Positions 1 through 58,733 of a DNA stretch of 58,733 nt are shown here, one piece after another; positions within the stretch are counted from its first letter, which is position 1, and the number at the start of each line of letters is the position of its first letter. The notes under the pieces were generated by a model. It worked only from the letters and a program-made list of their open reading frames with translations. It had not been told where the DNA came from and did no database searches. Position numbers and translations under genes: made by a program. Origin of the DNA: a virus. The stretch covers positions 1 to 58,733 of IMG/VR virus record IMGVR_UViG_3300037840_000178. The stretch is one strand, 5' to 3'.

Positions 1-2
1 CC

Positions 3-209
3 ATGATGGGCGGCAATGATCTGCAAACAGCCGCGAACTATGCGGAAATTGGCTCAGCGACTGCAACATCTACGAATTGGTTTGGCGGGATGGGAGTCTT
101 TACCGCAGCCTCTTCTGGGATCCCTTCAACGATTGCACTATCGAACATCAATCAAACGGGCTCCGCGCTCTCGGCTGCGAACATTGCCCTTGTTTTCCGG
201 AATGCTTAG
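3..209 (+). CDS. tail fibre C-terminal domain (5' partial)
   Basis: The reading frame is open to the left edge, so only about 68 C-terminal residues are seen. They match, residue for residue in many places, the end of the collagen-like fibre encoded at 10476-11951: both have MMGGN, NYAE, GGMG, a QTG stretch and a terminal VFRN. I infer a paralogous fibre or its trimerising/receptor-binding tip. The true start lies outside the window. The next gene starts on the base after this stop. Confidence 0.75.
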   Translation: MMGGNDLQTAANYAEIGSATATSTNWFGGMGVFTAASSGIPSTIALSNINQTGSALSAANIALVFRNA

Positions 210-3200
210 ATGTCGGCGATAGTGCTCTCAGGGGGGCGGATCTTATCCATCGGAGGCGCCGCTTTCGGCATTGGCCAAAGTACGCCGCCGCCCCCAACAC
301 CTTCCGGGACTCTGTACAAAACGAATTTCGGTCACTACATGATGACCGGCGGGTATGAGTTCGGCACGGGACTAACCTCCGGGGCGAATTACTACTACGG
401 CACCGAGTTGCAACTCTGGTCGACCCTTGGCACTAATAACGTCGCGGGCTACGCCTTTATGATCCCGTGGTGGGTTTTGGAGGATTGCACCCAGACGGTG
501 AATCAGAATAACCCTGCGACTTTGGGGCAAGCTGGGACCCAGTACGCAGGATTTCAGTACATCACGCAAATCATGAATGCGGTTCAGCAAGCCTCCCCTG
601 GAATGAGCTGCATCATGTACACGAAGTTCGCTGTCTTAAGTTCTTTTTCGCAAAGCAATATCACGGGAACAAATTGGGCTACGAGCGCCAAGGTACCAGC
701 CTATGTAACAACCTGCGGTGGCACCCTCACGATGCCTACGAGCTATGGCTCTGGCACTACGATGACAGGAGCTGTTGCGCCTATTTATAGCGGCTCCTCT
801 TACTATGGTTTTGGCTTTGCGGCCTATAGCGGCAACACGAGCCCCGCGAGCAATGAGTATTTTCAAGTTCTCCAGCCCGATGTTCATAACCCAGTGGTCA
901 ATCAGTACATCATTCAGGGACTCCAAGCGCTTTTGCAGCTCCCGATTACGCTCTCCTATGGGCCGTATGCGGGCGAGACATTCACGCTCGATCAGCATCC
1001 GCAGATGACGCTCATTGCGCTAAACGATGAGTACTCGCTCAATATGGGTTCATCGGCGAACTTCTCGACTGGCATCACTTTGAATCCTCGCTTAACCACT
1101 GGGGGGGCGCCGTCGCCCACGATCGCAAACTTCAATGCGGGCTACAGAGGCATGTGCGCGGCGTGGAGTGCGGCGAGCGAGCACACGAATCTTGCAGTAA
1201 ATATCTCATTTGGCTATACGGGATCAAATGCAGATAGCACATCAACTGTCCCTGGATACGTCAACCACAATATCAACACGGCTGGCATATCGAATCTTCC
1301 AGGCATCGTCATGTCATCCTCGGATGGCACGATTAATCAGTGGGGGTTAAATGGTTGGCAGTACCCGGAAGCTTCATGGGCGTGGCAGGGATTCATTGGA
1401 ATCGGAAATGCAGATGGTCCATCGACCGGGCCACTACCAACGCCGACCTATCCGAACCTCACCGGCACGATGCCGACGCTTTGGCAGGTAGAGGCTGGCG
1501 ATTACAACTTAAATTCCGGGGGCAGCCCACAAGGGCCATTGGGGGCGAGCGTCGCTGCGTGCGAGCAAGGGATCATTCCAGGCGCAAACTACGTGCAAGC
1601 TAATTGGATATGCTGGGCGCTCCCAGATGGCGTGCAGTTTGGCACAAATGCCTGGACAGGCGCTTTGAATGGCTCCAATTCCCAGTTCACGAACTATTGG
1701 AATGGAAGTGGTGTTTATAGTGTTCTGCAAAGTAGTGCGGGGTTAAATAGTCCCTCGCAACTACTCGTGACTAACTCGATGGTTGCGCCGCAAAACTTCG
1801 CAGCTGTAACGACTACGACCACCGCCATACTCACTTGGACACCGCAGACAACTAACACGGGCACAGGACTCGCCTACCATATTTATAGAAATGGCTCGCT
1901 CATCGATACGACAGCTAATACCTCAGTGTCTACCTACACTGACACAGGGCTTTCTGCCAATACGAGCTACACATATACGATCAATGTCTACAACTCTAAC
2001 GGTGCAGGGCCCCAATCGACGTTCACCGCTACGACAGCGGTATTTAGCTATACGAATTTCACATCTAGCAATATTGGCGGGGGTGCCGGACAAATATTTC
2101 TATCCGCCAATGCCGCATTGAGCGGCTCTGCTATTGCTCTCACACCTGATAATTCCAACCACACGGCGGGGGCCGCGTGGTACGTGACGCAACAGAATAT
2201 CCAAGCGTTCACGACGAAGTTCACCTTTAGGATCATACCTTCTAATTCGACGCCGCAAGTGGCTTGCGCGATGACGTTTGCTGTACAGAACAGTAATGCG
2301 ACAACGAATGGCAATAGTTATGGACCTCCCTATTTTGTGGCATCTGCGGATGCGAATGTGGGAGGATACGGATCTTACAATCCCTCGATCGGTGCCAATC
2401 AGCAACCAGTCGGCAACTGCATGGTGGTCAAGTTCGACACCAGCGGCTCCGCGCAAGTGAATTATCCGGCTGGAATATTTCCTAACTCGACTGGCGTTTA
2501 TCTTGATGGAGGACCTTACGCCAACATGATCCATTCGGAGGACTTGAATCCGAACGGGATCAACTTGAACTTGGGGAATATTACTACCGCGATCGTCGTC
2601 TATGATGGTTCATTTTTGACCATGGTGCTCCTAGACACGGTTACTCTCGCGCAAGCTAGATACGTGTGGCCGCTTGCAAACCTACCGGCAGTTATGGGCA
2701 CCCTCGGCGTTCCAGGCAATAGCTCTAACATTGCTTGGGTCGGATTTACCGGCGGATGTCCTCCTAATTCAGATTATGCGCAAGAAGTATTGACGTGGGC
2801 ATACTGGACGACGTCAGGATCTCGATTGAGTACGCCTGTATTGAGTCCAACTGCAGGGACCTATAGTTCTGCGCAGACTGTATCCATTTCAGGACCCCCC
2901 GGTGCATCGATCTATTATACGACCAATGGTATTTTGCCGACGAGCGCCTCGACACCGTATACGACTCCTTTCACTGTTAACGTCAATACCATCGTTAACG
3001 CCGTGGCGATTCAGAATGGCTATACAGATAGCTACGTTGCTACTGCAGATTACACCGTTGGCTCATCGACGCCGGTCATCAATTATCCGAGCGGATTTGC
3101 GGCCAATGATGGAATGATTCTTTGTGGACGGGCGACCTTGTCGGGGTCGGCAATTCAGCTGACAGATACCGGGGTTGTAGGGAGCTCTCTCTTGGGAGAA

Positions 3201-3788
3201 GTCGGATGTGCCTGGTACGCAACACCCGTCAGCATTACTAGCTTCACATCGAGCTTTCAACTGCAGTTTACGAGCGCCACTGCAAATGGAATGACTTTCT
3301 GTTTGCAGAATAGGGCTCAATACTCACCGCTCTTTGTTGCAGCAAACGGTGGCTCTTACGTGAGCGGCGGCCCATTCGCGATGGGCAATTACGGAGCCGC
3401 GCTCGGTTACGGGTATCTGTCTGGCAACGGCGGTGGCAGTCCTCCTCCGGGAGGCATCCTCTCGAGTGCCGCAGTATCGTTCAATCTAACCAACAATGGC
3501 TTAGGGTTCTACAGCGGCGGAGTAGTCCCCTCAGGCTCTGATGTCACGATCACGGGCGTCACCTTGACGGGCGGCAACCCGCTCAATGTAGTGGTGAGTT
3601 ACAGCGGCACGACGCTCGCCGTGAGTATCACAGATACGGTGACGACGGCTAACTTTAGCCACAACTTTACCAGCGTGAATCTCTCGACGTTAGTGGGTGG
3701 AAGCACGGCCTTTGCGGGGTTCACAGCGGGGACAGAAAATGGCAGCGAGCAGGCGAATCAGTTCGTCAATAATTGGACGATGAATTAA
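210..3788 (+). CDS. multidomain tail adhesin (FN3, chitobiase-like, two lectin-like domains)
   Basis: 1192 residues. Residues 1-520 are rich in aromatic and Gly/Ser residues, with patterns reminiscent of TIM-barrel glycosidases (not proven). Residues about 523-612 form a fibronectin type III domain. Residues about 614-867 and 955-1192 are two copies of an L-type-lectin-like beta sandwich sharing LSGSAI, AWY.T and SFT..F. Residues about 870-950 look like the chitobiase C-terminal/FN3-associated type (PTAGTYSSAQTVSISGPPGA followed by a YYTTNG turn). The ATG directly follows the upstream stop. A host-glycan-binding adsorption protein, possibly with enzyme activity, is the best inference. Confidence 0.7.
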   Translation: MSAIVLSGGRILSIGGAAFGIGQSTPPPPTPSGTLYKTNFGHYMMTGGYEFGTGLTSGANYYYGTELQLWSTLGTNNVAGYAFMIPWWVLEDCTQTVNQNNPATLGQAGTQYAGFQYITQIMNAVQQASPGMSCIMYTKFAVLSSFSQSNITGTNWATSAKVPAYVTTCGGTLTMPTSYGSGTTMTGAVAPIYSGSSYYGFGFAAYSGNTSPASNEYFQVLQPDVHNPVVNQYIIQGLQALLQLPITLSYGPYAGETFTLDQHPQMTLIALNDEYSLNMGSSANFSTGITLNPRLTTGGAPSPTIANFNAGYRGMCAAWSAASEHTNLAVNISFGYTGSNADSTSTVPGYVNHNINTAGISNLPGIVMSSSDGTINQWGLNGWQYPEASWAWQGFIGIGNADGPSTGPLPTPTYPNLTGTMPTLWQVEAGDYNLNSGGSPQGPLGASVAACEQGIIPGANYVQANWICWALPDGVQFGTNAWTGALNGSNSQFTNYWNGSGVYSVLQSSAGLNSPSQLLVTNSMVAPQNFAAVTTTTTAILTWTPQTTNTGTGLAYHIYRNGSLIDTTANTSVSTYTDTGLSANTSYTYTINVYNSNGAGPQSTFTATTAVFSYTNFTSSNIGGGAGQIFLSANAALSGSAIALTPDNSNHTAGAAWYVTQQNIQAFTTKFTFRIIPSNSTPQVACAMTFAVQNSNATTNGNSYGPPYFVASADANVGGYGSYNPSIGANQQPVGNCMVVKFDTSGSAQVNYPAGIFPNSTGVYLDGGPYANMIHSEDLNPNGINLNLGNITTAIVVYDGSFLTMVLLDTVTLAQARYVWPLANLPAVMGTLGVPGNSSNIAWVGFTGGCPPNSDYAQEVLTWAYWTTSGSRLSTPVLSPTAGTYSSAQTVSISGPPGASIYYTTNGILPTSASTPYTTPFTVNVNTIVNAVAIQNGYTDSYVATADYTVGSSTPVINYPSGFAANDGMILCGRATLSGSAIQLTDTGVVGSSLLGEVGCAWYATPVSITSFTSSFQLQFTSATANGMTFCLQNRAQYSPLFVAANGGSYVSGGPFAMGNYGAALGYGYLSGNGGGSPPPGGILSSAAVSFNLTNNGLGFYSGGVVPSGSDVTITGVTLTGGNPLNVVVSYSGTTLAVSITDTVTTANFSHNFTSVNLSTLVGGSTAFAGFTAGTENGSEQANQFVNNWTMN

Positions 3789-4451
3789 ATGTCCATTACG
3801 TTTCAGAACGTCGTTTATAGCGGCTCTCAAGGCTCTCCGTGGAACTTCACCGGATTCACGGTAGCACCCGGTGATTTAATCGTCATCGCCATGTACAACC
3901 AAGATGGGCCTTCGCAGACACCACTTGTGTTTAGCGATAATGTAAATATTGGAAATTACGCCACTACCACTCCAGTTTCTGACGGGACACGTTTCTGGGG
4001 TCTTGTATATAAAGTATGCAACGCTAGCGGCACTGTCTCGACGCTTACGTTTTCTGGATTTATATCCGGCGCGATGACAATAGTTCACTATAACGGATTC
4101 CTAGGAACTGCAACGGCGACTGGTAATTACACCGTCAATTACCACACATCAAGTTCCTCTACCGCAGTGTCTGGAACCAGTTATGACTCGCTACAAGCTA
4201 ACGCCCTCACTTGTGCATTTATAGGCGATTTGAATGGAGTCGACTGGGGTACGGCGCCAGCATCTCCATGGACACTTCGAGGTATTGATCACATAAGTTC
4301 AGGGGAATTTCTTCCGTACGATAATGTATTCACAACGTTAGGAACGGCCGTACAAATAACTGGCACTTTGGCGAGTGCGGACTTCTGGTTTGTCACGCAG
4401 ATCGAGTTCTATGACTTGGTTTACGCAGCCGCAATCGCGTGGATCGCATAA
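3789..4451 (+). CDS. putative fibre-associated beta-sandwich protein
   Basis: 220 residues rich in Thr, Ser, Gly and aromatic residues, with almost no charge, as in phage fibre or decoration proteins. The segment FTVAPGDLIVIAMYN parallels VTGVTAGNAILIV-type text in the next gene, so the two are probably paralogous folds. It abuts the adhesin stop directly and is followed immediately by the next ATG. No catalytic motif is seen. Probable virion surface component; function unknown. Confidence 0.6.
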   Translation: MSITFQNVVYSGSQGSPWNFTGFTVAPGDLIVIAMYNQDGPSQTPLVFSDNVNIGNYATTTPVSDGTRFWGLVYKVCNASGTVSTLTFSGFISGAMTIVHYNGFLGTATATGNYTVNYHTSSSSTAVSGTSYDSLQANALTCAFIGDLNGVDWGTAPASPWTLRGIDHISSGEFLPYDNVFTTLGTAVQITGTLASADFWFVTQIEFYDLVYAAAIAWIA

Positions 4452-5150
4452 ATGCCGAACTTCGTCCAATTTGCCGCCTCCAGCGGAGCGGTCTCAAATC
4501 CTTGGGCCGGCGGACAAGTATCGGTGACACTGACTGGCGTCACGGCCGGGAACGCCATTCTCATCGTGACGCCAGGGCTCAATAATACTTCGGGCTCGCC
4601 TACGCTCACGATCACGGACTCTGTGAACTCGGTGCAAGAGCTCGAGCAGATGGCCTCCTTCGGCCTCTCAAGCGTCTACTCAATCCTTGATTTCTCCATC
4701 ATCCCGAATGCCACCGCAGGCTCTCATACGGCCACCGCCGCCGTTGGGTCAGGCACCGGGTACGGCTACATTGTGGCGATCGAGATATCTGGCTTGAGCT
4801 CAAGCGCCGTGTTGGATGTGTTTTCGCTGAACAATGCGGCCGGAAGCTCTGGCGTTACCACGGGCAGTTCCGGCTCCCCTGCAGGGACCCAGGAGATCGC
4901 CATTGCCGCGGTCGGCGGCTACTACCAGGGTTCAGCGATAACTATCGGAGAACCCTCAGGATATACTAATATCTCAAAGTACCAAGCAGGCGGCGGCTAT
5001 GTGCAGTATTCGGTCGATTACTTGACTCCCGTGTCATTGAGCCCACAGTCCGCCACCTGGACCGGGATGAGCGCGGTATATAGCTATGTCGCTGGGGTGA
5101 TTGTGCTTAAGGCTGCGAGTAATCAGGCGACTGTGATGTGGTGGAGTTAG
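4452..5150 (+). CDS. putative fibre-associated beta-sandwich protein, paralogue of the preceding gene
   Basis: 232 residues, again Gly/Ser/Thr-rich with short beta-forming stretches, starting on the base after the previous stop. VTLTGVTAGNAILIVTPG aligns by eye with the early part of the preceding protein, and both end in a hydrophobic strand before a polar tail. It lies between the adhesin and the first glycan enzyme. Likely a virion surface or fibre protein. No enzyme motif is seen. Confidence 0.6.
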   Translation: MPNFVQFAASSGAVSNPWAGGQVSVTLTGVTAGNAILIVTPGLNNTSGSPTLTITDSVNSVQELEQMASFGLSSVYSILDFSIIPNATAGSHTATAAVGSGTGYGYIVAIEISGLSSSAVLDVFSLNNAAGSSGVTTGSSGSPAGTQEIAIAAVGGYYQGSAITIGEPSGYTNISKYQAGGGYVQYSVDYLTPVSLSPQSATWTGMSAVYSYVAGVIVLKAASNQATVMWWS

Positions 5151-5152
5151 GG

Positions 5153-5890
5153 ATGAAACCTCAACTTGTGACTGATCTTTCAGGGCTTCATAACGCTGAT
5201 CTAGAAAAGACGCGCACACGAATACTGAAAGGCGGTTCATGGAAACGTCAAAGGACGATCATGATTCTCCCGGCAGCGGATTTGATGCCGGCGAAATGTG
5301 CGCTGTCGCTGATGAATCTTGCATCTCCTCCTAACAATGGTTTTGTTAGATGGCTCGCACTAGGCATGGAAGTAGGTGATGCGTACTCAACCGCGATAGA
5401 GCAAATTCTCGCGCATCCTGATTTGAAAGATTGGGAATTCATACTTTGCTCCGAACACGATAATTGCCCCCCGACTGATGGCCTCATCAAACTGATAGAG
5501 CGCATGGAGCAACATCCAGAATTTTCTGCGCTCGGGGGTGCATATTTTACGAAGGGACCTGAGGGGGCATTTCAGGCGTGGGGAGACCCGCGCGACGCGA
5601 CGCCTAATTTTCGTCCGCAAGCACCAGACCAAAATGGCGGGATAGTTGAGTGCTGTGGCCTTGGTCAAGGGTTTACTCTTTTTAGGTTAGCAATGTTCAA
5701 AGATGAGAGATTGCGCAAACCGTGGTTCAAAACCTTGAACGGTAGAGATGGCTCTGGCGTCTCAACGCAGGATCTATATTTCTGGGGGGATGCGCGAAAG
5801 TACGGCTATAGGTGTGCCGTCGATTGCAGTGTGCGTGTTGGCCACTATGATTTGAAAGGCGATTTCGGGCCTCCGGATACAATGTGGTAA
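5153..5890 (+). CDS. glycosyltransferase, GT-A type
   Basis: 245 residues from the ATG at 5153, which has GGAG six bases upstream; a GTG 15 bases earlier is open but overlaps the previous gene. The pattern is that of GT-A enzymes: an early beta strand (TIMILPA), a helix, then FILCSEHDN (residues 97-104) where EHDN would act as the DxD metal/nucleotide-sugar site, and a later GLGQGF and STQDLYFWGDARKYGY acceptor-side segment. It should transfer a sugar from a nucleotide-sugar donor. Its place among fibre genes suggests modification of virion protein or host surface glycan (inference). Confidence 0.7.
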   Translation: MKPQLVTDLSGLHNADLEKTRTRILKGGSWKRQRTIMILPAADLMPAKCALSLMNLASPPNNGFVRWLALGMEVGDAYSTAIEQILAHPDLKDWEFILCSEHDNCPPTDGLIKLIERMEQHPEFSALGGAYFTKGPEGAFQAWGDPRDATPNFRPQAPDQNGGIVECCGLGQGFTLFRLAMFKDERLRKPWFKTLNGRDGSGVSTQDLYFWGDARKYGYRCAVDCSVRVGHYDLKGDFGPPDTMW

Positions 5891-6531
5891 AGCCTGAAAA
5901 ATTCTCAACAGTTGCAGACTATGTCTACGAGCAGGAAATACGCAAAGGTAATCCATATTTTATGAACGCAGCAGTAGAAACAGTCAAAGAACCATTGAAA
6001 CTTAACCTAGGAGCTGGCAAGTCTAGGATGGATGGGTACCTGTCCGTCGATTCGATCCCATTCGACGGACTAGATGTGATTTGCGATTTGCGCGAGCGTT
6101 GGCCGTGGGATGATAACTCCGCGTCTCATATTCACATGTCGCACGTCCTGGAGCACTTTGAGGCCGAGGAGCGTGTCCACATCTTCAACGAAGCTTATCG
6201 GGTTCTGATTCCCGCCGGACAGATGCACATCGTTACTCCCCATTGGGCATCTCAGCGCGCCTACGGAGATCCGACGCACAAATGGCCACCAGTTTCCGAA
6301 TTTTTGTTTTATTACGGTTGGAAGGAATGGCGTGTTGGCAACGCGCCTCACACCGATATCGAATTCAATCCAAAAGGCTTTAATTGCGATTTCAATTTCG
6401 CAGGCGGTTACTCGTTGCATCCAGAGATGAACGTGTGGCACGACGAGAAAAAACAGTTCGCGCAGAAATGGTACAAAGAAGCTTGCTGTGACACGGTCAT
6501 GACTTGCACGTCGAACAAAAAGCCGCCGTGA
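5884..6531 (+). CDS. SAM-dependent methyltransferase
   Basis: 215 residues. LKLNLGAGKSRMDGYLSVD (from residue about 39) is a class I methyltransferase motif I plus the acidic strand-2 residue. CDLRERWPWDDNS and MSHVLEHF resemble motifs II/III of Methyltransf_11 enzymes, and YRVLIPAGQMHIVTPH is the post-motif strand. The GTG start at 5884 overlaps the glycosyltransferase end; an ATG at 5962 is an alternative that keeps the whole domain. Phage genes of this type usually sit beside glycosyltransferases, so O-methylation of a sugar is a reasonable guess. Confidence 0.72.
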   Translation: MVKPEKFSTVADYVYEQEIRKGNPYFMNAAVETVKEPLKLNLGAGKSRMDGYLSVDSIPFDGLDVICDLRERWPWDDNSASHIHMSHVLEHFEAEERVHIFNEAYRVLIPAGQMHIVTPHWASQRAYGDPTHKWPPVSEFLFYYGWKEWRVGNAPHTDIEFNPKGFNCDFNFAGGYSLHPEMNVWHDEKKQFAQKWYKEACCDTVMTCTSNKKPP

Positions 6532-6535
6532 TGCC

Positions 6536-6934
6536 ATGTCCCTCCCCGGCACATTCAACCTACAGATCTATCAAGGCCAGACCTACCAGCAAATAATCGT
6601 CTGGACGGCAGGCCCTGGGCTTGTCGGCGCCGTTCCCAATCAAACTCCTGCAGTCGGCTCAACGCCCATTCCGGTTGATCTCAGCGGCTACACGGCGACG
6701 ATGCAGTTTCGCCCCTATCAGTCCCCCTCAGCTCCTTTGTATTACGATGCCTCGGGCGACATCATTTTAGGCGGCGTCGCGGGCACGATCTCGCTTTCGA
6801 TTCCCTCATCCGCCACGGAGAACTTCACGTGGTTTAGCGCCTTTTATGATCTATTCTTGACGAGCAGCCAAGGCATCGAGACGCCGTTGCTCGCTGGTAC
6901 GGTCACGATTCAGCCAGCAGTGAGCGCCGTATGA
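6536..6934 (+). CDS. small virion protein, beta-rich
   Basis: 132 residues. It opens with FNLQIYQGQTYQQIIVW and continues with VDLSGYTATMQFRP, a pattern common in small phage structural proteins encoded next to fibre genes. The end is a beta-rich TVTIQPAVSAV. It overlaps the following collagen-like gene by four bases (ATGA), so the two are probably co-translated. I infer a baseplate or fibre-attachment protein without a known enzyme activity. Confidence 0.6.
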   Translation: MSLPGTFNLQIYQGQTYQQIIVWTAGPGLVGAVPNQTPAVGSTPIPVDLSGYTATMQFRPYQSPSAPLYYDASGDIILGGVAGTISLSIPSSATENFTWFSAFYDLFLTSSQGIETPLLAGTVTIQPAVSAV

Positions 6935-7446
6935 GCACCCCGCAAAACCAAGTCTTCTTGGGCACGACGCAAACGAACGTGCTCACGGTCAATTCCCCTG
7001 GACCACAGGGGCCAACTGGGCCGTTGGGAAATCCAGGCCCCACCGGCCCGGCAGGAGGACCGACAGGACCCACGGGGCCATCGGGCGAAAGCTTGCCCCC
7101 GGTATTTAATAATGCCGTGAGCGCTGCAGTTCCATCTGGGAACTCTGATAGTTTCTCGCCATTCGATTATGTCGCGGGCACGACGGATTATCTTCTTCTC
7201 ACGCCAACCGATAATACCTCGACCTTGCTTGGACTTTCCGCCTTTGGCATCACCGAGCAGATATCGCTCGTCATTTGGAATGCGAGCGTGACGAATACCT
7301 TGACGTTCGAATCCTCCTCGAGCTCAACAGCCGCCAATAGCTTTATCTGCCCGCAGAACATGAGCTTTGTGCTTCAGCCCTATGCGGCGATGCTGATGCT
7401 CTATACGCCTGGATTTGGCTGGGTGCTTTGTGTGGGGAACTCATGA
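6931..7446 (+). CDS. short collagen-like tail fibre protein
   Basis: 171 residues. After a short N-terminal tag, residues 23-55 are Gly-X-Y repeats rich in GPT/GPQ, expected to make a collagen-like triple helix. The rest is a compact hydrophobic/beta C-terminal domain that could be the trimerising head. It is a short version of the fibre at 10476 and lies between methyltransferase and glycosyltransferase genes. The Thr of each GPT is a potential O-glycan site, as known in the Bacillus spore protein BclA. Confidence 0.7.
   Translation: MSTPQNQVFLGTTQTNVLTVNSPGPQGPTGPLGNPGPTGPAGGPTGPTGPSGESLPPVFNNAVSAAVPSGNSDSFSPFDYVAGTTDYLLLTPTDNTSTLLGLSAFGITEQISLVIWNASVTNTLTFESSSSSTAANSFICPQNMSFVLQPYAAMLMLYTPGFGWVLCVGNS
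6997..7095 (+). repeat. collagen-like Gly-X-Y coding repeats (short array)
   Basis: About ten tandem nine-base units encoding Gly-Pro-Thr/Gln/Ala-type triplets inside the preceding fibre gene. The array is GC-rich and internally repetitive, so it may vary in copy number. Confidence 0.7.
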
Positions 7447-8534
7447 AGATAGCCGTCTACGCCATAGCACTTAATGAAGAAAAGCACGTGTCTCGCTTTT
7501 GCGAAGCCGCTGCCGATGCGGATCTGATCTTCGTTGCGGATACCGGGTCAACCGACCGCACAGTGGAGTTACTGAAGGCAGAAAAAAAAGGTCACGATTA
7601 CTTACGCATCGATGTGCGACAGATATCTATCAAACCCTGGCGCTTCGATGATGCGCGCAACGCCGCTCTAGCTCTTTTGCCTGACGACATTGATGTGTGC
7701 GTATCGCTCGATTTGGACGAAGTCTTGCAGCCCGGGTGGCGCGAGGAGATCGAGCGTGTATGGACCGCAGGCACTAATCGCCTACGCTACGGCTTTGACT
7801 GGGGCGCCGGCATCCAATTCGCGTATGAAAAAATCCACGCGCGGCATGGTTTCAGGTGGATAAATCCATGCCACGAATATTTGTTCACGGACCGCATTAC
7901 TGATGTCTGGGCGAACACTGATATGCTCTTGGTGGTTCACGAGCCAGATCCTTCAAAGTCAAGGGGTCAGTACTTGGATTTGCTGCGCATCTCAACCGAG
8001 GAAAATCCGACCGAACCGAGGAACGCCTTTTACTACGCGCGGGAGCTCTCGTGGGCGTCGCGCTGGCAGGAGGCAATCAGGGAGGCGAAGCGGTATTTAG
8101 AACTTCCGCGCGCCACGTGGGCGAATGAGCGCGCCTATGCGATGCGCGTGATTTCGAAGTGCTACATGGAACTTCGCGATTGGCACTGCGCCCTTCAGTG
8201 GGCAAGGAATGCGTGCTCGGAGGCGCCGGATACGCGCGAGCCGTGGGTGCTATTGGCAGAAATCTGCTATCACACCTATCGCTGGGCCGAGTGCTTCGGG
8301 GCGGCAATGTCGGCGCTCTATATCGTAAAACGCGAAAAGCTCTACACCGTCGACCCGTCCGTGTGGGGCTATCAGCCGCACGACTGGGCATCGATTGCGG
8401 CGTGGAATTTAGGGATGAAGGATGTGGCGCTTGAGCATGCACGCAAGTGCGTTGAGATGGCGCCAGAGGATTTGCGGCTTAGGCAGAACGTCAAGATGAT
8501 CGAAGAGGCGTTGGCGAAGGAGATTGCAGCGTGA
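7443..8534 (+). CDS. family 2 glycosyltransferase with helical TPR-like C-terminus
   Basis: 363 residues from the ATG at 7443 (GGGGA six bases upstream); the GTG 15 bases before lies inside the previous gene. AIALNEEKHV, VADTGSTDRT (residues 31-40) and SLDLDEVL (89-95, DxD) are classic GT2 motifs. After residue about 180 the protein becomes helical with repeated Trp/Ala-rich pairs (ARELSWASRWQEAI, YHTYRWAECFGAAM), typical of the TPR-like tail of this group. Second sugar transferase of the fibre cassette; acceptor unknown. Confidence 0.85.
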   Translation: MKIAVYAIALNEEKHVSRFCEAAADADLIFVADTGSTDRTVELLKAEKKGHDYLRIDVRQISIKPWRFDDARNAALALLPDDIDVCVSLDLDEVLQPGWREEIERVWTAGTNRLRYGFDWGAGIQFAYEKIHARHGFRWINPCHEYLFTDRITDVWANTDMLLVVHEPDPSKSRGQYLDLLRISTEENPTEPRNAFYYARELSWASRWQEAIREAKRYLELPRATWANERAYAMRVISKCYMELRDWHCALQWARNACSEAPDTREPWVLLAEICYHTYRWAECFGAAMSALYIVKREKLYTVDPSVWGYQPHDWASIAAWNLGMKDVALEHARKCVEMAPEDLRLRQNVKMIEEALAKEIAA

Positions 8535-9244
8535 GTTCTCCGTGGCAGTCTGTTTTGAATACCAGCAATAGTTATAACTTCGCTCCTTCAATGGGCGAGA
8601 CTGTGCTTTATTCATATGGACTCGCTGGGGTTAAGAGAACCGCCCTTACACAGCAGCATTTCACGGATGCACGCTTGGCGACAGGCATCCTGATGATGCG
8701 CGCTAGTTCTGATGGCGTGAACCTATGGCAAGTTGACCTTCAGGTTATCCCGCTCGTGCAGGGGCAATCTACTTACCAGGTTCCGTCGAACACAATTGTG
8801 ATGCTTGACATGTACTACACGCTGAATACCGGGACAGCGGAAATAGATCGCATCATATTGCCGGTTAGCCGCACAGAGTACGCAAGTTATCCCAACAAAC
8901 AGCAAGGCGGCGCGCCTACTGTGGCATGGTTCGATCGGCTGCTTTCTCCGACTGTCAGTTTGTGGCCGGTGCCGAATGGCCAGCAAGCGTCGTTCAAATA
9001 TTATCGCTTGCGTCAGACGCAAGATTCGAACATGACTGGAGGTCTGAATGTCGAAATTCCTCCGTATTTTCTAGATTGGTATTCGCTCGCGCTCGCATAC
9101 CGTCTCGCTCTTATCTGGAATGTGGAACGCGCGGGTCCATTGAAGACTCTTGCCGACGAAGCATGGGCGATTGCCGCCAAGCAAAATACAGAGCAATCCA
9201 TGTTCTATGTGTCTCCGATGGTCACTGGATACTGGCGCCCATAA
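8531..9244 (+). CDS. tail connector/adaptor-like structural protein
   Basis: 237 residues. GTG start overlapping the previous stop (GTGA), with AGGAGA upstream. The sequence has the look of small podovirus head-tail adaptor and tail-tube proteins: an N-terminal helical part followed by PSNTIVMLDMYY, DRIILPVSRTEYASYPNKQQ and WDRLLSP-like segments, then a helical end (FLDWYSLALAYRLALIWN). No catalytic residues are seen. Probably part of the portal-tail junction. Confidence 0.6.
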   Translation: MSSPWQSVLNTSNSYNFAPSMGETVLYSYGLAGVKRTALTQQHFTDARLATGILMMRASSDGVNLWQVDLQVIPLVQGQSTYQVPSNTIVMLDMYYTLNTGTAEIDRIILPVSRTEYASYPNKQQGGAPTVAWFDRLLSPTVSLWPVPNGQQASFKYYRLRQTQDSNMTGGLNVEIPPYFLDWYSLALAYRLALIWNVERAGPLKTLADEAWAIAAKQNTEQSMFYVSPMVTGYWRP

Positions 9245-9951
9245 TGGCATACGCATCCCGCAGCGGTAGAGCGAGGACGAGCGCAAAAGCGCCATCGGCC
9301 TTTGCGGTGTGCATGAGGTGCGGAATTTGGCACAACAGGTCCGCGCTGCAATTTCAATGGGACTGGCGAGGCGCTCAACTGCAGAATTTATATATTCTTG
9401 TGTGCCGACAATGCTTGGACGAACCGCAACAACAATTGCGCCAAATAGTATTGCCAGCCGATCCGGTGCCTATTTTCTATCCTAGCGTAGAGCAGTTCGC
9501 CGACGACGAATCAGACTACCGCGCCGTATCCGCGCCACCGAATATTGACCCGAATACTGGCCTTCCCATCCCGAAAAACAATCTTCGCATCACCATGGAC
9601 TCTCAGAACCGTGTGACGGAGCCCTATGGCTTACCCGTGGGCGATGATCAAGCCGCCGTGATGCCTTATAACGGAGGCGTGCAGAAAGCTTTTGGAGTCG
9701 CACTACAAGTGCTCTCTGTCACGAGCGACGGGTCAGCAACGGTGACCGTGACTTGCTCGGCGCCACACGGGCTGCAAACCAATTCCCAAGTCTCGGTCGA
9801 GGGACTTAACTTCTCGCCCGCGTGCGGAATCTACACGGCGGTTCCGACGACGGCGACTGCCTTTACGTTTGCCACTTACGGCGCGAATCCGAACGGCTCG
9901 CTCTTGACGTCGACCACACTGATTCTCACCGCCTTGATGGGGCTGCCATGA
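9244..9951 (+). CDS. structural protein with N-terminal zinc-ribbon-like motif
   Basis: 235 residues. ATG at 9244 just after the previous gene. The first third has CMRCGIWHN and later CRQC, two CxxC pairs that could bind zinc, followed by FQWDWRGAQLQNLYILVC, a text I associate with conserved phage structural proteins. The C-terminal part (GSATVTVTCSAPHGLQTNSQ) is a beta-rich module with the HGL turn seen in many phage virion proteins. Function unknown; likely virion. Confidence 0.6.
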   Translation: MAYASRSGRARTSAKAPSAFAVCMRCGIWHNRSALQFQWDWRGAQLQNLYILVCRQCLDEPQQQLRQIVLPADPVPIFYPSVEQFADDESDYRAVSAPPNIDPNTGLPIPKNNLRITMDSQNRVTEPYGLPVGDDQAAVMPYNGGVQKAFGVALQVLSVTSDGSATVTVTCSAPHGLQTNSQVSVEGLNFSPACGIYTAVPTTATAFTFATYGANPNGSLLTSTTLILTALMGLP

Positions 9952-10184
9952 GCGGCTTCAAAGTCGTCCCGCAAGTCACAGGGCCTACGCTTTTCACGCC
10001 GCCGAATATCGTGTGCTTCTTGGAACAGGAGGCGTCGGCATTCCTTTTTCTGCTTGAGTCCGGAGGTTTTTTGCAGTTGGAAAGCTGCGCTCAGTCGGTG
10101 GACTATTTGCTGGAGCTCGAGAACGGCACCGGAGTGATCCTTCTGCAGAACGGCTTCGCGATAGAACTTGAGGATGGGCCGTGA
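9948..10184 (+). CDS. small hypothetical protein
   Basis: 78 residues, ATGA overlap with the gene before and GTGA overlap with the gene after, so clearly part of the same translational chain. It is acidic, with short repeated LLELENG/LLESGG/LLQNGF units that look like a small beta-repeat. I recognise no family. Confidence 0.55.
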   Translation: MSGFKVVPQVTGPTLFTPPNIVCFLEQEASAFLFLLESGGFLQLESCAQSVDYLLELENGTGVILLQNGFAIELEDGP

Positions 10185-10474
10185 GACTCATCGACTTAGA
10201 GCCGAGGTGGTACACGCTGGAGGACAGAGATGTCCGGGTCGGCTTCAGTTTTGACTGTCCACATTGCACGCTAGTTAGGCTGGGAGTGGCAGTGCATGAT
10301 AAGGGGCATCGCGTTCTAGGCGCGGCGAAGGAAGTTACCCATCCACCTGCGGAAGGCCGAGTGTGGGAGATTACAGCTGGAAATAGTTTTCAGGACATCA
10401 GTCTCCAGCCAAGCATAGATGCAAGCCAAGTGGGGCATTGGCACGGCCATATTACGAACGGGGAAGTTACGTAA
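10181..10474 (+). CDS. DUF6527-like small protein
   Basis: 97 residues. FDCPHC gives a CxxC pair, followed by W(E)[17 protein letters not shown] and [11 protein letters not shown]. This order (CxxC, then 'L.PSI', then a His-rich HGHI..G) is what I remember of the DUF6527 phage proteins. It may bind zinc. GTG start overlaps the preceding stop. Role unknown. Confidence 0.55.
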
Positions 10475-10475
10475 A

Positions 10476-11951
10476 GTGGCAAATTCCACCATTCCCATGC
10501 TCCCCCAAGCCCAAAGCCTTTTGGGTGATGAGCAACTAGAAGCCGTGCAGGCTGCGACTTCCGTGCGCGTTACCGCCGCGCAGATCGCAGCCCTTGGGGG
10601 CCCACAAGGCCCGACAGGTCCCACGGGACCGCCTAATGGCCCCCCTGGGCCAACAGGTCCCACGGGCCCCTCTGGCGTAGGCCCACAAGGCGCGCAAGGC
10701 GCCACTGGCCCCGTAGGCCCGACAGGGCCGCAAGGCGCCGGCAGCCAAGGTCCCACAGGGCCGACTGGCCCCACCGGATCCGCCGGCGCCGCAGGCCCAG
10801 GAGGCCCCACGGGGCCTGGGGGCACCGGCCCCACAGGCCCCACCGGTACAGGCACTCAAGGCCCCACGGGCCCCACGGGCGCCGCTGGTATGGGACAGAC
10901 GGGCCCGACCGGCCCCACAGGCGCCGGCGGATCCTCCGGCAGCGCTGGCCCCACAGGCCCCTCTGGTCCCACAGGCCCAGGATTTGGCGTTCAGGTATCG
11001 AACACCACCTATACGTCCGGCACTGTCACTTTTCAAAATGCGAATGGGATCTCCTTCGGGAGCTCGGGCGTTGGCGGCATCTCGGCCTCCTACGGCGGCC
11101 TCAATCTATCCGCCGGCACGACTTCTGGCAGTTTGGGCTCCGTCACGCTTTCGAACTCAAACGGGGTGTCTTTTGGCTTGAACGCCGGCACCGTCACCGC
11201 CTCGATCGCTTCGACCTACGCGGGGACGGGTTTATCGATCGGAGCGACATCGCAAGGGGGGCAACTCTCAGGCACCTTGAACACCGCGGGCCTGTCGATC
11301 AATCAGCCGTACCTCACGCGCCTGATCATCCCGGATGGCAATCAGCTGACACTGCTATCTGCTCTTGGGAACGCCTCGGCCTCTTTCCAGTACCTGGCAG
11401 CGCAAGGGGCAATCACGGGGACGCGCATCGATGCGTTGGCCTCTTGGTCTGGTGCCTCCTCGGCTACGGCAAACACGTGCGCAGTGGCAATATCGGCATA
11501 CGCCGCGATCTACACTAACAACGCATTGACCTTATCCTCGCTCTCTTCTGGCTCTACGCAGACGACCTACAGCTACGCCTCTAATAGTGCAGGGCATACC
11601 GAACTCACGGCCGGGGCCATTCGCCCGATTTCATGCCCCGTTAACTTCAACATCGCCCCCGGGGAATACCTCGTGGGCTTTAACGTTGTGACGGCAACTT
11701 CTAGTATCGGCACGGCCACTACCAATCTCGCGCAAACGATTTCCATGATGGGAGGCAATCAGTTTCAGTCCGCGATCAATTATGCGGAGTTTGGATCGAA
11801 TACCGCATCGTCGACGAACTTAATCGGCGGCATGGGCATCTACACTGCCGCAACGACTGGGCTGCCGGGCTCGGTCGCACTCTCTAATCTCGCACAAACG
11901 GGGGCGTCCTTGAGCCAGGCAAATATTGCCATGGTCTTTAGGAATCAGTAA
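10476..11951 (+). CDS. collagen-like tail fibre protein
   Basis: 491 residues from GTG 10476 (GGGGAAG about ten bases upstream). Residues 1-40 are a virion-attachment-like helix ([13 protein letters not shown]). Residues about 41-170 are nearly pure Gly-Pro-Thr/Gln/Ala repeats. Residues 175-300 are Gly/Ser/Thr beta repeats with NSNGVSFGL-type units, as in shaft regions. The C-terminal 190 residues form the tip, whose end is paralogous to the partial gene at the window start. Probably a trimeric receptor-binding fibre; a target for the nearby glycosyltransferases is an inference. Confidence 0.8.
10596..10985 (+). repeat. collagen-like Gly-X-Y coding repeats (long array)
   Basis: Roughly 43 tandem GGN-CCN-NNN units encode GPT-rich collagen triplets. 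Because GGN and CCN codons are mutually complementary, the opposite strand also reads as Gly/Pro/Ala-rich open frames, which are artefacts. The array could recombine or slip and so vary in length. Confidence 0.85.
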
Positions 11952-11967
11952 TTGCGTGGCGCGCCCG

Positions 11968-12219
11968 ATGGCAGATGAACCCGGGATTTTTGACTTTCTC
12001 CAAACAGGATGGTTTGCCGCAGTCGCGGCGGCTACGTGGGCGCTCATCTTGCGGGTAATCGTGGGGCGCTTTCAGGCATCAAGCAGGCGCCAAGAGGAAC
12101 GCCTAGAGAAGCTTGAGTCGGAAATCACCTCAATCAAGATATCCTTAGCCTCAATCGCTGGGCGCATGATGGAGCGCGATCATTTCGGAAAATACACGTG
12201 GCCAGGAGATAGTCGATGA
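11968..12219 (+). CDS. small membrane protein, holin-like
   Basis: 83 residues from ATG 11968; a GTG at 11956 in frame is an alternative. One membrane segment (GWFAAVAAATWALILRVIV) is followed by a charged coiled-coil (RRQEERLEKLESEITSIKISL). It lies directly upstream of the lysozyme-like gene with an ATGA junction. A single-span holin, antiholin or spanin-type role is inferred from shape and place only. Confidence 0.5.
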   Translation: MADEPGIFDFLQTGWFAAVAAATWALILRVIVGRFQASSRRQEERLEKLESEITSIKISLASIAGRMMERDHFGKYTWPGDSR

Positions 12220-12608
12220 TTCCGCCGCGAATCGCTGAGCTAATTGCCAAAGAGGAAGGGTACGGCATTCCTGGGGCTATTCCCACAACTCATGATAATC
12301 CAGGCGATCTGCGCCACAGCCCGCACTCCTTCCATGCCGTCGATGCCCCGAATGCTATCGGTGAAATCGATACACCCGCAGACGGCTGGTATGATCTTGT
12401 GCACGAACTAGATCTTTATGCGACTCGCGGCATGACCATTGCTCAAGCGATCTATGAGTGGGCACCCCCCAATGAAAACAACACGGCTGCATATTTAAGT
12501 TACATTGTCAATGGGTTAGGATGCTCACCGGACACAGAACTGAAAGAAGCGCTGACAATACCTGGTATTGGAGCTTACTCAGACGAACCAACGGGAGAGC
12601 CTTCATGA
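12216..12608 (+). CDS. lysozyme-like peptidoglycan hydrolase (endolysin candidate)
   Basis: 130 residues. The N-terminus IAELIAKEEGYG supplies a candidate catalytic Glu (13 or 14), then NPGDLRHSP (residues 28-36) resembles the NPGN(I/L)R motif of phage muramidase/transglycosylase-like proteins, and WYDLVHELDLYATRGMTI and YEWAPPNENNTAAYLSYI complete the fold. No signal peptide, so release would need a holin. Flanked by membrane genes, it is the best endolysin candidate; a structural lysin is the alternative. Confidence 0.65.
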   Translation: MIPPRIAELIAKEEGYGIPGAIPTTHDNPGDLRHSPHSFHAVDAPNAIGEIDTPADGWYDLVHELDLYATRGMTIAQAIYEWAPPNENNTAAYLSYIVNGLGCSPDTELKEALTIPGIGAYSDEPTGEPS

Positions 12609-12787
12609 TCCATTCGCTGCTGTATCTTTTCATTGTGCTTTGCATCGTGGGGCTGGTGCTGTGGGGCATCTCTCAGATTCCAGGCATTCCGGGTATCGTC
12701 AAAACGGTGGTGTACGTGATCGTCGGGGTAATCTTGCTCCTCTGGTGCCTACAGTACTTTGGGCCTCCCGGGGTGGGGCTGCGATGA
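12605..12787 (+). CDS. small two-span membrane protein (Thivi_2564-like, holin candidate)
   Basis: 60 residues from ATG 12605, overlapping the endolysin stop. Two hydrophobic helices (LLYLFIVLCIVGLVLW and VVYVIVGVILLLWCL) joined by the short GISQIPGIPGIVK turn. The pattern matches my memory of the Thivi_2564 family of small membrane proteins found in phages. A holin is the natural guess from its place between lysis genes. Confidence 0.6.
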   Translation: MIHSLLYLFIVLCIVGLVLWGISQIPGIPGIVKTVVYVIVGVILLLWCLQYFGPPGVGLR

Positions 12788-13101
12788 CATTCTGGCAATT
12801 CCTCGCGAATATCTGGTCTTTCCTGTCGGCAAACGGCACGAAAGTCCTTGGACTTGCCCAAGGCACCGTCGCCCTCCTCGCTGGCATGAACAATATTATC
12901 CCTGCCGATGATGTGAAGTACTGGCTCGCAGCTTCAGCGGTCCTCACATTCTGGCGCGGATTCTCTAACTCAAGCACGATCGCCACTACGCAGACAACAG
13001 TGACGAAGCAGGAAGTAAAGAGTGATGCCGATACCCCCAAAACCGAAGGAACACAAAATGCGAAAATTCCTCCTGACCCTTCCCGTCCTTCTCGCCCTTA
13101 A
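12784..13101 (+). CDS. lysis-cassette membrane-associated protein
   Basis: 105 residues from ATG 12784 (ATGA overlap). Two moderately hydrophobic stretches (residues about 3-15 and 20-35, then YWLAASAVLTFWRGF) and a polar, Pro-rich C-terminal tail ending PPDPSRPSRP. The last 44 bases overlap in another frame with the lipoprotein gene that follows. Overlap of a membrane gene and a lipoprotein gene recalls spanin pairs, but the residues are not typical of an inner spanin. Confidence 0.5.
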   Translation: MTFWQFLANIWSFLSANGTKVLGLAQGTVALLAGMNNIIPADDVKYWLAASAVLTFWRGFSNSSTIATTQTTVTKQEVKSDADTPKTEGTQNAKIPPDPSRPSRP

Positions 13102-13501
13102 CGGCTGCGCAACCATCCAGGGATGGTTCGGTAGCCCCACCACGGCCCAGTACATTCAAGATGCCGTGAACGTCGCCGTACTTGTCGCGAGCACGCAAGG
13201 GGTGTCGGCTGCGGAAATTAACGCGATAGCGAAGGCCGCGCTAGCGGCGGATAACGGCGCGGTGTCCACTCTTGCCGAACTGCAAACGCTCCTTGATAAG
13301 GAAATCGCCAAACTGAATCTTCCAACGGCCGACCAGACGGCCATAGGCATTGTGGTGTCGGCGCTATCCGGTGCACTCGCAAGCGCGATTGGCACCAATA
13401 CGACCGTTCAGCAGGCGCAAGTCATCATAGCCGATGTGTTGAACGATATCGTTGCGGCAACTTCTATAGCGAAGGTGAAATCTCGCGGATTGAAGCCGTG
13501 A
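13058..13501 (+). CDS. lipoprotein of the lysis cassette (outer-spanin candidate)
   Basis: 147 residues from ATG 13058 with AAGGA seven bases upstream; an open ATG at 13022 is less likely because it would precede the signal peptide with a charged extension. MRKFLLTLPVLLALNGC is a clear type II signal peptide with lipobox LNGC, so the mature protein should be lipid-anchored at Cys17. The remainder is Ala/Thr-rich and helical. An outer-membrane lipoprotein in a lysis operon suggests an outer spanin, though it is longer than usual. Confidence 0.65.
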   Translation: MRKFLLTLPVLLALNGCATIQGWFGSPTTAQYIQDAVNVAVLVASTQGVSAAEINAIAKAALAADNGAVSTLAELQTLLDKEIAKLNLPTADQTAIGIVVSALSGALASAIGTNTTVQQAQVIIADVLNDIVAATSIAKVKSRGLKP

Positions 13502-14304
13502 AGTACGGGCGCCTCCCGCGCGGGCATGATCCGCGTGTGCCGAAGATGGCTACGCTTCGGGCCATGGGTTCCACGCCTCCGTTGCCTGAGCCCGTCAATT
13601 ATTCTGTAGGGATGCCGGCGGATTTAGGGATGATGCTAAATGATACTCTCGGCGACTGCACGGCAGCGGCATGCGGACACGCATTACAGGTCTTCTCACA
13701 CAACGCGACACCACCGATGGTCACGCCAACGGATGGCCAAGTGGAAGCTCTGTACGAGGCGACCGGGGGCTACGTGCCAGGGGAACCCAATACCGATAAT
13801 GGCGCCGTTGAACAGGTAGTTCTTCAGTACTGGCTGAATAATCCGCTCGATAGCAATCAATTGGCCGCGTTCGTAGAGATCGACGTGAAGGATCTGGCGG
13901 ATGTGAAGCGCGCCATTTGGGAATGCGGCGTTGTTTATATCGGCCTTACCGTTCCAGCGTTTCTGCAAAACCTCGAGGCGCCGGGGTCGAACTGGAACGT
14001 AAGCCCAAATGCTGATAACACCATCATTGGCGGCCACGCCGTCGCTGTGGTTGGCTGGGATGCTCGCGACAATTTCATCCTGATTTCGTGGGGCGCCGTA
14101 TACACGATGACGCCGTCTTTCTGGCTTGGCTTTGTTGATGAGGCATACGCGCTTGCCAATCCCGCCTGGATGGAAAAGACGGGCCGCAGTCCCGCAGGGC
14201 TCTCGCTCGGAAAGCTCGAAGCGTTAATGGCCTCGATGAGGGCGGATCCTAAGCCCCAAGAGCATCGCCATCACAGGCGAAAAAAGCGCTGGAGCGCTAC
14301 ATGA
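13498..14304 (+). CDS. papain-like cysteine protease (C1-like)
   Basis: 268 residues, GTGA start. NDTLGDCTAAACGHA places a candidate nucleophile at Cys54; IIGGHAVAVVGWDARDNF places the His at 180, and FILISWG follows where papains have the Asn-Ser-Trp-Gly strand (here Ile replaces Asn). That Cys...GGHAV.VVGWD...SWG order is the C1 papain-like signature. The C-terminus is basic (HHRRKKR). Possible roles are virion-protein maturation, host-protein cleavage or cell-wall peptide cleavage; the place after lysis genes does not settle it. Confidence 0.7.
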   Translation: MKYGRLPRGHDPRVPKMATLRAMGSTPPLPEPVNYSVGMPADLGMMLNDTLGDCTAAACGHALQVFSHNATPPMVTPTDGQVEALYEATGGYVPGEPNTDNGAVEQVVLQYWLNNPLDSNQLAAFVEIDVKDLADVKRAIWECGVVYIGLTVPAFLQNLEAPGSNWNVSPNADNTIIGGHAVAVVGWDARDNFILISWGAVYTMTPSFWLGFVDEAYALANPAWMEKTGRSPAGLSLGKLEALMASMRADPKPQEHRHHRRKKRWSAT

Positions 14305-14501
14305 GCGCTGTGACCTGGACACCGACGCCTTATCTGCAGTGGATGAAGCGGGCGCCTCCGGCGGGCGCAGTGCTGCCGCCTGGCGAGTACACGATGGTGT
14401 TGCAACAGTGGTTCACATCCTCGGAAGGTGGAGGGCAGTGGCAGGAGTTGCCAGTAAGATTCTGGAACGAGGTATACCAGAACCCCCCGCCGACAGCATG
14501 A
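14301..14501 (+). CDS. small hypothetical protein
   Basis: 66 residues between the protease and the glycosyltransferase-sulfotransferase genes, ATGA overlaps at both ends. Trp- and Pro-rich (TWTPTPYLQWMKRAPP, GQWQELPVRFWNEVYQNPPP). No family recognised. Confidence 0.5.
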   Translation: MSAVTWTPTPYLQWMKRAPPAGAVLPPGEYTMVLQQWFTSSEGGGQWQELPVRFWNEVYQNPPPTA

Positions 14502-15886
14502 GCGGAGAGCCTCGCATTGGATTTGCGACCTTGTGCAAGGGGCGCGCTTTTCATCTCAAGGAAACCTTACCGAGGAACCTCAAGGACGTCGAGAGTTACC
14601 CCAATGCGTTTTGCGTGATACTGGACTATGAATCGCAGGACGATTTGATTCCTTACCTGAAGGCCAATCACTCGAGCGATATCGAGAGCGGGAAGCTTGT
14701 CGTCTACAGTTATCGAAATGGCGGGGCGCCTCTGAAATTAGCGCATGGGAAAAACTTAGCCATGCGCTGCGCGATCCTTGAGGGGGCAGAACTTGTTTGT
14801 CAAATGGATGCCGATAACTGGGGTGGTGCAGGCTTCACGAAATTCATCTCAGATATTTTCAGAGAACCCGGAATGGTTCCAGGGATATTTGCAATCCCTG
14901 ACTACCATCTCATTAAGAGTCTGCCACACGGAAAGAGCCGCCCCGTGCGCGGGTATGCGGGGCGCCTTGTGTGTTGGGCACAAACGTTCATCAAGATGGG
15001 CGGCTACGCTGAGGAATTCGAGGTCTGGGGGTCAGAGGATATTTGCACAAATTTCAGGCTCCAGAGGGCCGGATATCAGATCCGGCATATCCCGAATCAT
15101 TTTCTAAATGCCATAAACCACAGTGCCGCCATTCGCTTCAAGGAATACCCGAACGCGCAGCAATTCGAAAATGATAGCCAAGTTGAGATCCTGAAAGCCA
15201 AAACGAACACGGTCGTGAATTACGGCCAGTTTGGCCTAGGGAAGGTGTATCGAAATTTCAGCGAAACGGCAATTGAGTTAAGGCCACTCCCGACGCGCGT
15301 CTTTGGAATAGGAGTGCAGCGCACTGGTACGACCTCACTCCATGAGGCGTTCAAGATGCTCGGCTTCGATAGCCTCCATTGGGGCACAGGCGAAGCGCCT
15401 CTCATCTGGTACGAAATGAATGCGCTTGGGCGCTCAAAGACCCTTGAGCAATGGTACGCGCTCTGTGACTTCCCGATCCCATTGCTCTATCAGAAACTCG
15501 ACAAGGCGTATCCCGGCTCTAAGTTCGTCCTTACCATCCGCAACGAATCCGATTGGCTAGAAAGCGTACGCAAGCTCTGGGATTACAAAACGAACCCGCA
15601 CCGGTATCTGTGGGAGATTTATCCCATCTCACACCAATTGCACACCGCTTTCTATGGCCAAAAGGAATTCGACGCGGCCAAATTTGTGGCGCGCTACCGG
15701 CAGCATAACGCCGAGGTCCTTGAGTACTTCAGTGGGCGCCCAGATGATCTTCTGATCCTAGATATGGATCGGCCGAGAGGAAAGCTGGCTGCGCTTTGCA
15801 AGTTTCTAGATATGCCATCCCCGACGACAGATGGGCTCTATCCGCGCGCGAACCGCTCAACCGAGAGTTTTGTGCCCACCACTTAG
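14498..15886 (+). CDS. glycosyltransferase-sulfotransferase fusion
   Basis: 462 residues from ATG 14498. Residues 1-250 form a GT-A transferase: GFATLCKGRAFHL, then CQMDADNWGG (101-110, DxD), then FEVWGSEDICTNFRLQRAGY (175-193), the acceptor-side Glu-Asp of GT2/GT7-like enzymes. From residue 267, RVFGIGVQRTGTTSLHEAF is the 5'-phosphosulfate loop of PAPS-dependent sulfotransferases (Sulfotransfer_4 style), followed by FDSLHW and PGSKFVLTIRNESDWLESV, the 3'-phosphate Arg/Ser segment. One chain could both add a sugar and sulfate it. No linker stop or frameshift. The C-terminus overlaps a convergent minus-strand ORF. Confidence 0.82.
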   Translation: MSGEPRIGFATLCKGRAFHLKETLPRNLKDVESYPNAFCVILDYESQDDLIPYLKANHSSDIESGKLVVYSYRNGGAPLKLAHGKNLAMRCAILEGAELVCQMDADNWGGAGFTKFISDIFREPGMVPGIFAIPDYHLIKSLPHGKSRPVRGYAGRLVCWAQTFIKMGGYAEEFEVWGSEDICTNFRLQRAGYQIRHIPNHFLNAINHSAAIRFKEYPNAQQFENDSQVEILKAKTNTVVNYGQFGLGKVYRNFSETAIELRPLPTRVFGIGVQRTGTTSLHEAFKMLGFDSLHWGTGEAPLIWYEMNALGRSKTLEQWYALCDFPIPLLYQKLDKAYPGSKFVLTIRNESDWLESVRKLWDYKTNPHRYLWEIYPISHQLHTAFYGQKEFDAAKFVARYRQHNAEVLEYFSGRPDDLLILDMDRPRGKLAALCKFLDMPSPTTDGLYPRANRSTESFVPTT

Positions 15887-16036
15887 CAGCAACTCAAACT
15901 TTTTCACAAGATCCGCCCGCAGATGCGCTATCGTCGCCATTTGCGATATGATCTCCAGATCCTGCTGCACCCAGCGTTCTTCGTAAGCTTTGAGCAGGGC
16001 TTCCAATTCGCGTATGCGCGCTCGTTCAGTCGTCAT
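15857..16036 (-). CDS. small coiled-coil protein on the opposite strand
   Basis: 59 residues starting at the ATG at 16036. The sequence (ERARIRELEALLKAYEERW, then QMATIAHLRADLVKKFELLL) is a convincing amphipathic coiled coil with heptad spacing. It is the only coding-like content of the 219-base gap between the fusion enzyme and the connector gene, and it overlaps the 3' end of the fusion gene by 30 bases, convergent. No clear ribosome site is seen, so a chance ORF is possible. Confidence 0.4.
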   Translation of the reverse strand: MTTERARIRELEALLKAYEERWVQQDLEIISQMATIAHLRADLVKKFELLLSGGHKTLG

Positions 16037-16105
16037 GGGTCGAACATACCGCAGCTGCGAATGTGGATCTAGTAACCGATTGACAAATCGGGCATTATCT
16101 GCCGC

Positions 16106-16897
16106 ATGACGATTAATACGAATCCACTTTCGTACAACAGCTGGGTAGAGCAGATAGGGGTATTGGTTCCAGTTGGAACCACGATAGGCACCGATGAGGC
16201 AAATCACTTTGACGATGTAAATCTCGATAACGCTGCGTCCTCGATACTCTCGTACGCGGAGAACCGCATCCAGCGCGACTTGGACATGCTCCCGGCGCAG
16301 ACATCGAACAGCTATACGTTGACTCCTGGGAATTACATCTTTCCGCTTCCCGCGAACGATTTTGTAATCGTCAATCGCGTGGTTATAGAACAGTTGAACG
16401 GTTCGCAAGTGATCTCAACGCAACCGCTTCTCGAGGTATCGCAAGAGTTCATCCAGAATTGCTACGGCGGTTTGTCGACAAGCGGCACGCCTCAGTACTT
16501 CGCAATGGTGGGCGATAACTGGGGGAACGGTGGCACAGTCAACAACAATATCTCATTGGGCCCGACGCCCAATTTCGCTTACACAATCCGCGTGCATGGA
16601 TTGATCCGCACGCCTTCGCTCTATACCTACTCTGCCGGTGGAGCAGCTAGCACCCAGTACACGTACATTTCGACGTATTATCCTGATCTATTGATCACGG
16701 CTAGCATGATCTATGTCGCTGGCCACTTCCAAAAGAACTTTTCGAGTACCAGCGATAGCCAGGACGCGCCTCTCAACTACGAAAAGCAGTATCAAATCCT
16801 TCGCACCGGTGCGATCCAAGAAGAGAACAGAAAGAAAGGCCAAGGGAGCGGCTGGTCGTCGTACTCAACGCCAGTTTCCGCGACACCCACTCGGTGA
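16106..16897 (+). CDS. head-tail connector / tail tubular A-like protein
   Basis: 263 residues. Tail-tube/adaptor type: N-terminal NSWVEQIGVLVPV, then DVNLDNAASSILSYAENRIQRDLDML (helical), a central beta region (YTLTPGNYIFPLPANDFVIV, FAYTIRVHGLIRTPSL), and a helical C-terminus with YYPDLLITASMIYVAGHFQ and NYEKQYQILRTGAIQEE. It is followed four bases on by the nozzle-like protein, the usual pairing in podoviruses. Probably in the ring below the portal. Confidence 0.65.
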   Translation: MTINTNPLSYNSWVEQIGVLVPVGTTIGTDEANHFDDVNLDNAASSILSYAENRIQRDLDMLPAQTSNSYTLTPGNYIFPLPANDFVIVNRVVIEQLNGSQVISTQPLLEVSQEFIQNCYGGLSTSGTPQYFAMVGDNWGNGGTVNNNISLGPTPNFAYTIRVHGLIRTPSLYTYSAGGAASTQYTYISTYYPDLLITASMIYVAGHFQKNFSSTSDSQDAPLNYEKQYQILRTGAIQEENRKKGQGSGWSSYSTPVSATPTR

Positions 16898-16900
16898 CGT

Positions 16901-19042
16901 GTGCCACATGCAGTCCTTCGGCTGATCGGCGGCGCTAATACTCAAGAGACGCCTGCGCTCAATGAGAATTCTGGCATCTCGCAGACCAATAGGGTCAGAT
17001 TCTTCTATGACCCCAATGGCATCAGCCTAGTTGCCAAATTAGGCGGCTGGGTTCGCTACATCAATCAGCAAATGGTCGCGATCGTGCGCGCGCTATGGGC
17101 GTGGGAGGACATCAACCTAAACTCATGGCTCGCCTTAGGCACGCAAACGCTCTCAGGACAATCTTACTCACAGCTCGCCGTCATCAACGATGGGGCGCTC
17201 ACTGATATTTCCCCCACGCAAACGACGGATAATGTCGCGCCAGTCGTTACCTCGACTCAAGGCTCGTACTCCTTCCTCATCACGGATAACACCGTTACGG
17301 GCGTGACGAATTACGACACCGTGTATATCGCAACGCAAATCTCGATTGGCGGCGTGGTGCTATTTGGTCTCTATGCTTGCGCGCCAGATGGCATTTTGTA
17401 CCCGAATGGCTATACCGTGTGGGCGCGCGATCAGTTGGGCAATTTAGAAGAGGCGACCTCGAGCTCGAGCCTGCCTGTGCTCCCTGCCTTCACTACAACG
17501 GGGCCCTTGGGCGCAATCCGGGGATCAAGCCAGGTCAACGTCTATCTGCCCGCTTACACGTACGCTCTGGGCGATACGTTCCCCGTGCTCACGCCAACGA
17601 TGGTCGGTGGCATCACGCTTTATGGCAACTACGTAGTGCAAGCGCTAGTCGATGCGAATAACTTCACCATCATCGCAGCAACGGCGGCGACATCCTCGGC
17701 GACTGCGACCTTGAATGGCGGCCTCGCGCAGTACATCTACTCCTTTGGCCAAGGTGCGATTCCTTCGGGCACAGGCTACGGGATCGGTGAGTATGGGATC
17801 GGAGGGTATGGCGTCGGGACCCCTATCACGCCCGCGACGGGGCCAGCGGTCAATGCGGTCGATTGGACGATGGATAACTTCGGTGAGTACCTCCTCACCG
17901 TGCCCATCCAGCCGCCAAATGCCGGAACGCCCTTTCAGCCGCTCTACGTGTGGCCGCCTGGGCAGCCAACCGCAACCGTCGTCTCAGAAGCGCCCCCGGT
18001 GAATGATGGGGTGCTCGTCGCGATGCCTCAGCGGCAGGTTATTTTGTGGGGGTCGACGGAGACGGGGATTCAAGATCCACTCCTTATTCAGTGGTCAGAT
18101 GTCGGCACCTACAACGTGTTCACTGATTTGGTGACCAATCAGGCTGGCACCTATCGCATACCGACTGGTTCACGCATTGTTGGCTGCCTACAAGTTCCGC
18201 AGCAAATTTTGGTGTGGACTGATGTTGATGTGTACTCGATGCAGTACATCAATCTTCCAGATGTCTATGGATTCAATCAGGTTGGTAAGGGCTGCGGGCT
18301 GATCGCGCGCAAAGCTGCTGGCGTCTTGGGCGGAATTCCGTATTGGATGGGGCCGTCTCAATTCTATTCCTTTAGCGCTTACGGTGTGCAGCCCGTTCCC
18401 TGTGCGGTATGGGATTTTGTGTACCAGAATTTGAACCAAGGCACCGATCCAACGACGGGCGTCAGCAACCTTCAAAAAATCCGTTGCGCCGTCAATTCGA
18501 GATTCGGTGAAATCCAGTGGTTTTTCCCTTCGGCTAATGGGTCTGGGGAATGCGATTCATATGTGAAATTTAATGCGTATCTAAATGCGTGGGATTTCGG
18601 CATGCTGGGACGCACCGCGTGGGTTGATCAAACCATCTTAGGCCCTCCGATCGGCGCAGACCCTTCGTCGTTATACATTTATCAGCACGAGGTTTCGGCG
18701 GACGCGGACGGTCAGCCAATGGGGGAGTTCTTCCAAACAGGTTTTTACACGCTTCAGGAAGGTGACCTGCAAACCTTTATAGACTGGATTTTTCCGGACA
18801 TGAAGTGGGGGTTCTCCGGTCAACCGCCAACCGGGCAAGTGAATATCTGGTTCTATGTGGCTCAGTATCCAGGCGACACGCCGGTTGAGTTTGGCCCATA
18901 TACTGTGAGTCAGGCGGTCCAGTATTTCTACACAAGACTAAGAGGAAGACTTGTCTCCGTGAAGGTCGGCGGGAGTCCCGCAGGAACTTGGTGGCGTACG
19001 GGTGCCGTTCGATATCGTTTTGCTGCTGACGGGAGGATTTAG
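16901..19042 (+). CDS. tail nozzle / tail tubular B-like protein
   Basis: 713 residues, GTG start. The N-terminus LRLIGGANTQETPALNENSG is typical of nozzle-type proteins; the body is beta-rich and probably a propeller: VILWGSTETGIQDPLLIQWSD, QQILVWTDVDVYSMQYI, GLIARKAAGVLGG, YWMGPSQFYSFSAYGVQPV. Its length and position after the connector fit podovirus nozzle proteins (gp12-like), where it forms the distal tube. No enzymatic motif. Confidence 0.65.
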   Translation: MPHAVLRLIGGANTQETPALNENSGISQTNRVRFFYDPNGISLVAKLGGWVRYINQQMVAIVRALWAWEDINLNSWLALGTQTLSGQSYSQLAVINDGALTDISPTQTTDNVAPVVTSTQGSYSFLITDNTVTGVTNYDTVYIATQISIGGVVLFGLYACAPDGILYPNGYTVWARDQLGNLEEATSSSSLPVLPAFTTTGPLGAIRGSSQVNVYLPAYTYALGDTFPVLTPTMVGGITLYGNYVVQALVDANNFTIIAATAATSSATATLNGGLAQYIYSFGQGAIPSGTGYGIGEYGIGGYGVGTPITPATGPAVNAVDWTMDNFGEYLLTVPIQPPNAGTPFQPLYVWPPGQPTATVVSEAPPVNDGVLVAMPQRQVILWGSTETGIQDPLLIQWSDVGTYNVFTDLVTNQAGTYRIPTGSRIVGCLQVPQQILVWTDVDVYSMQYINLPDVYGFNQVGKGCGLIARKAAGVLGGIPYWMGPSQFYSFSAYGVQPVPCAVWDFVYQNLNQGTDPTTGVSNLQKIRCAVNSRFGEIQWFFPSANGSGECDSYVKFNAYLNAWDFGMLGRTAWVDQTILGPPIGADPSSLYIYQHEVSADADGQPMGEFFQTGFYTLQEGDLQTFIDWIFPDMKWGFSGQPPTGQVNIWFYVAQYPGDTPVEFGPYTVSQAVQYFYTRLRGRLVSVKVGGSPAGTWWRTGAVRYRFAADGRI

Positions 19043-19410
19043 TGAGCACCCCAGCGAATCAATTGCCGGCTGCCGGTGCCACCCAGCTCCTAAATTCCCT
19101 GCAGGCCCTTGTGCAAGCACTCAACGGCGCCGCCACCTCCTACGCCAACATCGTCGGCGTCGCGAACTTCGGCCCCATTACGACAGCGACTGTCATCAAA
19201 TCGAGTGCAGGACGCATCTGCGAGATCGCAGTGATCTCAGCAGGCACGACCACGGGCTACGTATATGACTCAGCATCGACCTCGGCAACCACGGCTATCA
19301 TGATTCCCATACCGAACATTGTGGGAGTCTACAAAGTACAGTGGCCAATGGCGACAGGCCTGCTCGTGATCCCCGGCGCTGGACAGACTATCTCGGGGAC
19401 CTATTCATGA
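19042..19410 (+). CDS. small virion protein
   Basis: 122 residues with GTG start sharing a base with the previous stop. N-terminal helix (ATQLLNSLQALVQALNGAATSY), then a beta-rich body with ATVIKSSAGRICEIAVI and AGTTTGYVYDSAS, as in small phage structural proteins; ends in a beta hairpin. Likely a tail accessory protein. Confidence 0.55.
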   Translation: MSTPANQLPAAGATQLLNSLQALVQALNGAATSYANIVGVANFGPITTATVIKSSAGRICEIAVISAGTTTGYVYDSASTSATTAIMIPIPNIVGVYKVQWPMATGLLVIPGAGQTISGTYS

Positions 19411-19577
19411 TCGCCGCCATATTCATCGCTCTCGGCGTTCTGGCTCTTTGCGGATTCGCTCTTATGTTTATCAACTTCATTGAGCGACCGCTAGATAACG
19501 ATTCGGGGACGCTTGGATCATTCGGCCGTATGGGCCAGGAATATCATCCGAAATGGCCACCGGAGAATAAGGGATGA
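19407..19577 (+). CDS. small single-span membrane protein
   Basis: 56 residues from ATG 19407, ATGA overlap. MIAAIFIALGVLALCGFALM is a membrane segment; the rest is polar with a Trp/Pro end. Its place among tail genes gives no role; a minor virion or superinfection-related membrane peptide is possible. Confidence 0.5.
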   Translation: MIAAIFIALGVLALCGFALMFINFIERPLDNDSGTLGSFGRMGQEYHPKWPPENKG

Positions 19578-20266
19578 CCCTCCCCTTCGACTGGCTTATC
19601 GGCGGCCCCCCGATCGCAACGCCTGTCGTACCAGGTGGTGAGCCGCCCTATAACCCGACCTTCCAATCGGGCGATGTGCAGTACGCGGGGCCTAATAACA
19701 CCTTCGCCGGGAGCATCAATTTCATCTATGGGGAGGCGCTCCCGCAGCCGGAAGGCGGCACGGGTCCCGGTTTGATCTTGGGAAGTGGGCCGGGCGTCAC
19801 ATTTTTCGTCACCACCGATCAGGCGTACACAGTTTCGGATCCTGGGAATGAACTCATCATCGCTGCAGGCGAGACGCAGTCTGGCTCGAGCCAGCCAGGG
19901 GGCGAGCTCTTTTTACTAGGAGGCGCCTCAGCCCTTGGCATGGGTGGCTTGATGCAGGTCCAAGGTGGCACTTCCGCGAGTGGCCCAGGAGGGGATGCGG
20001 TCTTCCAAGGCGGTAACTCGACGGGCGGAATCCCGGGGGACGCCTTTATCACCGGAGGCCAGAACGGCACTCAAGGGGCCAACGTTCATTTGGTGATGAC
20101 TGAGATCAACAATATCGCGGGCGTCGTCAGAATTCGCGTTAACTCCACGCCCCTGATAGACTTTTTCGCTGACGGCTCCGTGTATCTCTACGGAGGCGGG
20201 GGTTTCGGTACAGCAGGGCAGCACTTAACTTCACAGGGTCCGGGGCAGCCGGTGATTTGGGCATGA
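19574..20266 (+). CDS. glycine-rich fibre-like protein
   Basis: 230 residues. The middle has Gly-rich repeats of about 17 residues (GGELFLLGGASALGMGG, GPGGDAVFQGGNSTGG, IPGDAFITGGQNGTQG), which look like a beta-solenoid or glycine-sandwich. The C-terminus has GGTAGQHLTSQGPGQPVIWA, a text common at the ends of phage fibre domains. Virion surface or fibre protein by inference. Confidence 0.6.
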   Translation: MTLPFDWLIGGPPIATPVVPGGEPPYNPTFQSGDVQYAGPNNTFAGSINFIYGEALPQPEGGTGPGLILGSGPGVTFFVTTDQAYTVSDPGNELIIAAGETQSGSSQPGGELFLLGGASALGMGGLMQVQGGTSASGPGGDAVFQGGNSTGGIPGDAFITGGQNGTQGANVHLVMTEINNIAGVVRIRVNSTPLIDFFADGSVYLYGGGGFGTAGQHLTSQGPGQPVIWA

Positions 20267-20463
20267 AGAAGATAAAAGTCGGGCCGGCCGTAAAAGGAGA
20301 CGTGGGTTTTCAGCACGGTATCGAAGTTGATGTGTCGGATGAATTTTCTAATTGGATGAAAGGCGGATGTCGCGCGCCAATGAATGAATCACTCCGCTTG
20401 GAAATGAAAGAAATTCAGAAAAAGATCAATGCAAGCCGAGACGTTCCAGTGTGGAACATATGA
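20263..20463 (+). CDS. small hypothetical protein
   Basis: 66 residues from ATG 20263 (ATGA overlap). Basic N-terminus (MKKIKVGPAVKGDVGFQHG) and amphipathic C-terminal helix. Unknown family; part of the translational chain leading to the next GG-motif protein. Confidence 0.5.
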   Translation: MKKIKVGPAVKGDVGFQHGIEVDVSDEFSNWMKGGCRAPMNESLRLEMKEIQKKINASRDVPVWNI

Positions 20464-21002
20464 GCGTCGAAAAAGCACTTCGCATCGCGCGAGAGAGTGG
20501 CGGACTCAACGCTTTACATGTGCCACATCTCAGACCTAAGAAAATACGCGAGCCGCGCGCTGAGAAGTTCGTCAAGCATTTGAATGCTGAGCACACGGGC
20601 CCTATTCACTCAACCGTCGCCGGCCGCACAGATCACTTGCCGATGCACGTACCAAGCGGCTCTTACGTGCTGCCAGCCGACATTATCAGCGCGGCCGGTG
20701 AGGGCAACACAATGGCGGGCTTCGCTCATGCAAAAAGAGTCTTTGGAGGCATGCCGCGTGGAGGCGGCGAGCAGCCCTATAACCACGAAGGGGGTCCATA
20801 TGGCATGGCGAGTGGTGGTAAATCCGATGGTGTGCCCATTGTCGCTGCGGGTGGGGAATACGTCGTCGCTCCGCATCACGTGCGAGCAGTGGGTGGTGGA
20901 GACCTTGATATGGGACACAAGGTGCTCGATGAGTTCGTCAAGCGAAAGCGGGCTGAATTGGTGAAGACTCTGAAAAAGTTGCCAGGACCGAAGAAGGATT
21001 AG
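20460..21002 (+). CDS. virion-associated protein with GG(K/R) motif
   Basis: 180 residues from ATG 20460 (a GTG nine bases upstream is possible). The central text GPIHSTVAGRTDHLPMHVPS and VLPADIISAAGEGNTMAGF I recall as a conserved phage protein of unknown function. MASGGKSDGVP and VAAGGEYVVAPHHVRAVGGG carry the GG motifs discussed in the findings. The C-terminus is a Lys-rich helix. Likely a virion or ejected protein. Confidence 0.6.
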   Translation: MSVEKALRIARESGGLNALHVPHLRPKKIREPRAEKFVKHLNAEHTGPIHSTVAGRTDHLPMHVPSGSYVLPADIISAAGEGNTMAGFAHAKRVFGGMPRGGGEQPYNHEGGPYGMASGGKSDGVPIVAAGGEYVVAPHHVRAVGGGDLDMGHKVLDEFVKRKRAELVKTLKKLPGPKKD

Positions 21003-21006
21003 GGAG

Positions 21007-21222
21007 ATGCTCAACTATACGATGACTTCAGACCCTGCAGATGGTGAAGTCGTCAGATTGGTCAGAATGGCGCACACGCAAGACGGCGAACCGCTCTACG
21101 TCATTCACGTGCCCAGATGGATGTCGCGCGGCGCTGCTGAAGACGAAGAAATCAGGCGTAAGGTGGCCGACGCCGTTACTGCGATTCTGCGTGAATATCC
21201 TCTCTATGCGTCGATCAACTGA
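21007..21222 (+). CDS. small hypothetical protein
   Basis: 71 residues, AGGGAG just upstream of the ATG. Contains LVRMAHTQDGEPLYVIHVPR and a C-terminal helix. No family recognised; sits just before the acetyltransferase with a two-base gap. Confidence 0.5.
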   Translation: MLNYTMTSDPADGEVVRLVRMAHTQDGEPLYVIHVPRWMSRGAAEDEEIRRKVADAVTAILREYPLYASIN

Positions 21223-21224
21223 AT

Positions 21225-21719
21225 ATGCCAGATGATCTCACCATCCGCCTCGCAACTACCGATGACCTCGATGAGGTTATGCGGCTGGCGGTGACTGCGT
21301 GTGAGGAAAATGGGTTTATCAATGCCTCGGTTGCAGCACTGGCCAAAGAGATCTATCCAGCGCTGGTACAAGACCATGGCCTATGCCCGGTTATCGGGCC
21401 ACCAAATGGCGAGATCCAGGGATTAGCCTTATTGCGCATCGGTTCTATGTGGTACGCGCCAGATACGACGGTGCTAGAGGAAAAGGCGATCTTTGTGTAT
21501 CCACAGTACCGATCGGCGAAGGGCGGCCGCGCGACGAGATTGTGCGAATATACGAAAAAGGTCGCAGATACACTTTCCATTCCACTCATCATCGGTGTGC
21601 TCAGCAATACGCGCACCGCGGGAAAGGTTCGCATGTATACGAGAATTTTTGGAGAGCCTGCGGGAGCTTTTTTTCTATATGGCGCTCGGGCTGTGCCTGG
21701 GCATGAGGTGGGGGCGTGA
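21225..21719 (+). CDS. GNAT-family N-acetyltransferase-like protein
   Basis: 164 residues. TIRLATTDDLDEVMRLAV is the typical GNAT beginning. EKAIFVYPQYRSAKGGRATR (about 88-107) resembles the acetyl-CoA loop region, and PLIIGVLSNTRTAGKVRMY the later helix. Phage GNAT proteins of this type occur beside ejection or structural genes; the substrate is unknown. It overlaps the HNH gene by four bases. Confidence 0.65.
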   Translation: MPDDLTIRLATTDDLDEVMRLAVTACEENGFINASVAALAKEIYPALVQDHGLCPVIGPPNGEIQGLALLRIGSMWYAPDTTVLEEKAIFVYPQYRSAKGGRATRLCEYTKKVADTLSIPLIIGVLSNTRTAGKVRMYTRIFGEPAGAFFLYGARAVPGHEVGA

Positions 21720-22339
21720 GAAAAAAGAGGAGAAAGACGAAGGAGATCCGCGATCCCAAGATTTGCATAACATGCAATGTAGAGAAACCGCTCAGTGATT
21801 TCCCGATAAACAAAAAGATGGGAGACGGCCATCTCAACAGATGTAAGCCATGTGAATATGCCCGCGTGAAGGAGTGGCGCGAGGCTAATCCAGAGCGTGT
21901 TAAATATCTACAGGATAAGTGGCGCGAAGAAAATCCAGAGCAGTTCAAGGCACATTTACGCAAATATTACGTGACTCATCTGGATAGTTATTTGGCTAAG
22001 ACAGCCGCACGATATGAAAAAAATATCGAAAAGAGACGCGCTCAAGGCAGAGAGTACTCCCGTAATAATCCTTCATACAGAAATAAGAAAAATGCGACAC
22101 GTAGAGCCGCATATGTTCTCGCTGTGCCTAAGTGGTTAACGCCAATCCAGTGGGCGCAAATAGAAGAATTCTACGAAATCGCTCGCGCGAGGACGATGCA
22201 AACCGGAGTGAAATATCATGTGGATCATATCGTTCCTCTGAGAGCAAACAATGCGTGCGGTCTACATGTACCGTGGAACTTGCAAGTGTTGGAAGGTCGG
22301 GAAAACAACCGAAAATTCAACAAAGTGATGGAGATGTAG
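21716..22339 (+). CDS. HNH endonuclease with N-terminal zinc ribbon
   Basis: 207 residues, GTG start. Residues 17-46 have CITC and CKPC (zinc ribbon). The middle is a Lys/Arg-rich helical repeat (VKEWREANPERV, DKWREENPEQFK, REYSRNNPSYR). Residues 167-190, YHVDHIVPLRANNACGLHVPW, then NLQVLEGRENNRKFN, form the HNH nuclease core (His-Asp-His, Asn, His/Asn). A free-standing homing-type nuclease inserted in the tail operon is most likely. Confidence 0.8.
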   Translation: MRKKRRKTKEIRDPKICITCNVEKPLSDFPINKKMGDGHLNRCKPCEYARVKEWREANPERVKYLQDKWREENPEQFKAHLRKYYVTHLDSYLAKTAARYEKNIEKRRAQGREYSRNNPSYRNKKNATRRAAYVLAVPKWLTPIQWAQIEEFYEIARARTMQTGVKYHVDHIVPLRANNACGLHVPWNLQVLEGRENNRKFNKVMEM

Positions 22340-22340
22340 C

Positions 22341-25300
22341 GTGGGAGGAAAAACTGCCCAATCGACGCAGCAAGTTTCCATACCTCCCCAGGTATTGGCA
22401 CAATATTCTGCGGTAAATTCCGAAGCGCAAGCCGCTGGAAGCAAGCCGTTTCAATATTACGGGGGCGAATTTGTTGCCCCGGTCAATAGTACGCAGCAGG
22501 CTGGAATTTCCGCAACTGGCCAATACTCGCAGGAGGCCCAGCCCTATTATTCTGCGGCAGCCTCGGGTTTAACTGGGGCACAAGCTGCAACCAATCCTGC
22601 AAACAACGCCGCTCTTGGACTCGCTGGCGCTTCATCTGAGCAAGTCAACGCGCAGCAAATCGGTCCTCAGCAAATATCGCAGTTCGAGAATCCGTATCTT
22701 GGACAAGTCCTTGGGTCGACGTCTGCCCTACTGAATCAAAATAATCAGCAACAGCAGTCTGGCGCGTTGGGTACTGCGATTCAATCGGGCGCATTCGGTG
22801 GAGATCGTACCGGTATTGCTGCTGCTAACTTAGAACAGCAACAGAATCTAGCTAACGCGAATATTTATAGCGGAATTGCGTCGAATGCGTTTAACACTGC
22901 ACTCGGCGCAGCTCAGCAGCAACAGGGCGTCAATCTTGGCGCTTCACAAGCAAATCGCGCAGCGCTTGGCGCGGCTGGTCAGGAGATAGCTGGCATTGGG
23001 TCAACTGCATATGGAGAAGGAGCAAATACCGCTAGCGAATTGGGGGCGCTCGGTAGTGGAGCGCAAAACTCCGCCCTGTCTGGCGCGCAAGCGCAGATCG
23101 GCGCAGGCACGTTAGAGCAGCAGACGCAACAGGCATCCGATACGGCGTTATACAACCAATTCTTGCAGGCCCAGTCATATCCTTTTCAGGTCGCAGGCTT
23201 TGAGGCCGGGGTGGCCGAAGGGACAGGTGCTCTTTCGGGGAGTACCACGACCACACAACAACCGGGAGGTTTTTTCTCTGATCGTCGTTTGAAGCACGAC
23301 ATCAAAAAAATCGGCAAAACATACGACGGCCAAACGATCTACTCCTACAAGATGCACGGTGATGCTCGCACGCACATTGGCTTGATGGCTCAGGACGTCG
23401 AGAAAAAGCATCCTGAATCTGTCGGCCTCGCTGGCGGCTACAAGTTCGTCGACTACGGCGCGGCGACGGAAGATGCTGCAAACCGCGGTCACTTCTACGC
23501 GGGCGGTGTTGTGCCCATTCGCAAAGGGCTCGCGGTGGGCGGGATGCCTTACTCGGTGGATCCTTCCTTGATGGGCGCGGGTTTGAACGGAGGGCAAACG
23601 CAACTTGGCATCCCGACCGCCTCAGGGCGCTCAATCGCAAATAGCGCGATCGCGGGCGCTGCGGCACCTACGCCCGGGACGAGTGGCATGGGTGGCTTAG
23701 TCGGCCTTGCAAACGGATCTGGCGTCATGCCGGGTGCGCGCCCTGTGACGCGCGCTTCGGGCGGCCGAGCGCACTATGACGGCGGCGGCTATGCGGGCCC
23801 TTACGGGGATTTGAGTTCGATCCTGGCGACCCAGGAGAACATGTATGCCCCCAATCAAACGAAGAATCGCAACATCCCATCGCAGCCCGCGCAAAGCCAC
23901 CAGTTAGCGGTGGCCTCCGGGAGCCCGACGCCGCCTCCTTCGGGGGCATCGAACGTGCAAACCTCAATCGGTTTGGGGAAGGATCTCTATGGCCTGGGGA
24001 ATAAGGGCTATAGCATGTACCAAAATAGCGAACTCACCCCCGTACAGATAAGCCCAAATGCGGTGACGATGCCTGTCCCCGATGCAGGGGCTTCTTCGCC
24101 CGTAGCCGCCCCCTCCTCTGGCCTCGCGGGAGGGGCTGAGGCTGGCGCTTCTGCCCCGACCGCAGGATTAGCAGGCGCTGATGCGGCCGCCGCCCCTGCG
24201 GCAACTGATGCGGCCGCAAGTGCTATCCCGGTGGCGGCCGATGCTGCAGGATCCGCAGCTGCGGGCGCCGCTGGCTCTGCGGCCGTGGGAGCTGCCGGCG
24301 ATGCGGCGGCAACGGAAGCGGCGGCACTTGCCGCAGAGTACGCGGCGGCAGATGCGGGGATCGCGGTTCTCGCCGCCAAGCGCGGCGGTCGAATCAAGCG
24401 CGCAGGATTAGATGCGGGCGGTGTTCCCTATGAGGCGGTCCCTGGAGGTGATCCATACTCATCCCCCGCTGGCCAGATGGACATCCCGGATGTTCAAGGC
24501 GCGGATAAGCTCCAAACCGCAGGGCCCTTAAAGAAGCAGCCCACGGGCCTTCAAGATGCGCTCCAGATGGGCAACATCATGGATTTAGGGAGCAATATCG
24601 GCACCGTGTTTAGCAACCAAGGGATTGGCTCGAAGCGCGGTGGGCGCATCCATAAGCAGGATGCCGGCGAGGTTGACGGCTCCGATGTGCTACCTGAGAT
24701 CGAAGTCGATGCCGAGCGCCCAGATCCCGAGGAGCAAGGCCCTCCGGCGGGGCTCGCAGGCGCCTCCGCGAATGGCGATCTCTCGCCCGTAGCGATTGAC
24801 TCCTCTGATACGAAGCTCGCCGCGCCTAAACGCTCCGGGCTCTCGGCCGTTGGGGACTTCTGGGATCGGAACAAGACTGACATTATCCCGGCGCTCGAGG
24901 GCTTGGCGGCGATGGGGACGGCCCCGACGCGGCACTTAGGAGTGGCGCTCGCGGCTGGGCTTGGCGCCGGGGCACAGTCGTACTTTCCCACCCAGCAGGC
25001 CCAAGCGAACCTCACTGCAACGAATCAGCAGAATCAATTGCAGAAGCTCTACCTTCAGTCAATGCAGAGCGCCGGGGGTCAAGGGGCTAGTGGCTCCTCC
25101 TCTCCCCGTGCTCAGCCTGCGGCTAGCCAATCTCCTGCAGATCCGAATGCACTCCCAGCTTACTACCAGCGCAAGTACGCCGTGCCGCCCATGACGCAGG
25201 ATGAGGCGGCACAGCTAGAGAATGCGCAGCGCTTCGCAAAGATAAACCCCGGACTCGCGCAAAGCGTTCAGACGGGGATCACGAATCGCATCCAAAATCA

Positions 25301-26528
25301 GCAGTTTGCCAACACCAAGGCCGCGCAGCTTGAGCATGATCAAAACTATACGGTCGCCACCGCGCCGTCGGGTAACTTCAATCTGCTGAAGCAGGTTGAC
25401 CCCTTGGTGGCGGGGAACATAGCCAAGTCATTGGGCTTCGATCCCTCAAGTACCCAAGCCCAAGTACCACCATCCGCCGACAATGCGGCCAAGATTGCGG
25501 CGACTAAAAAAGTGAATGCGATTCAGCAATGGACCGGAGATACATACAAGGATGAGGGCGGAACGTTCAGAAATGAGCGCACCACGAAGCCCGCGATTGG
25601 GGACGCGGCGGCGACTTTGACGCCTGAGCAGCAATCTCAGCGCCAAATCGAATTGGCCAAGCCCGTGACATATGGGGCGCTACTTCCGCAGCCCCTACGT
25701 AACGCCATAGGGCCTTCTCAGGGCGGCTCCGCGCCATCCCCCACTCAGGCGCCAGCGCTAGCTGCACCTCCTGTCCGTCGCCCTCTGGCTCGGCCAGGGG
25801 CAGCGCCGGCAGCAGCAGATGGACCCCAGGCCCCCGTTCAACCAGATCGTCTGCCGGGCGTAGATATCAATTCGATTCCAAAACTTCCTGGGCCACCTCC
25901 CGTAACGGATCAGGTATCTAAGGGCAATGCGGAGAATATTCTTTCTGCAAACAACAAAATCAAAAATGACGCACTTGATTCGTACAACGATCAGGTCAAA
26001 GCGGCGGCGCGCAACACGGCGCTCTACTCCCAACTCGATAAGAAGCTCGCGGTAGCTGACCCAAAGGCGTTTGGCCCCACCTCAAACTACTACAAGGCAT
26101 ACCAGGGACTTGTCACGGCGCTCCAGGGAGGGGATTCGCCAAGTGGTCTCGTGAATCAGGCCGAAGTCGATAAGTATCTAACGATGCTGGGGGTGGGGCG
26201 ATCCAAGCAATTACTGGGGGCTGATCAGCAACTGCGCCAGCAAGAAATGCTCACCCTCATGCAGCATGCTAATCCGAACATGAATCAGCCATTGGCCGCA
26301 GTCAAGGCTTTAGTGGCGTACGGCAAAGCGAATAATGAGTTTGACCTTAAAGGTGGCAATACCGCTATCGATGCGATCACGAGCGGCGCTAATCCGAGGC
26401 AGGTATCTGGCGTCATTGATGCGCGCCGGTCTGATTACATACAGCAGGCACTCGGTAATACGCCCGTGCGCACGGGGAAGGTCAACGGCAAGCCTGTTAC
26501 GCAATACGCCGATGGGACGATCAGATAA
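22341..26528 (+). CDS. very large ejection-type virion protein with internal S74-like chaperone motif
   Basis: 1395 residues, GTG start. Residues 1-300 are Ala/Gln/Ser-rich and helical (SALLNQNNQQQQSGALGTAI). At 313-320, SDRRLKHDI matches the autocleavage Ser-Asp and Lys of peptidase S74/endosialidase chaperones, followed by YSYKM and HIGLMAQDVEKKHPESV. Later come several GG(K/R) motifs, a poly-Ala stretch (about 615-680) and coiled-coil regions to the end. The size and Ala/Gln bias fit internal or ejected proteins of podoviruses. S74 domains normally lie at the C-terminus, so the middle position is odd. Confidence 0.65.
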   Translation: MGGKTAQSTQQVSIPPQVLAQYSAVNSEAQAAGSKPFQYYGGEFVAPVNSTQQAGISATGQYSQEAQPYYSAAASGLTGAQAATNPANNAALGLAGASSEQVNAQQIGPQQISQFENPYLGQVLGSTSALLNQNNQQQQSGALGTAIQSGAFGGDRTGIAAANLEQQQNLANANIYSGIASNAFNTALGAAQQQQGVNLGASQANRAALGAAGQEIAGIGSTAYGEGANTASELGALGSGAQNSALSGAQAQIGAGTLEQQTQQASDTALYNQFLQAQSYPFQVAGFEAGVAEGTGALSGSTTTTQQPGGFFSDRRLKHDIKKIGKTYDGQTIYSYKMHGDARTHIGLMAQDVEKKHPESVGLAGGYKFVDYGAATEDAANRGHFYAGGVVPIRKGLAVGGMPYSVDPSLMGAGLNGGQTQLGIPTASGRSIANSAIAGAAAPTPGTSGMGGLVGLANGSGVMPGARPVTRASGGRAHYDGGGYAGPYGDLSSILATQENMYAPNQTKNRNIPSQPAQSHQLAVASGSPTPPPSGASNVQTSIGLGKDLYGLGNKGYSMYQNSELTPVQISPNAVTMPVPDAGASSPVAAPSSGLAGGAEAGASAPTAGLAGADAAAAPAATDAAASAIPVAADAAGSAAAGAAGSAAVGAAGDAAATEAAALAAEYAAADAGIAVLAAKRGGRIKRAGLDAGGVPYEAVPGGDPYSSPAGQMDIPDVQGADKLQTAGPLKKQPTGLQDALQMGNIMDLGSNIGTVFSNQGIGSKRGGRIHKQDAGEVDGSDVLPEIEVDAERPDPEEQGPPAGLAGASANGDLSPVAIDSSDTKLAAPKRSGLSAVGDFWDRNKTDIIPALEGLAAMGTAPTRHLGVALAAGLGAGAQSYFPTQQAQANLTATNQQNQLQKLYLQSMQSAGGQGASGSSSPRAQPAASQSPADPNALPAYYQRKYAVPPMTQDEAAQLENAQRFAKINPGLAQSVQTGITNRIQNQQFANTKAAQLEHDQNYTVATAPSGNFNLLKQVDPLVAGNIAKSLGFDPSSTQAQVPPSADNAAKIAATKKVNAIQQWTGDTYKDEGGTFRNERTTKPAIGDAAATLTPEQQSQRQIELAKPVTYGALLPQPLRNAIGPSQGGSAPSPTQAPALAAPPVRRPLARPGAAPAAADGPQAPVQPDRLPGVDINSIPKLPGPPPVTDQVSKGNAENILSANNKIKNDALDSYNDQVKAAARNTALYSQLDKKLAVADPKAFGPTSNYYKAYQGLVTALQGGDSPSGLVNQAEVDKYLTMLGVGRSKQLLGADQQLRQQEMLTLMQHANPNMNQPLAAVKALVAYGKANNEFDLKGGNTAIDAITSGANPRQVSGVIDARRSDYIQQALGNTPVRTGKVNGKPVTQYADGTIR
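24178..24360 (+). repeat. alanine-rich low-complexity coding tract
   Basis: Within the 1395-residue gene, about 60 codons read mostly Ala (GCN) with Asp/Gly, built from repeated gatgcggc/gcggc units. The opposite strand reads as a long Ala/Ser-rich frame, an artefact. Confidence 0.6.
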
Positions 26529-28207
26529 TGGCAATCGACCCCTCGCAAGTGCAATGGGATGATGAGTCACCGACCGCGGCGGCCGATACCTCGGCGCCTA
26601 AGATAGATGCGTCTCAGGTTAAGTGGGACGACGATGAGCAACCCTCATCTACGCCATTCCAAGACGCGTGGGGCGCCGTCAAGCATCAGGGTGCGCAGTT
26701 AGTCAAAGCGGGTGCAAATGCGGTAGCGGCGCTCCCGCTCATGGCCATGGACGCTGGCGTTGGCGCGCGCAATTTATTTGGCAAAGTGACCGGCGTTGGT
26801 GGTACAGACTACGAGTATCCATCCCAGACGTGGCACGAAGGGATGAATCAGATTTTCGGAGCGCCTCAGAACGCCGTAGAGAAAGTGAATGACGTGGTAT
26901 TACCGATGATGCTAGGGGCTGCCTCGGCTTCATCGGAAGCGCCGTCCGCGATCCGCGCCATGATGGCTGGCCCGGCAGCTGCCGAACAAGCGCCTGCCAA
27001 CTTTGTGCGTCCCGCCGACGCGCAGAAGCAAGTTCTCTCGCAGACGATCAAGAAAGGCCAAGACTTAGGCATGGTGATGCCTCCTCAGACGACAAATCCT
27101 GGTCCTCTTAATGCGACGGTTGAGACGATCGGGGGTAAAATCCAGACGGCGCAAGGTGCGTCAATCCATAACCAGCCAATCGCCAACGCCGTCGCTGCAA
27201 AGGAACTTGGCCTGAATCCAGACGCGCCCCTCACTCCAGGAGCGGTCAAGTCCGTCATTAGCGATGCGGGCAAAGGTTATGAAGCGCTTCGAAATGTTGG
27301 ACAAATCACGACCGATCAGCCGTATCTAGATACGCTAGCCGATGTGTCATCAAAGGCCGCAGGGCCAGCAGCGTCTTTTCCAGGAAGCGCGCCATCGCCT
27401 CTGATCAAAGAAGCGGACACGATGCTTCAGCCCTCATTCGATGCGAGCCATGCGGTCGACAAGATCGCGCAGTTACGGGATGCCTCTAGCATGGCGTATC
27501 GCAATGGTGATACGCAGGTGGGAGCTGGCTACAGGCGCCTATCGAATGCACTGGAAGATCAGATAGATCGCGGTATATCCCAGAATCCGGATATTTCACC
27601 GTCGACTGTCGCGAATTTCAGAGCCTCTAGACAGTTGGCCGCGAAGGCTCACTCGGTGCTCGATGCGCTCAATCCATCCACGGGTGATGTGTCAATTCAT
27701 TCGTTGGCGTCTTCGGAAGACCCGCTGAGCGGCGGACTGAAAACGCTCGCTGATTTCGGGCGCGCCGCTCCCAAAGCCACGCAGGATGTGGCGAAGATCG
27801 GTAGCCACGGGGTTAGCCACTTGGACACCCTCGGTACCATGCTTGCCGGAGGTCTCGGCGAACATGCCGCTGGCCCAGCGGGGATAGCGTTGGGTGCCGC
27901 GTATCCAGCTGCGCGATGGGGCGCCCGCGCTTACGCATTAGGGCCGGGACAGTCAGCGGCATTGCCCAAAATTGCTACGGGCGCGGGCTCACCGAAGATT
28001 GCTGGCGCAGCCGTGCAGGCGCTGGAACAGGGCGATTCAATCCAGCGAGCTCGGGGGGGCAAGGTCGACATCGACACCCTGGTAAACAGACTTATCAAGA
28101 GATGGCACGAGGCGAAGAGGGCGACCGATTCGCATACCAAAGCGCTCTTAAAGGAGCCAGATAGCGTGATTGTAAAAGCTCTCAACGTAGCGCAGGAGCA
28201 CATTTAA
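26528..28207 (+). CDS. ejection-type virion protein
   Basis: 559 residues, TAATG junction with the previous gene. The N-terminus has two copies of a DxSQVxWDD tag (residues 4-13 and 27-36), then a helical region with a membrane-active-looking Ala/Gly stretch (GANAVAALPLMAMDAGVGARN). The C-terminus RARGGKVDIDTLVNRLIKRW followed by ALLKEPDSVIVKALNVAQ is a tail I recall from phage injection proteins. Likely co-ejected with the 1395-residue protein. Confidence 0.6.
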   Translation: MAIDPSQVQWDDESPTAAADTSAPKIDASQVKWDDDEQPSSTPFQDAWGAVKHQGAQLVKAGANAVAALPLMAMDAGVGARNLFGKVTGVGGTDYEYPSQTWHEGMNQIFGAPQNAVEKVNDVVLPMMLGAASASSEAPSAIRAMMAGPAAAEQAPANFVRPADAQKQVLSQTIKKGQDLGMVMPPQTTNPGPLNATVETIGGKIQTAQGASIHNQPIANAVAAKELGLNPDAPLTPGAVKSVISDAGKGYEALRNVGQITTDQPYLDTLADVSSKAAGPAASFPGSAPSPLIKEADTMLQPSFDASHAVDKIAQLRDASSMAYRNGDTQVGAGYRRLSNALEDQIDRGISQNPDISPSTVANFRASRQLAAKAHSVLDALNPSTGDVSIHSLASSEDPLSGGLKTLADFGRAAPKATQDVAKIGSHGVSHLDTLGTMLAGGLGEHAAGPAGIALGAAYPAARWGARAYALGPGQSAALPKIATGAGSPKIAGAAVQALEQGDSIQRARGGKVDIDTLVNRLIKRWHEAKRATDSHTKALLKEPDSVIVKALNVAQEHI

Positions 28208-28276
28208 ATGGCTGTCGCGTGGTTGTTCGTATTGTACGTGTTGATTCTCTGTAATACGGCACGAGGACGCCGCTGA
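28208..28276 (+). CDS. 22-residue single-span membrane peptide
   Basis: ATG at 28208 with AGGAG about nine bases upstream; the TGA at 28274-28276 shares its A with the ATG of the next fibre gene. The product MAVAWLFVLYVLILC followed by NTARGRR would be one membrane span with a positive end. The ribosome site and coupled stop-start support translation, but a leader that only couples translation is possible. Confidence 0.4.
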   Translation: MAVAWLFVLYVLILCNTARGRR

Positions 28277-29349
28277 TGGCCGACCCTTTGACGCCAAATA
28301 AGGGCTTCGACTTACCGCTAACAGGGGAATACGGGAACGCATGGGGCCCAGTTCTAAACCAAAATTTTACCGACATCGATACGGCAATCGCTGGCTTTAC
28401 TAGCATCAGTGTGACAGGAGTGCCAAGCGGATCGTACCAGCTCTCACTCGCTCAGTATCTTCCGATGAACGTTCAATTCACCGGAACTCTTTCTGGGAAT
28501 ATTGTGTACGTCTTGCCTGCTGGCGTAACCGGTCTCTGGTGTATCTCGAATAACACGACTGGGGCGTTTTCTCTTTCCTGGGGAGTGAGCGGGGGCAATA
28601 ATTTCGCTATCCCGCAAGGACAGAACTCACTCATTATCTCAAATGGATCTGCAGTCGGCGTTGCACAAACGTCCCTGTCTTCGGCCAATCCAAGCGCCCA
28701 AGTCGGACTTGCGCCGATCAATGGCACGGCCTCAACGTACATGACCTCTGATTCTGCGCCGCCTCTCAATCAGAATATCGCCCCCACATGGACCAACAAT
28801 CATCAATTCAACGCAGCCGCTAGTTTTTTAGGGCTGATGGAATGCCACGATTCGCTAGTCATGGAAAGCGGGGCAACGCTTGATGGCACAGCAGGCACTG
28901 TGCTCGTTCCCACGCAGACAACTGGCAATAACACAACGATGAGCGCCTCTACCGCCTTTGTGCTCGCGCAGATTGCCGCGATCTTAGGCGCCTCTCCCGG
29001 CTTAGGGGGTGCCCCGACTGCGCCCACCGCTGCGGCAAGCACCAATAACACCCAGATCGCAACGACCGCTTTTGCCGTAGGGCCGGGACAAAATCTCGCA
29101 GGCAATGGATGGAAAGAGCTTCCCGGCGGATTCATAATCCAGTGGGGTATCAGCTCCTTCTCAAGTGGCGGCAGCTCGATCACGTTCTCTGCTGTCACCG
29201 GCAAAGCCTTCCCGAATAACGCCTTTATGGCCATTGCGAATGCCTATGGGTCGGCTGCGACGGCGTATGTGCAAAGCGTGACGACAACGACTCTGAGTGC
29301 GGTGAACGGTATTAGCGGTACGAATTCCTGGATTGCCTTCGGGAATTGA
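28276..29349 (+). CDS. tail fibre with gp53-like C-terminal domain
   Basis: 357 residues. N-terminal NKGFDLPLTGEYGNAWGPVL resembles fibre attachment domains; the middle is Ala/Thr-rich beta repeat; residues 270-357 (NGWKELPGGFIIQWGISSFS, VTGKAFPNNAFMAIANAYG) match the gp53-type fibre tip (PF21882-like). It ends the plus-strand virion block and overlaps the convergent exported-protein gene by 38 bases. Confidence 0.75.
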   Translation: MADPLTPNKGFDLPLTGEYGNAWGPVLNQNFTDIDTAIAGFTSISVTGVPSGSYQLSLAQYLPMNVQFTGTLSGNIVYVLPAGVTGLWCISNNTTGAFSLSWGVSGGNNFAIPQGQNSLIISNGSAVGVAQTSLSSANPSAQVGLAPINGTASTYMTSDSAPPLNQNIAPTWTNNHQFNAAASFLGLMECHDSLVMESGATLDGTAGTVLVPTQTTGNNTTMSASTAFVLAQIAAILGASPGLGGAPTAPTAAASTNNTQIATTAFAVGPGQNLAGNGWKELPGGFIIQWGISSFSSGGSSITFSAVTGKAFPNNAFMAIANAYGSAATAYVQSVTTTTLSAVNGISGTNSWIAFGN

Positions 29350-29902
29350 GGAGCACGATAGAGCCAAGAAGCAGTGTCAGGGCTTGACCACCACTTGCGC
29401 TAAGCTCAGGAGCGGCTTTCGCAAGAGGCGGATCAACCCACGCACCGGGCGTTGAATTTGACGCACTTGAGTGCGAGCACTCGGTGCTATTTTGGTTCAC
29501 GAACTGGCACGACGGGACATTCCAATTCTGATAGTAGCTATCGCCAGAAGATGAAATTGTCTCGCCGAACATGGTATTGCCGCTCTCGCCTTGCATCACG
29601 ATATCCCAAGCGGTGATGGCACCATTCGTGGTTGAGAAAGAAAATTGCGAGCTGAGCGCGATGTCATCGGCGTTTGAGAAGGCGTTCCCTAGATTGAAAG
29701 AGGTGGGCGTTACAATCTGATCGGCTTCATTTGGGGCCAAAGCTTCAGCGAGCACGACATCGCCGGAAATCGATACCGTACTGTTGGCAAACGCGCCACT
29801 GGCATAGTTGGTAGTCTCAGTCATCGGAGCGCCAGTGTAATCCCATGTCACTTGAGCGAATGTAGGGGTCGTGAGCAAAACAGCGAGCATTAGTACTTTC
29901 AT
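29312..29902 (-). CDS. exported protein with PEP-CTERM-like C-terminal anchor
   Basis: 196 residues with AGGAGAGG just upstream of the ATG at 29902. MKVLMLAVLLTTPTFAQ is a signal peptide. The mature part is Ser/Thr/Asn-rich and beta-like. The C-terminus has APELSASGGQ, then ALTLLLGSIVLLN, then SRRQSR: a short Pro-Glu motif, a membrane helix and Arg cluster, the architecture of PEP-CTERM sorting signals. Such proteins belong to exopolysaccharide-producing Gram-negative bacteria, so this looks like a host-derived cargo gene at the end of the minus-strand operon. Confidence 0.7.
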   Translation of the reverse strand: MKVLMLAVLLTTPTFAQVTWDYTGAPMTETTNYASGAFANSTVSISGDVVLAEALAPNEADQIVTPTSFNLGNAFSNADDIALSSQFSFSTTNGAITAWDIVMQGESGNTMFGETISSSGDSYYQNWNVPSCQFVNQNSTECSHSSASNSTPGAWVDPPLAKAAPELSASGGQALTLLLGSIVLLNSRRQSRNSYR

Positions 29903-29952
29903 TACCCTCTCCTATTGTGGTTGATCATCGGCGGCATCAACAGGAAAGCAGA

Positions 29953-30162
29953 TCATACGAATCTCGCGCCATCGCATTCAGCGCAGGCACAGCGCTTTGG
30001 GCGGTACCTCGATCCTTCGCGCTCGATGCCAAGAAACACGGTGTGCCCGCATTCGAGGGTCGCGATGGCTCGTTCTGGGTACAACCTGCGGCTGGTCTCG
30101 TCAGGGCTCGTATTGGGAGTTACCTCGACGGAGACGACCTTTTTGCGCACGTGTCTGATCAC
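29953..30162 (-). CDS. small Cys/His-rich protein
   Basis: 69 residues, GTG start three bases after the preceding stop. ECGHTVFLG and later CACAEC give Cys/His ligands of a small zinc-binding fold. Basic overall. No family recognised. Confidence 0.55.
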   Translation of the reverse strand: MIRHVRKKVVSVEVTPNTSPDETSRRLYPERAIATLECGHTVFLGIEREGSRYRPKRCACAECDGARFV

Positions 30163-30163
30163 T

Positions 30164-30328
30164 TCATTTCTCCGCTGGCTGCCCGATCAGACTGCGGCCG
30201 CGTCCCTTGCATTCGCCGCACGGTTGAGGACTGCCGTCGAGATAGCGCGCATCGCTTTCGCCGGAGCCGCCGCAAGCGTCACATGTGTCAATCTCCGTCT
30301 CTGGCGGATCGGGCGGCTGAAAGTTCAT
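30164..30328 (-). CDS. DnaJ-type CxxCxGxG zinc-finger mini-protein
   Basis: 54 residues from ATG 30328. TCDACGGSGE and PCGECKGRGR are two CxxCxGxG-type knuckles like those of the DnaJ zinc domain, spaced by 21 residues. Plus-strand frames here are shadows. A zinc-binding mini-protein; role unknown, perhaps an RNA/protein-binding accessory of the early operon. Confidence 0.6.
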   Translation of the reverse strand: MNFQPPDPPETEIDTCDACGGSGESDARYLDGSPQPCGECKGRGRSLIGQPAEK

Positions 30329-30343
30329 GGCTTTGCCTCTGTT

Positions 30344-30583
30344 TCAAAATCCAAGCATTCCAAAGTGCGCTCCATATTCGCCTCCGAGATCTAAACCCAT
30401 CGTCAGCGGCTTTGGTCCCTTGATTGTGCCATCCTGGCGAATAACGGTCTCGTCATTCACTGGGACCATCTTGAAGCATGGCTTGCCTTGGTAGGTCACA
30501 AGAAACGATTCGCCATCGGCCCGGACTCGGAAGGCGTATTCGCCAGGAGCCGCGCGAAGCTGCATCATCGTGATCGTTTTCAT
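30344..30583 (-). CDS. Phd/YefM antitoxin-like protein
   Basis: 79 residues. MKTITMMQLRAAPGEYAFRV and FLVTYQGKPCFKMVPVNDET follow the Phd/YefM N-terminal pattern (short beta strand, R-helix, then 'V.. GKP.. ..P'). No toxin gene is adjacent, so it may act as a small DNA-binding regulator or neutralise a host toxin. Confidence 0.6.
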   Translation of the reverse strand: MKTITMMQLRAAPGEYAFRVRADGESFLVTYQGKPCFKMVPVNDETVIRQDGTIKGPKPLTMGLDLGGEYGAHFGMLGF

Positions 30584-30759
30584 TCGGACTTCTCTCGTGG
30601 TTTAGCCTGTGACATGCGGTACGCCTCGACCAAATCCATATAGTGATCGGTGCGCAAAAGGATCGCGTCGCGCAATGGGCCAGCTGGCATGGCCTTCGCC
30701 ATTTCGACGAGCGTATCGACCTGATATTTGATAAAGGCTTCTGGAATCGCGGCGTTCAT
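30580..30759 (-). CDS. small helical protein
   Basis: 59 residues from ATG 30759 with four-base overlaps at both ends. AAIPEAFIKYQVDTLVEMAK and LRDAILLRTDHYMDLVEAYR are amphipathic helices. Unknown family, but the overlaps and codon use support a real gene. Confidence 0.55.
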   Translation of the reverse strand: MNAAIPEAFIKYQVDTLVEMAKAMPAGPLRDAILLRTDHYMDLVEAYRMSQAKPREKSE

Positions 30760-30959
30760 GGCTTCTCGGATGGCTTACGAGCGAATGCAGCGCGCTCGGC
30801 TGGACTATCGATAGTCATTGTCCGCCCGCAACATATAGGCCAACCGTTGCGGAGGCAGCGCGCAGCGTCAACCCTGTGCGACTGCCCGCACGTAACACAC
30901 CAGACGATGCCGCGCTTGAGCTGCGGGACTTCCTTGACGATACTGCGATGTAGGCTCAC
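30756..30959 (-). CDS. small zinc-finger-like protein
   Basis: 67 residues, GTG start. VWCVTCGQSHRV and PICCGRTMTI supply CxxC and CC ligands. Unknown function; one of several Cys-rich tiny proteins in this operon. Confidence 0.5.
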   Translation of the reverse strand: MSLHRSIVKEVPQLKRGIVWCVTCGQSHRVDAARCLRNGWPICCGRTMTIDSPAERAAFARKPSEKP

Positions 30960-30974
30960 GGCTTCTGCTCTGGG

Positions 30975-31148
30975 TCAGTTTGTGCCGTGTGATTGCCAAG
31001 CAGCGCCACGCAGCCACGCGAGTATCATCAGCGCTCGCACGTCGGCACGTTCAATGGGGAGCAAGCTAGGCGGCATGATCTCATCGACCTCGTTGCTTGC
31101 CCTCTCGAAGTAGGGGAAATGGCGGACGCCTTGGAGCGGATCATTCAC
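30975..31148 (-). CDS. small hypothetical protein
   Basis: 57 residues from GTG 31148 (GTGA overlap). QGVRHFPYFERASNEVDEIM and DVRALMILAWLRGAAW: amphipathic helices. No family recognised. Confidence 0.5.
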   Translation of the reverse strand: MNDPLQGVRHFPYFERASNEVDEIMPPSLLPIERADVRALMILAWLRGAAWQSHGTN

Positions 31149-31663
31149 TTCGATTGTCCTTCTGGATTGGCCTGAGAGCCCACGTATTCGCCCTTCACGT
31201 ATTCAGGGACGGGCGCACCGATCATCTGATGCAGATCAGCGTCCATCGTGTTCTTGCCGGCCGTTTCCATCTTCTCATCCCACACGCCAGCTTCGCGCAT
31301 CAGCTTTTCGACTGGACCCTGCGGCTGCTGGTTACGCTGGATAATGCACCACTTGGCCGCACCCCAACGCGGGTCGGCCATCCACATCCGCCACAGAGTC
31401 TCAATCTGGCTGTACGGCAATTCCTCGGCATCTGCGCAACCCCACGCAAAAATGTCATTACAGTTTACGCAGCATGCGACAAGATTTTGCACACGTTCCG
31501 GGCACTCTTTTTCCCAGTGAAGCGAATTGAGGAACACGACTTGATTCAGCAGCAAATGAGCGAGCGCGCCCTCGGACTCAAACTCTGGCGTAGACGGCCG
31601 ATCCTTCCAATCCATCGTCCATTCGATGTCGGTTGGTTTTATGGTCCATTCGATATCGCTCAT
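31145..31663 (-). CDS. hypothetical phage early protein
   Basis: 172 residues from ATG 31663 with GGAG seven bases upstream; 26 open codons upstream are unlikely to be used. Trp-rich (WTMDWKDRPSTPEFESEGAL, FAWGCADAEELPYSQIETLW, RWGAAKWCIIQRNQQPQGP) with three Cys in LVACCVNCND, perhaps a metal site. Such proteins occur in phage early regions; role unknown. Confidence 0.55.
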   Translation of the reverse strand: MSDIEWTIKPTDIEWTMDWKDRPSTPEFESEGALAHLLLNQVVFLNSLHWEKECPERVQNLVACCVNCNDIFAWGCADAEELPYSQIETLWRMWMADPRWGAAKWCIIQRNQQPQGPVEKLMREAGVWDEKMETAGKNTMDADLHQMIGAPVPEYVKGEYVGSQANPEGQSK

Positions 31664-32088
31664 TGTTTCGCTCCGGGTTTGGCCGGTGGCGCATCCGGCA
31701 GGGGCATCCAGTGGGTTGGATCGACAAATAATTCCTCGCAATCTCGATCAACCCAGCCATTGGCGTAGTGACCAATCACCTGACAGTTTCGTCCGCTCTT
31801 CCACGGCTGCCACAGGAGGATCGCAATTCCTGTATGCGGTGCCGTCTCGATTGGCTGCCATCCATGCGGCATCTCTTCGATCATGTGCCGCACCATTGTC
31901 TCGGCCTGGTCAGCGCCGAAAAGATTCGTGCCAGAAGGCTGATGGCGCGCAGGAGGTTTGCCCCGCGCAGCGTTGTATTCGACGTTATAGAATGGCTTGA
32001 AGAGGATGCCTCCATCGGGTCCGAAGTTATCCGGCAGGCGCCATCCAAGGAAGCGATTCACCATGTGCTTAATTTGCTCATCGGTCAT
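31660..32088 (-). CDS. DUF551-like protein
   Basis: 142 residues. The C-terminal half has GWQPIETAP, ILLWQPWKSG and VDPTHWMPLPDAPPAKP, the 'W.PI.TAP...HWMPLP..P' pattern of DUF551. N-terminal DEQIKHMVNRFLGWRLPDNF is helical and may be another small domain. Function unknown; common in phage and prophage early operons. Confidence 0.6.
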   Translation of the reverse strand: MTDEQIKHMVNRFLGWRLPDNFGPDGGILFKPFYNVEYNAARGKPPARHQPSGTNLFGADQAETMVRHMIEEMPHGWQPIETAPHTGIAILLWQPWKSGRNCQVIGHYANGWVDRDCEELFVDPTHWMPLPDAPPAKPGAKQ

Positions 32089-32360
32089 TTGCCATCTCCT
32101 GTGGGTTTGGCCTTAGAGCGTCGCGGCCCAGAGCCCTTGAGCTTTTGGCCTTCTGGCGAGATGACGAACCCGCTGGGGTCTACGTATACCTGCCCGTAGT
32201 CGCATAACTCGCCGTTGACTGTCACCGTGCGCGGTCCATCGACGTGAACGCCATGCGCCACTAGCCACGCATCGATAGCTATCGCGACCTCGTCGCCGGT
32301 CAATTCTATTGCGACACCAGGGCCATACTTCGTTCGGCCGTCACCGTATTTAATCTCCAT
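32085..32360 (-). CDS. small hypothetical protein
   Basis: 91 residues from the ATG at 32360, preceded by GAGG six bases upstream; an ATG at 32387 is an alternative. IELTGDEVAIAIDAWLVAHG and VHVDGPRTVTVNGELCDYG suggest a mixed alpha/beta fold; the C-terminus is Lys-rich. The junction with the upstream gene carries a 17-base repeat also found at 35527. Confidence 0.5.
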   Translation of the reverse strand: MEIKYGDGRTKYGPGVAIELTGDEVAIAIDAWLVAHGVHVDGPRTVTVNGELCDYGQVYVDPSGFVISPEGQKLKGSGPRRSKAKPTGDGK

Positions 32361-32532
32361 GCTTGGCCTCGGATTTGTCAGCGTCATGATCTTGCTTTAC
32401 CCAATCTAAGCACTCTGGGCACGTGCAAAGATCCGGGTCACAGCAAATCTCGTCACCTGGTCCAAAATATCCGCACATAGGATTCAATTGGCGTTTATGC
32501 CTTTCCGTGGGCGCGTAGTGCATGTGGATCAT
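32350..32532 (-). CDS. small Cys-rich protein
   Basis: 60 residues. CGYFGPGDEICCDPDLCTCP then ECLDW gives six closely spaced Cys, probably a zinc knuckle or metal cluster site. C-terminus SEAKHGD matches the C-terminus of the protein at 35524 (KTEAKHG), reflecting the shared junction sequence. Confidence 0.5.
   Translation of the reverse strand: MIHMHYAPTERHKRQLNPMCGYFGPGDEICCDPDLCTCPECLDWVKQDHDADKSEAKHGD
32356..32372. repeat. 17-base gene-junction repeat, copy 1
   Basis: TCCATGCTTGGCCTCGG occurs identically at 35527-35543. In both places it holds the ribosome site and start of the downstream minus-strand gene and encodes the EAKHG end of its upstream neighbour. Confidence 0.55.
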
Positions 32533-32705
32533 GTCGGGTCCTCCGCAGCGGAGTTGAACTCGTATGCCGATGATGTGTACACACCTTGATCTTCCGCAAC
32601 CGCCGGATGGGAATCTCCCATCCTAAAAGCGGCCACGTCTCTCAACGCTGTCGGCACAGCGCGGCCTGTAATTAGCCCCTCAGGCGGCAGGGCACCGGTC
32701 CTCAT
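32529..32705 (-). CDS. small hypothetical protein
   Basis: 58 residues from ATG 32705, whose ATGA overlaps the stop of the gene upstream, which argues for this start rather than one 23 codons earlier. Contains TGALPPEGLITGRAVPTALR. No family recognised. Confidence 0.45.
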   Translation of the reverse strand: MRTGALPPEGLITGRAVPTALRDVAAFRMGDSHPAVAEDQGVYTSSAYEFNSAAEDPT

Positions 32706-32863
32706 TTGGATGCTTCGGATGTATTTTCGTAGCAGCCCTTCAAATATGCGGCCACGATGGCATCGATCACCCATTCGTGAGGATGAAATGGCTCGCTGTA
32801 GTAGCTATGCGGTTTCGCCCTAGCAAACTTCCGCGCTAACTCAACTGCTTCCTGTTTGGTCAT
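32702..32863 (-). CDS. small hypothetical helical protein
   Basis: 53 residues: MTKQEAVELARKFARAKPHS, then HPHEWVIDAIVAAYLKG. Convincing amphipathic helices; four-base overlaps on both sides. It resembles other phage mini-proteins with 'HEWV..AI..AY..G'. Unknown role. Confidence 0.55.
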   Translation of the reverse strand: MTKQEAVELARKFARAKPHSYYSEPFHPHEWVIDAIVAAYLKGCYENTSEASK

Positions 32864-33387
32864 GTCGGCTCCCGCTTTGAGACGGATGTATGTTCAGAGC
32901 ATGCGATCGACGCAATAGCGTCAGCATTCCAGATGCAACCGCTCGCGCAGTCCCAACCGTAATACCAATTCATCTCCATCCGAGCCGACCACTGATATGG
33001 CGCAATCATGATGCCCGGATATTTAGCGGCTACCTTGGGCCATTGAATCGCATGCTCGTCCCAGCGCGCTCGAATACCAAACTCGCGCTGGAAGTCATCC
33101 AGGTCGCCGTGCGACACGAGCCAGAGCATGCTGTCGGGATTATGCAGCGTGACGACGTGGCGATATTTCAGGCGCTCGATCGCGAAACGCTCAGCCTTGC
33201 ACCAGGCCGGCCAATCATCCTCACCATCAATCGACACCCAAAGCCCTTTTGGCTTCTCGAAGGCGCTCACATAACCATCCTCACGAGGTGTCCGCTGCTC
33301 TACCGAACGCGGCGATTCCAGCGGCTTATCCGACCAGTGTGATAATGTCGGCCATGCGATCCCAAGGGGTTGCAGATCAGCGCTCAT
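32860..33387 (-). CDS. hypothetical phage early protein
   Basis: 175 residues from ATG 33387 (AGGA upstream). Contains WVSIDGEDDWPAWCKAERFA, HVVTLHNPDSMLWLVSHGDL and a Trp/Cys-rich C-terminus (MNWYYGWDCASGCIWNADAI). The open frame extends 18 codons further but that part overlaps the upstream gene. No family recognised with certainty. Confidence 0.55.
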   Translation of the reverse strand: MSADLQPLGIAWPTLSHWSDKPLESPRSVEQRTPREDGYVSAFEKPKGLWVSIDGEDDWPAWCKAERFAIERLKYRHVVTLHNPDSMLWLVSHGDLDDFQREFGIRARWDEHAIQWPKVAAKYPGIMIAPYQWSARMEMNWYYGWDCASGCIWNADAIASIACSEHTSVSKREPT

Positions 33388-33554
33388 TCTTGATTTCCTG
33401 GTGAAGTATCCGAGAAGCCCTCGCTGATGATTGCGGCCCACGCGGTAAGGATTTCCTCCTTTACGTCGTCGTCCACCGCGTCTAGCTCATCGCCGAGACC
33501 GCGCCGGTCGGAGATATCCGTCATGATGGCCTTCGCAATTTCAAGAGCGGTCAT
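33384..33554 (-). CDS. small acidic hypothetical protein
   Basis: 56 residues from ATG 33554 with GGGAGA nine bases upstream. ALEIAKAIMTDISDRRGLGD, then LDAVDDDVKEEILTAWAAII. Its end, DTSPGNQE, mirrors the end of the upstream gene's product (TSTSQGDQQ), a sign of duplicated junction DNA. Confidence 0.5.
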   Translation of the reverse strand: MTALEIAKAIMTDISDRRGLGDELDAVDDDVKEEILTAWAAIISEGFSDTSPGNQE

Positions 33555-33898
33555 TGTTGATCTCCCTGTGAAGTAGAGGTATAGCGTTTGGCGTCTTCGA
33601 GCCATTCCAGCACGCTTTTCCCCAGGGTAATATCGTTACCCCACTCGTCGTAGCCATTTTCAAACATGGTCTTGTCGATTGCTGGTATGTGCTCGATCAT
33701 CCAGCGTCCTTGCGCATCGGTGATGGGTACGACGTGGCTAAAACCATTGGCGCGAAACGGCTTGCCTTCGCCATCTACGATCATGTGGCGCTCACCACTG
33801 CCATGCGGCATTGAATATTCGTAGAACCCGACGCACCAATGGTCTCCAGGATCGGCGTCGCTCCATTTATGGGCGAGTACATAGTCGCCTTTTTTCAT
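33551..33898 (-). CDS. hypothetical protein with SH3-like start
   Basis: 115 residues. MKKGDYVLAHKWSDADPGDH then WCVGFYEY is a beta-barrel-like start I recall in other phage early proteins. Helical C-terminus. Function unknown. Confidence 0.55.
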   Translation of the reverse strand: MKKGDYVLAHKWSDADPGDHWCVGFYEYSMPHGSGERHMIVDGEGKPFRANGFSHVVPITDAQGRWMIEHIPAIDKTMFENGYDEWGNDITLGKSVLEWLEDAKRYTSTSQGDQQ

Positions 33899-34110
33899 AG
33901 CGGGAATTTCCCGGTCTTGCGATTGTTGATGATATCGGCCACCAGATGACGCGCGGCCTTCATTCGCTCCTTGTACGTTCCCTCACTGAATTGGCCAGCG
34001 TGCCAACGCACGGCGTCATCCCTCCGGCACATCGGACACGGGATGTCCTCGTCGTTATCGTAGAGATTGCCCTGGCTGTCGCAGTTGTCTGCGTCCAGGA
34101 CGCCTCCCAT
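33895..34110 (-). CDS. small Cys-rich protein, C-terminal part of a frameshifted gene
   Basis: 71 residues can be translated from an internal ATG at 34110 (MGGVLDADNCDSQGNLYDND, then PCPMCRRDD). The expected N-terminus, MCNYQGYEFGARYPDSVCVD, is encoded just upstream from ATG 34168 but in another frame. Removing one G from the GGG (plus-strand CCC at 34106-34108) would fuse them into SVCVDGGVLDADNCD, which fits a phage protein type I remember. Either a recent frameshift, a sequencing error, or use of the internal start. Confidence 0.5.
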   Translation of the reverse strand: MGGVLDADNCDSQGNLYDNDEDIPCPMCRRDDAVRWHAGQFSEGTYKERMKAARHLVADIINNRKTGKFPL

Positions 34111-34168
34111 CGACGCACACCGAATCTGGATAGCGCGCACCAAACTCGTACCCCTGGTAGTTACACAT
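34055..34168 (-). pseudogene. N-terminal fragment of the frameshifted Cys-rich gene
   Basis: ATG 34168 opens MCNYQGYEFGARYPDSVCVD, then runs out of frame to a stop at 34055. The start overlaps the stop of the upstream gene, as is usual in this operon, so this is probably the original start of the gene whose remainder ends at 33895. Confidence 0.5.
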
Positions 34169-34427
34169 TTCGTTCGACCTGAGATGCGATCCAGTCTTGA
34201 ACAGCCTGGGCCGCTTCCATGTAGCTCTCGGTCGGCCGCATGTCGTTCTCCTGTCCTGGTCGATAGGCTCGCCAGATGCGGTCCCGGAGCGCTCTGGGCA
34301 GCCTGAACCAGTGCTGAGAGCACCCCCACATGGCAGGAGGCACCTGCTTGCCACAGCCGGGCCAGTGGCACGTATGGCCGCGAGACTGTGGTTGCCGGCG
34401 AACGTAATCGGCTTTGGATTCAGTCAT
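34161..34427 (-). CDS. small Cys/His zinc-finger-like phage protein
   Basis: 88 residues. HTCHWPGCGKQVPPAMWGCS then QHWFRLPRALRDRIWRAYRP, followed by GQE. Cys/His positions fit a zinc finger, and the WPGCGKQVPP/MWGC...HW.RLP pattern is one I recall as widespread among phages with unknown function. Confidence 0.65.
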   Translation of the reverse strand: MTESKADYVRRQPQSRGHTCHWPGCGKQVPPAMWGCSQHWFRLPRALRDRIWRAYRPGQENDMRPTESYMEAAQAVQDWIASQVERNV

Positions 34428-34714
34428 CTTAGTGGCTCCACGCGGCGGCGATTCCGGTCATAAGTTTTCCGGGTCATGGATGGGCTGATGTGTCCAGCCA
34501 AAAGATATGCGGCATCGAAACTCGCATTGTCAGAAATATTCTTCGCGCGAATGTCATGAAAATGCGGAGCGTCCTGGCATCCGTAACGATTGAAATCCCC
34601 TCGTTTTAAAGAGGATTCCCATACTACGCGCCAAGTAACCCCGAAAAGTCCAGAGGTAAAGCTTGCTCGCGCAACTGGTTGAGAGACGGTCAAATTTTCT
34701 GAAACTATTTGCAT
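34424..34714 (-). pseudogene. C-terminal fragment of a tyrosine recombinase (integrase)
   Basis: 96 residues. HFHDIRAKN gives the second catalytic Arg (HxxR), LAGHISPSMT gives the Gly-His box, and TYDRNRRRVEP has the nucleophilic Tyr, in the right spacing. The N-terminal arm-binding and first-Arg parts are missing; the sequence before residue 50 only loosely resembles an integrase core. It overlaps the genes on each side. Probably a remnant of a lost integration module, although a retained mini-protein cannot be excluded. Confidence 0.6.
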
Positions 34715-35112
34715 TTTGATGCTTCGGTTACCGGATGTTCACAGGCGTCACTCGCCTGATATTCAAAATGGATACGAGTAACGATCGAATCCGGCTTGCA
34801 TCCATGGGTCGAGCAGAAAAAATTTATGAACTCCGAAGGCCATCGAAACACGGGATGTTCCGCGAATCCTTCCGCCTCAACCTCGGCGAATCCATAGTCG
34901 ACATCGGCGACCATTGCATCCAGCGGCTCGCGGCGAACGCTGACCACTCGCAGCGGGCCACGTAGCGGCTCGATCTTCTCGCCTAGACGCAACCCCATGC
35001 ATTTCTTGACCGGCCGGATTAGGTCGCCAGGCTTGAGTTTTAGCCATCCCGTGCGGCGCGTCACCGTCTTAGTGCCAGCTAGGATTTGGGCGGTTGTCAA
35101 AGCAAAACTCAT
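34705..35112 (-). CDS. ASCH/PUA-like domain protein
   Basis: 135 residues from ATG 35112 (a TTG 15 bases upstream is possible). MSFALTTAQILAGTKTVTRR and LKLKPGDLIRPVKKCMGLR, then GPLRVVSVRREPL, follow the ASCH-domain pattern (Gx KTxTRR ... KPGD). ASCH domains bind RNA or modified nucleotides. Role here unknown. Confidence 0.65.
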   Translation of the reverse strand: MSFALTTAQILAGTKTVTRRTGWLKLKPGDLIRPVKKCMGLRLGEKIEPLRGPLRVVSVRREPLDAMVADVDYGFAEVEAEGFAEHPVFRWPSEFINFFCSTHGCKPDSIVTRIHFEYQASDACEHPVTEASKCK

Positions 35113-35136
35113 GTTACGCACGATCAACTTTCCGGT

Positions 35137-35325
35137 TCAACTGTTGCTGCCGCCGCGCTCTGGGTCTTGATGCACCCACAAGACAATGCGCGGGTCAGAA
35201 TCAAGCTTAGGACCGCAGGGGCAGAATTCGTGCAGGGAGTGCCGCACCGCCAGTCGTCCATCCTCAAGGACCGGAGCCACATGCAGTGCGAAATCTTCGT
35301 CACGAAATACACCCCATTGGCTCAT
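35137..35325 (-). CDS. small hypothetical protein
   Basis: 62 residues. MSQWGVFRDEDFALHVAPVL, then HSLHEFCPCGPKL and IVLWVHQDPER. The 'HVAP.. .. CPC.P.. ..H' pattern recurs in phage early mini-proteins. A competing frame (35124-35312) looks like a shadow. Confidence 0.55.
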   Translation of the reverse strand: MSQWGVFRDEDFALHVAPVLEDGRLAVRHSLHEFCPCGPKLDSDPRIVLWVHQDPERGGSNS

Positions 35326-35531
35326 GGCTTCGATGCCCGGTTCGCCTTGGAGCGCGTAGCCACGAATCGGTCTGGCGGCTGCACATAGATTTTTCGGCCT
35401 TTCGCGGTCGAATGAATCAGGACCTCCTGGTGGTCCGTCCTGATGATCAGCGTATAGAGCCGATCATCGTGACAAGCTCGGATCACCTCAAGCGGACCGA
35501 ACTTGAATCCGTGCTGTGTCGTTTCATCCAT
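35322..35531 (-). CDS. small hypothetical protein
   Basis: 69 residues with GAGG six bases before the ATG. Beta-rich: FGPLEVIRACHDDRLYTLII, then QEVLIHSTAKGRKIYVQP. No family recognised. Its 5' junction carries the 17-base repeat also present at 32356. Confidence 0.5.
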   Translation of the reverse strand: MDETTQHGFKFGPLEVIRACHDDRLYTLIIRTDHQEVLIHSTAKGRKIYVQPPDRFVATRSKANRASKP

Positions 35532-35715
35532 GCTTGGCCTCGGTTTTCGCTTCGTAGCGCCTGCGTCGATTGCAAGCGATCCAGCCGGCCATATAGGCGA
35601 ATCGCAGGTATTCCCACAGGCCGGTCGGCGTGTTCATAAATCTCCGCGCATGGACGACGTTCCTGCCAGCAAATACGTCAGCGCGGTCCCATAGACTGAT
35701 GCGTTTGCGTTTCAT
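35524..35715 (-). CDS. small basic protein
   Basis: 63 residues, Arg/Lys-rich (MKRKRISLWDRADVFAGRNV, NRRRRYEAKTEAKHG) with an aromatic central helix. Unknown; possibly nucleic-acid-binding. Confidence 0.5.
   Translation of the reverse strand: MKRKRISLWDRADVFAGRNVVHARRFMNTPTGLWEYLRFAYMAGWIACNRRRRYEAKTEAKHG
35527..35543. repeat. 17-base gene-junction repeat, copy 2
   Basis: Second copy of TCCATGCTTGGCCTCGG, at the start of the gene ending at 35322. Suggests mosaic exchange of small genes through shared junctions. Confidence 0.55.
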
Positions 35716-35918
35716 TTCGTTTCCGCAGTGAGTACCGCATCGATCCGATCTGCGAGTGCATAGGGCGCCTCACCCATCCACGGGCGCACGTCGCGCAAGA
35801 GCTGCTCAAGCTGCGCAACCCTCTCCACCGCACACTCATGATGCTGCATGTTCTTGTAGCACCCGTCCCAGTGGGAAAGGGGCTGATCGTTTGAGGGCCG
35901 ATCGCCGATATTAGCCAT
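35712..35918 (-). CDS. small coiled-coil protein
   Basis: 68 residues. ECAVERVAQLEQLLRDVRPW is a short coiled coil; the N-terminus has DGCYKNMQHHECA with Cys/His. Similar AQLEQ motifs occur in the next upstream protein, so these may share ancestry. Confidence 0.5.
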   Translation of the reverse strand: MANIGDRPSNDQPLSHWDGCYKNMQHHECAVERVAQLEQLLRDVRPWMGEAPYALADRIDAVLTAETK

Positions 35919-36693
35919 TGTCGTTTCCTTGGGGTTCCCGTGCGAAGTCGATCGGCCGGTCGCGCGGATCGTTGTCTCCTGCGGCTTCCTCGGCCTCGCG
36001 CTGCGCGATCTCCATGCCGGTGGGCTCTGGCGTTTCCGCTTCGTAGCCTATGGCCCCACGGGCGATATCCCGCATGTTCTCAAAATCCCCCTGCCACGTA
36101 TCCCCGTACGGGATATCGGGGGCGCCGAACATTGCAATCTGCCGCAGCGCCGCCTCAAGCTGTGCGAGTTTCGCATCGAGCGCCCGGCGCACTTCGCCGT
36201 CGCTGCGCTGGATCTGCTCGAGCTGCGCAATGCGGTCCTGGGCGTCGCAGAGTCGTTGACAGGTATCGTGAAGGGCATCCTGTGTTTCGCTAAGTTCGTC
36301 ACCGTCAGTAGTAGCTCGCAGCGTGCTGTCGTTTCCCGGCAGCAACTCGTCTATGCGATCGGTCACTCGGTCAAAGAATTCACCCACGTCGTCCGGGCCA
36401 TCCAGCGTCACTGTATAGTCCAGCAAGTAACGAGCATCTTTCAGCGCTGCCTCAAGATGCGCAATGCGTTTGATGGCCGGATCGTATAGCTGATCCAGGC
36501 GGTCCCCCTTGGCTTTTTGGAATTCGTACCCCTCCCGCCAGGTTTTGCACGCTTTCTCAAGCCTGGCAAGCGCGCGCCGCTGGTTCTGCCGATTCCATGC
36601 CAGTGCATTGATCAAGTCGGCGCTATCGACCTCCTGACCTTTCTCCCACTGCTGGAGAATCGCCGCGTATTCGATGTGATCGTTACTGACCAT
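35911..36693 (-). CDS. coiled-coil hypothetical protein
   Basis: 260 residues from ATG 36693. Long helical segments with Leu heptads (RRALARLEKACKTWREGYEF, IAHLEAALKDARYLLDYTV, DRIAQLEQIQRSDGEVRRAL, AKLAQLEAALRQIAMFG). Such 'IAHLEAAL/IAQLEA' proteins are frequent in phage early regions; function unknown. It overlaps the upstream gene by 11 bases. Confidence 0.55.
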   Translation of the reverse strand: MVSNDHIEYAAILQQWEKGQEVDSADLINALAWNRQNQRRALARLEKACKTWREGYEFQKAKGDRLDQLYDPAIKRIAHLEAALKDARYLLDYTVTLDGPDDVGEFFDRVTDRIDELLPGNDSTLRATTDGDELSETQDALHDTCQRLCDAQDRIAQLEQIQRSDGEVRRALDAKLAQLEAALRQIAMFGAPDIPYGDTWQGDFENMRDIARGAIGYEAETPEPTGMEIAQREAEEAAGDNDPRDRPIDFAREPQGNDNG

Positions 36694-36910
36694 GAGACTT
36701 CTCGGGGTTTTGCGGAGAGCGAACACTAAGGCTCGTCGGCTTTACGTAGGCGCGATATTTGATCCTCTCGCCTTTCAATGACGCCTGTGGCACGTCGGCT
36801 TCAATGCGCACACGCTTGCCGGTTTTGCTCACATTGATAACGATGGCTGGACACATCCCCCACCATGATCCGGTGTGCCACCATACTGCTTGGTCTGCCG
36901 AATAGGTCAT
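36683..36910 (-). CDS. small beta-barrel-like protein
   Basis: 75 residues from ATG 36910. VWWHTGSWWGMCPAIVINVS, then TGKRVRIEADVP: strands with aromatic residues as in Tudor/SH3-like barrels. The preceding 11 open codons overlap the upstream gene and are probably not used. Unknown role. Confidence 0.5.
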   Translation of the reverse strand: MTYSADQAVWWHTGSWWGMCPAIVINVSKTGKRVRIEADVPQASLKGERIKYRAYVKPTSLSVRSPQNPEKSHGQ

Positions 36911-37407
36911 GGTTGCTTCTCGGAGTTTTCCGGTGGCAAACATTCAACCCCTTGGGTAGTCAAACGCTTGTACTCGCTCTTTGAGTGAGCGCGACGGACT
37001 GGCGTTTCCGAAACTGACGCTTTAGGCGTCCAAGGGTGCGTACCCGGATGCAGCTCCTTGATCTGATCGCAGACGGCGCAGAGCGTGGAGACTGGCGTTT
37101 CCGAGGTAAGTCCGCGCTCTCTGGCGATCGCATCGGCCGTTTCATTGACGATCCGCGCGTGCATGGCTTCGGGCGTTTCCGCAGTGAGTCCGATCAGCGC
37201 TGCTAGGTCGTTTACATAGCCGTGATCCTTGCCAGGCCAGCTATCTCGACGCATCGCTACGATGAGCCGTGTTGCCCCCGCCTCGATCTGCGCGATGCGC
37301 GCCTGCGCTGTTTCATATTCGGTGGCCCAAACGAAGCGAGGCGCGACCCAGTAGGTGCCGGGGTCCGGTTTCATCTGCCCATCTTTAAGCACGAACTTCT
37401 CAGCCAT
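36907..37407 (-). CDS. hypothetical phage early protein
   Basis: 166 residues from ATG 37407 with AAGGA six bases upstream; the frame is open much further but that part overlaps other genes. GTYWVAPRFVWATEYETAQA, IEAGATRLIVAMRRDSWPG, then CAVCDQIKELHPGTHPW. One CxxC. Unknown function. Confidence 0.5.
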   Translation of the reverse strand: MAEKFVLKDGQMKPDPGTYWVAPRFVWATEYETAQARIAQIEAGATRLIVAMRRDSWPGKDHGYVNDLAALIGLTAETPEAMHARIVNETADAIARERGLTSETPVSTLCAVCDQIKELHPGTHPWTPKASVSETPVRRAHSKSEYKRLTTQGVECLPPENSEKQP

Positions 37408-37615
37408 GTTCATCCTTCGAGGCGTTTTGCAGTTCGAAGCCGGGGCGCAGCGCCAACACGGCACGCACGCGATCCTCGCGGCGAATGTCGGCCAATTGTT
37501 CCTTGCGGGCGTCACTATTGGGCGATCCCTGCGGTTTCGTTCGGAACGCTGGAAACGCATCGGCATACTCAATTAGCAATGCACGCATCTCCTCGATCAA
37601 TTCGATATCCGTCAT
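37400..37615 (-). CDS. small helical protein
   Basis: 71 residues from ATG 37615; an ATG at 37666 is an alternative that would overlap the methyltransferase end. DIELIEEMRALLIEYADAFP, then ARKEQLADIRREDRVRAVLA. Helical; no family recognised. Confidence 0.45.
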   Translation of the reverse strand: MTDIELIEEMRALLIEYADAFPAFRTKPQGSPNSDARKEQLADIRREDRVRAVLALRPGFELQNASKDEHG

Positions 37616-37623
37616 GGTCACGG

Positions 37624-38373
37624 CTATAAGTCCTTTGCAGATTGTGATGATGTCAGCATGCGCCATGCTCCAGCAGCCACGCTTGGAACCTGTCCGTTTC
37701 CAACGGAGTGAGTGCGGACCACCCGATGGGCCACATCATCATCCATTCGAGCACGGGCGTCGGCCATCTCCAACCAAAGTGCGAGACTATCTGGTGCGTT
37801 GAGTCCGTTGCAGAACGGCTCATTCGACGGTTGTCTAAATTGCCGCTCAGACCAGGGCCCCGGCGATCCCACGAAGCCGTCACGGTCGGCAACGATAAAG
37901 ACCCTCTCACGCTTGTGTCGTGCTCCAGCATCGGCAGCGCTGAACACTCCCCACCGCGCATCCATCCCCATTTCGGCAAGGTCGGCGAGAACGCGGTCGA
38001 GTCCCCGAACAACGAGGTCTGCCGAGTTCTCCACGAACGCGTAACGCGACTGTACCTCACGGATGACCCTGGCCATTTCCAACCAAAGCCCGCTGCGCTC
38101 GCCGTCGAGTCCAGTTCTGGGACCTGCGCCGCTAACGTCCTGACAGGGAAATCCGCCAGAAACCACGTCAACACGTCCTCTCCAAGCTGCTCCGGAGAAG
38201 GTTCGTATGTCGTCCCAGATCGGGAAAAGATCGAGAGAACCATCGCATTGTCGGAGCTGTAGGACTGACCGGCAGAATTCGTTGATCTCCACTGCGCAGA
38301 TAGTCCGCCATCCGATAAGGCGGCTCGCGAGTAGGCCACCACCAACTCCAGCGAAAAGTGCCAACTCATTCAC
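37624..38373 (-). CDS. DNA (cytosine-5) methyltransferase
   Basis: 249 residues, GTG start with GAGGG six bases upstream. Motif I FAGVGGG (7-13), motif IV GGFPCQD (73-79, catalytic Cys77), motif VI ENS (115-117, usually ENV), motif VIII RHKRERVFIVA (152-162) and motif X SVGNGQVPSVA (223-233) are all in order. At 249 residues the target-recognition region is very short. It should methylate C5 of cytosine in phage or host DNA, probably to evade restriction. The whole gene is overlapped by another plausible frame. Confidence 0.85.
   Translation of the reverse strand: MNELALFAGVGGGLLASRLIGWRTICAVEINEFCRSVLQLRQCDGSLDLFPIWDDIRTFSGAAWRGRVDVVSGGFPCQDVSGAGPRTGLDGERSGLWLEMARVIREVQSRYAFVENSADLVVRGLDRVLADLAEMGMDARWGVFSAADAGARHKRERVFIVADRDGFVGSPGPWSERQFRQPSNEPFCNGLNAPDSLALWLEMADARARMDDDVAHRVVRTHSVGNGQVPSVAAGAWRMLTSSQSAKDL
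37653..38369 (-). CDS. overprinted ORF inside the methyltransferase gene
   Basis: 238 residues in a different frame of the same strand; its ATG is four bases after the methyltransferase GTG, and both could use one ribosome site. LTWFLADFPVRTLAAQVPE (68-86) lies exactly over GGFPCQDVS; LPKWGWMRGGECSALPMLEH (131-150) and GSLSLPT lie over the RERVFIV region; EWMMMWPIGWSALTPLETDR (208-227) lies near motif X. I recall independent phage proteins with LADFPVRT, WPKWG.MR.GE, LPT and EWLMGWPIGWTDL in that order, so this frame looks like a family member. Translation is unproven. Confidence 0.5.
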   Translation of the reverse strand: MSWHFSLELVVAYSRAALSDGGLSAQWRSTNSAGQSYSSDNAMVLSIFSRSGTTYEPSPEQLGEDVLTWFLADFPVRTLAAQVPELDSTASAAGFGWKWPGSSVRYSRVTRSWRTRQTSLFGDSTAFSPTLPKWGWMRGGECSALPMLEHDTSVRGSLSLPTVTASWDRRGPGLSGNLDNRRMSRSATDSTHQIVSHFGWRWPTPVLEWMMMWPIGWSALTPLETDRFQAWLLEHGAC

Positions 38374-38374
38374 G

Positions 38375-38518
38375 CTATCCCTCTTTTCCCGCAGCGATCG
38401 ATCTAACCCGCGCCATCACCGAAATCGCTATCCCCGACACAAACAGAGCGATGAGGACGGGTAGCAATAAGAATACACAAACGATGACAGCCTGGAGCCA
38501 GATCCAAAAAGCGCGCAT
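38375..38518 (-). CDS. small single-span membrane protein
   Basis: 47 residues from ATG 38518 (TGATG junction). MRAFWIWLQAVIVCVFLLLP then VLIALFVSGIAIS is a membrane region; basic end. Upstream open codons belong to another frame's gene. Unknown role. Confidence 0.5.
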   Translation of the reverse strand: MRAFWIWLQAVIVCVFLLLPVLIALFVSGIAISVMARVRSIAAGKEG

Positions 38519-38682
38519 CACTGCACCCTGCGCATCTTTTTGAGGCGCAACACAGCGATATGGAATTGCACCGTGAGGATGGCGTTGTCTATCTTCAGCT
38601 CCTCGCATTCGGCTTCCCTAGCGGCAAGCTCTCGCACCGAGTCCGCGAGCAGATCCTCCAGTAATCGCTCTTTCGGCGTCAT
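38518..38682 (-). CDS. small coiled-coil protein
   Basis: 54 residues: TPKERLLEDLLADSVRELAA, REAECEELKIDNAILTVQF, then basic LRLKKMRRVQ. A good coiled coil with overlaps at both ends. Confidence 0.55.
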   Translation of the reverse strand: MTPKERLLEDLLADSVRELAAREAECEELKIDNAILTVQFHIAVLRLKKMRRVQ

Positions 38683-38858
38683 GGAATACCCTTCAAGCGC
38701 AGGATCTCCAAATCACGCGCATTCAATTCAGAAGTGAGTTCGGCGCGCATCTGGTTGAACCGATCATCGCAGTCAAGGTGGGATGATTCGACATCTTGGA
38801 TCCACATCCCAAATGCGATTCCACCGATGAAGGTGACGCTGACGATGAGGTAAATCAT
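38679..38858 (-). CDS. membrane-anchored coiled-coil mini-protein
   Basis: 59 residues from ATG 38858. MIYLIVSVTFIGGIAFGMWI is a membrane anchor; SSHLDCDDRFNQMRAELTSE and LNARDLEILRLKG form a helical part. The layout (short span then coiled coil) resembles inner-spanin-like mini-proteins, but it lies in the early operon. Confidence 0.55.
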   Translation of the reverse strand: MIYLIVSVTFIGGIAFGMWIQDVESSHLDCDDRFNQMRAELTSELNARDLEILRLKGIP

Positions 38859-39025
38859 GGGCTAATGACTCCACCGACTCGATGATCGTTCGCCTTACGC
38901 TGACGCTGCTTGGCGCTTACATGGGCGCTAATGACGCATCCGATGACCCAGAGAAAAAGCCAGACGGTCGCGCCTAGGCACATAATCGAAAAAGCGACTC
39001 TCGCCGCAGTCCATAGATGATTCAT
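38855..39025 (-). CDS. small single-span membrane protein
   Basis: 56 residues from ATG 39025 (ATGA overlap with the upstream peptide gene). VAFSIMCLGATVWLFLWVIG then CVISAHVSAKQRQRKAN: one span and a basic tail. Unknown. Confidence 0.5.
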   Translation of the reverse strand: MNHLWTAARVAFSIMCLGATVWLFLWVIGCVISAHVSAKQRQRKANDHRVGGVISP

Positions 39026-39111
39026 CGCACTACCATCCATATGATAATTGCAACGCAATAGACGATCCCGAACCAGCAAGCAATTGTCTCAAGGCGTGAT
39101 GGAGTATCCAT
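39022..39111 (-). CDS. 29-residue single-span membrane peptide
   Basis: ATG at 39111 with AGGA eight bases upstream; the TGA overlaps the next ATG. MDTPSRLETIACWFGIVYCV then AIIIWMVVR: one membrane span. Coupling on both sides supports a real gene. Confidence 0.45.
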   Translation of the reverse strand: MDTPSRLETIACWFGIVYCVAIIIWMVVR

Positions 39112-39144
39112 GACGAATATCCTACAGCCGGTTGCTTCGTAAAG

Positions 39145-39300
39145 TCAAGCTTTCTCTAGCGCCTTCTTTGCTGCGCGCGCTTTGCCAGAGGCAATGCCGC
39201 CCAAGGCGCCTGCCTTACGCTTTTTGACGCCGCGGCCGCTCTTGCCGCCTTTGGCCCCAATGCGCCGCATGTACTCGCTGACTTCTTTAGGGATTCTCAT
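39145..39300 (-). CDS. small very basic KGG-type protein
   Basis: 51 residues from ATG 39300. SEYMRRIGAKGGKSGRGVKK, then ALGGIASGKARAAKKALEKA: Lys/Gly-rich 'KGG' repeats as in small stress-type or histone-like proteins. Likely binds nucleic acid. It overlaps the upstream 38-residue gene by four bases. Confidence 0.55.
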   Translation of the reverse strand: MRIPKEVSEYMRRIGAKGGKSGRGVKKRKAGALGGIASGKARAAKKALEKA

Positions 39301-39413
39301 GCCTCTTCCCCGAAACCCATACGGGCCATGGTCCAGGCGTACCAAAGACGCGTCCTGAAACTCACGCGAACGCGCCCGGCAAAGCGCCAGGAATTAATGA
39401 ATCGATGGATCAT
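39297..39413 (-). CDS. 38-residue basic peptide
   Basis: ATG at 39413 and TGA at 39297-39299 both overlap neighbours by four bases. Sequence is basic and aromatic (FINSWRFAGRVRVSFRTRLW). Too short for a family call; the coupled junctions are the main evidence. Confidence 0.45.
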   Translation of the reverse strand: MIHRFINSWRFAGRVRVSFRTRLWYAWTMARMGFGEEA

Positions 39414-40336
39414 ATCGTCGCCCCTTCTCCTAGTTTCGCTTTACGCTCGTCATAGGCCCTTTTGAAGCGCCCGCGCTTATCATCATCTTTGGTTGACTTG
39501 TACGCTGACTCAAACGCGGACTTGAGGGAATCGAGGCTGTCGGCGGATTCGAGGGCTTTGATGTGGCGCGCGGTGTCGTCAACGATTGCGCCGCCGGCCG
39601 CCCATATCGCGATCTTTTTGCCTGATTCCTCGTCGATTGGTTGATCGAGCGGGAACATAGGTCTGTGCTGCGCTTGTAGCTTCACTGGCTTTGGCATTCC
39701 GGGAGCGTCGGCAGTTAAGAGAAAAGACGCAGTCAATTCGAAGGGTAGATTTTTTTCGCATATTAAAGACCACCCATCCAAACCAGTGCGAGTTACCTTT
39801 GGCACGATAACCATCTTGCCTGTCTTTTCATCACGCACCATCTCGCTTTTCTCTTCTGCACGAAATCCTAGAAGCAAATGAGCGCGCGATTGTAACAACC
39901 GTTGGACCATTTTCTTGTGCGACATCTTGGGTTTAATCCACGCCGCCATCTTGCACGCTTCGCGCTTCTTCCAATCATCGCCGGCCATGCGATCGAGCTC
40001 GGCTTCCTGCATCTCAAGAACGCCACCTTCGGATGCCCATACATGCGACATGGAATCCACTATGATGCAGGGATAGTGAGCGCCCTCCGCGGCACGAATC
40101 GCTTCAGTATATGCTTCTGGTGTGAAAGGTGGTTTCAGATCCCCAACGTCGAATCTAAACATGTCGCTATAATGGCGACTGCGGCCCGCTTCCGTATCGA
40201 TGACAGCGAAGGGCTTCTCGCCGCAGATCCCTGTAGCCATACGCATCAAGCTCATCGTCTTGCCAGCCCCGGTTCCACCGGCCACTCCGATAATGAGTCC
40301 AGTTTGCTCGCGAATCGCTGGCTTGAACTGGAACAC
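39410..40336 (-). CDS. RecA-fold ATPase, Sak4-like recombination protein
   Basis: 308 residues, GTG start with GGAGAG five bases upstream. Walker A is GGTGAGKT (20-27), Walker B is CIIVDSMSHVW (90-100), and later FELTASFLLTADAPGMP and a Lys-rich C-terminus. Size and motifs fit the Sak4-type single-strand-annealing ATPases of phages, which work with SSB and an exonuclease. The PD-(D/E)XK nuclease gene lies two genes away, so the two probably form a recombination or DNA-repair pair. Confidence 0.7.
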   Translation of the reverse strand: MFQFKPAIREQTGLIIGVAGGTGAGKTMSLMRMATGICGEKPFAVIDTEAGRSRHYSDMFRFDVGDLKPPFTPEAYTEAIRAAEGAHYPCIIVDSMSHVWASEGGVLEMQEAELDRMAGDDWKKREACKMAAWIKPKMSHKKMVQRLLQSRAHLLLGFRAEEKSEMVRDEKTGKMVIVPKVTRTGLDGWSLICEKNLPFELTASFLLTADAPGMPKPVKLQAQHRPMFPLDQPIDEESGKKIAIWAAGGAIVDDTARHIKALESADSLDSLKSAFESAYKSTKDDDKRGRFKRAYDERKAKLGEGATI

Positions 40337-40337
40337 G

Positions 40338-40529
40338 TCACTCTCCGATTTCAGCGATCACGACTTCCTCAACTGGATGCTGAAGCCGTTCAGCCGCAGC
40401 TCGCGCCATGGCCTCGTCGGTCCATCCGTTGCAGTAAGACCAACGATTGAGATTGGAATCCCACTTATATACGTAGAACATATCTGTCCCATCGCAGGAA
40501 TTTTGACCTTTGCGGATTTGTAATTTCAT
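40338..40529 (-). CDS. small hypothetical protein
   Basis: 63 residues between the nuclease and the ATPase. QIRKGQNSCDGTDMFYVYKW, then GWTDEAMARAAAERLQHPVE; acidic C-terminus. One-base spacing to both neighbours. Possibly an accessory of the pair. Confidence 0.5.
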   Translation of the reverse strand: MKLQIRKGQNSCDGTDMFYVYKWDSNLNRWSYCNGWTDEAMARAAAERLQHPVEEVVIAEIGE

Positions 40530-41390
40530 TTACCAGTCTCCCGTGTGAGTATCGAGGTCGGCTAACTGATAGGCGGTCGGCTCTGCGTAGCAGATACTCG
40601 TCGGATATGCAGGCCATCGGTTATCGCGCATGCAGCGCTGCCACATACTGAGCGCTCGCTCAACTTTGAGCCGCGCCACTTCTTTGTACGCGTTTGATAA
40701 GCTAATGAGCGAGCACGAATAGGGCTCAGTAATTTCCTGGGCCAATAGGATAAATTCAGTTTGATGGCCAAGCGCCGCCATCCCGCGCGAATACCAAGAC
40801 GCCTGGACGTCATAGCCCATGCGCGGTATTTGCCTGATGAACACTTCCGGGTTCGCCGAGTCGGTTGTTTTGTAGTCGAGGCACACGCGTAGATCGGCGC
40901 TCAAGAGGTCCGGCCGCGCCTTGCACCACGTTTCCCCTTCCTGCCATACGACAGACCGCTCAGCGGCACCAGTCTCCAGGATGCCCGCAAGCTCCGTTTC
41001 ATTCAGGTACGCCTCTGCATGCGTCACCATCTTTTTCACCGCGACGAACTTGGGTTCTAGGATCGCGTATTTGCCTTGCGCATGCGCATCATCTCTAGCC
41101 TGTTTTGCCGCGTTCGTGCGCCAGTCGTTGGCTTGCACGATGACGATTTTGCTCTCATCGCGCTCGAGGAAAATCGCGTGGGCGATGCTTCCGATATCGG
41201 CACGCGAATCGGTTTCTCGTTGATAGTTTGGATTTAGGCGCGAGTGATTCATCCATCCGTGCAAAGGACTTTGCTGCAGCAAAATATTTAGGATGCTGGA
41301 CGATAAACTCGGCGTGGGAGCCGGATCGCTATGATAGGTATCGGCGTCGAACGAATAGATACCTGGCTTTAGATTAACGATGCCGCTCAC
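40530..41390 (-). CDS. PD-(D/E)XK nuclease, RecE/exonuclease VIII-like
   Basis: 286 residues, GTG start overlapping the upstream gene. YHSDPAPTPSLSSSILNILL is the typical N-terminus; CKARPDLLSADLRVCLDYKT (with D and D-x-K) is the nuclease core; GYDVQASWYSRGMAALG is the QxxxY motif. This order is that of the PDDEXK_10/RecE-like exonucleases. It would resect double-stranded ends for annealing by the Sak4-like protein. Confidence 0.78.
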   Translation of the reverse strand: MSGIVNLKPGIYSFDADTYHSDPAPTPSLSSSILNILLQQSPLHGWMNHSRLNPNYQRETDSRADIGSIAHAIFLERDESKIVIVQANDWRTNAAKQARDDAHAQGKYAILEPKFVAVKKMVTHAEAYLNETELAGILETGAAERSVVWQEGETWCKARPDLLSADLRVCLDYKTTDSANPEVFIRQIPRMGYDVQASWYSRGMAALGHQTEFILLAQEITEPYSCSLISLSNAYKEVARLKVERALSMWQRCMRDNRWPAYPTSICYAEPTAYQLADLDTHTGDW

Positions 41391-41538
41391 GCTCTTTCTC
41401 CTTCTTGTTCAAAACCTGCCGCCGCATGGCTTCGATCTCGTCGCGGTCGAACGGGCACTTACCGTTGATGTGAAGCTTCAACTCAAAGCCGCATTCGCAA
41501 ACGTTCTCAGTGATGCGGTTCCAGAGGTAGCTACTCAT
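41374..41538 (-). CDS. small Cys-containing protein
   Basis: 54 residues from ATG 41538. SYLWNRITENVCECGFELKL, INGKCPFDRDEIEAMRRQVL, then Lys/Arg-rich end. Three Cys could bind a metal. Overlaps both neighbouring genes. Confidence 0.5.
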   Translation of the reverse strand: MSSYLWNRITENVCECGFELKLHINGKCPFDRDEIEAMRRQVLNKKEKERERHR

Positions 41539-41716
41539 TGCCGTATTTCTTTGAATAATACTCTCGGCACTTGTCTTGAATCTGATTCAATAGAACTACG
41601 CCGATGAGTGCTTGCGTCCAATCGATTTTAAACAGCCATACACACAACCACGCGAGTCCAACCGAAATACCTAATATTAGGTATGCAGCAAGCGTGGTTA
41701 CGGCAATTTCTTTCAT
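41531..41716 (-). CDS. small membrane protein
   Basis: 61 residues. VTTLAAYLILGISVGLAWLC, then VWLFKIDWTQALIGVVLLNQ: one or two membrane segments. First gene of the long minus-strand operon, opposite the plus-strand promoter region. Confidence 0.5.
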   Translation of the reverse strand: MKEIAVTTLAAYLILGISVGLAWLCVWLFKIDWTQALIGVVLLNQIQDKCREYYSKKYGNE

Positions 41717-41725
41717 AGCTGGCTG

Positions 41726-41753
41726 TTGACTCTTTTCGCGAACGGTTTATAGT
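41726..41753 (+). promoter_or_regulatory. sigma70-like promoter for the resolvase operon
   Basis: TTGACT (41726-41731), 16-base spacer, TATAGT (41748-41753), in the only divergent gap between the minus-strand operon and the plus-strand genes. A transcript starting about 41760 would have a leader of some 35 bases before the TTG start at 41795. Host RNA polymerase is the expected user since no phage polymerase is seen. Confidence 0.6.
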
Positions 41754-41794
41754 GAAGCATACCAAGCGGCTAAAGTAAATAGCGGGTTGCTAAC

Positions 41795-42274
41795 TTGATA
41801 CACATTGGAATCGATCCGGGATTGACGGGTGGAATCGGCGCCATCGACGATCAAGCGAACCTCATTCTTTGCGCAGACCTTCCTGTGATAAAGCATGGGA
41901 AACTCGCCTGGATCGATGCAAACGATTTGACTGACCTTTTGATGTCAGCTCGCCAAGGGCGCGCAGCTCGCATCATCATTGAGCGCTCTCAGCCCATGCC
42001 GGGCCAAGGCGTCTCATCGACCTTTTGCATTGGGGTGGTGCTAGGCTCCATTCTCGCCGCCTGCCAGCGGATTGCCGTGCCTTTGGATCTAGTGAGTGCC
42101 GCAGCCTGGAAAAACGCGATGGGGCTTGACTCGCAGAAATCCACGTCCCTTGATCGCGCGCGGCTTTTATTTCCTACGGCCGAATTGGATCGCAAGAAAG
42201 ACCATAATCGCGCCGAAAGTTTGTTGCTTTGCGAGTTCTCACGCCGCCAGTGGGCTGGGAAAGAGGCAGCATGA
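41795..42274 (+). CDS. RuvC-like Holliday junction resolvase
   Basis: 159 residues, TTG start. IGIDPGLTGG gives the first Asp (7), IIIERSQPMPGQG the Glu (63), and DRKKDHNRAESLLL the C-terminal Asp/His/Glu (136-141), in RuvC order; 159 is close to the usual length. It should cut four-way junctions or branched replication DNA before packaging. First gene of the plus-strand replication block. Confidence 0.82.
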   Translation: MIHIGIDPGLTGGIGAIDDQANLILCADLPVIKHGKLAWIDANDLTDLLMSARQGRAARIIIERSQPMPGQGVSSTFCIGVVLGSILAACQRIAVPLDLVSAAAWKNAMGLDSQKSTSLDRARLLFPTAELDRKKDHNRAESLLLCEFSRRQWAGKEAA

Positions 42275-42459
42275 ATCGCATCGAAAAAAGAGCGCTCATA
42301 GATAGGGGTATTTGCTACCAGTGCGGCGGTCCGTTAGAGGATTTCTGTGGCACAAAGGCATGTCACAATTGCCGCATAACTCCCGACGCGCCAACCGATG
42401 AAGAATTGGTCGCGCGCGCGCAGTTCTGGAAAGATTGGAAAATAAGGAATAGCGCATGA
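42271..42459 (+). CDS. small zinc-finger-like protein
   Basis: 62 residues from ATG 42271. CYQCGGPLEDFCGTKACHNC supplies paired CxxC-type ligands. Probably zinc-binding; unknown role; ATGA overlaps on both sides. Confidence 0.6.
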   Translation: MNRIEKRALIDRGICYQCGGPLEDFCGTKACHNCRITPDAPTDEELVARAQFWKDWKIRNSA

Positions 42460-42731
42460 GGGGCTACGGCTCGAAAAAGGTGCCCAAGGGCGCGAGCACG
42501 CGAAACTTTGCGCTCTTGAGTGCATCCGATCAAAAGGATAGCGTGCGCAAACTCAAGGCGTCTGGCCTGACAAATGCGGCTATCGCTCAGTTGAGCGGGC
42601 TAAGTGTGCAAGAGGTGGATGATATGCTGCCCTTTGGCCTCGCCGCGCCAAAACGCGAAGGCACGACCGTTTGCCGATATTGCTATTTCACGCCGGATAA
42701 ATGCATTTGCGATGGAGAGAAGACAATATGA
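42456..42731 (+). CDS. HTH-like protein with C-terminal Cys cluster
   Basis: 91 residues. SVRKLKASGLTNAAIAQLSG then LSVQEVDDML reads as a helix-turn-helix; TTVCRYCYFTPDKCICDGEK gives CxxC..CxC zinc ligands. Possibly a DNA-binding regulator. Confidence 0.55.
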   Translation: MRGYGSKKVPKGASTRNFALLSASDQKDSVRKLKASGLTNAAIAQLSGLSVQEVDDMLPFGLAAPKREGTTVCRYCYFTPDKCICDGEKTI

Positions 42732-42952
42732 GGACATTCACCCCTATCTGCGAGTACCACGTTGACGGTTACCCAGAGGCCAAAATGATTGAGGCCCCTA
42801 ACGGCGCCTACGTGCTTAAGTCTGCCTATGATCGTTTGGCTGTTGCGCTGAGATATATCCGCGACGGAGCCTACGGTGAGTTCTATGTGGAAGGCCGCGG
42901 CGATGTACTGGAGCAGTACTGTGAGGAAGCACTACAGGAGAAAAGCGAATGA
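42728..42952 (+). CDS. small hypothetical protein
   Basis: 74 residues from ATG 42728. VDGYPEAKMIEAPNGAYVLK, then YDRLAVALRYIRDGAYGEFY. No family recognised; overlaps neighbours by four bases. Confidence 0.5.
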   Translation: MRTFTPICEYHVDGYPEAKMIEAPNGAYVLKSAYDRLAVALRYIRDGAYGEFYVEGRGDVLEQYCEEALQEKSE

Positions 42953-43305
42953 AAATCGCCGACGACAAACAGAAGCACGTTCCCCTCCATCCGATTGAGT
43001 TTGCGACTCTTCCCCAAATCACTAATACGGTGCGCGTCGTGCTGGACATCGAAGTCCACCAATCGCATTGGATGGCGGGAAGCAATATTCGTCGCTTTAC
43101 CTGCATAAGAGAAGTGCCGCCAGAGGCCGTGGGGTGTTCCAGGCTCTTTGCGTGTGGTATCGAATTGCCGCTCTTTTTTGACGCGATTGATAGCGTGTGG
43201 CGAGCGAAAAAAAGAATCGAATTATCTTACGGCGTCTACTACCACGCACCGAAAATACTGGAGCACCTGACCAAAGCTCCATGGCATGAGGAACCTTATA
43301 TATGA
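42949..43305 (+). CDS. hypothetical protein
   Basis: 118 residues, alpha/beta (ITNTVRVVLDIEVHQSHWMA, LFACGIELPLFFDAIDSVWR). Unknown family; linked by ATGA junctions. Confidence 0.5.
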   Translation: MKIADDKQKHVPLHPIEFATLPQITNTVRVVLDIEVHQSHWMAGSNIRRFTCIREVPPEAVGCSRLFACGIELPLFFDAIDSVWRAKKRIELSYGVYYHAPKILEHLTKAPWHEEPYI

Positions 43306-43550
43306 AAATCACCGATGACGAACGTGAAGCCGCCTACGAGTTGAAGTGGATGATCGATGAGATACTGCGCGAGCGTGAGCGTGCTGTTCTATTCCGAGAA
43401 GTGTTCGTCCAGCAACTCGCCAAGGGGCACGGGCACATGCTCGCTGTTCAAGCGGCACGAGATGCTATTGCTGCCATGGAAAGCGCCTTTGCACCCATCT
43501 GTGAGGCATGCCGTGAAGAAAACGCCGTCACGCAGCAAAAAGCCAACTAA
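43302..43550 (+). CDS. small helical protein
   Basis: 82 residues. AAYELKWMIDEILRERERAV, QAARDAIAAMESAFAPICEA, a C-terminal CEAC. Coiled-coil-like. Unknown. Confidence 0.5.
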   Translation: MKITDDEREAAYELKWMIDEILRERERAVLFREVFVQQLAKGHGHMLAVQAARDAIAAMESAFAPICEACREENAVTQQKAN

Positions 43551-44079
43551 GCGCAAAGCACCGACAACGGCGCAGATGGTCGGCCGCATCCCAAAGTGGC
43601 TGCTGGGCTTTGAGCAGCGCATCAATGAGCGGCTGAAATCGTATCAACTGCAGCTCGATCTGATTCACAACCGACTGAATGTGATGCTGAATAGCTCAAA
43701 GGAAGCGCGCGAGGACAACTTGGCGACGCTGCCGGCGATCCGCGAGGCGGTCCATGATTGTGTCCAGCTCATGCACCTCTACCAGACGCATTTTGACGAA
43801 TTGACTGCACGGCTTGCGCTCGATAAGCCGATTGAGCGCCTAATGGTCAATCCAAAGCCGCGGGAGGCCATGTCGACGTATGCGCCGCGCTGCGCCGACA
43901 CGCGCAAGCCCGAAGGTGTGCCGGAAACGACACAGTGGCAAACGATGCGGGCGCCATTTGATCCTGAGAAATTCGCCGCGGATGCGCTCAATCGCGCATT
44001 CTCACCCTCGGCGCCATGCTCATTCGCGCACCTTCATCGCCATGGAATCAAATGCGCCGTGTGCGAGGTGACGCCGTGA
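43513..44079 (+). CDS. coiled-coil hypothetical protein
   Basis: 188 residues from GTG 43513 (GAGG upstream), overlapping the previous gene by 38 bases. Basic start (KKTPSRSKKPTKRKAPTTAQ), a long helical centre (GFEQRINERLKSYQLQLDLI, NRLNVMLNSSKEAREDNLA) and a Cys/His end (HRHGIKCAVCEV). Perhaps nucleic-acid-binding; unproven. Confidence 0.5.
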   Translation: MKKTPSRSKKPTKRKAPTTAQMVGRIPKWLLGFEQRINERLKSYQLQLDLIHNRLNVMLNSSKEAREDNLATLPAIREAVHDCVQLMHLYQTHFDELTARLALDKPIERLMVNPKPREAMSTYAPRCADTRKPEGVPETTQWQTMRAPFDPEKFAADALNRAFSPSAPCSFAHLHRHGIKCAVCEVTP

Positions 44080-44357
44080 GTGCGTGGCGTCGAACTACAA
44101 TCGACGGACATGTGCTCGAGTTCAAGATGGATTTGGCAAGCGCGGAGATGCGTGACGCAATTCTAGATTTTTGCGCATGGGCGGAAGGATCGCTTCCCAT
44201 GCCAGTTCACCCTTCCGTTGCGCGCCTCATGCTCCTTGGGCGCGAGATCAATGCGGTACCGCGTCATGCCAATACCTGCTCGAATCAGAACGCCCTGCAC
44301 CCGTGGGGTGCCTACATGGATGCGAAGAAGTGCGGATGCTTCACCCCGAAGCCGTGA
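44076..44357 (+). CDS. hypothetical protein
   Basis: 93 residues from GTG 44076 (GTGA overlap). VLEFKMDLASAEMRDAILDF, then VARLMLLGREINAVPRHANT, with Cys at KKCGCF. Unknown. Confidence 0.5.
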   Translation: MSAWRRTTIDGHVLEFKMDLASAEMRDAILDFCAWAEGSLPMPVHPSVARLMLLGREINAVPRHANTCSNQNALHPWGAYMDAKKCGCFTPKP

Positions 44358-44521
44358 AAAACGAACCACAACGCTCCACAAACGACGATCTCATTGCGGC
44401 CCTCGCAACCTACGCCCGTGGCCTAAAAGCCGCCCTTGAGGCTTATGCGGAGCACCGTGAGGATTGCGCGTGGCATGAGTATTATCCGTGTACGTGTGGG
44501 CTTGAGAGGCATTTGGCGTAA
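44354..44521 (+). CDS. small hypothetical protein
   Basis: 55 residues from GTG 44354; an ATG at 44336 is possible. DDLIAALATYARGLKAALEA, then REDCAWHEYYPCTCGLERHL: helix plus Cys/His end. Last plus-strand gene before a minus-strand island. Confidence 0.45.
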   Translation: MKNEPQRSTNDDLIAALATYARGLKAALEAYAEHREDCAWHEYYPCTCGLERHLA

Positions 44522-44557
44522 AGGCGGCAACGGTGGAGGCGCGCTTGGATGGCCCCT

Positions 44558-44800
44558 TCATCCGCGAAGAGTAGGCTTGCCGGCTGCCTGGTCCCAGTCG
44601 TACACCGCTACGACTTCCTCGTCAGCGTCTTCTACTCTGGCGACTTCAGGGACATATGTCGGCCGCAGCGCGAAGGACTTCAGGCGCTTGCGCGCATAGT
44701 AAAGGGGCGAGGCGTAGGAGGCTCTCTGCAAGGTCTCCATGCCGGACAGTTCCGTATCGGTGCGGAAGTACTCTGCGATCACTGTATATGGCCCCTTCAT
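44558..44800 (-). CDS. small hypothetical protein
   Basis: 80 residues from ATG 44800. GPYTVIAEYFRTDTELSGME, then RARKRL-like basic stretch and VEDADEEVVAVYDWDQAAGK. Part of a three-gene minus-strand island with its own promoter; convergent with the preceding plus-strand genes. Confidence 0.5.
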   Translation of the reverse strand: MKGPYTVIAEYFRTDTELSGMETLQRASYASPLYYARKRLKSFALRPTYVPEVARVEDADEEVVAVYDWDQAAGKPTLRG

Positions 44801-45072
44801 AGACCCGCCTTTGCGAGCGCTGCGCGCAGGTGCAGTACAAGTTTGTCGGTTGCGTGAATTGCGCCAGTGTTGTCTAGCCATCGTACGACGTCGCGCAGTG
44901 CTTCGGCCATCTCGAACGCAGCGGCAAGTATTTTCGCGGTTTCCTCAGCTTCCGGCACGCTGTCAGACGCATTGACGTGGGCGATAACAAGGCCGTCTTT
45001 GGCGATTGAGATGACCTTGCGTAGCGGATAGGCTTCGGTATCGAAGCGATTGGAAATTATGACGCCACTCAT
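44797..45072 (-). CDS. small hypothetical protein
   Basis: 91 residues. GVIISNRFDTEAYPLRKVIS, AKDGLVIAHVNASDSVPEAE, then AALRDVV-like helix ending RAALAKAGL. Four-base overlaps with both neighbours. Unknown. Confidence 0.5.
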   Translation of the reverse strand: MSGVIISNRFDTEAYPLRKVISIAKDGLVIAHVNASDSVPEAEETAKILAAAFEMAEALRDVVRWLDNTGAIHATDKLVLHLRAALAKAGL

Positions 45073-45185
45073 CGCACATCCTCCGCAACATACTTAGAGC
45101 GCTTGGTGGGGACTTTCTGCCAGCGCTGCAGGCGGTTGGACTTCGCGCGGCGCTTGGCACGGATTTGACGCTTGGTGAATTTCAT
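45069..45185 (-). CDS. 38-residue very basic peptide
   Basis: ATG at 45185, TGA overlapping the next ATG. FTKRQIRAKRRAKSNRLQRW, then QKVPTKRSKY: strongly cationic helix, likely nucleic-acid-binding. First gene of the island, about 30 bases below a good promoter. Confidence 0.5.
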   Translation of the reverse strand: MKFTKRQIRAKRRAKSNRLQRWQKVPTKRSKYVAEDVR

Positions 45186-45220
45186 TGCTCGTGACCTCTG
45201 GTTGGTTGATCGACGGTGCC

Positions 45221-45249
45221 ATTAGATACCAAGCCGCTTGCTGTGTCAA
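45221..45249 (-). promoter_or_regulatory. sigma70-like promoter of the minus-strand island
   Basis: On the minus strand, TTGACA (45249-45244), 17-base spacer, TCTAAT (45226-45221): the best promoter match in the window. Transcription from about 45214 would read the three genes at 45185-44558 with a leader of about 29 bases. Confidence 0.65.
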
Positions 45250-45300
45250 TAGGCCGATGCGATTTATTTTGAGCCACGCGACATAATTCTTGCAAATATT

Positions 45301-45310
45301 ACCAATTGGT
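45301..45310. promoter_or_regulatory. palindrome upstream of the Fis-like gene (operator candidate)
   Basis: ACCAATTGGT is a perfect 10-base palindrome 14 bases before the ATG of the Fis-type protein and about 52 bases from the -35 of the divergent promoter. It is flanked by AT-rich DNA (AAATATT). A regulator site is plausible but only inferred. Confidence 0.3.
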
Positions 45311-45324
45311 GCGATCATTTTACA

Positions 45325-45507
45325 ATGATAGAAGATAGAAAATGGCTGCGTGGCGTCATTGGCCGGCCACTAGCTGAAGTTGAAAGGGAGATCATCGAGG
45401 CGACGTTGCTGGCTTTTTGGGGCGATAAGCGGCGAACTGCCGAGATCCTTGGGATATCCCTCAAAACGCTGTATAACAAACTGAACGCCTACAAACGCGC
45501 CGCTTGA
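45325..45507 (+). CDS. stand-alone Fis-type helix-turn-helix protein
   Basis: 60 residues. VEREIIEATLLAFWGDKRRT then AEILGISLKTLYNKLNAYKR is the HTH_8 (Fis) domain found at the C-terminus of NtrC-type regulators, here alone with a short N-terminal tail. No Shine-Dalgarno sequence is seen. As the gene lies between a promoter-rich divergent gap and the RepA-like gene, control of early or replication genes is likely. Confidence 0.7.
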   Translation: MIEDRKWLRGVIGRPLAEVEREIIEATLLAFWGDKRRTAEILGISLKTLYNKLNAYKRAA

Positions 45508-45508
45508 A

Positions 45509-46591
45509 GTGGCCGCCACAATCCAGACGCCAGACTCCTGGCGCGAGTATGCGGACCTTCCGCCCGAAGGAAAGGCAAATGGCGCTATTGAGCGTGCTGC
45601 GCAGCCGATTGTGCTGCGGCCAATTCATGAAATTGTGGCCGAGCAGCGCGAGCCGCAATGGCTGATCCATAAAATCATTGAGCGTGACGTGCTAGCGGTT
45701 CTCGCTGGCCCGCGGGGCACATTCAAAAGCTTTGTGGCGCTCGATTGGGCGATGCGCATGGCGCTGGATGGTCATCCTGGAGTCATGCTCTCAGGGGAAG
45801 GTGGGGGACTTGATCGGCGTGTGGCGGCCTGGATGATTCAACATCGGCCTGATTATGATCTGTCGCAAATCCCGTTGATTGCCCTCGAGCGCGCCGTCAA
45901 TCTCACGGTCGCGGTTCAGATGGGCCACTTATCCGAAGCCATCCATGCATTACCCAATGAGCAGCGGCCGGCCTTCATCGTCATCGACACCTTGTCCAAA
46001 TTCTCAGCGGGCCTCGATGAGAACGACAATGGCCAGGTCGCGGCATTCTTGGGCGCCCTCACGCACGAGCTGCGCGAGGAGTTCAAATGCACTGTGCTTC
46101 TCGTCGCCCATTCAGGGCACGGGGATGCCAAGCGGCCACGCGGCGCAAGCGCCCTGATGTGCAACCCAGATGTCGAGTACATCGTCACGCGCCCGGATCC
46201 CACCGCCATGACGGTGAGCGTGAGCCGCGAGCGATTCAAGGACACCGCATCGCTTCCACCTCTGGGATACGAGGCGAATGTGATCGATTTGGGACGCCAG
46301 GATAGCTATGGTGAGCCAGTCACCTCGCTCGCCCTCATTGCGGGCGATGCGCCCGTGACGGCGATGTCGAAGTACCGAGGGCGCAATCAAGACAAGCTAG
46401 CCATCGCACTCAAGGAGTGGCACCGCAGCAATCCTGATGCGCTCCTCATCAGCAGCATCGACTTGGATGCCATTTTGAAGACCCAGAAGTTCGACCGCAA
46501 GCGCCGGCGCGAGGTGTTAGATGCGTTCGTTAATGCCCGCATTTTAAGCCACGCAACGGGCGGTTATACCTTCCATCCCGATTATCTCTAA
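45509..46591 (+). CDS. RepA-like AAA-family ATPase/helicase
   Basis: 360 residues, GTG start. LAGPRGTFKSFVALDWAM gives Walker A (GPRGTFKS, 67-74); AFIVIDTLSKFSAGLDEND gives Walker B (Asp160); CTVLLVAHSGHGDAKRPRG is the following sensor strand. This matches RepA/AAA_25 hexameric helicases of plasmids and phages, with a C-terminal winged-helix-like part (LISSIDLDAILKTQKFDRKR). It stops 4 bases before the iteron cluster, strongly suggesting a role in origin opening or replisome loading. Confidence 0.72.
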   Translation: MAATIQTPDSWREYADLPPEGKANGAIERAAQPIVLRPIHEIVAEQREPQWLIHKIIERDVLAVLAGPRGTFKSFVALDWAMRMALDGHPGVMLSGEGGGLDRRVAAWMIQHRPDYDLSQIPLIALERAVNLTVAVQMGHLSEAIHALPNEQRPAFIVIDTLSKFSAGLDENDNGQVAAFLGALTHELREEFKCTVLLVAHSGHGDAKRPRGASALMCNPDVEYIVTRPDPTAMTVSVSRERFKDTASLPPLGYEANVIDLGRQDSYGEPVTSLALIAGDAPVTAMSKYRGRNQDKLAIALKEWHRSNPDALLISSIDLDAILKTQKFDRKRRREVLDAFVNARILSHATGGYTFHPDYL

Positions 46592-46595
46592 AAAC

Positions 46596-46841
46596 GTCCG
46601 AAAGCGTCCGAAACCTTCAGGAAGTGCCCCGGTTAGCGTCCGAAAGTAAAAATGCGACATTTCGGACGCCTCAAATGCGACATGGTATTTTTCAAATTGA
46701 CCAATCAGGCGCCTAGTAAGCCTGTCCGAATGTCCGAAAGCGTCCGAAACCTCACTTTCGGACGCAAGTGACAGTGTCCGAAACGTCCGAGGGGCCTAGT
46801 AAGGCCCTCGGTTCGGACGCACTTCGGACATTCGTTCGGAC
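46596..46841. repeat. GTCCGAA iteron cluster, putative replication origin
   Basis: Thirteen copies in 246 bases: forward GTCCGAA at 46596, 46606, 46638, 46724, 46732, 46742 and 46776, with an imperfect one at 46785; inverted TTCGGAC at 46661, 46757, 46812, 46823 and 46835. Pairs at 46596/46606 and 46732/46742 are 10 bases apart, one helical turn. The cluster contains an AT-rich stretch (TATTTTTCAAATTGA), a duplicated GCCTAGTAAG (46711 and 46794) and a hairpin. Directly behind a RepA-like gene, this fits an iteron origin. Confidence 0.65.
46787..46811. other. stem-loop inside the iteron region
   Basis: CCGAGGGGCCT, loop AGTA, AGGCCCTCGG: a 10-base-pair GC stem with one bulged G. It could be an origin hairpin, or stop transcription leaving the RepA-like gene, though no T-run follows. 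Confidence 0.5.
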
Positions 46842-46888
46842 GCCGGAAAGTGGCCTATTTGAGATAATGATTTTACTATCGGCGCCTC

Positions 46889-47086
46889 ATGCCACGGCAG
46901 ACGCATCTTGTCGTCCCAATCCGGCCAGACATCAAAGCTGAGCTCGATCTTGAAGCGTGGCAGCTGCGGCTCACCCTTGCGGCTTACGTGCGCCAAATCT
47001 TGGAGCGCAGTCGCACGCCAGATGGCCGTGTCCGCGTCTGGGCGAAGATGCGCAAGCGCGGGCGGCCGAAGCGCAGTGCAACATGA
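46889..47086 (+). CDS. small ribbon-helix-helix-like protein
   Basis: 65 residues. THLVVPIRPDIKAELDLEAW then QLRLTLAAYVRQILERSR has a strand-helix-helix order as in Arc/CopG-type proteins, and the end is basic (KMRKRGRPKRSAT). Immediately downstream of the iterons, so it may regulate the origin or the operon. Other frames here are shadows. Confidence 0.5.
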   Translation: MPRQTHLVVPIRPDIKAELDLEAWQLRLTLAAYVRQILERSRTPDGRVRVWAKMRKRGRPKRSAT

Positions 47087-47448
47087 ACTGCTCTCATACT
47101 AAGCCGTTTGCCTACAGTAATAATCAACCATCGAGACACTCATGTATTCGTAACTCATTGATTAATAATGGTTGATGCAATGCAACTTCGCATAATATCC
47201 AGTAAGTTAAATGCGATTGATGGGTGATGCCGAGCTCGGGCGCGCGTGCTCGAGCCCATGGAATCGCACCATCCTGGCGTGAAACGGCCAGCTAATAGGT
47301 GGGCTCGATTTCGAGGTGGTGGGAGCCCCCTTTGGCGACGATTTGAGCCTCCTGGTACCGGGCCTGTGCGCCGCAACTACACAGCAAAGGTACCGCACTA
47401 GATGCCCTATCCTACCCCTTCCTATTGCTTCCTATGGGCATCCAGGCT
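47087..47448. other. 362-base gap without a convincing gene
   Basis: The left half is AT-rich with an inverted repeat (ATCAACCAT at about 47124 and ATGGTTGAT at about 47167). At 47234-47255 lies an imperfect 22-base palindrome (GCTCGGGCGCGCGTGCTCGA plus GC). The right half is CT-rich. No tRNA and no strong promoter are seen; open frames on both strands are unlike genes. It may hold regulatory or attachment-type sites. Confidence 0.4.
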
Positions 47449-47637
47449 ATGGTTCGTGTCATGGCATCAGCGAGAAAGCAGGTTGTCACCTACGTGGATC
47501 CGATGACGCATGAGTGGTTGGCGACGCAGGCGAAGGAGCAGCACCGTTCGCTGTCGCAATTTCTCTCGTTGATGCTAAAGCGCTGGGCCGAGGGTGAGCG
47601 ATCGAGGGCAACTGAAGGGGCGAGCAATGGGGACTAG
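47449..47637 (+). CDS. small ribbon-helix-helix-like protein
   Basis: 62 residues from ATG 47449; an ATG at 47461 is equally possible. KQVVTYVDPMTHEWLATQAK then EQHRSLSQFLSLMLKRWAEG is a typical RHH (CopG-like) strand-helix-helix. Likely a DNA-binding repressor of the late operon or its own promoter in the gap upstream. Confidence 0.55.
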   Translation: MVRVMASARKQVVTYVDPMTHEWLATQAKEQHRSLSQFLSLMLKRWAEGERSRATEGASNGD

Positions 47638-47866
47638 AATCTATCGAGTCACGAACAAACACTCAGGCGATGTGCGGCGCTACGTGCGGGCGAATACCTT
47701 AAACGCCGCGGTGCGCTCATATGCCAACGAAGTGTTTGAAGCGGCGCCTGTGACGACCGATGAGCTTTATCAGGCGATGAATGCGGACGGGTTCGATGTG
47801 CTCGATGCCGTAAGCCCTGAGCAGTTGGCTCTAGGGGGGGCTCGAGCAATGAGTAAATCCGCATGA
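47627..47866 (+). CDS. small hypothetical protein
   Basis: 79 residues from ATG 47627 with AAGGGG seven bases upstream, overlapping the RHH gene by 11 bases. RIYRVTNKHSGDVRRYVRAN, TLNAAVRSYANEVFEAAPVT. Phage proteins with 'YRV. ...G..R.V.A.. ..A.R.. A' exist but have no known role. Confidence 0.5.
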   Translation: MGTRIYRVTNKHSGDVRRYVRANTLNAAVRSYANEVFEAAPVTTDELYQAMNADGFDVLDAVSPEQLALGGARAMSKSA

Positions 47867-48060
47867 GCAACTCCGACTGGGTGCCGACAGCGAGGCTGCG
47901 ATTCGTTAAGCGTGAGATTCCAGGCGTCGAGGGCGGCGTGCCCGCGTACACGCTTCGGATCTTGCAGCAATACTGGGCGCAGGATGTTCCTGGCTACATG
48001 CGCAAGAGCGCTGAAGGTGGCTGGCGCGACGTTGAGATTGAGGAAGAGACGGCGCCGTGA
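47863..48060 (+). CDS. small hypothetical protein
   Basis: 65 residues. RLRFVKREIPGVEGGVPAYT, LRILQQYWAQDVPGYMRKSA, EGGWRDVEIEE. ATGA and GTGA overlaps on each side. Unknown. Confidence 0.5.
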   Translation: MSNSDWVPTARLRFVKREIPGVEGGVPAYTLRILQQYWAQDVPGYMRKSAEGGWRDVEIEEETAP

Positions 48061-48251
48061 ACGAGGAATTAACGTTAGCTAATCTAGCTCCTGGCGAACT
48101 GCAGTTCTCAGCCTCCTCTGGCGAAGCCGTGATTACTATCAAGCCCGACGGCGTGGTTCTCTGGCGCGGGCGCGAAATCGAAACTGACCAAGATTTTCGC
48201 TCAGCCATGATGGATCTTGCGAAGGAGATTTCTAGATGGAGCGGCCGGTGA
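48057..48251 (+). CDS. small hypothetical protein
   Basis: 64 residues, GTG start. GEAVITIKPDGVVLWRGREI then a helix. No family recognised. Confidence 0.5.
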   Translation: MNEELTLANLAPGELQFSASSGEAVITIKPDGVVLWRGREIETDQDFRSAMMDLAKEISRWSGR

Positions 48252-48622
48252 ACCCAACCCCGCAAGGCACCGTTATCCTATGCGCGGATGGGCATGAAGT
48301 CGCTGAGCTTCTGCGCGAGCTTCATTTGGGCGAACTGCATTGGACAGATGCGATCGGTCGCTGGCGCGACGGTCAATCGGTGCCGAAGTTGGGCGCTCCA
48401 CAGCCGCTCCTTTGTCACTGCGGTGCGCCGTACTTCGAGCACGATGAGTTCCCGTATATGCGATGGCCAGAAGATGACCAAGAGAGCCGTCATGCGCTCG
48501 AATCTAGTTGTGATGAGTGCGCCATTGTGGACGGGGAATGCTTGAATTGCGGCTGGCTGCGCATCGACAACGCCGTGTTCGTGATCTATCCACCGATCCG
48601 CATCAGGGATGATGTGCAATGA
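48236..48622 (+). CDS. Cys-rich hypothetical protein
   Basis: 128 residues. PLLCHCGAPYFEHDE and SSCDECAIVDGECLNCGWLR give two zinc-ribbon-like Cys pairs. Overlaps the previous gene by 16 bases. Unknown role. Confidence 0.5.
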   Translation: MERPVNPTPQGTVILCADGHEVAELLRELHLGELHWTDAIGRWRDGQSVPKLGAPQPLLCHCGAPYFEHDEFPYMRWPEDDQESRHALESSCDECAIVDGECLNCGWLRIDNAVFVIYPPIRIRDDVQ

Positions 48623-48984
48623 GTATGCGCTGCCCGATGGATTGGGAGATTTACAGGCGTCCGGCTTGGACCGATCCATCGGATATGGGCGATCGCTGCA
48701 ACGGGAATCTCATCATCCCGTCGCGCGAGATGTGCATTGTGTTCTCGAACGGCGAAGGCTGGGAGCACGTCTCAGTGAGCATCAAGGGCCGCTGCCCGAC
48801 GTGGGACGAGATGGAGCTTGTGAAGCGCCGATTCTGGGACGATGACGACACCGTCATGCAATTGCACGTGCCGCCGAAGGATCATCGCAACTGCCACCCC
48901 CATTGCCTGCACCTCTGGCGCCCCACCGACCGGGAGATACCACGACCGCCAGGGATTTTCGTAGCGCCTGCAGAAGTTGCCTGA
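48619..48984 (+). CDS. DUF7694-like protein
   Basis: 121 residues. GNLIIPSREMCIVFSNGEGW, EHVSVSIKGRCPTWDEMELV, RFWDDDDTVMQLHVPPKDHR and CHPHCLHLWRP follow what I remember of DUF7694 phage proteins almost motif by motif. Function unknown. Confidence 0.7.
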   Translation: MSMRCPMDWEIYRRPAWTDPSDMGDRCNGNLIIPSREMCIVFSNGEGWEHVSVSIKGRCPTWDEMELVKRRFWDDDDTVMQLHVPPKDHRNCHPHCLHLWRPTDREIPRPPGIFVAPAEVA

Positions 48985-49013
48985 TTTGCCTCCCACGCGC
49001 TAATCTTGCGCGC

Positions 49014-49301
49014 ATGAGAATCAAGCGGCACTACTTCGAGAGCGGCAAGTTCGCCGGCCTTGTGATTTTCTGGCGAAACTACCGCTATCGCACCTACGTT
49101 CATCTCGTCACCAATTGGCACAATTACCCGAAGGACAAGCCGCGCTGGCTGACTTCTAAGCCATGGTGGCATAGGGGCGGCTTGATGCTGATCACCTCTC
49201 GTATCGAATGGGAGACGATTCTATGGGTCGGGTCGCCTGAGAGTTACGCAATCTCGCGCGGTGAGATCGCGGACAATCTCTACGCGAGTCGCCATGAGTG
49301 A
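49014..49301 (+). CDS. small hypothetical protein
   Basis: 95 residues from ATG 49014, following a 29-base gap. Aromatic and basic (RIKRHYFESGKFAGLVIFWR, YVHLVTNWHNYPKDKPRWLT). Unknown; directly upstream of the terminase genes. Confidence 0.5.
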   Translation: MRIKRHYFESGKFAGLVIFWRNYRYRTYVHLVTNWHNYPKDKPRWLTSKPWWHRGGLMLITSRIEWETILWVGSPESYAISRGEIADNLYASRHE

Positions 49302-49872
49302 CGATCCTCCCGTAGTCACCGATATCACCGACGCTGTCCCGAGGCGTTCTCGGCGTCTTTCCGTCATGCCGACACTTCCCGGCATCAGTCCGCAAGAGCG
49401 CAAGGACCTGATGCAATTCATGAAGGCCGAGCTCGAGTCGATTGGCCGGGCGTACCAGGAGCGCGAGGAGCTGATCAAATCGGGGGGCGAGCACCCGATG
49501 CTATTGTACGCGAAGCTCGTCCACAACCACGCCGCGATGGGGCTGCCGATTCCGCAAATCTGTAAGCTCCTCGGCATCTCGCGCCCCGTGCTCGAGCGCT
49601 GGTACTCCGAGGATCTTGAGTTAGGCGTCGCGCAGATCAACTTGCGCATCGCCTCGAACGTCGCGAGGAAGGCGCTCTCGGATGATCCGGATGCGGCGAA
49701 GATAGGGCTCGACTGGTTGGACCGGCGAGGTGGTGATGGGTGGAGGAAGTCGACGCAGAAGATTGAGATGGAGGAGACCAAGCCGCCGATCATCGATTCC
49801 TCAAAACTCACCCCCGAGGAACGAGATCAATTGCGCGCAATCGTCACCCGCATCACGCAAACTGACGAGTGA
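49294..49872 (+). CDS. terminase small subunit candidate
   Basis: 192 residues from ATG 49294. HAAMGLPIPQICKLLGISRP then VLERWYSEDLELG is a helix-turn-helix followed by NLRIASNVARKALSDDPDA, the pattern of small terminase subunits that recognise packaging DNA and form a ring. Its gene overlaps the large subunit by four bases. Confidence 0.7.
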   Translation: MSDDPPVVTDITDAVPRRSRRLSVMPTLPGISPQERKDLMQFMKAELESIGRAYQEREELIKSGGEHPMLLYAKLVHNHAAMGLPIPQICKLLGISRPVLERWYSEDLELGVAQINLRIASNVARKALSDDPDAAKIGLDWLDRRGGDGWRKSTQKIEMEETKPPIIDSSKLTPEERDQLRAIVTRITQTDE

Positions 49873-51503
49873 TTCTAACAGACTTAAGCACCGTCGATGC
49901 ACGAGCACAGCTCATCGACATAGATCGCGTCGATTGCGAAGAATCACTCTACATATTTTTAAAATCCGCCTGGCATATCTGGGACTCAGAGCCATGGATG
50001 GATGGCTGGTGCATCGATGCGATTGCCGAACATTTGCAAGCAGTCATCGATGGACAGATTAGACGCCTCTGCATAAACATTCCGCCAAGATGCACGAAGA
50101 CCGCTACCTGCTCAATTGCACTACCCGCTTGGACGTGGGCACAACCTAAGAGCTCTCACACCTCTGGCCCTGGCGTAAAATTTCTCTACGCGTCCTATCG
50201 CGAGGACTTAGCGAAAGAAGCCGCGGGCCATTGCCGAAGTGTGATCGAGTCACAGTGGTACAAAGATCGATGGGGCAATCGATTCGTACTCAAGCATGAC
50301 CAAAACACGCGCGTTAGATTCGATACCGATAAAGGCGGCTATCGAATGGTTACATCGGTCGAATCGAAAGGCTCGACTGGCTTCGGGGCTTCAATTATCG
50401 TTATCGATGACGGCAACTCCGTTAAGGAGATCGAATCGGAGGCAACGATTCAATCAACCACTGACTGGTTCGACGGTACGCTTGGGACAAGATTTAACAA
50501 TCAAAAATTAGGCGCAGTCATCCAAATTCAGCAGCGCGTCGGTGAGCGAGACCTTACGGGGCACATTCAGTCAAAAAATAAAGGCGGGTGGGATTTTCTG
50601 ATTCTACCGATGAGGTTCGAAACGTGGAGAAAATCTCACGTCACGTCAATCGGCTGGTCCGACCCGCGCACCGAAGAGGGCGAGCTTCTTTGGCCAGAGC
50701 GCTTCGATGCAGAAGTGGTCAAGGGCTTGGAGGATTGGATGCTTCCCTGGAGAGCGGCCGGGCAGCTCCAGCAAAGACCGGCTCCAAAGGGCGGCGGAAT
50801 CATTGAGCGCGACTGGTGGCGGCTCTGGGAAGGCGAGACATTCCCCGCTTTTGACTACGTGATCGCTTGTTTGGATACCGCCTACACGGAAGACCAAATG
50901 AACGATCCGTCCGGCATGATCATCTGGGGCGTTTTCTCAGATCCTATTCCAGAGTCCCCTACTCGCGTTATTTCATCAGATCAGCGCGAGAGGCCGCGCG
51001 ATATTCATGCGAACGATGGTCGCACAACGCCGAAAGTGATGATGATTTGGGCGTGGGAAAAATATTTGAAGCTTCACGATCTTGTGGTGACAACAGCGAA
51101 TGCATGCGCCAAATACAAAGTCGATCTTCTTCTCATTGAGAACAAATCAAGTGGCATTAGCGTATCGCAGGAATTGCGTCGCCTTTTCGGCAACTCGCGC
51201 TTCGGCATCCAGATGTTTGATCCCAAGAGCCAGGACAAGGTGGCAAGATTGAATTCCGTGGCGCCACTTTTTTACGAGGGACTAGTTTTCTCGCCGTCGG
51301 AAAAATACCCATGGGTGGAGGCGGTAATCGCTCAGGCCGAGAGGTTTCCTAAGAGTCGTCACGATGAGTTTGTCGACTGTATCTCGATGGGTATCCGACA
51401 CCTTCGCGAAAACAATCTCATCTGCCGCGTGGTCGAGCGCGAGGCAGAGATCGAACAATCGAAGATGTACCGCGGCCGCGAGCAGCCTTTGTATTCGGTC
51501 TAG
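49869..51503 (+). CDS. terminase large subunit
   Basis: 544 residues, GTG start. LCINIPPRCTKTATCSIALP holds the Walker A (PPRCTKT, 72-78; most relatives have PPRxxGKS/T, so a Thr replaces Gly). SIIVIDDG (176-182) is Walker B. The C-terminal nuclease has VIACLDTAYTEDQMNDPSG (near 333) and LLLIENKSSGISVSQ. Length is normal. Packages DNA through the portal. Confidence 0.9.
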   Translation: MILTDLSTVDARAQLIDIDRVDCEESLYIFLKSAWHIWDSEPWMDGWCIDAIAEHLQAVIDGQIRRLCINIPPRCTKTATCSIALPAWTWAQPKSSHTSGPGVKFLYASYREDLAKEAAGHCRSVIESQWYKDRWGNRFVLKHDQNTRVRFDTDKGGYRMVTSVESKGSTGFGASIIVIDDGNSVKEIESEATIQSTTDWFDGTLGTRFNNQKLGAVIQIQQRVGERDLTGHIQSKNKGGWDFLILPMRFETWRKSHVTSIGWSDPRTEEGELLWPERFDAEVVKGLEDWMLPWRAAGQLQQRPAPKGGGIIERDWWRLWEGETFPAFDYVIACLDTAYTEDQMNDPSGMIIWGVFSDPIPESPTRVISSDQRERPRDIHANDGRTTPKVMMIWAWEKYLKLHDLVVTTANACAKYKVDLLLIENKSSGISVSQELRRLFGNSRFGIQMFDPKSQDKVARLNSVAPLFYEGLVFSPSEKYPWVEAVIAQAERFPKSRHDEFVDCISMGIRHLRENNLICRVVEREAEIEQSKMYRGREQPLYSV

Positions 51504-51524
51504 TGCTAGGATATATTCCGCACT

Positions 51525-51791
51525 GTGTCAAGTTTAATCCGTAGCCTGGACGACGCCCCTGTGCGCGCTCAAGCCACGGTAGCCTTGATCAGTCGAGTGC
51601 AAAGGCCGTACTTGTTTCGCGTGCGCGTTGAGGGCCAATTTCCGCACAACAAAGTGCGAGAGTACGATATCGCGGGTGTAAACGAAGCGGCAGTGGCGTT
51701 TGAAGGGATCAGGATTTTCGAGCGACAAATGTCAAAGGCAGTTGTGATACGCGATCTCATTATGGATTCGATCCGCCCCAGAGGCGGGTGA
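51525..51791 (+). CDS. small hypothetical protein
   Basis: 88 residues, GTG start, 21 bases after the terminase. ATVALISRVQRPYLFRVRVE, REYDIAGVNEAAVAFEGIRI. Strand-rich beginning then helix. Unknown. Confidence 0.5.
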   Translation: MSSLIRSLDDAPVRAQATVALISRVQRPYLFRVRVEGQFPHNKVREYDIAGVNEAAVAFEGIRIFERQMSKAVVIRDLIMDSIRPRGG

Positions 51792-51795
51792 GAGA

Positions 51796-51999
51796 ATGCG
51801 CCGCTCGCAAGCCGCAAGCCCCAAAGGCGGTTTACGCGAGAATCGCAAAATCATTTGGCCAAAGACCATGACGGTAGAAATGCAAGACGCTTGGTACGCG
51901 CGGATCGATCAGATCCGAAGGCAGGCCCTCGCGCCTGGGCCTAAGAGGATATTTTTACCGGCCGCGCGAGTGATCGTCGCGATCGAGGAGGTGCTGTGA
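51796..51999 (+). CDS. small basic hypothetical protein
   Basis: 67 residues: GGLRENRKIIWPKTMTVEMQ, DAWYARIDQIRRQALAPGPK. Arg/Lys-rich, helical. Overlaps the next gene by four bases. Confidence 0.5.
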   Translation: MRRSQAASPKGGLRENRKIIWPKTMTVEMQDAWYARIDQIRRQALAPGPKRIFLPAARVIVAIEEVL

Positions 52000-52271
52000 C
52001 GGAATTGCGCTCAGTGCCAAAGCCAGAGGGGTTTGACTTAAGACTCGCGCGCGCAACCAAGGAGAATAGCGGCAAATGCTGGACGCCGCAGGATATCCTG
52101 TACGATGCCTCGCAACTTATGCAGGCATCCCCGCCCACACAGGCCGCGCTTGTCGCCTGGTATACGCGATTACCCAATGGCAACCTGCAGATCAAATACC
52201 AGTGCTCGTTTGAGCACGACAGACAAGCCGTAGCGCTTGCGGCGGATTTACTTAAGGATCTGCAAGGGTGA
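51996..52271 (+). CDS. small hypothetical protein
   Basis: 91 residues, GTG start. NSGKCWTPQDILYDASQLMQ, QIKYQCSFEHDRQAVALAAD. Unknown. Confidence 0.5.
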   Translation: MTELRSVPKPEGFDLRLARATKENSGKCWTPQDILYDASQLMQASPPTQAALVAWYTRLPNGNLQIKYQCSFEHDRQAVALAADLLKDLQG

Positions 52272-52326
52272 GCGCGCCCGATGCCACTACTCCGGGCAAT
52301 CCCGCCCGCAGCAAGTGGAGAAAGCG

Positions 52327-52674
52327 ATGCGAAGATTCCACGAGGAAACCGCCATTATGGTCCGCCGATGGCGAGGCGAATGGGAAAAACACGGTCGTGA
52401 TTTCGGGAACTGCCATTGCGGATCTGGTATGGGTACCATGCGAAAGCATCGTGTTTTCGAATCTCATGCCACGGGCAAATGTGGTCTCTGTGGCTGGGAG
52501 CGGTGCATGGAACTGCTAGAGCGTCGTCGTGAGCGCTATACGGCACGCGCCGTCATCGCTGAAGGACTGGAAGAGATCGAAGAAATTGATCCAATGATGG
52601 ATCCAGGCAATCCTCTATTTGACGAGGAAGCGTACGAAATGGCTGTCATCAACTGGTATCGAGACGCGGCGTGA
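52327..52674 (+). CDS. Cys-rich hypothetical protein
   Basis: 115 residues from ATG 52327. GNCHCGSGMGTMRKHRVFES and GKCGLCGWERCMELLERRRE give two CxC/CxxC pairs, then an acidic helical end. The competing frame from 52268 looks like a shadow. GTGA overlap with the portal gene. Confidence 0.55.
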   Translation: MRRFHEETAIMVRRWRGEWEKHGRDFGNCHCGSGMGTMRKHRVFESHATGKCGLCGWERCMELLERRRERYTARAVIAEGLEEIEEIDPMMDPGNPLFDEEAYEMAVINWYRDAA

Positions 52675-55064
52675 GCACCCAGGCAGGCCTAGGAGGTGCG
52701 AATATAAGGCTCGTCGGCCCAGATGCCCCAGAGCTTCCGCCGGCCGCCGAAGTATCGGTCGAGATGGCGCCTCCAGATGGCGATACACCGGAGATCGATG
52801 ATAAGGGGGCGATTCTTAGGATCAAACACGGGGACGGTTCTCTTTCAGTATCCATCAACGGGAAACCTCTAGGATCTACGAAAGCGGCAAATGACGAGCC
52901 GCTCGCCTGGTTCGACAACATCGCCGAGAAGATCCCCGAGGACGCGCTTAATTCTATCACGGAAGACCTTCTGCGCGGGATCGAGGAGGATTTGCAGTCG
53001 CGGAAGGAATGGATTGAAGATCGCGCGTTAGGACTAAAACTCCTTGGGCTCAAGATCGAATTACCCAATACGCAAGGCGCGAGCGATGGGGCACCCGTTG
53101 AAGGGATGTCCAAGGTACGGCACCCCTTGCTACTTGAGGCCGTCTTGCGCTTCCAAGCGAACGCGCGCTCGGAGCTCCTTCCGACCGATGGGCCGGTGAA
53201 GATCCGCAATGACTCATCGACGCCGAACGCGCAGATGGATCAGGACGCGAACGCGCTTGAGCGCGACATGAACCATTACTTAACAGTGGATGCGACCGAG
53301 TACTACCCCGACACCGACCGTATGCTCTTCATGACCGGCTTCGGCGGCGACGGGTTCAAGAAAGTCTATTTCTGCCCGATTCGCTCGCGCCCGGTATCTG
53401 AATCCGTCGATGCCGATGACATAATCGTGAATAATTCGGCGACTGACTTGGCGAACGCGCAGAGAGTCACCCATCGCACGATGATGAAGCCCTCGACTTT
53501 GAAGCGCTTGCAGCTCCTCAAAGTTTACCGCGACATCGATCTTGGCGATCCGATGCCGGCAGACCCCGATGAGCTTCAGCGTACGGAGAAAGATCAGCAG
53601 GGCATCACGCCCGATACGTTCAACGTGCTGCCGCAAAATCGCGAGCGCGAGATTTACGAGTGCTATTGCGAGTTGGACATCCCAGGCTTTGAGCACAAAC
53701 AAAAGCGCGAGATCACGGGGCTTCAGATCCCCTACATCGTCACGATTGATAAATCCTCACGCCGAGCGTTCGCGGTGGTGCGAAACTTCGATAAGGATGA
53801 TCAGGAGTTGCCGCGCGCTCGAAAGAGATTCGTCAAGTATCCATTCGTGCCGGGGATTGGTTTTTACGGCATCGGGCTTTTGCACATCCTTGGTAACTCA
53901 ACGAATGCGATCACGGCGGCGTGGCGCTTGATGCTCGATAACGGCATGTTTGCAAACTTCCCTGGATTTTTGATCTCGAAGTCCGGCACCAGGCAGAATA
54001 CGAATATCTTGCGCGTGCCGCCCGGTGGCTCTGCGCAGATCGACACGCAAGGCTTGCCGATTGGGCAGTCTGTCATGCCGCTCCCGTATGAGACGAGCCA
54101 TATGGCGCCGTTGATGTCCTTGGTCGAGGATATGGCAGACACTGGCCGACGCATCGGAGGAACGGCCGAAACAATGGTCGGAGAAGGCCGCGCGGATGTG
54201 CCAGTGGGTACCGTGCTCGCCATGATTGACCAGCAAATTAAGGTGATGAATGCGGTCCATAAACGCATGCACGCCGCGCAAGCTGAAGAATTTATGTTGC
54301 TCAAGCAAGTGTTCAAAGAACACCCAGAGAGCTTCTATCAGCGCAAATGCAAATCTAAGACGCCATGGGACAAGGCGCGCTTTCTAGCGGCCATCAACAA
54401 CTGCGACTTTGTTCCGCAGGCCGATCCGAACACTTCAAGTTCTGGTCAGCGAATGATGAAAATCGTAGGGCTTCTCCAGCTCCAGTCACAGGCGCCGACG
54501 CTATTCGATCCTGTTAAAGTCAATATCGCAGCTCTTAATGCGATGGGGTGGCCAGACGCAGAGGAATTCTTAGTACCCCCAGCCGCGCGCGCCGCACCAC
54601 CGCCGCAGATCATTCAGGCTCAAGCGCAAATGCAAAACGAGGGCAAAAAGGCGGATGCTGATATGCTCGAAGCGCAAGCACGTGCAGAAGAAGCCAGGGC
54701 AAAAACCACGGATGCTCAGGCGCGCGTCGCGGGTGTCGGGCATTATGCACCACGCACGCCAGAATCAGCAGCTCCAGAGTCGGGTCCTGAGCAACCGACA
54801 CCGGTGGACTTGGCGAAAGCACAAGCATCGCTGATGGATGCTCAGACTAGACGCCACGAAGCGGGATTGAAAGCGGCCCAGATAAACCAGGAAGATAAAG
54901 CACGCGAGCAAGATGCAAAGGACAAAGAACGTGAGGCGGCCATCAATTTAGCCAGTGACGTAATTCGCGCGCCGACCACTGAGGGCGGTGGTCAGGTGAG
55001 CGTCAAGGGCGCTGGGAAGAAAGCGAAGGCAATCATCAAAGACGTTGACCAAGGGGTAAAATAA
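52671..55064 (+). CDS. portal protein
   Basis: 797 residues, GTG start. The core (NSITEDLLRGIEEDLQSRKE, VRHPLLLEAVLRFQANARSE, MTGFGGDGFKKVYFCP, FPGFLISKSGTRQ, GGTAETMVGEGRADVPVGTV) has the layout of large podovirus portal proteins. The last 170 residues form a long helical Ala/Lys/Glu coil (KADADMLEAQARAEEARAKT), as in portals with a barrel. Forms the dodecameric vertex that joins head, terminase and tail. Confidence 0.85.
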   Translation: MSTQAGLGGANIRLVGPDAPELPPAAEVSVEMAPPDGDTPEIDDKGAILRIKHGDGSLSVSINGKPLGSTKAANDEPLAWFDNIAEKIPEDALNSITEDLLRGIEEDLQSRKEWIEDRALGLKLLGLKIELPNTQGASDGAPVEGMSKVRHPLLLEAVLRFQANARSELLPTDGPVKIRNDSSTPNAQMDQDANALERDMNHYLTVDATEYYPDTDRMLFMTGFGGDGFKKVYFCPIRSRPVSESVDADDIIVNNSATDLANAQRVTHRTMMKPSTLKRLQLLKVYRDIDLGDPMPADPDELQRTEKDQQGITPDTFNVLPQNREREIYECYCELDIPGFEHKQKREITGLQIPYIVTIDKSSRRAFAVVRNFDKDDQELPRARKRFVKYPFVPGIGFYGIGLLHILGNSTNAITAAWRLMLDNGMFANFPGFLISKSGTRQNTNILRVPPGGSAQIDTQGLPIGQSVMPLPYETSHMAPLMSLVEDMADTGRRIGGTAETMVGEGRADVPVGTVLAMIDQQIKVMNAVHKRMHAAQAEEFMLLKQVFKEHPESFYQRKCKSKTPWDKARFLAAINNCDFVPQADPNTSSSGQRMMKIVGLLQLQSQAPTLFDPVKVNIAALNAMGWPDAEEFLVPPAARAAPPPQIIQAQAQMQNEGKKADADMLEAQARAEEARAKTTDAQARVAGVGHYAPRTPESAAPESGPEQPTPVDLAKAQASLMDAQTRRHEAGLKAAQINQEDKAREQDAKDKEREAAINLASDVIRAPTTEGGGQVSVKGAGKKAKAIIKDVDQGVK

Positions 55065-55068
55065 TCCC

Positions 55069-55227
55069 ATGGACAAAAAACTGTTCTCGGATTTGACCAG
55101 AAGCATGGAAGAGTTCAATGAGCCGGTTTCCTACCGCGCTCGCCTCTGCCCCCACGGCATTGACCTCGACAAACTATGCGAGCAGTGCTCAGCCGACCGG
55201 GTGTATCGCGAGGATCCGATCGATTAA
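55069..55227 (+). CDS. small Cys-containing protein
   Basis: 52 residues from ATG 55069. LFSDLTRSMEEFNEPVSYRA, LCPHGIDLDKLCEQCSADRV: a CxxHG...CxxC metal-type site. Directly downstream of the portal gene. Unknown role. Confidence 0.55.
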   Translation: MDKKLFSDLTRSMEEFNEPVSYRARLCPHGIDLDKLCEQCSADRVYREDPID

Positions 55228-55229
55228 AT

Positions 55230-55682
55230 CTAGGGAAGGTGTTTCCAAGTTCTACGCCGTTTGATATGGCTTATCAGTGATTGGGTGACGCCATATTCTG
55301 CTGCTATGGTGATTTGCGAGCGTTTATCTTTACGTATTTCCAGAACATCAACCAGCGTTAGCTTGACAGATCCATGTTTCTTTTCTGGGATGCCTCAACG
55401 GTTCCTGCCTTTCGCAGTGCAGTCTTTAGCATTATCGCCACGCGTGCCGACGAACAGATGATCAGGATTGAGACATGGCGGATTATCGCAGCGGTGCAAA
55501 ACGCACAATCCATCTGGAATAACCCCGTTGCTTCTCTCATAGGACACCCTATGCGCGAGCCTTTGCTTGCCTTCTGTTCTTGTTAATCCATAGCCATCAG
55601 CGTTTCTTGCGCCAATCCATTCGACGCAACCACTAGCGGTGGCCTTAGTTTTTGCAACTAGAGTAGGATGGACATCAGCCAT
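55230..55682 (-). pseudogene. HNH homing-type endonuclease with in-frame stop
   Basis: The frame starts at ATG 55682 (GAGG nine bases upstream). It reads ASGCVEWIGARNADGYGLTR, HRVSYERSNGVIPDGLCVLH, RCDNPPCLNPDHLFVGTRGD (HNH_3 core) to a TGA at 55397-55395. In the same frame it continues GIPEKKHGSVKLTLVDVLEI and AAEYGVTQSLISHIKRRRTW, a normal HTH tail, to a stop at 55230. One CGA-to-TGA change would explain the break. It lies against the late operon, as an inserted mobile nuclease would. Residues before the stop may still fold. Confidence 0.75.
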
Positions 55683-55710
55683 TATGAATGCCTCACATTC
55701 TTGGTGGTCA

Positions 55711-55747
55711 GGGCTCTGGCGGGGCGGTGACACGCCCGTCCGAGCCC
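55711..55747. other. strong stem-loop upstream of the broken HNH gene
   Basis: GGGCTC (55711-55716) pairs with GAGCCC (55742-55747), and inside GGGGCG (55721-55726) pairs with CGCCC (55733-55737). The only structured element in the 135-base gap between the HNH gene and the next structural gene. Could be the flank of the insertion, or a terminator without a T-run. Confidence 0.4.
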
Positions 55748-55817
55748 GAAGTATATCGTAGATTTGCAAATCAGGGCGCTGCGGGACTAATATTCTGACA
55801 ACTGAATAGGGATCCTC

Positions 55818-56825
55818 ATGAGTGAGATGGCACGCGAAGCCAGGCTTAAGTCTCGGGAAAAAGCCGAGCGCCTTACGCGTTCGTCTCCCGGAAATGTCGA
55901 TGCCAGTGGGTGGCGAGAGCCACTAGGTGAGTTAGGGCAGGCACAAACCGGGCCAAGGCCAGTGTCCCGACAAAATTTCAGACACGGCGGAAAGATAGCT
56001 GGGCTAGCTGGCGCAATGCGAGCTGACCGTAAGCCACGCAAATCAGGCGGCCGAACTCTCGCCGACGCACTGATCAATCGTGACGTAAAAGAAGCCAACG
56101 AGAGCCGAGAAGGCCCTAAGCATATTGGTGGAATGGCCAGAGGTGGCCATGCTGACGCGGCCGAAGATAAGAAACTAATCAAGTCAGAGATGCACAAAGC
56201 CGGGTGTTCGTGTTCCAAATGTTCAGGCGGGAGAGTCGGCCATGCCAGCGGCGGTGGCATCCACATAAACCCAGCCCACAAGGGCAAATTCACCAAAAAG
56301 GTCACCGGCAGCAAGCATGGCAAACTGACCAATGCTGGAATTGAAAAGGGATTGCATGCAGACAGCGGGCTAGAGCGTAAAGAAGCGAACTTCGCTCGCA
56401 TGGCGCGACGGCACTTCGAGCCCCTGCACAAAGCCGCCGGAGGTTCACTCGACGGACGGATCCAAGGCATGCGGCCCCAGGGTGGGCGACTAGCTCGGAA
56501 GGGAGGTGGTGCGGCTAAAAAGGGTATGACGGTTAACGTCATCGTGGCGCCCAACCCGCCATCGCGCGGCGCGCCCATGCCGCCGCCCGGAGGTCTCCCT
56601 CCTCCGGGCGCGGGCCCTCTGGGTATGCATCAGGGAGCCCCGCCTCCGATGCCACCGCCTGGCGCGGCACCGTCTCCAGGCGCACCGCCCCCGATGATGC
56701 CGCGAGCTCGAGGCGGTCGCACCTCGCACATGCTCGCAAAGCCTGGCGCCTACCCACTCGATCACGCCTCGGGCGGCGGCTTAGGGCGGCTTGAGAAGGC
56801 GAAAGCCTACGGGAAGAACGCCTGA
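55818..56825 (+). CDS. basic Gly/Pro-rich virion protein with repeated GG(K/R) motifs
   Basis: 335 residues. N-terminal basic helix (EMAREARLKSREKAERLTRS), then many GG motifs: FRHGGKIAG, KSGGRTLADALI, GMARGGHADA, CSGGRVGHASGGG, AAGGSLDGR, RARGGRTSHM, and a Pro/Gly-rich middle (PMPPPGGLPPPGAGPLGMHQ). CSCSKC may bind metal. Similar genes lie between portal and capsid in other phages, as I recall. Possibly an internal or decoration protein. Confidence 0.6.
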   Translation: MSEMAREARLKSREKAERLTRSSPGNVDASGWREPLGELGQAQTGPRPVSRQNFRHGGKIAGLAGAMRADRKPRKSGGRTLADALINRDVKEANESREGPKHIGGMARGGHADAAEDKKLIKSEMHKAGCSCSKCSGGRVGHASGGGIHINPAHKGKFTKKVTGSKHGKLTNAGIEKGLHADSGLERKEANFARMARRHFEPLHKAAGGSLDGRIQGMRPQGGRLARKGGGAAKKGMTVNVIVAPNPPSRGAPMPPPGGLPPPGAGPLGMHQGAPPPMPPPGAAPSPGAPPPMMPRARGGRTSHMLAKPGAYPLDHASGGGLGRLEKAKAYGKNA

Positions 56826-57016
56826 CTCCATTTGAGGCAAAACTCGCCAAGCGCATCGATGCGGAACTTACTCGCCTTCGTGAATCCTTGGAAACGCGCG
56901 GCGTCGTGCAGTCCTTTGAGGACTATCGGTATCTTGCCGGCCAAATCGATGCGTTGAAGCGCGTACAAACCTCCTACTTCGATGAAGTCAACGAAGATTT
57001 GAACAAGGAAAAATAG
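56822..57016 (+). CDS. small helical protein with CTG start
   Basis: 64 residues. The only start near the 5' end of this well-formed frame is CTG 56822, whose CTGA overlaps the previous stop in the same way as the ATGA/GTGA overlaps elsewhere; no in-frame ATG exists. TPFEAKLAKRIDAELTRLRE, FEDYRYLAGQIDALKRVQTS, then acidic end: the 'DY..L.G.I.AL..' pattern of phage proteins next to capsid genes. AGGAAAA precedes the following gene. Confidence 0.55.
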   Translation: MTPFEAKLAKRIDAELTRLRESLETRGVVQSFEDYRYLAGQIDALKRVQTSYFDEVNEDLNKEK

Positions 57017-57018
57017 CT

Positions 57019-57357
57019 ATGACCCAAGCCGCCTATGGTTACCAGAACCAGACTGGTATCGGCCAACAAGCCATTTCGATCACCCAGGCGCCGACATCCA
57101 ATTTGGCCCAGCAACAGACCATGGTGCGCTCCGCCATCGAGCGTATGCAGTCGCATAACTCCAGTCTCTCCGAGACCATCATTCGGTTGCGCGACACGAT
57201 CGACCGTCTCATCGGTGGTGAAGGCGCTGATTCAGCGAAGAACGGCCCGACGCCCGTTCCAAACGGCGATATTCAGGCGCTTCACCATGAGATCGAAGGG
57301 TACGAGCACATGCTCGCGCTTCTGCATTACCAATTCACTCGTTTGGCCGGAGTCTGA
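57019..57357 (+). CDS. small structural or assembly protein
   Basis: 112 residues. Gln/Thr-rich start (AAYGYQNQTGIGQQAISITQ), then a helical region (AIERMQSHNSSLSETIIRLR, DTIDRLIGGE) and a C-terminal helix. Three bases before the GroES-like gene. Unknown. Confidence 0.5.
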   Translation: MTQAAYGYQNQTGIGQQAISITQAPTSNLAQQQTMVRSAIERMQSHNSSLSETIIRLRDTIDRLIGGEGADSAKNGPTPVPNGDIQALHHEIEGYEHMLALLHYQFTRLAGV

Positions 57358-57360
57358 GCG

Positions 57361-57750
57361 ATGCCGAACGTTGCGATGTTGCACGAGATGGACCCAAAGG
57401 AAGAAATCCTTGCCAAGCTGGGCGATACGCTTGATGGATTTGAGATCCTAAATAACGAAGTGCTGCTCGTGATCTACAAGCGTCCGAAGACAACGCGTGG
57501 CGGCATCGTGCTCACGGATCGGGTGATCGATGAGGACAAGTATCAGGGCAAGACGGGGCTTGTCGTGAAGGTGGGTCCGTGCTGTGATTTCCCCCTTGTG
57601 CCGATTGCGCTACACGATTGGGTCGTGATCAAGGCGTCCGATAGCTTCGCGCTCGATCTGCTCGGGCCAGACAACAAAGAAATCAACTGTCGGCTCGTGA
57701 TGGACAAATTCATTCGCGTGAAAGTCTCAAATCCTGGGATGGTGTGGTGA
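57361..57750 (+). CDS. GroES-like co-chaperonin domain protein
   Basis: 129 residues. FEILNNEVLLVIYKRPKTTR, GGIVLTDRVIDEDKYQGKTG (46-65, GroES mobile-loop/roof pattern), LVVKVGP and DWVVIKASDSFALDLLGPD (beta barrel end). The fold order matches Cpn10/GroES; length is close. Phage GroES-like proteins (such as T4 gp31) help the host GroEL fold the capsid protein, and the gene's place by the capsid region fits. Confidence 0.75.
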   Translation: MPNVAMLHEMDPKEEILAKLGDTLDGFEILNNEVLLVIYKRPKTTRGGIVLTDRVIDEDKYQGKTGLVVKVGPCCDFPLVPIALHDWVVIKASDSFALDLLGPDNKEINCRLVMDKFIRVKVSNPGMVW

Positions 57751-57751
57751 C

Positions 57752-58733
57752 ATGAGCACTCCAACCGAAGAAATCACCGTCGATTTAGATGCCATTTCAG
57801 GCGCCACGGGCGGCGAAGTCGCCGAACGCTCACAAGTCGCCCCTGATGGCTCGCGAGTTGCGCCAAAAGAGCCTGAAATTGAGGTAAAAACCGCTCCTGA
57901 GCCCGAAAAGACGCCGAAAAAGACCGAAACTCAGGTTCTTACGCCCGATGAAGGGCTCGAAAGGCTCAAAAAGCAGCTAGAGGACGAGAAAAACCTTCGC
58001 GTCGCCGCCGATAATCGCGCCCGAGCGGCCGAAGCCGATGCCGCACGTGCAAAAAACGAGTCTCAGGGCACGCAACTCGATCTCGTCAAGTCCGCTATCG
58101 CCTCTTTGACCCAAGCGAACGATGCGTTGGAAGAGAAATACGCCGCCGCTCTCGCCGCCCAAGACTACGCTGGCGCCGCGAAGGCTCAGCGCGAGATGTC
58201 ATCGAATGAGGCGAAGCTTAATGACCTAAATCGCGGCAAAACCGCGATGGAGAATGCTCCAAAAGCTACCCCTCGCGTTGCCGATGACCCGGTTGAGCGC
58301 ATCGCGCAGCAGCTGACCCCGCAATCCGCCGCCTGGGTGCGCGCGCACCCTGAATACGCGCGCGATCCTGCGAAGTATCGCAAAATGGTCGCCGCGCACG
58401 AGCTCGCCATGGCGGATGGGTTTGCGGCAGATTCGCCTGAGTACTTTGCATCGGTCGAGGACACACTTCGCATCCCCTCTCAGCGTCAGGAAACCGTTAC
58501 CATCGATACGGATGCAACCGCCGATGCCGCCAAGCCCTCGACCACTCGACCCTCTCGCCAAACCGCCCCACCTTCTGCCCCCGTCTCGCGATCCGGCAAC
58601 GGCACGGGTGGCAATCGGCCGAACGTGGTCACGCTTACCCCTGAGCAAGTCGAGATCGCCAAGATGATGCAGATGACGCCGGAAGAATATGCTCGCCAGG
58701 TGGTGGCGCTGAAGAAAGAAGGCAAGTTGAACT
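57752..58733 (+). CDS. scaffold-like capsid assembly protein (3' partial)
   Basis: 327 residues seen, open at the right edge. Acidic N-terminus (TVDLDAISGATGGEVAERSQ), a long coiled coil (LERLKKQLEDEKNLRVAADN, KAQREMSSNEAKLNDLNRG), a Pro/Thr/Ser-rich stretch (STTRPSRQTAPPSAPVSRSG) and a helical end. The composition and place after portal and GroES-like genes fit a scaffolding protein; the capsid gene should follow outside the window. Confidence 0.65.
   Translation, partial: MSTPTEEITVDLDAISGATGGEVAERSQVAPDGSRVAPKEPEIEVKTAPEPEKTPKKTETQVLTPDEGLERLKKQLEDEKNLRVAADNRARAAEADAARAKNESQGTQLDLVKSAIASLTQANDALEEKYAAALAAQDYAGAAKAQREMSSNEAKLNDLNRGKTAMENAPKATPRVADDPVERIAQQLTPQSAAWVRAHPEYARDPAKYRKMVAAHELAMADGFAADSPEYFASVEDTLRIPSQRQETVTIDTDATADAAKPSTTRPSRQTAPPSAPVSRSGNGTGGNRPNVVTLTPEQVEIAKMMQMTPEEYARQVVALKKEGKLN

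Follow-up and report, generated by a model that had tools for sequence, protein, structure and literature searches.

Phage-encoded sulfotransferases are already known, and their function has been called unclear in a report on the OM43 phages (PMC10580990) as well as in a further work (PMC8290583). The APS kinase (cysC) of phage genomes is usually interpreted as belonging to assimilatory sulfate reduction (PMC9529941). For SmSULT, a sulfotransferase of the Sulfotransfer_4 family, Asp91 has been shown to hydrogen-bond the accepting hydroxyl (PMC4618941). A fusion of a sulfotransferase with a glycosyltransferase in a phage, or the pairing of such a fusion with an APS kinase, was not found described in the open-access literature. 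The initial annotation of the locus considered here held phage sulfotransferases to be rare, which proved partly wrong, since they have been reported in phages by the papers mentioned and the fusion alone is present in about 70 variants in IMG/VR.

Fusion gene and domain composition

The window, i.e., the whole stretch of 58,733 nucleotides analysed, is a linear IMG/VR tailed-phage record (IMGVR_UViG_3300037840_000178) with terminase, portal, adaptor and structural genes. The fusion gene (14498..15886, plus strand; 462 aa), delineated by ORF translation, Pfam, alignment, an AlphaFold model and Foldseek, is located in the structural-gene region and adjoins an SU10-type adaptor gene. It is separated from an upstream gene for a papain-fold cysteine-protease-like protein (13498..14304, plus strand; phrog_19005) by a 66-aa ORF (14301..14501, plus strand), which starts on the stop of the papain-like gene and whose TGA is overlapped by the ATG of the fusion (ATGA junction); with the starts and stops overlapping in this way, the three genes look translationally coupled.

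The motifs MDADNW, GSEDICTNF, RTGTTSL and IRNESDW, on which the first reading was based, are all present in the 462-aa translation, and both halves are kept in 46 aligned full-length relatives. The AlphaFold2 model built from this 46-sequence alignment covers both halves (pLDDT 91.3, pTM 0.90), and the model and the domain searches contain two soluble domains and no others. A chance ORF or a misread motif is thus excluded by the Pfam matches, the 46 full-length relatives and the confident model, and the reading of a GT-A transferase and a sulfotransferase in a single phage chain agrees with Pfam, fold and phage setting alike. The earlier proposal of a sulfated sugar made in a single step is unlikely in its latter part, because the two separate domains each have an active site of their own, and the one protein would be expected to carry out two reactions in succession.

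The GT-A half (aa 1-261; 14498..15280, plus strand) matches Glyco_transf_7C (PF02709) at aa 151-207 with 28.2 bits (curated cut-off 23; E 1.5e-6). Its structural neighbours in Foldseek are the K4 chondroitin polymerase (K4CP), heparosan synthase 2, GalNAc-T2 and B4GALT1, with E values of 5e-9 to 6e-6 and an identity of about 11-17%; the PDB profile searches agree with the GT-A fold, the similarity in sequence being weak. Judged from the alignment, the half contains the predicted DxD metal motif (D104/D106) and a conserved position for the putative acidic base, D181, which sits in a W-x-x-E/D-D motif. Both residues of the former, D181 and H208 are invariant in 46/46 aligned fusions, and the base and metal roles of D181 and H208 are assumed by analogy with B4GALT-type enzymes. 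Residue 183 is Cys in the window protein versus Asp in 43 of the 46 aligned sequences, a point against the proposed function.

The Sulfotransfer_4 half (aa 262-462; 15281..15883, plus strand) is assigned by the PF17784 profile at aa 267-455 with 104 bits (curated cut-off 22.8; E 1.3e-29), the alignment spanning profile positions 1-213 of 215, and both Foldseek and the PDB profile search return SmSULT, Cpz8 (also solved with PAP) and SgdX2. Profile and fold therefore both match sulfotransferases, so that the first of the two grounds on which the initial annotation could have been refuted does not apply. The putative PAPS site consists of the 5'-phosphosulfate loop R275-T-G-T-T-S280, D324 and R348/S356, where T276, T278 and D324 are conserved in 46/46 sequences, and the PAPS-binding Arg and Ser positions nearly so (S280 and R348 in 45/46, S356 in 43/46), which removes the second ground, their absence. 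D324 is aligned with the conserved Asp of the schistosome SULTs and is a candidate counterpart of Asp91 in SmSULT. Taken over the alignment, the positions expected to bind metal, nucleotide-sugar, PAPS and acceptor show little or no variation. For the sulfotransferase half, the PHROG search gave no match.

Distribution and relatedness of the fusions

The scans of IMG/VR, which used the full protein as well as its two halves separately, gave 72 distinct fusions when three genome loci were added, and 70 of these are full length. The two profile matches abut, with a median gap of 2 aa and almost no linker. An assembly artefact is ruled out by the about 70 distinct fusions; the close viral relatives without the fusion are contig-end fragments alone, and the true GT-only or ST-only viral relatives are distant (22-36%). 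In the tree of the sulfotransferase domain, 67/67 fusion rows fall in one clade with a support of 99/95, the bootstrap being not fully settled, and this clade is separate from the cellular and other viral Sulfotransfer_4 rows fetched. The distances of the GT and ST halves across the fusions correlate with r 0.62, the permutation maximum being 0.22.

The search of one genome per prokaryote species matched 40 loci, with the full fusion in only three (L051, L052 and L053). Terminase genes lie near the fusion in L051 and L052, which are therefore probably phage contigs binned with MAGs. The fusion in L053, an alphaproteobacterial MAG, stands among chromosome-like genes (autotransporter, SDR, patatin, aldo/keto reductase), and the 782- and 1132-aa genes adjoining it are without clear family matches. 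When 52 loci were compared with the window ORFs, the fusion alone was widely common and the backbones were mostly unrelated. Since the carrier phages have almost nothing else in common, the fusion appears as portable cargo, and a vertically inherited phage gene is ruled out by the differing backbones. The protein search of 50,697 phage records gave a single match, at 30% and in the GT half only; at the DNA level, no near-identical phage record was found for the first 25 kb of the window. In L164 (4138-6726), an 863-aa stop-to-stop frame, the N-terminal part of which may not be coding, has at its C-terminal end a sequence distantly related to the GT half.

APS kinase and the supply of PAPS

APS kinase first surfaced in the Pfam scan of the genes flanking the fusion. 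With 76 records scanned end to end, six strong APS kinases (154.8-206.5 bits) and a partial one (L015), in which a nucleotidyltransferase-like stretch is attached to a P-loop kinase, were found, besides one weak and remote match (22 bits); the gene is thus present in only about 9% of the fusion records, which speaks against the proposed function. In all seven cases, strong and partial, the kinase gene directly follows the fusion in the same orientation, 15-1448 bp downstream, and a crude uniform-placement product for the seven positions is about 5e-14, an overstatement given that G005 and G006 are almost identical. As a control, the 6-kb flanks of 72 papain-like-gene loci without the fusion, scanned with a small two-sequence model, contained no APS kinase. 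This constant position directly behind the fusion supports PAPS as the donor and, together with the conserved sites, the use of PAPS that was proposed at the outset. The whole-record scan found no APS kinase in the window record, so that the window phage would use the PAPS of its host.

CysH accompanies the kinase in only one of the seven records. A role of the APS kinase as a member of a sulfate-reduction set was rejected for this reason, and the missing CysH in the other six makes sulfation fit better than assimilation there. A gene of the Inositol_P (PAP phosphatase) type was found in none of the 8 records tested. Separately, in a Methylococcaceae locus (L054:7914-9335), a Sulfotransfer_4 domain shares its chain with an Inositol_P domain, which may be a PAP phosphatase that removes the by-product.

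Gene neighbourhood and the papain-like partner

A second glycosyltransferase (GT2 + TPR, phrog_13126; 7428..8534, plus strand), a possible co-worker, is encoded about 6 kb upstream of the fusion in the window, and a collagen-like tail fibre (10419-11951) and a methyltransferase (5884-6531) are also near. The 1192-aa protein at 210-3788, with fibronectin III and CHB_HEX_C (chitobiase C-terminal-like) domains, is likely a sugar-binding tail protein. Across the records, the fusion has varied neighbours, including terminases, helicases, DNA polymerases and head proteins, so that a virion target cannot be read clearly from the gene position. A collagen-like (Gly-X-Y) neighbour as a constant target was rejected, the repeat scan having flagged none near the fusion.

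The predicted fold of the papain-like protein (pLDDT 91) has xylellain as its best match, and 23 of the 72 distinct fusions have a gene of this family at most 1.6 kb away, on either side. In papain, Asn precedes the SWG motif; the residue at this place in the phage protein is not Asn, and it may therefore not be an active protease. The family is widespread in environmental phages, and 72 of 80 papain-like loci had neither a fusion half nor an APS kinase, so that the tie to sulfation is statistical only; the partner was accordingly discarded as a sulfation marker, being mostly found without the fusion and among varied neighbours. The C-terminus of the papain-like protein of the window (13498-14304) is rich in His and Arg, and some fusions (L007, L014: RRHERQHHHH, NRQHHHHRRLRE) have His/Arg-rich C-terminal tails resembling those of the papain-like partners.

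Proposed function and alternatives

The fusion protein would be a bifunctional soluble enzyme, whose GT-A domain, with a metal bound by the DxD motif, may move a sugar from a nucleotide-sugar donor onto an acceptor, after which the Sulfotransfer_4 domain would pass the sulfonate of PAPS on to a hydroxyl, most likely one of the newly attached sugar; a sulfated sugar is thus a reasonable inference for the product. The PAPS would be drawn from the host, or be made in some phages by an APS kinase of their own, the gene for which directly follows the fusion. The acceptor would most likely be a phage structural protein of the tail or head surface in the cytoplasm, and the outcome a sulfated, negatively charged virion glycan. 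We consider it probable that an acceptor in the cytoplasm, presumably a virion protein, receives first the sugar and then the sulfate. The broader proposal that the fusion, sometimes with APS kinase and the papain-fold partner, is a portable phage sulfation cassette decorating virions with sulfated glycans and served by part of the viral cysC is put forward tentatively, being somewhat less probable than its contrary.

The initial annotation had placed the sulfated sugar either on the virion or on the host surface. Phages commonly alter receptors, and the same bifunctional enzyme might have as its acceptor a glycan on the surface of the host, or a lipid-linked precursor, the changed envelope blocking superinfection. 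Such a role would suit portable cargo of unrelated phages, as expected of an exclusion or lysogeny gene, and the L053 copy, whose chromosome-like setting makes a virion target not obvious. However, the GtrA flippase was found in 0/44 records, although these may be fragments, which also disfavours the Gtr-type O-antigen conversion; moreover, the protein has only its two soluble domains, and the window gene lies in the structural region beside the adaptor gene, so that a host-surface acceptor is rather unlikely. Phages are also known to glucosylate hypermodified bases, and a hydroxylated base of phage DNA could be glycosylated and then sulfated, but thymidylate-synthase/hydroxymethylase-type genes are absent from the window, and only 3/44 records have one above the cut-off, which renders a DNA target very improbable. 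With GtrA lacking and the thymidylate-synthase-type genes few, a cytoplasmic acceptor is left, most simply a virion protein.

The coupling of the two reactions might be doubted as well, if the GT half served one acceptor and the ST half a small molecule or a protein hydroxyl, the two being fused for co-expression; SmSULT sulfonates a small molecule, and Cpz8 belongs to an antibiotic pathway. Occasional separation of the halves would then be expected, but they form one clade, were never split in about 70 variants, have almost no linker and diverged in a correlated manner, and independent action is thus improbable, more so than a host-surface acceptor.

For the phage sulfotransferases, the fusion with a GT and the gene order with APS kinase offer a testable answer, namely sulfated glycans made during infection, and an alternative reading for the viral cysC genes, which are commonly assigned to sulfur assimilation. 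If the cassette proposal is true, part of the viral cysC would serve sulfation, and the cassette would be exchanged between unrelated phages. In addition, the fusion provides a natural example of a single-chain enzyme that may be able to produce sulfated sugars.

Comparison with known systems

The GT half shares the GT-A fold, the DxD motif and the W-x-x-E-D region with enzymes of the B4GALT, GalNAc-T and K4 chondroitin polymerase type, but differs from them in its low identity (about 11-17%) and in being joined to a sulfotransferase. Similarly, the fold, the phosphosulfate-loop motif, the R/S 3'-phosphate site and, putatively, the conserved Asp are common to the fusion and to SmSULT, Cpz8 and SgdX2 (PF17784), whereas these were solved as single-domain proteins and the domain makes up here the C-terminal part of a viral fusion with a GT. 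Another, separate Sulfotransfer_4 architecture is carried by cellular proteins of Maricaulaceae, Myxococcota and Gemmatimonadota (L062, L063, L065, L087, L058 and L060), in which the sulfotransferase is likewise C-terminal and is preceded by a domain containing a DAD motif (DADC); however, this domain is unalignable to the fusion GT beyond the motif, and the ST domains form a clade separate from that of the fusions.

Among phages, the marine Sulfotransfer_3 enzymes (OM43 phages, Synechococcus phage S-SRM01; PMC10580990) also provide a sulfotransferase domain, but of PF13469 in contrast to PF17784 of the fusion, and the available part of that report mentions no fusion for them. The viral cysC auxiliary metabolic genes place an APS kinase in phage genomes, as in some of the fusion records, where its location directly behind the fusion makes the supply of PAPS for sulfation the better reading.
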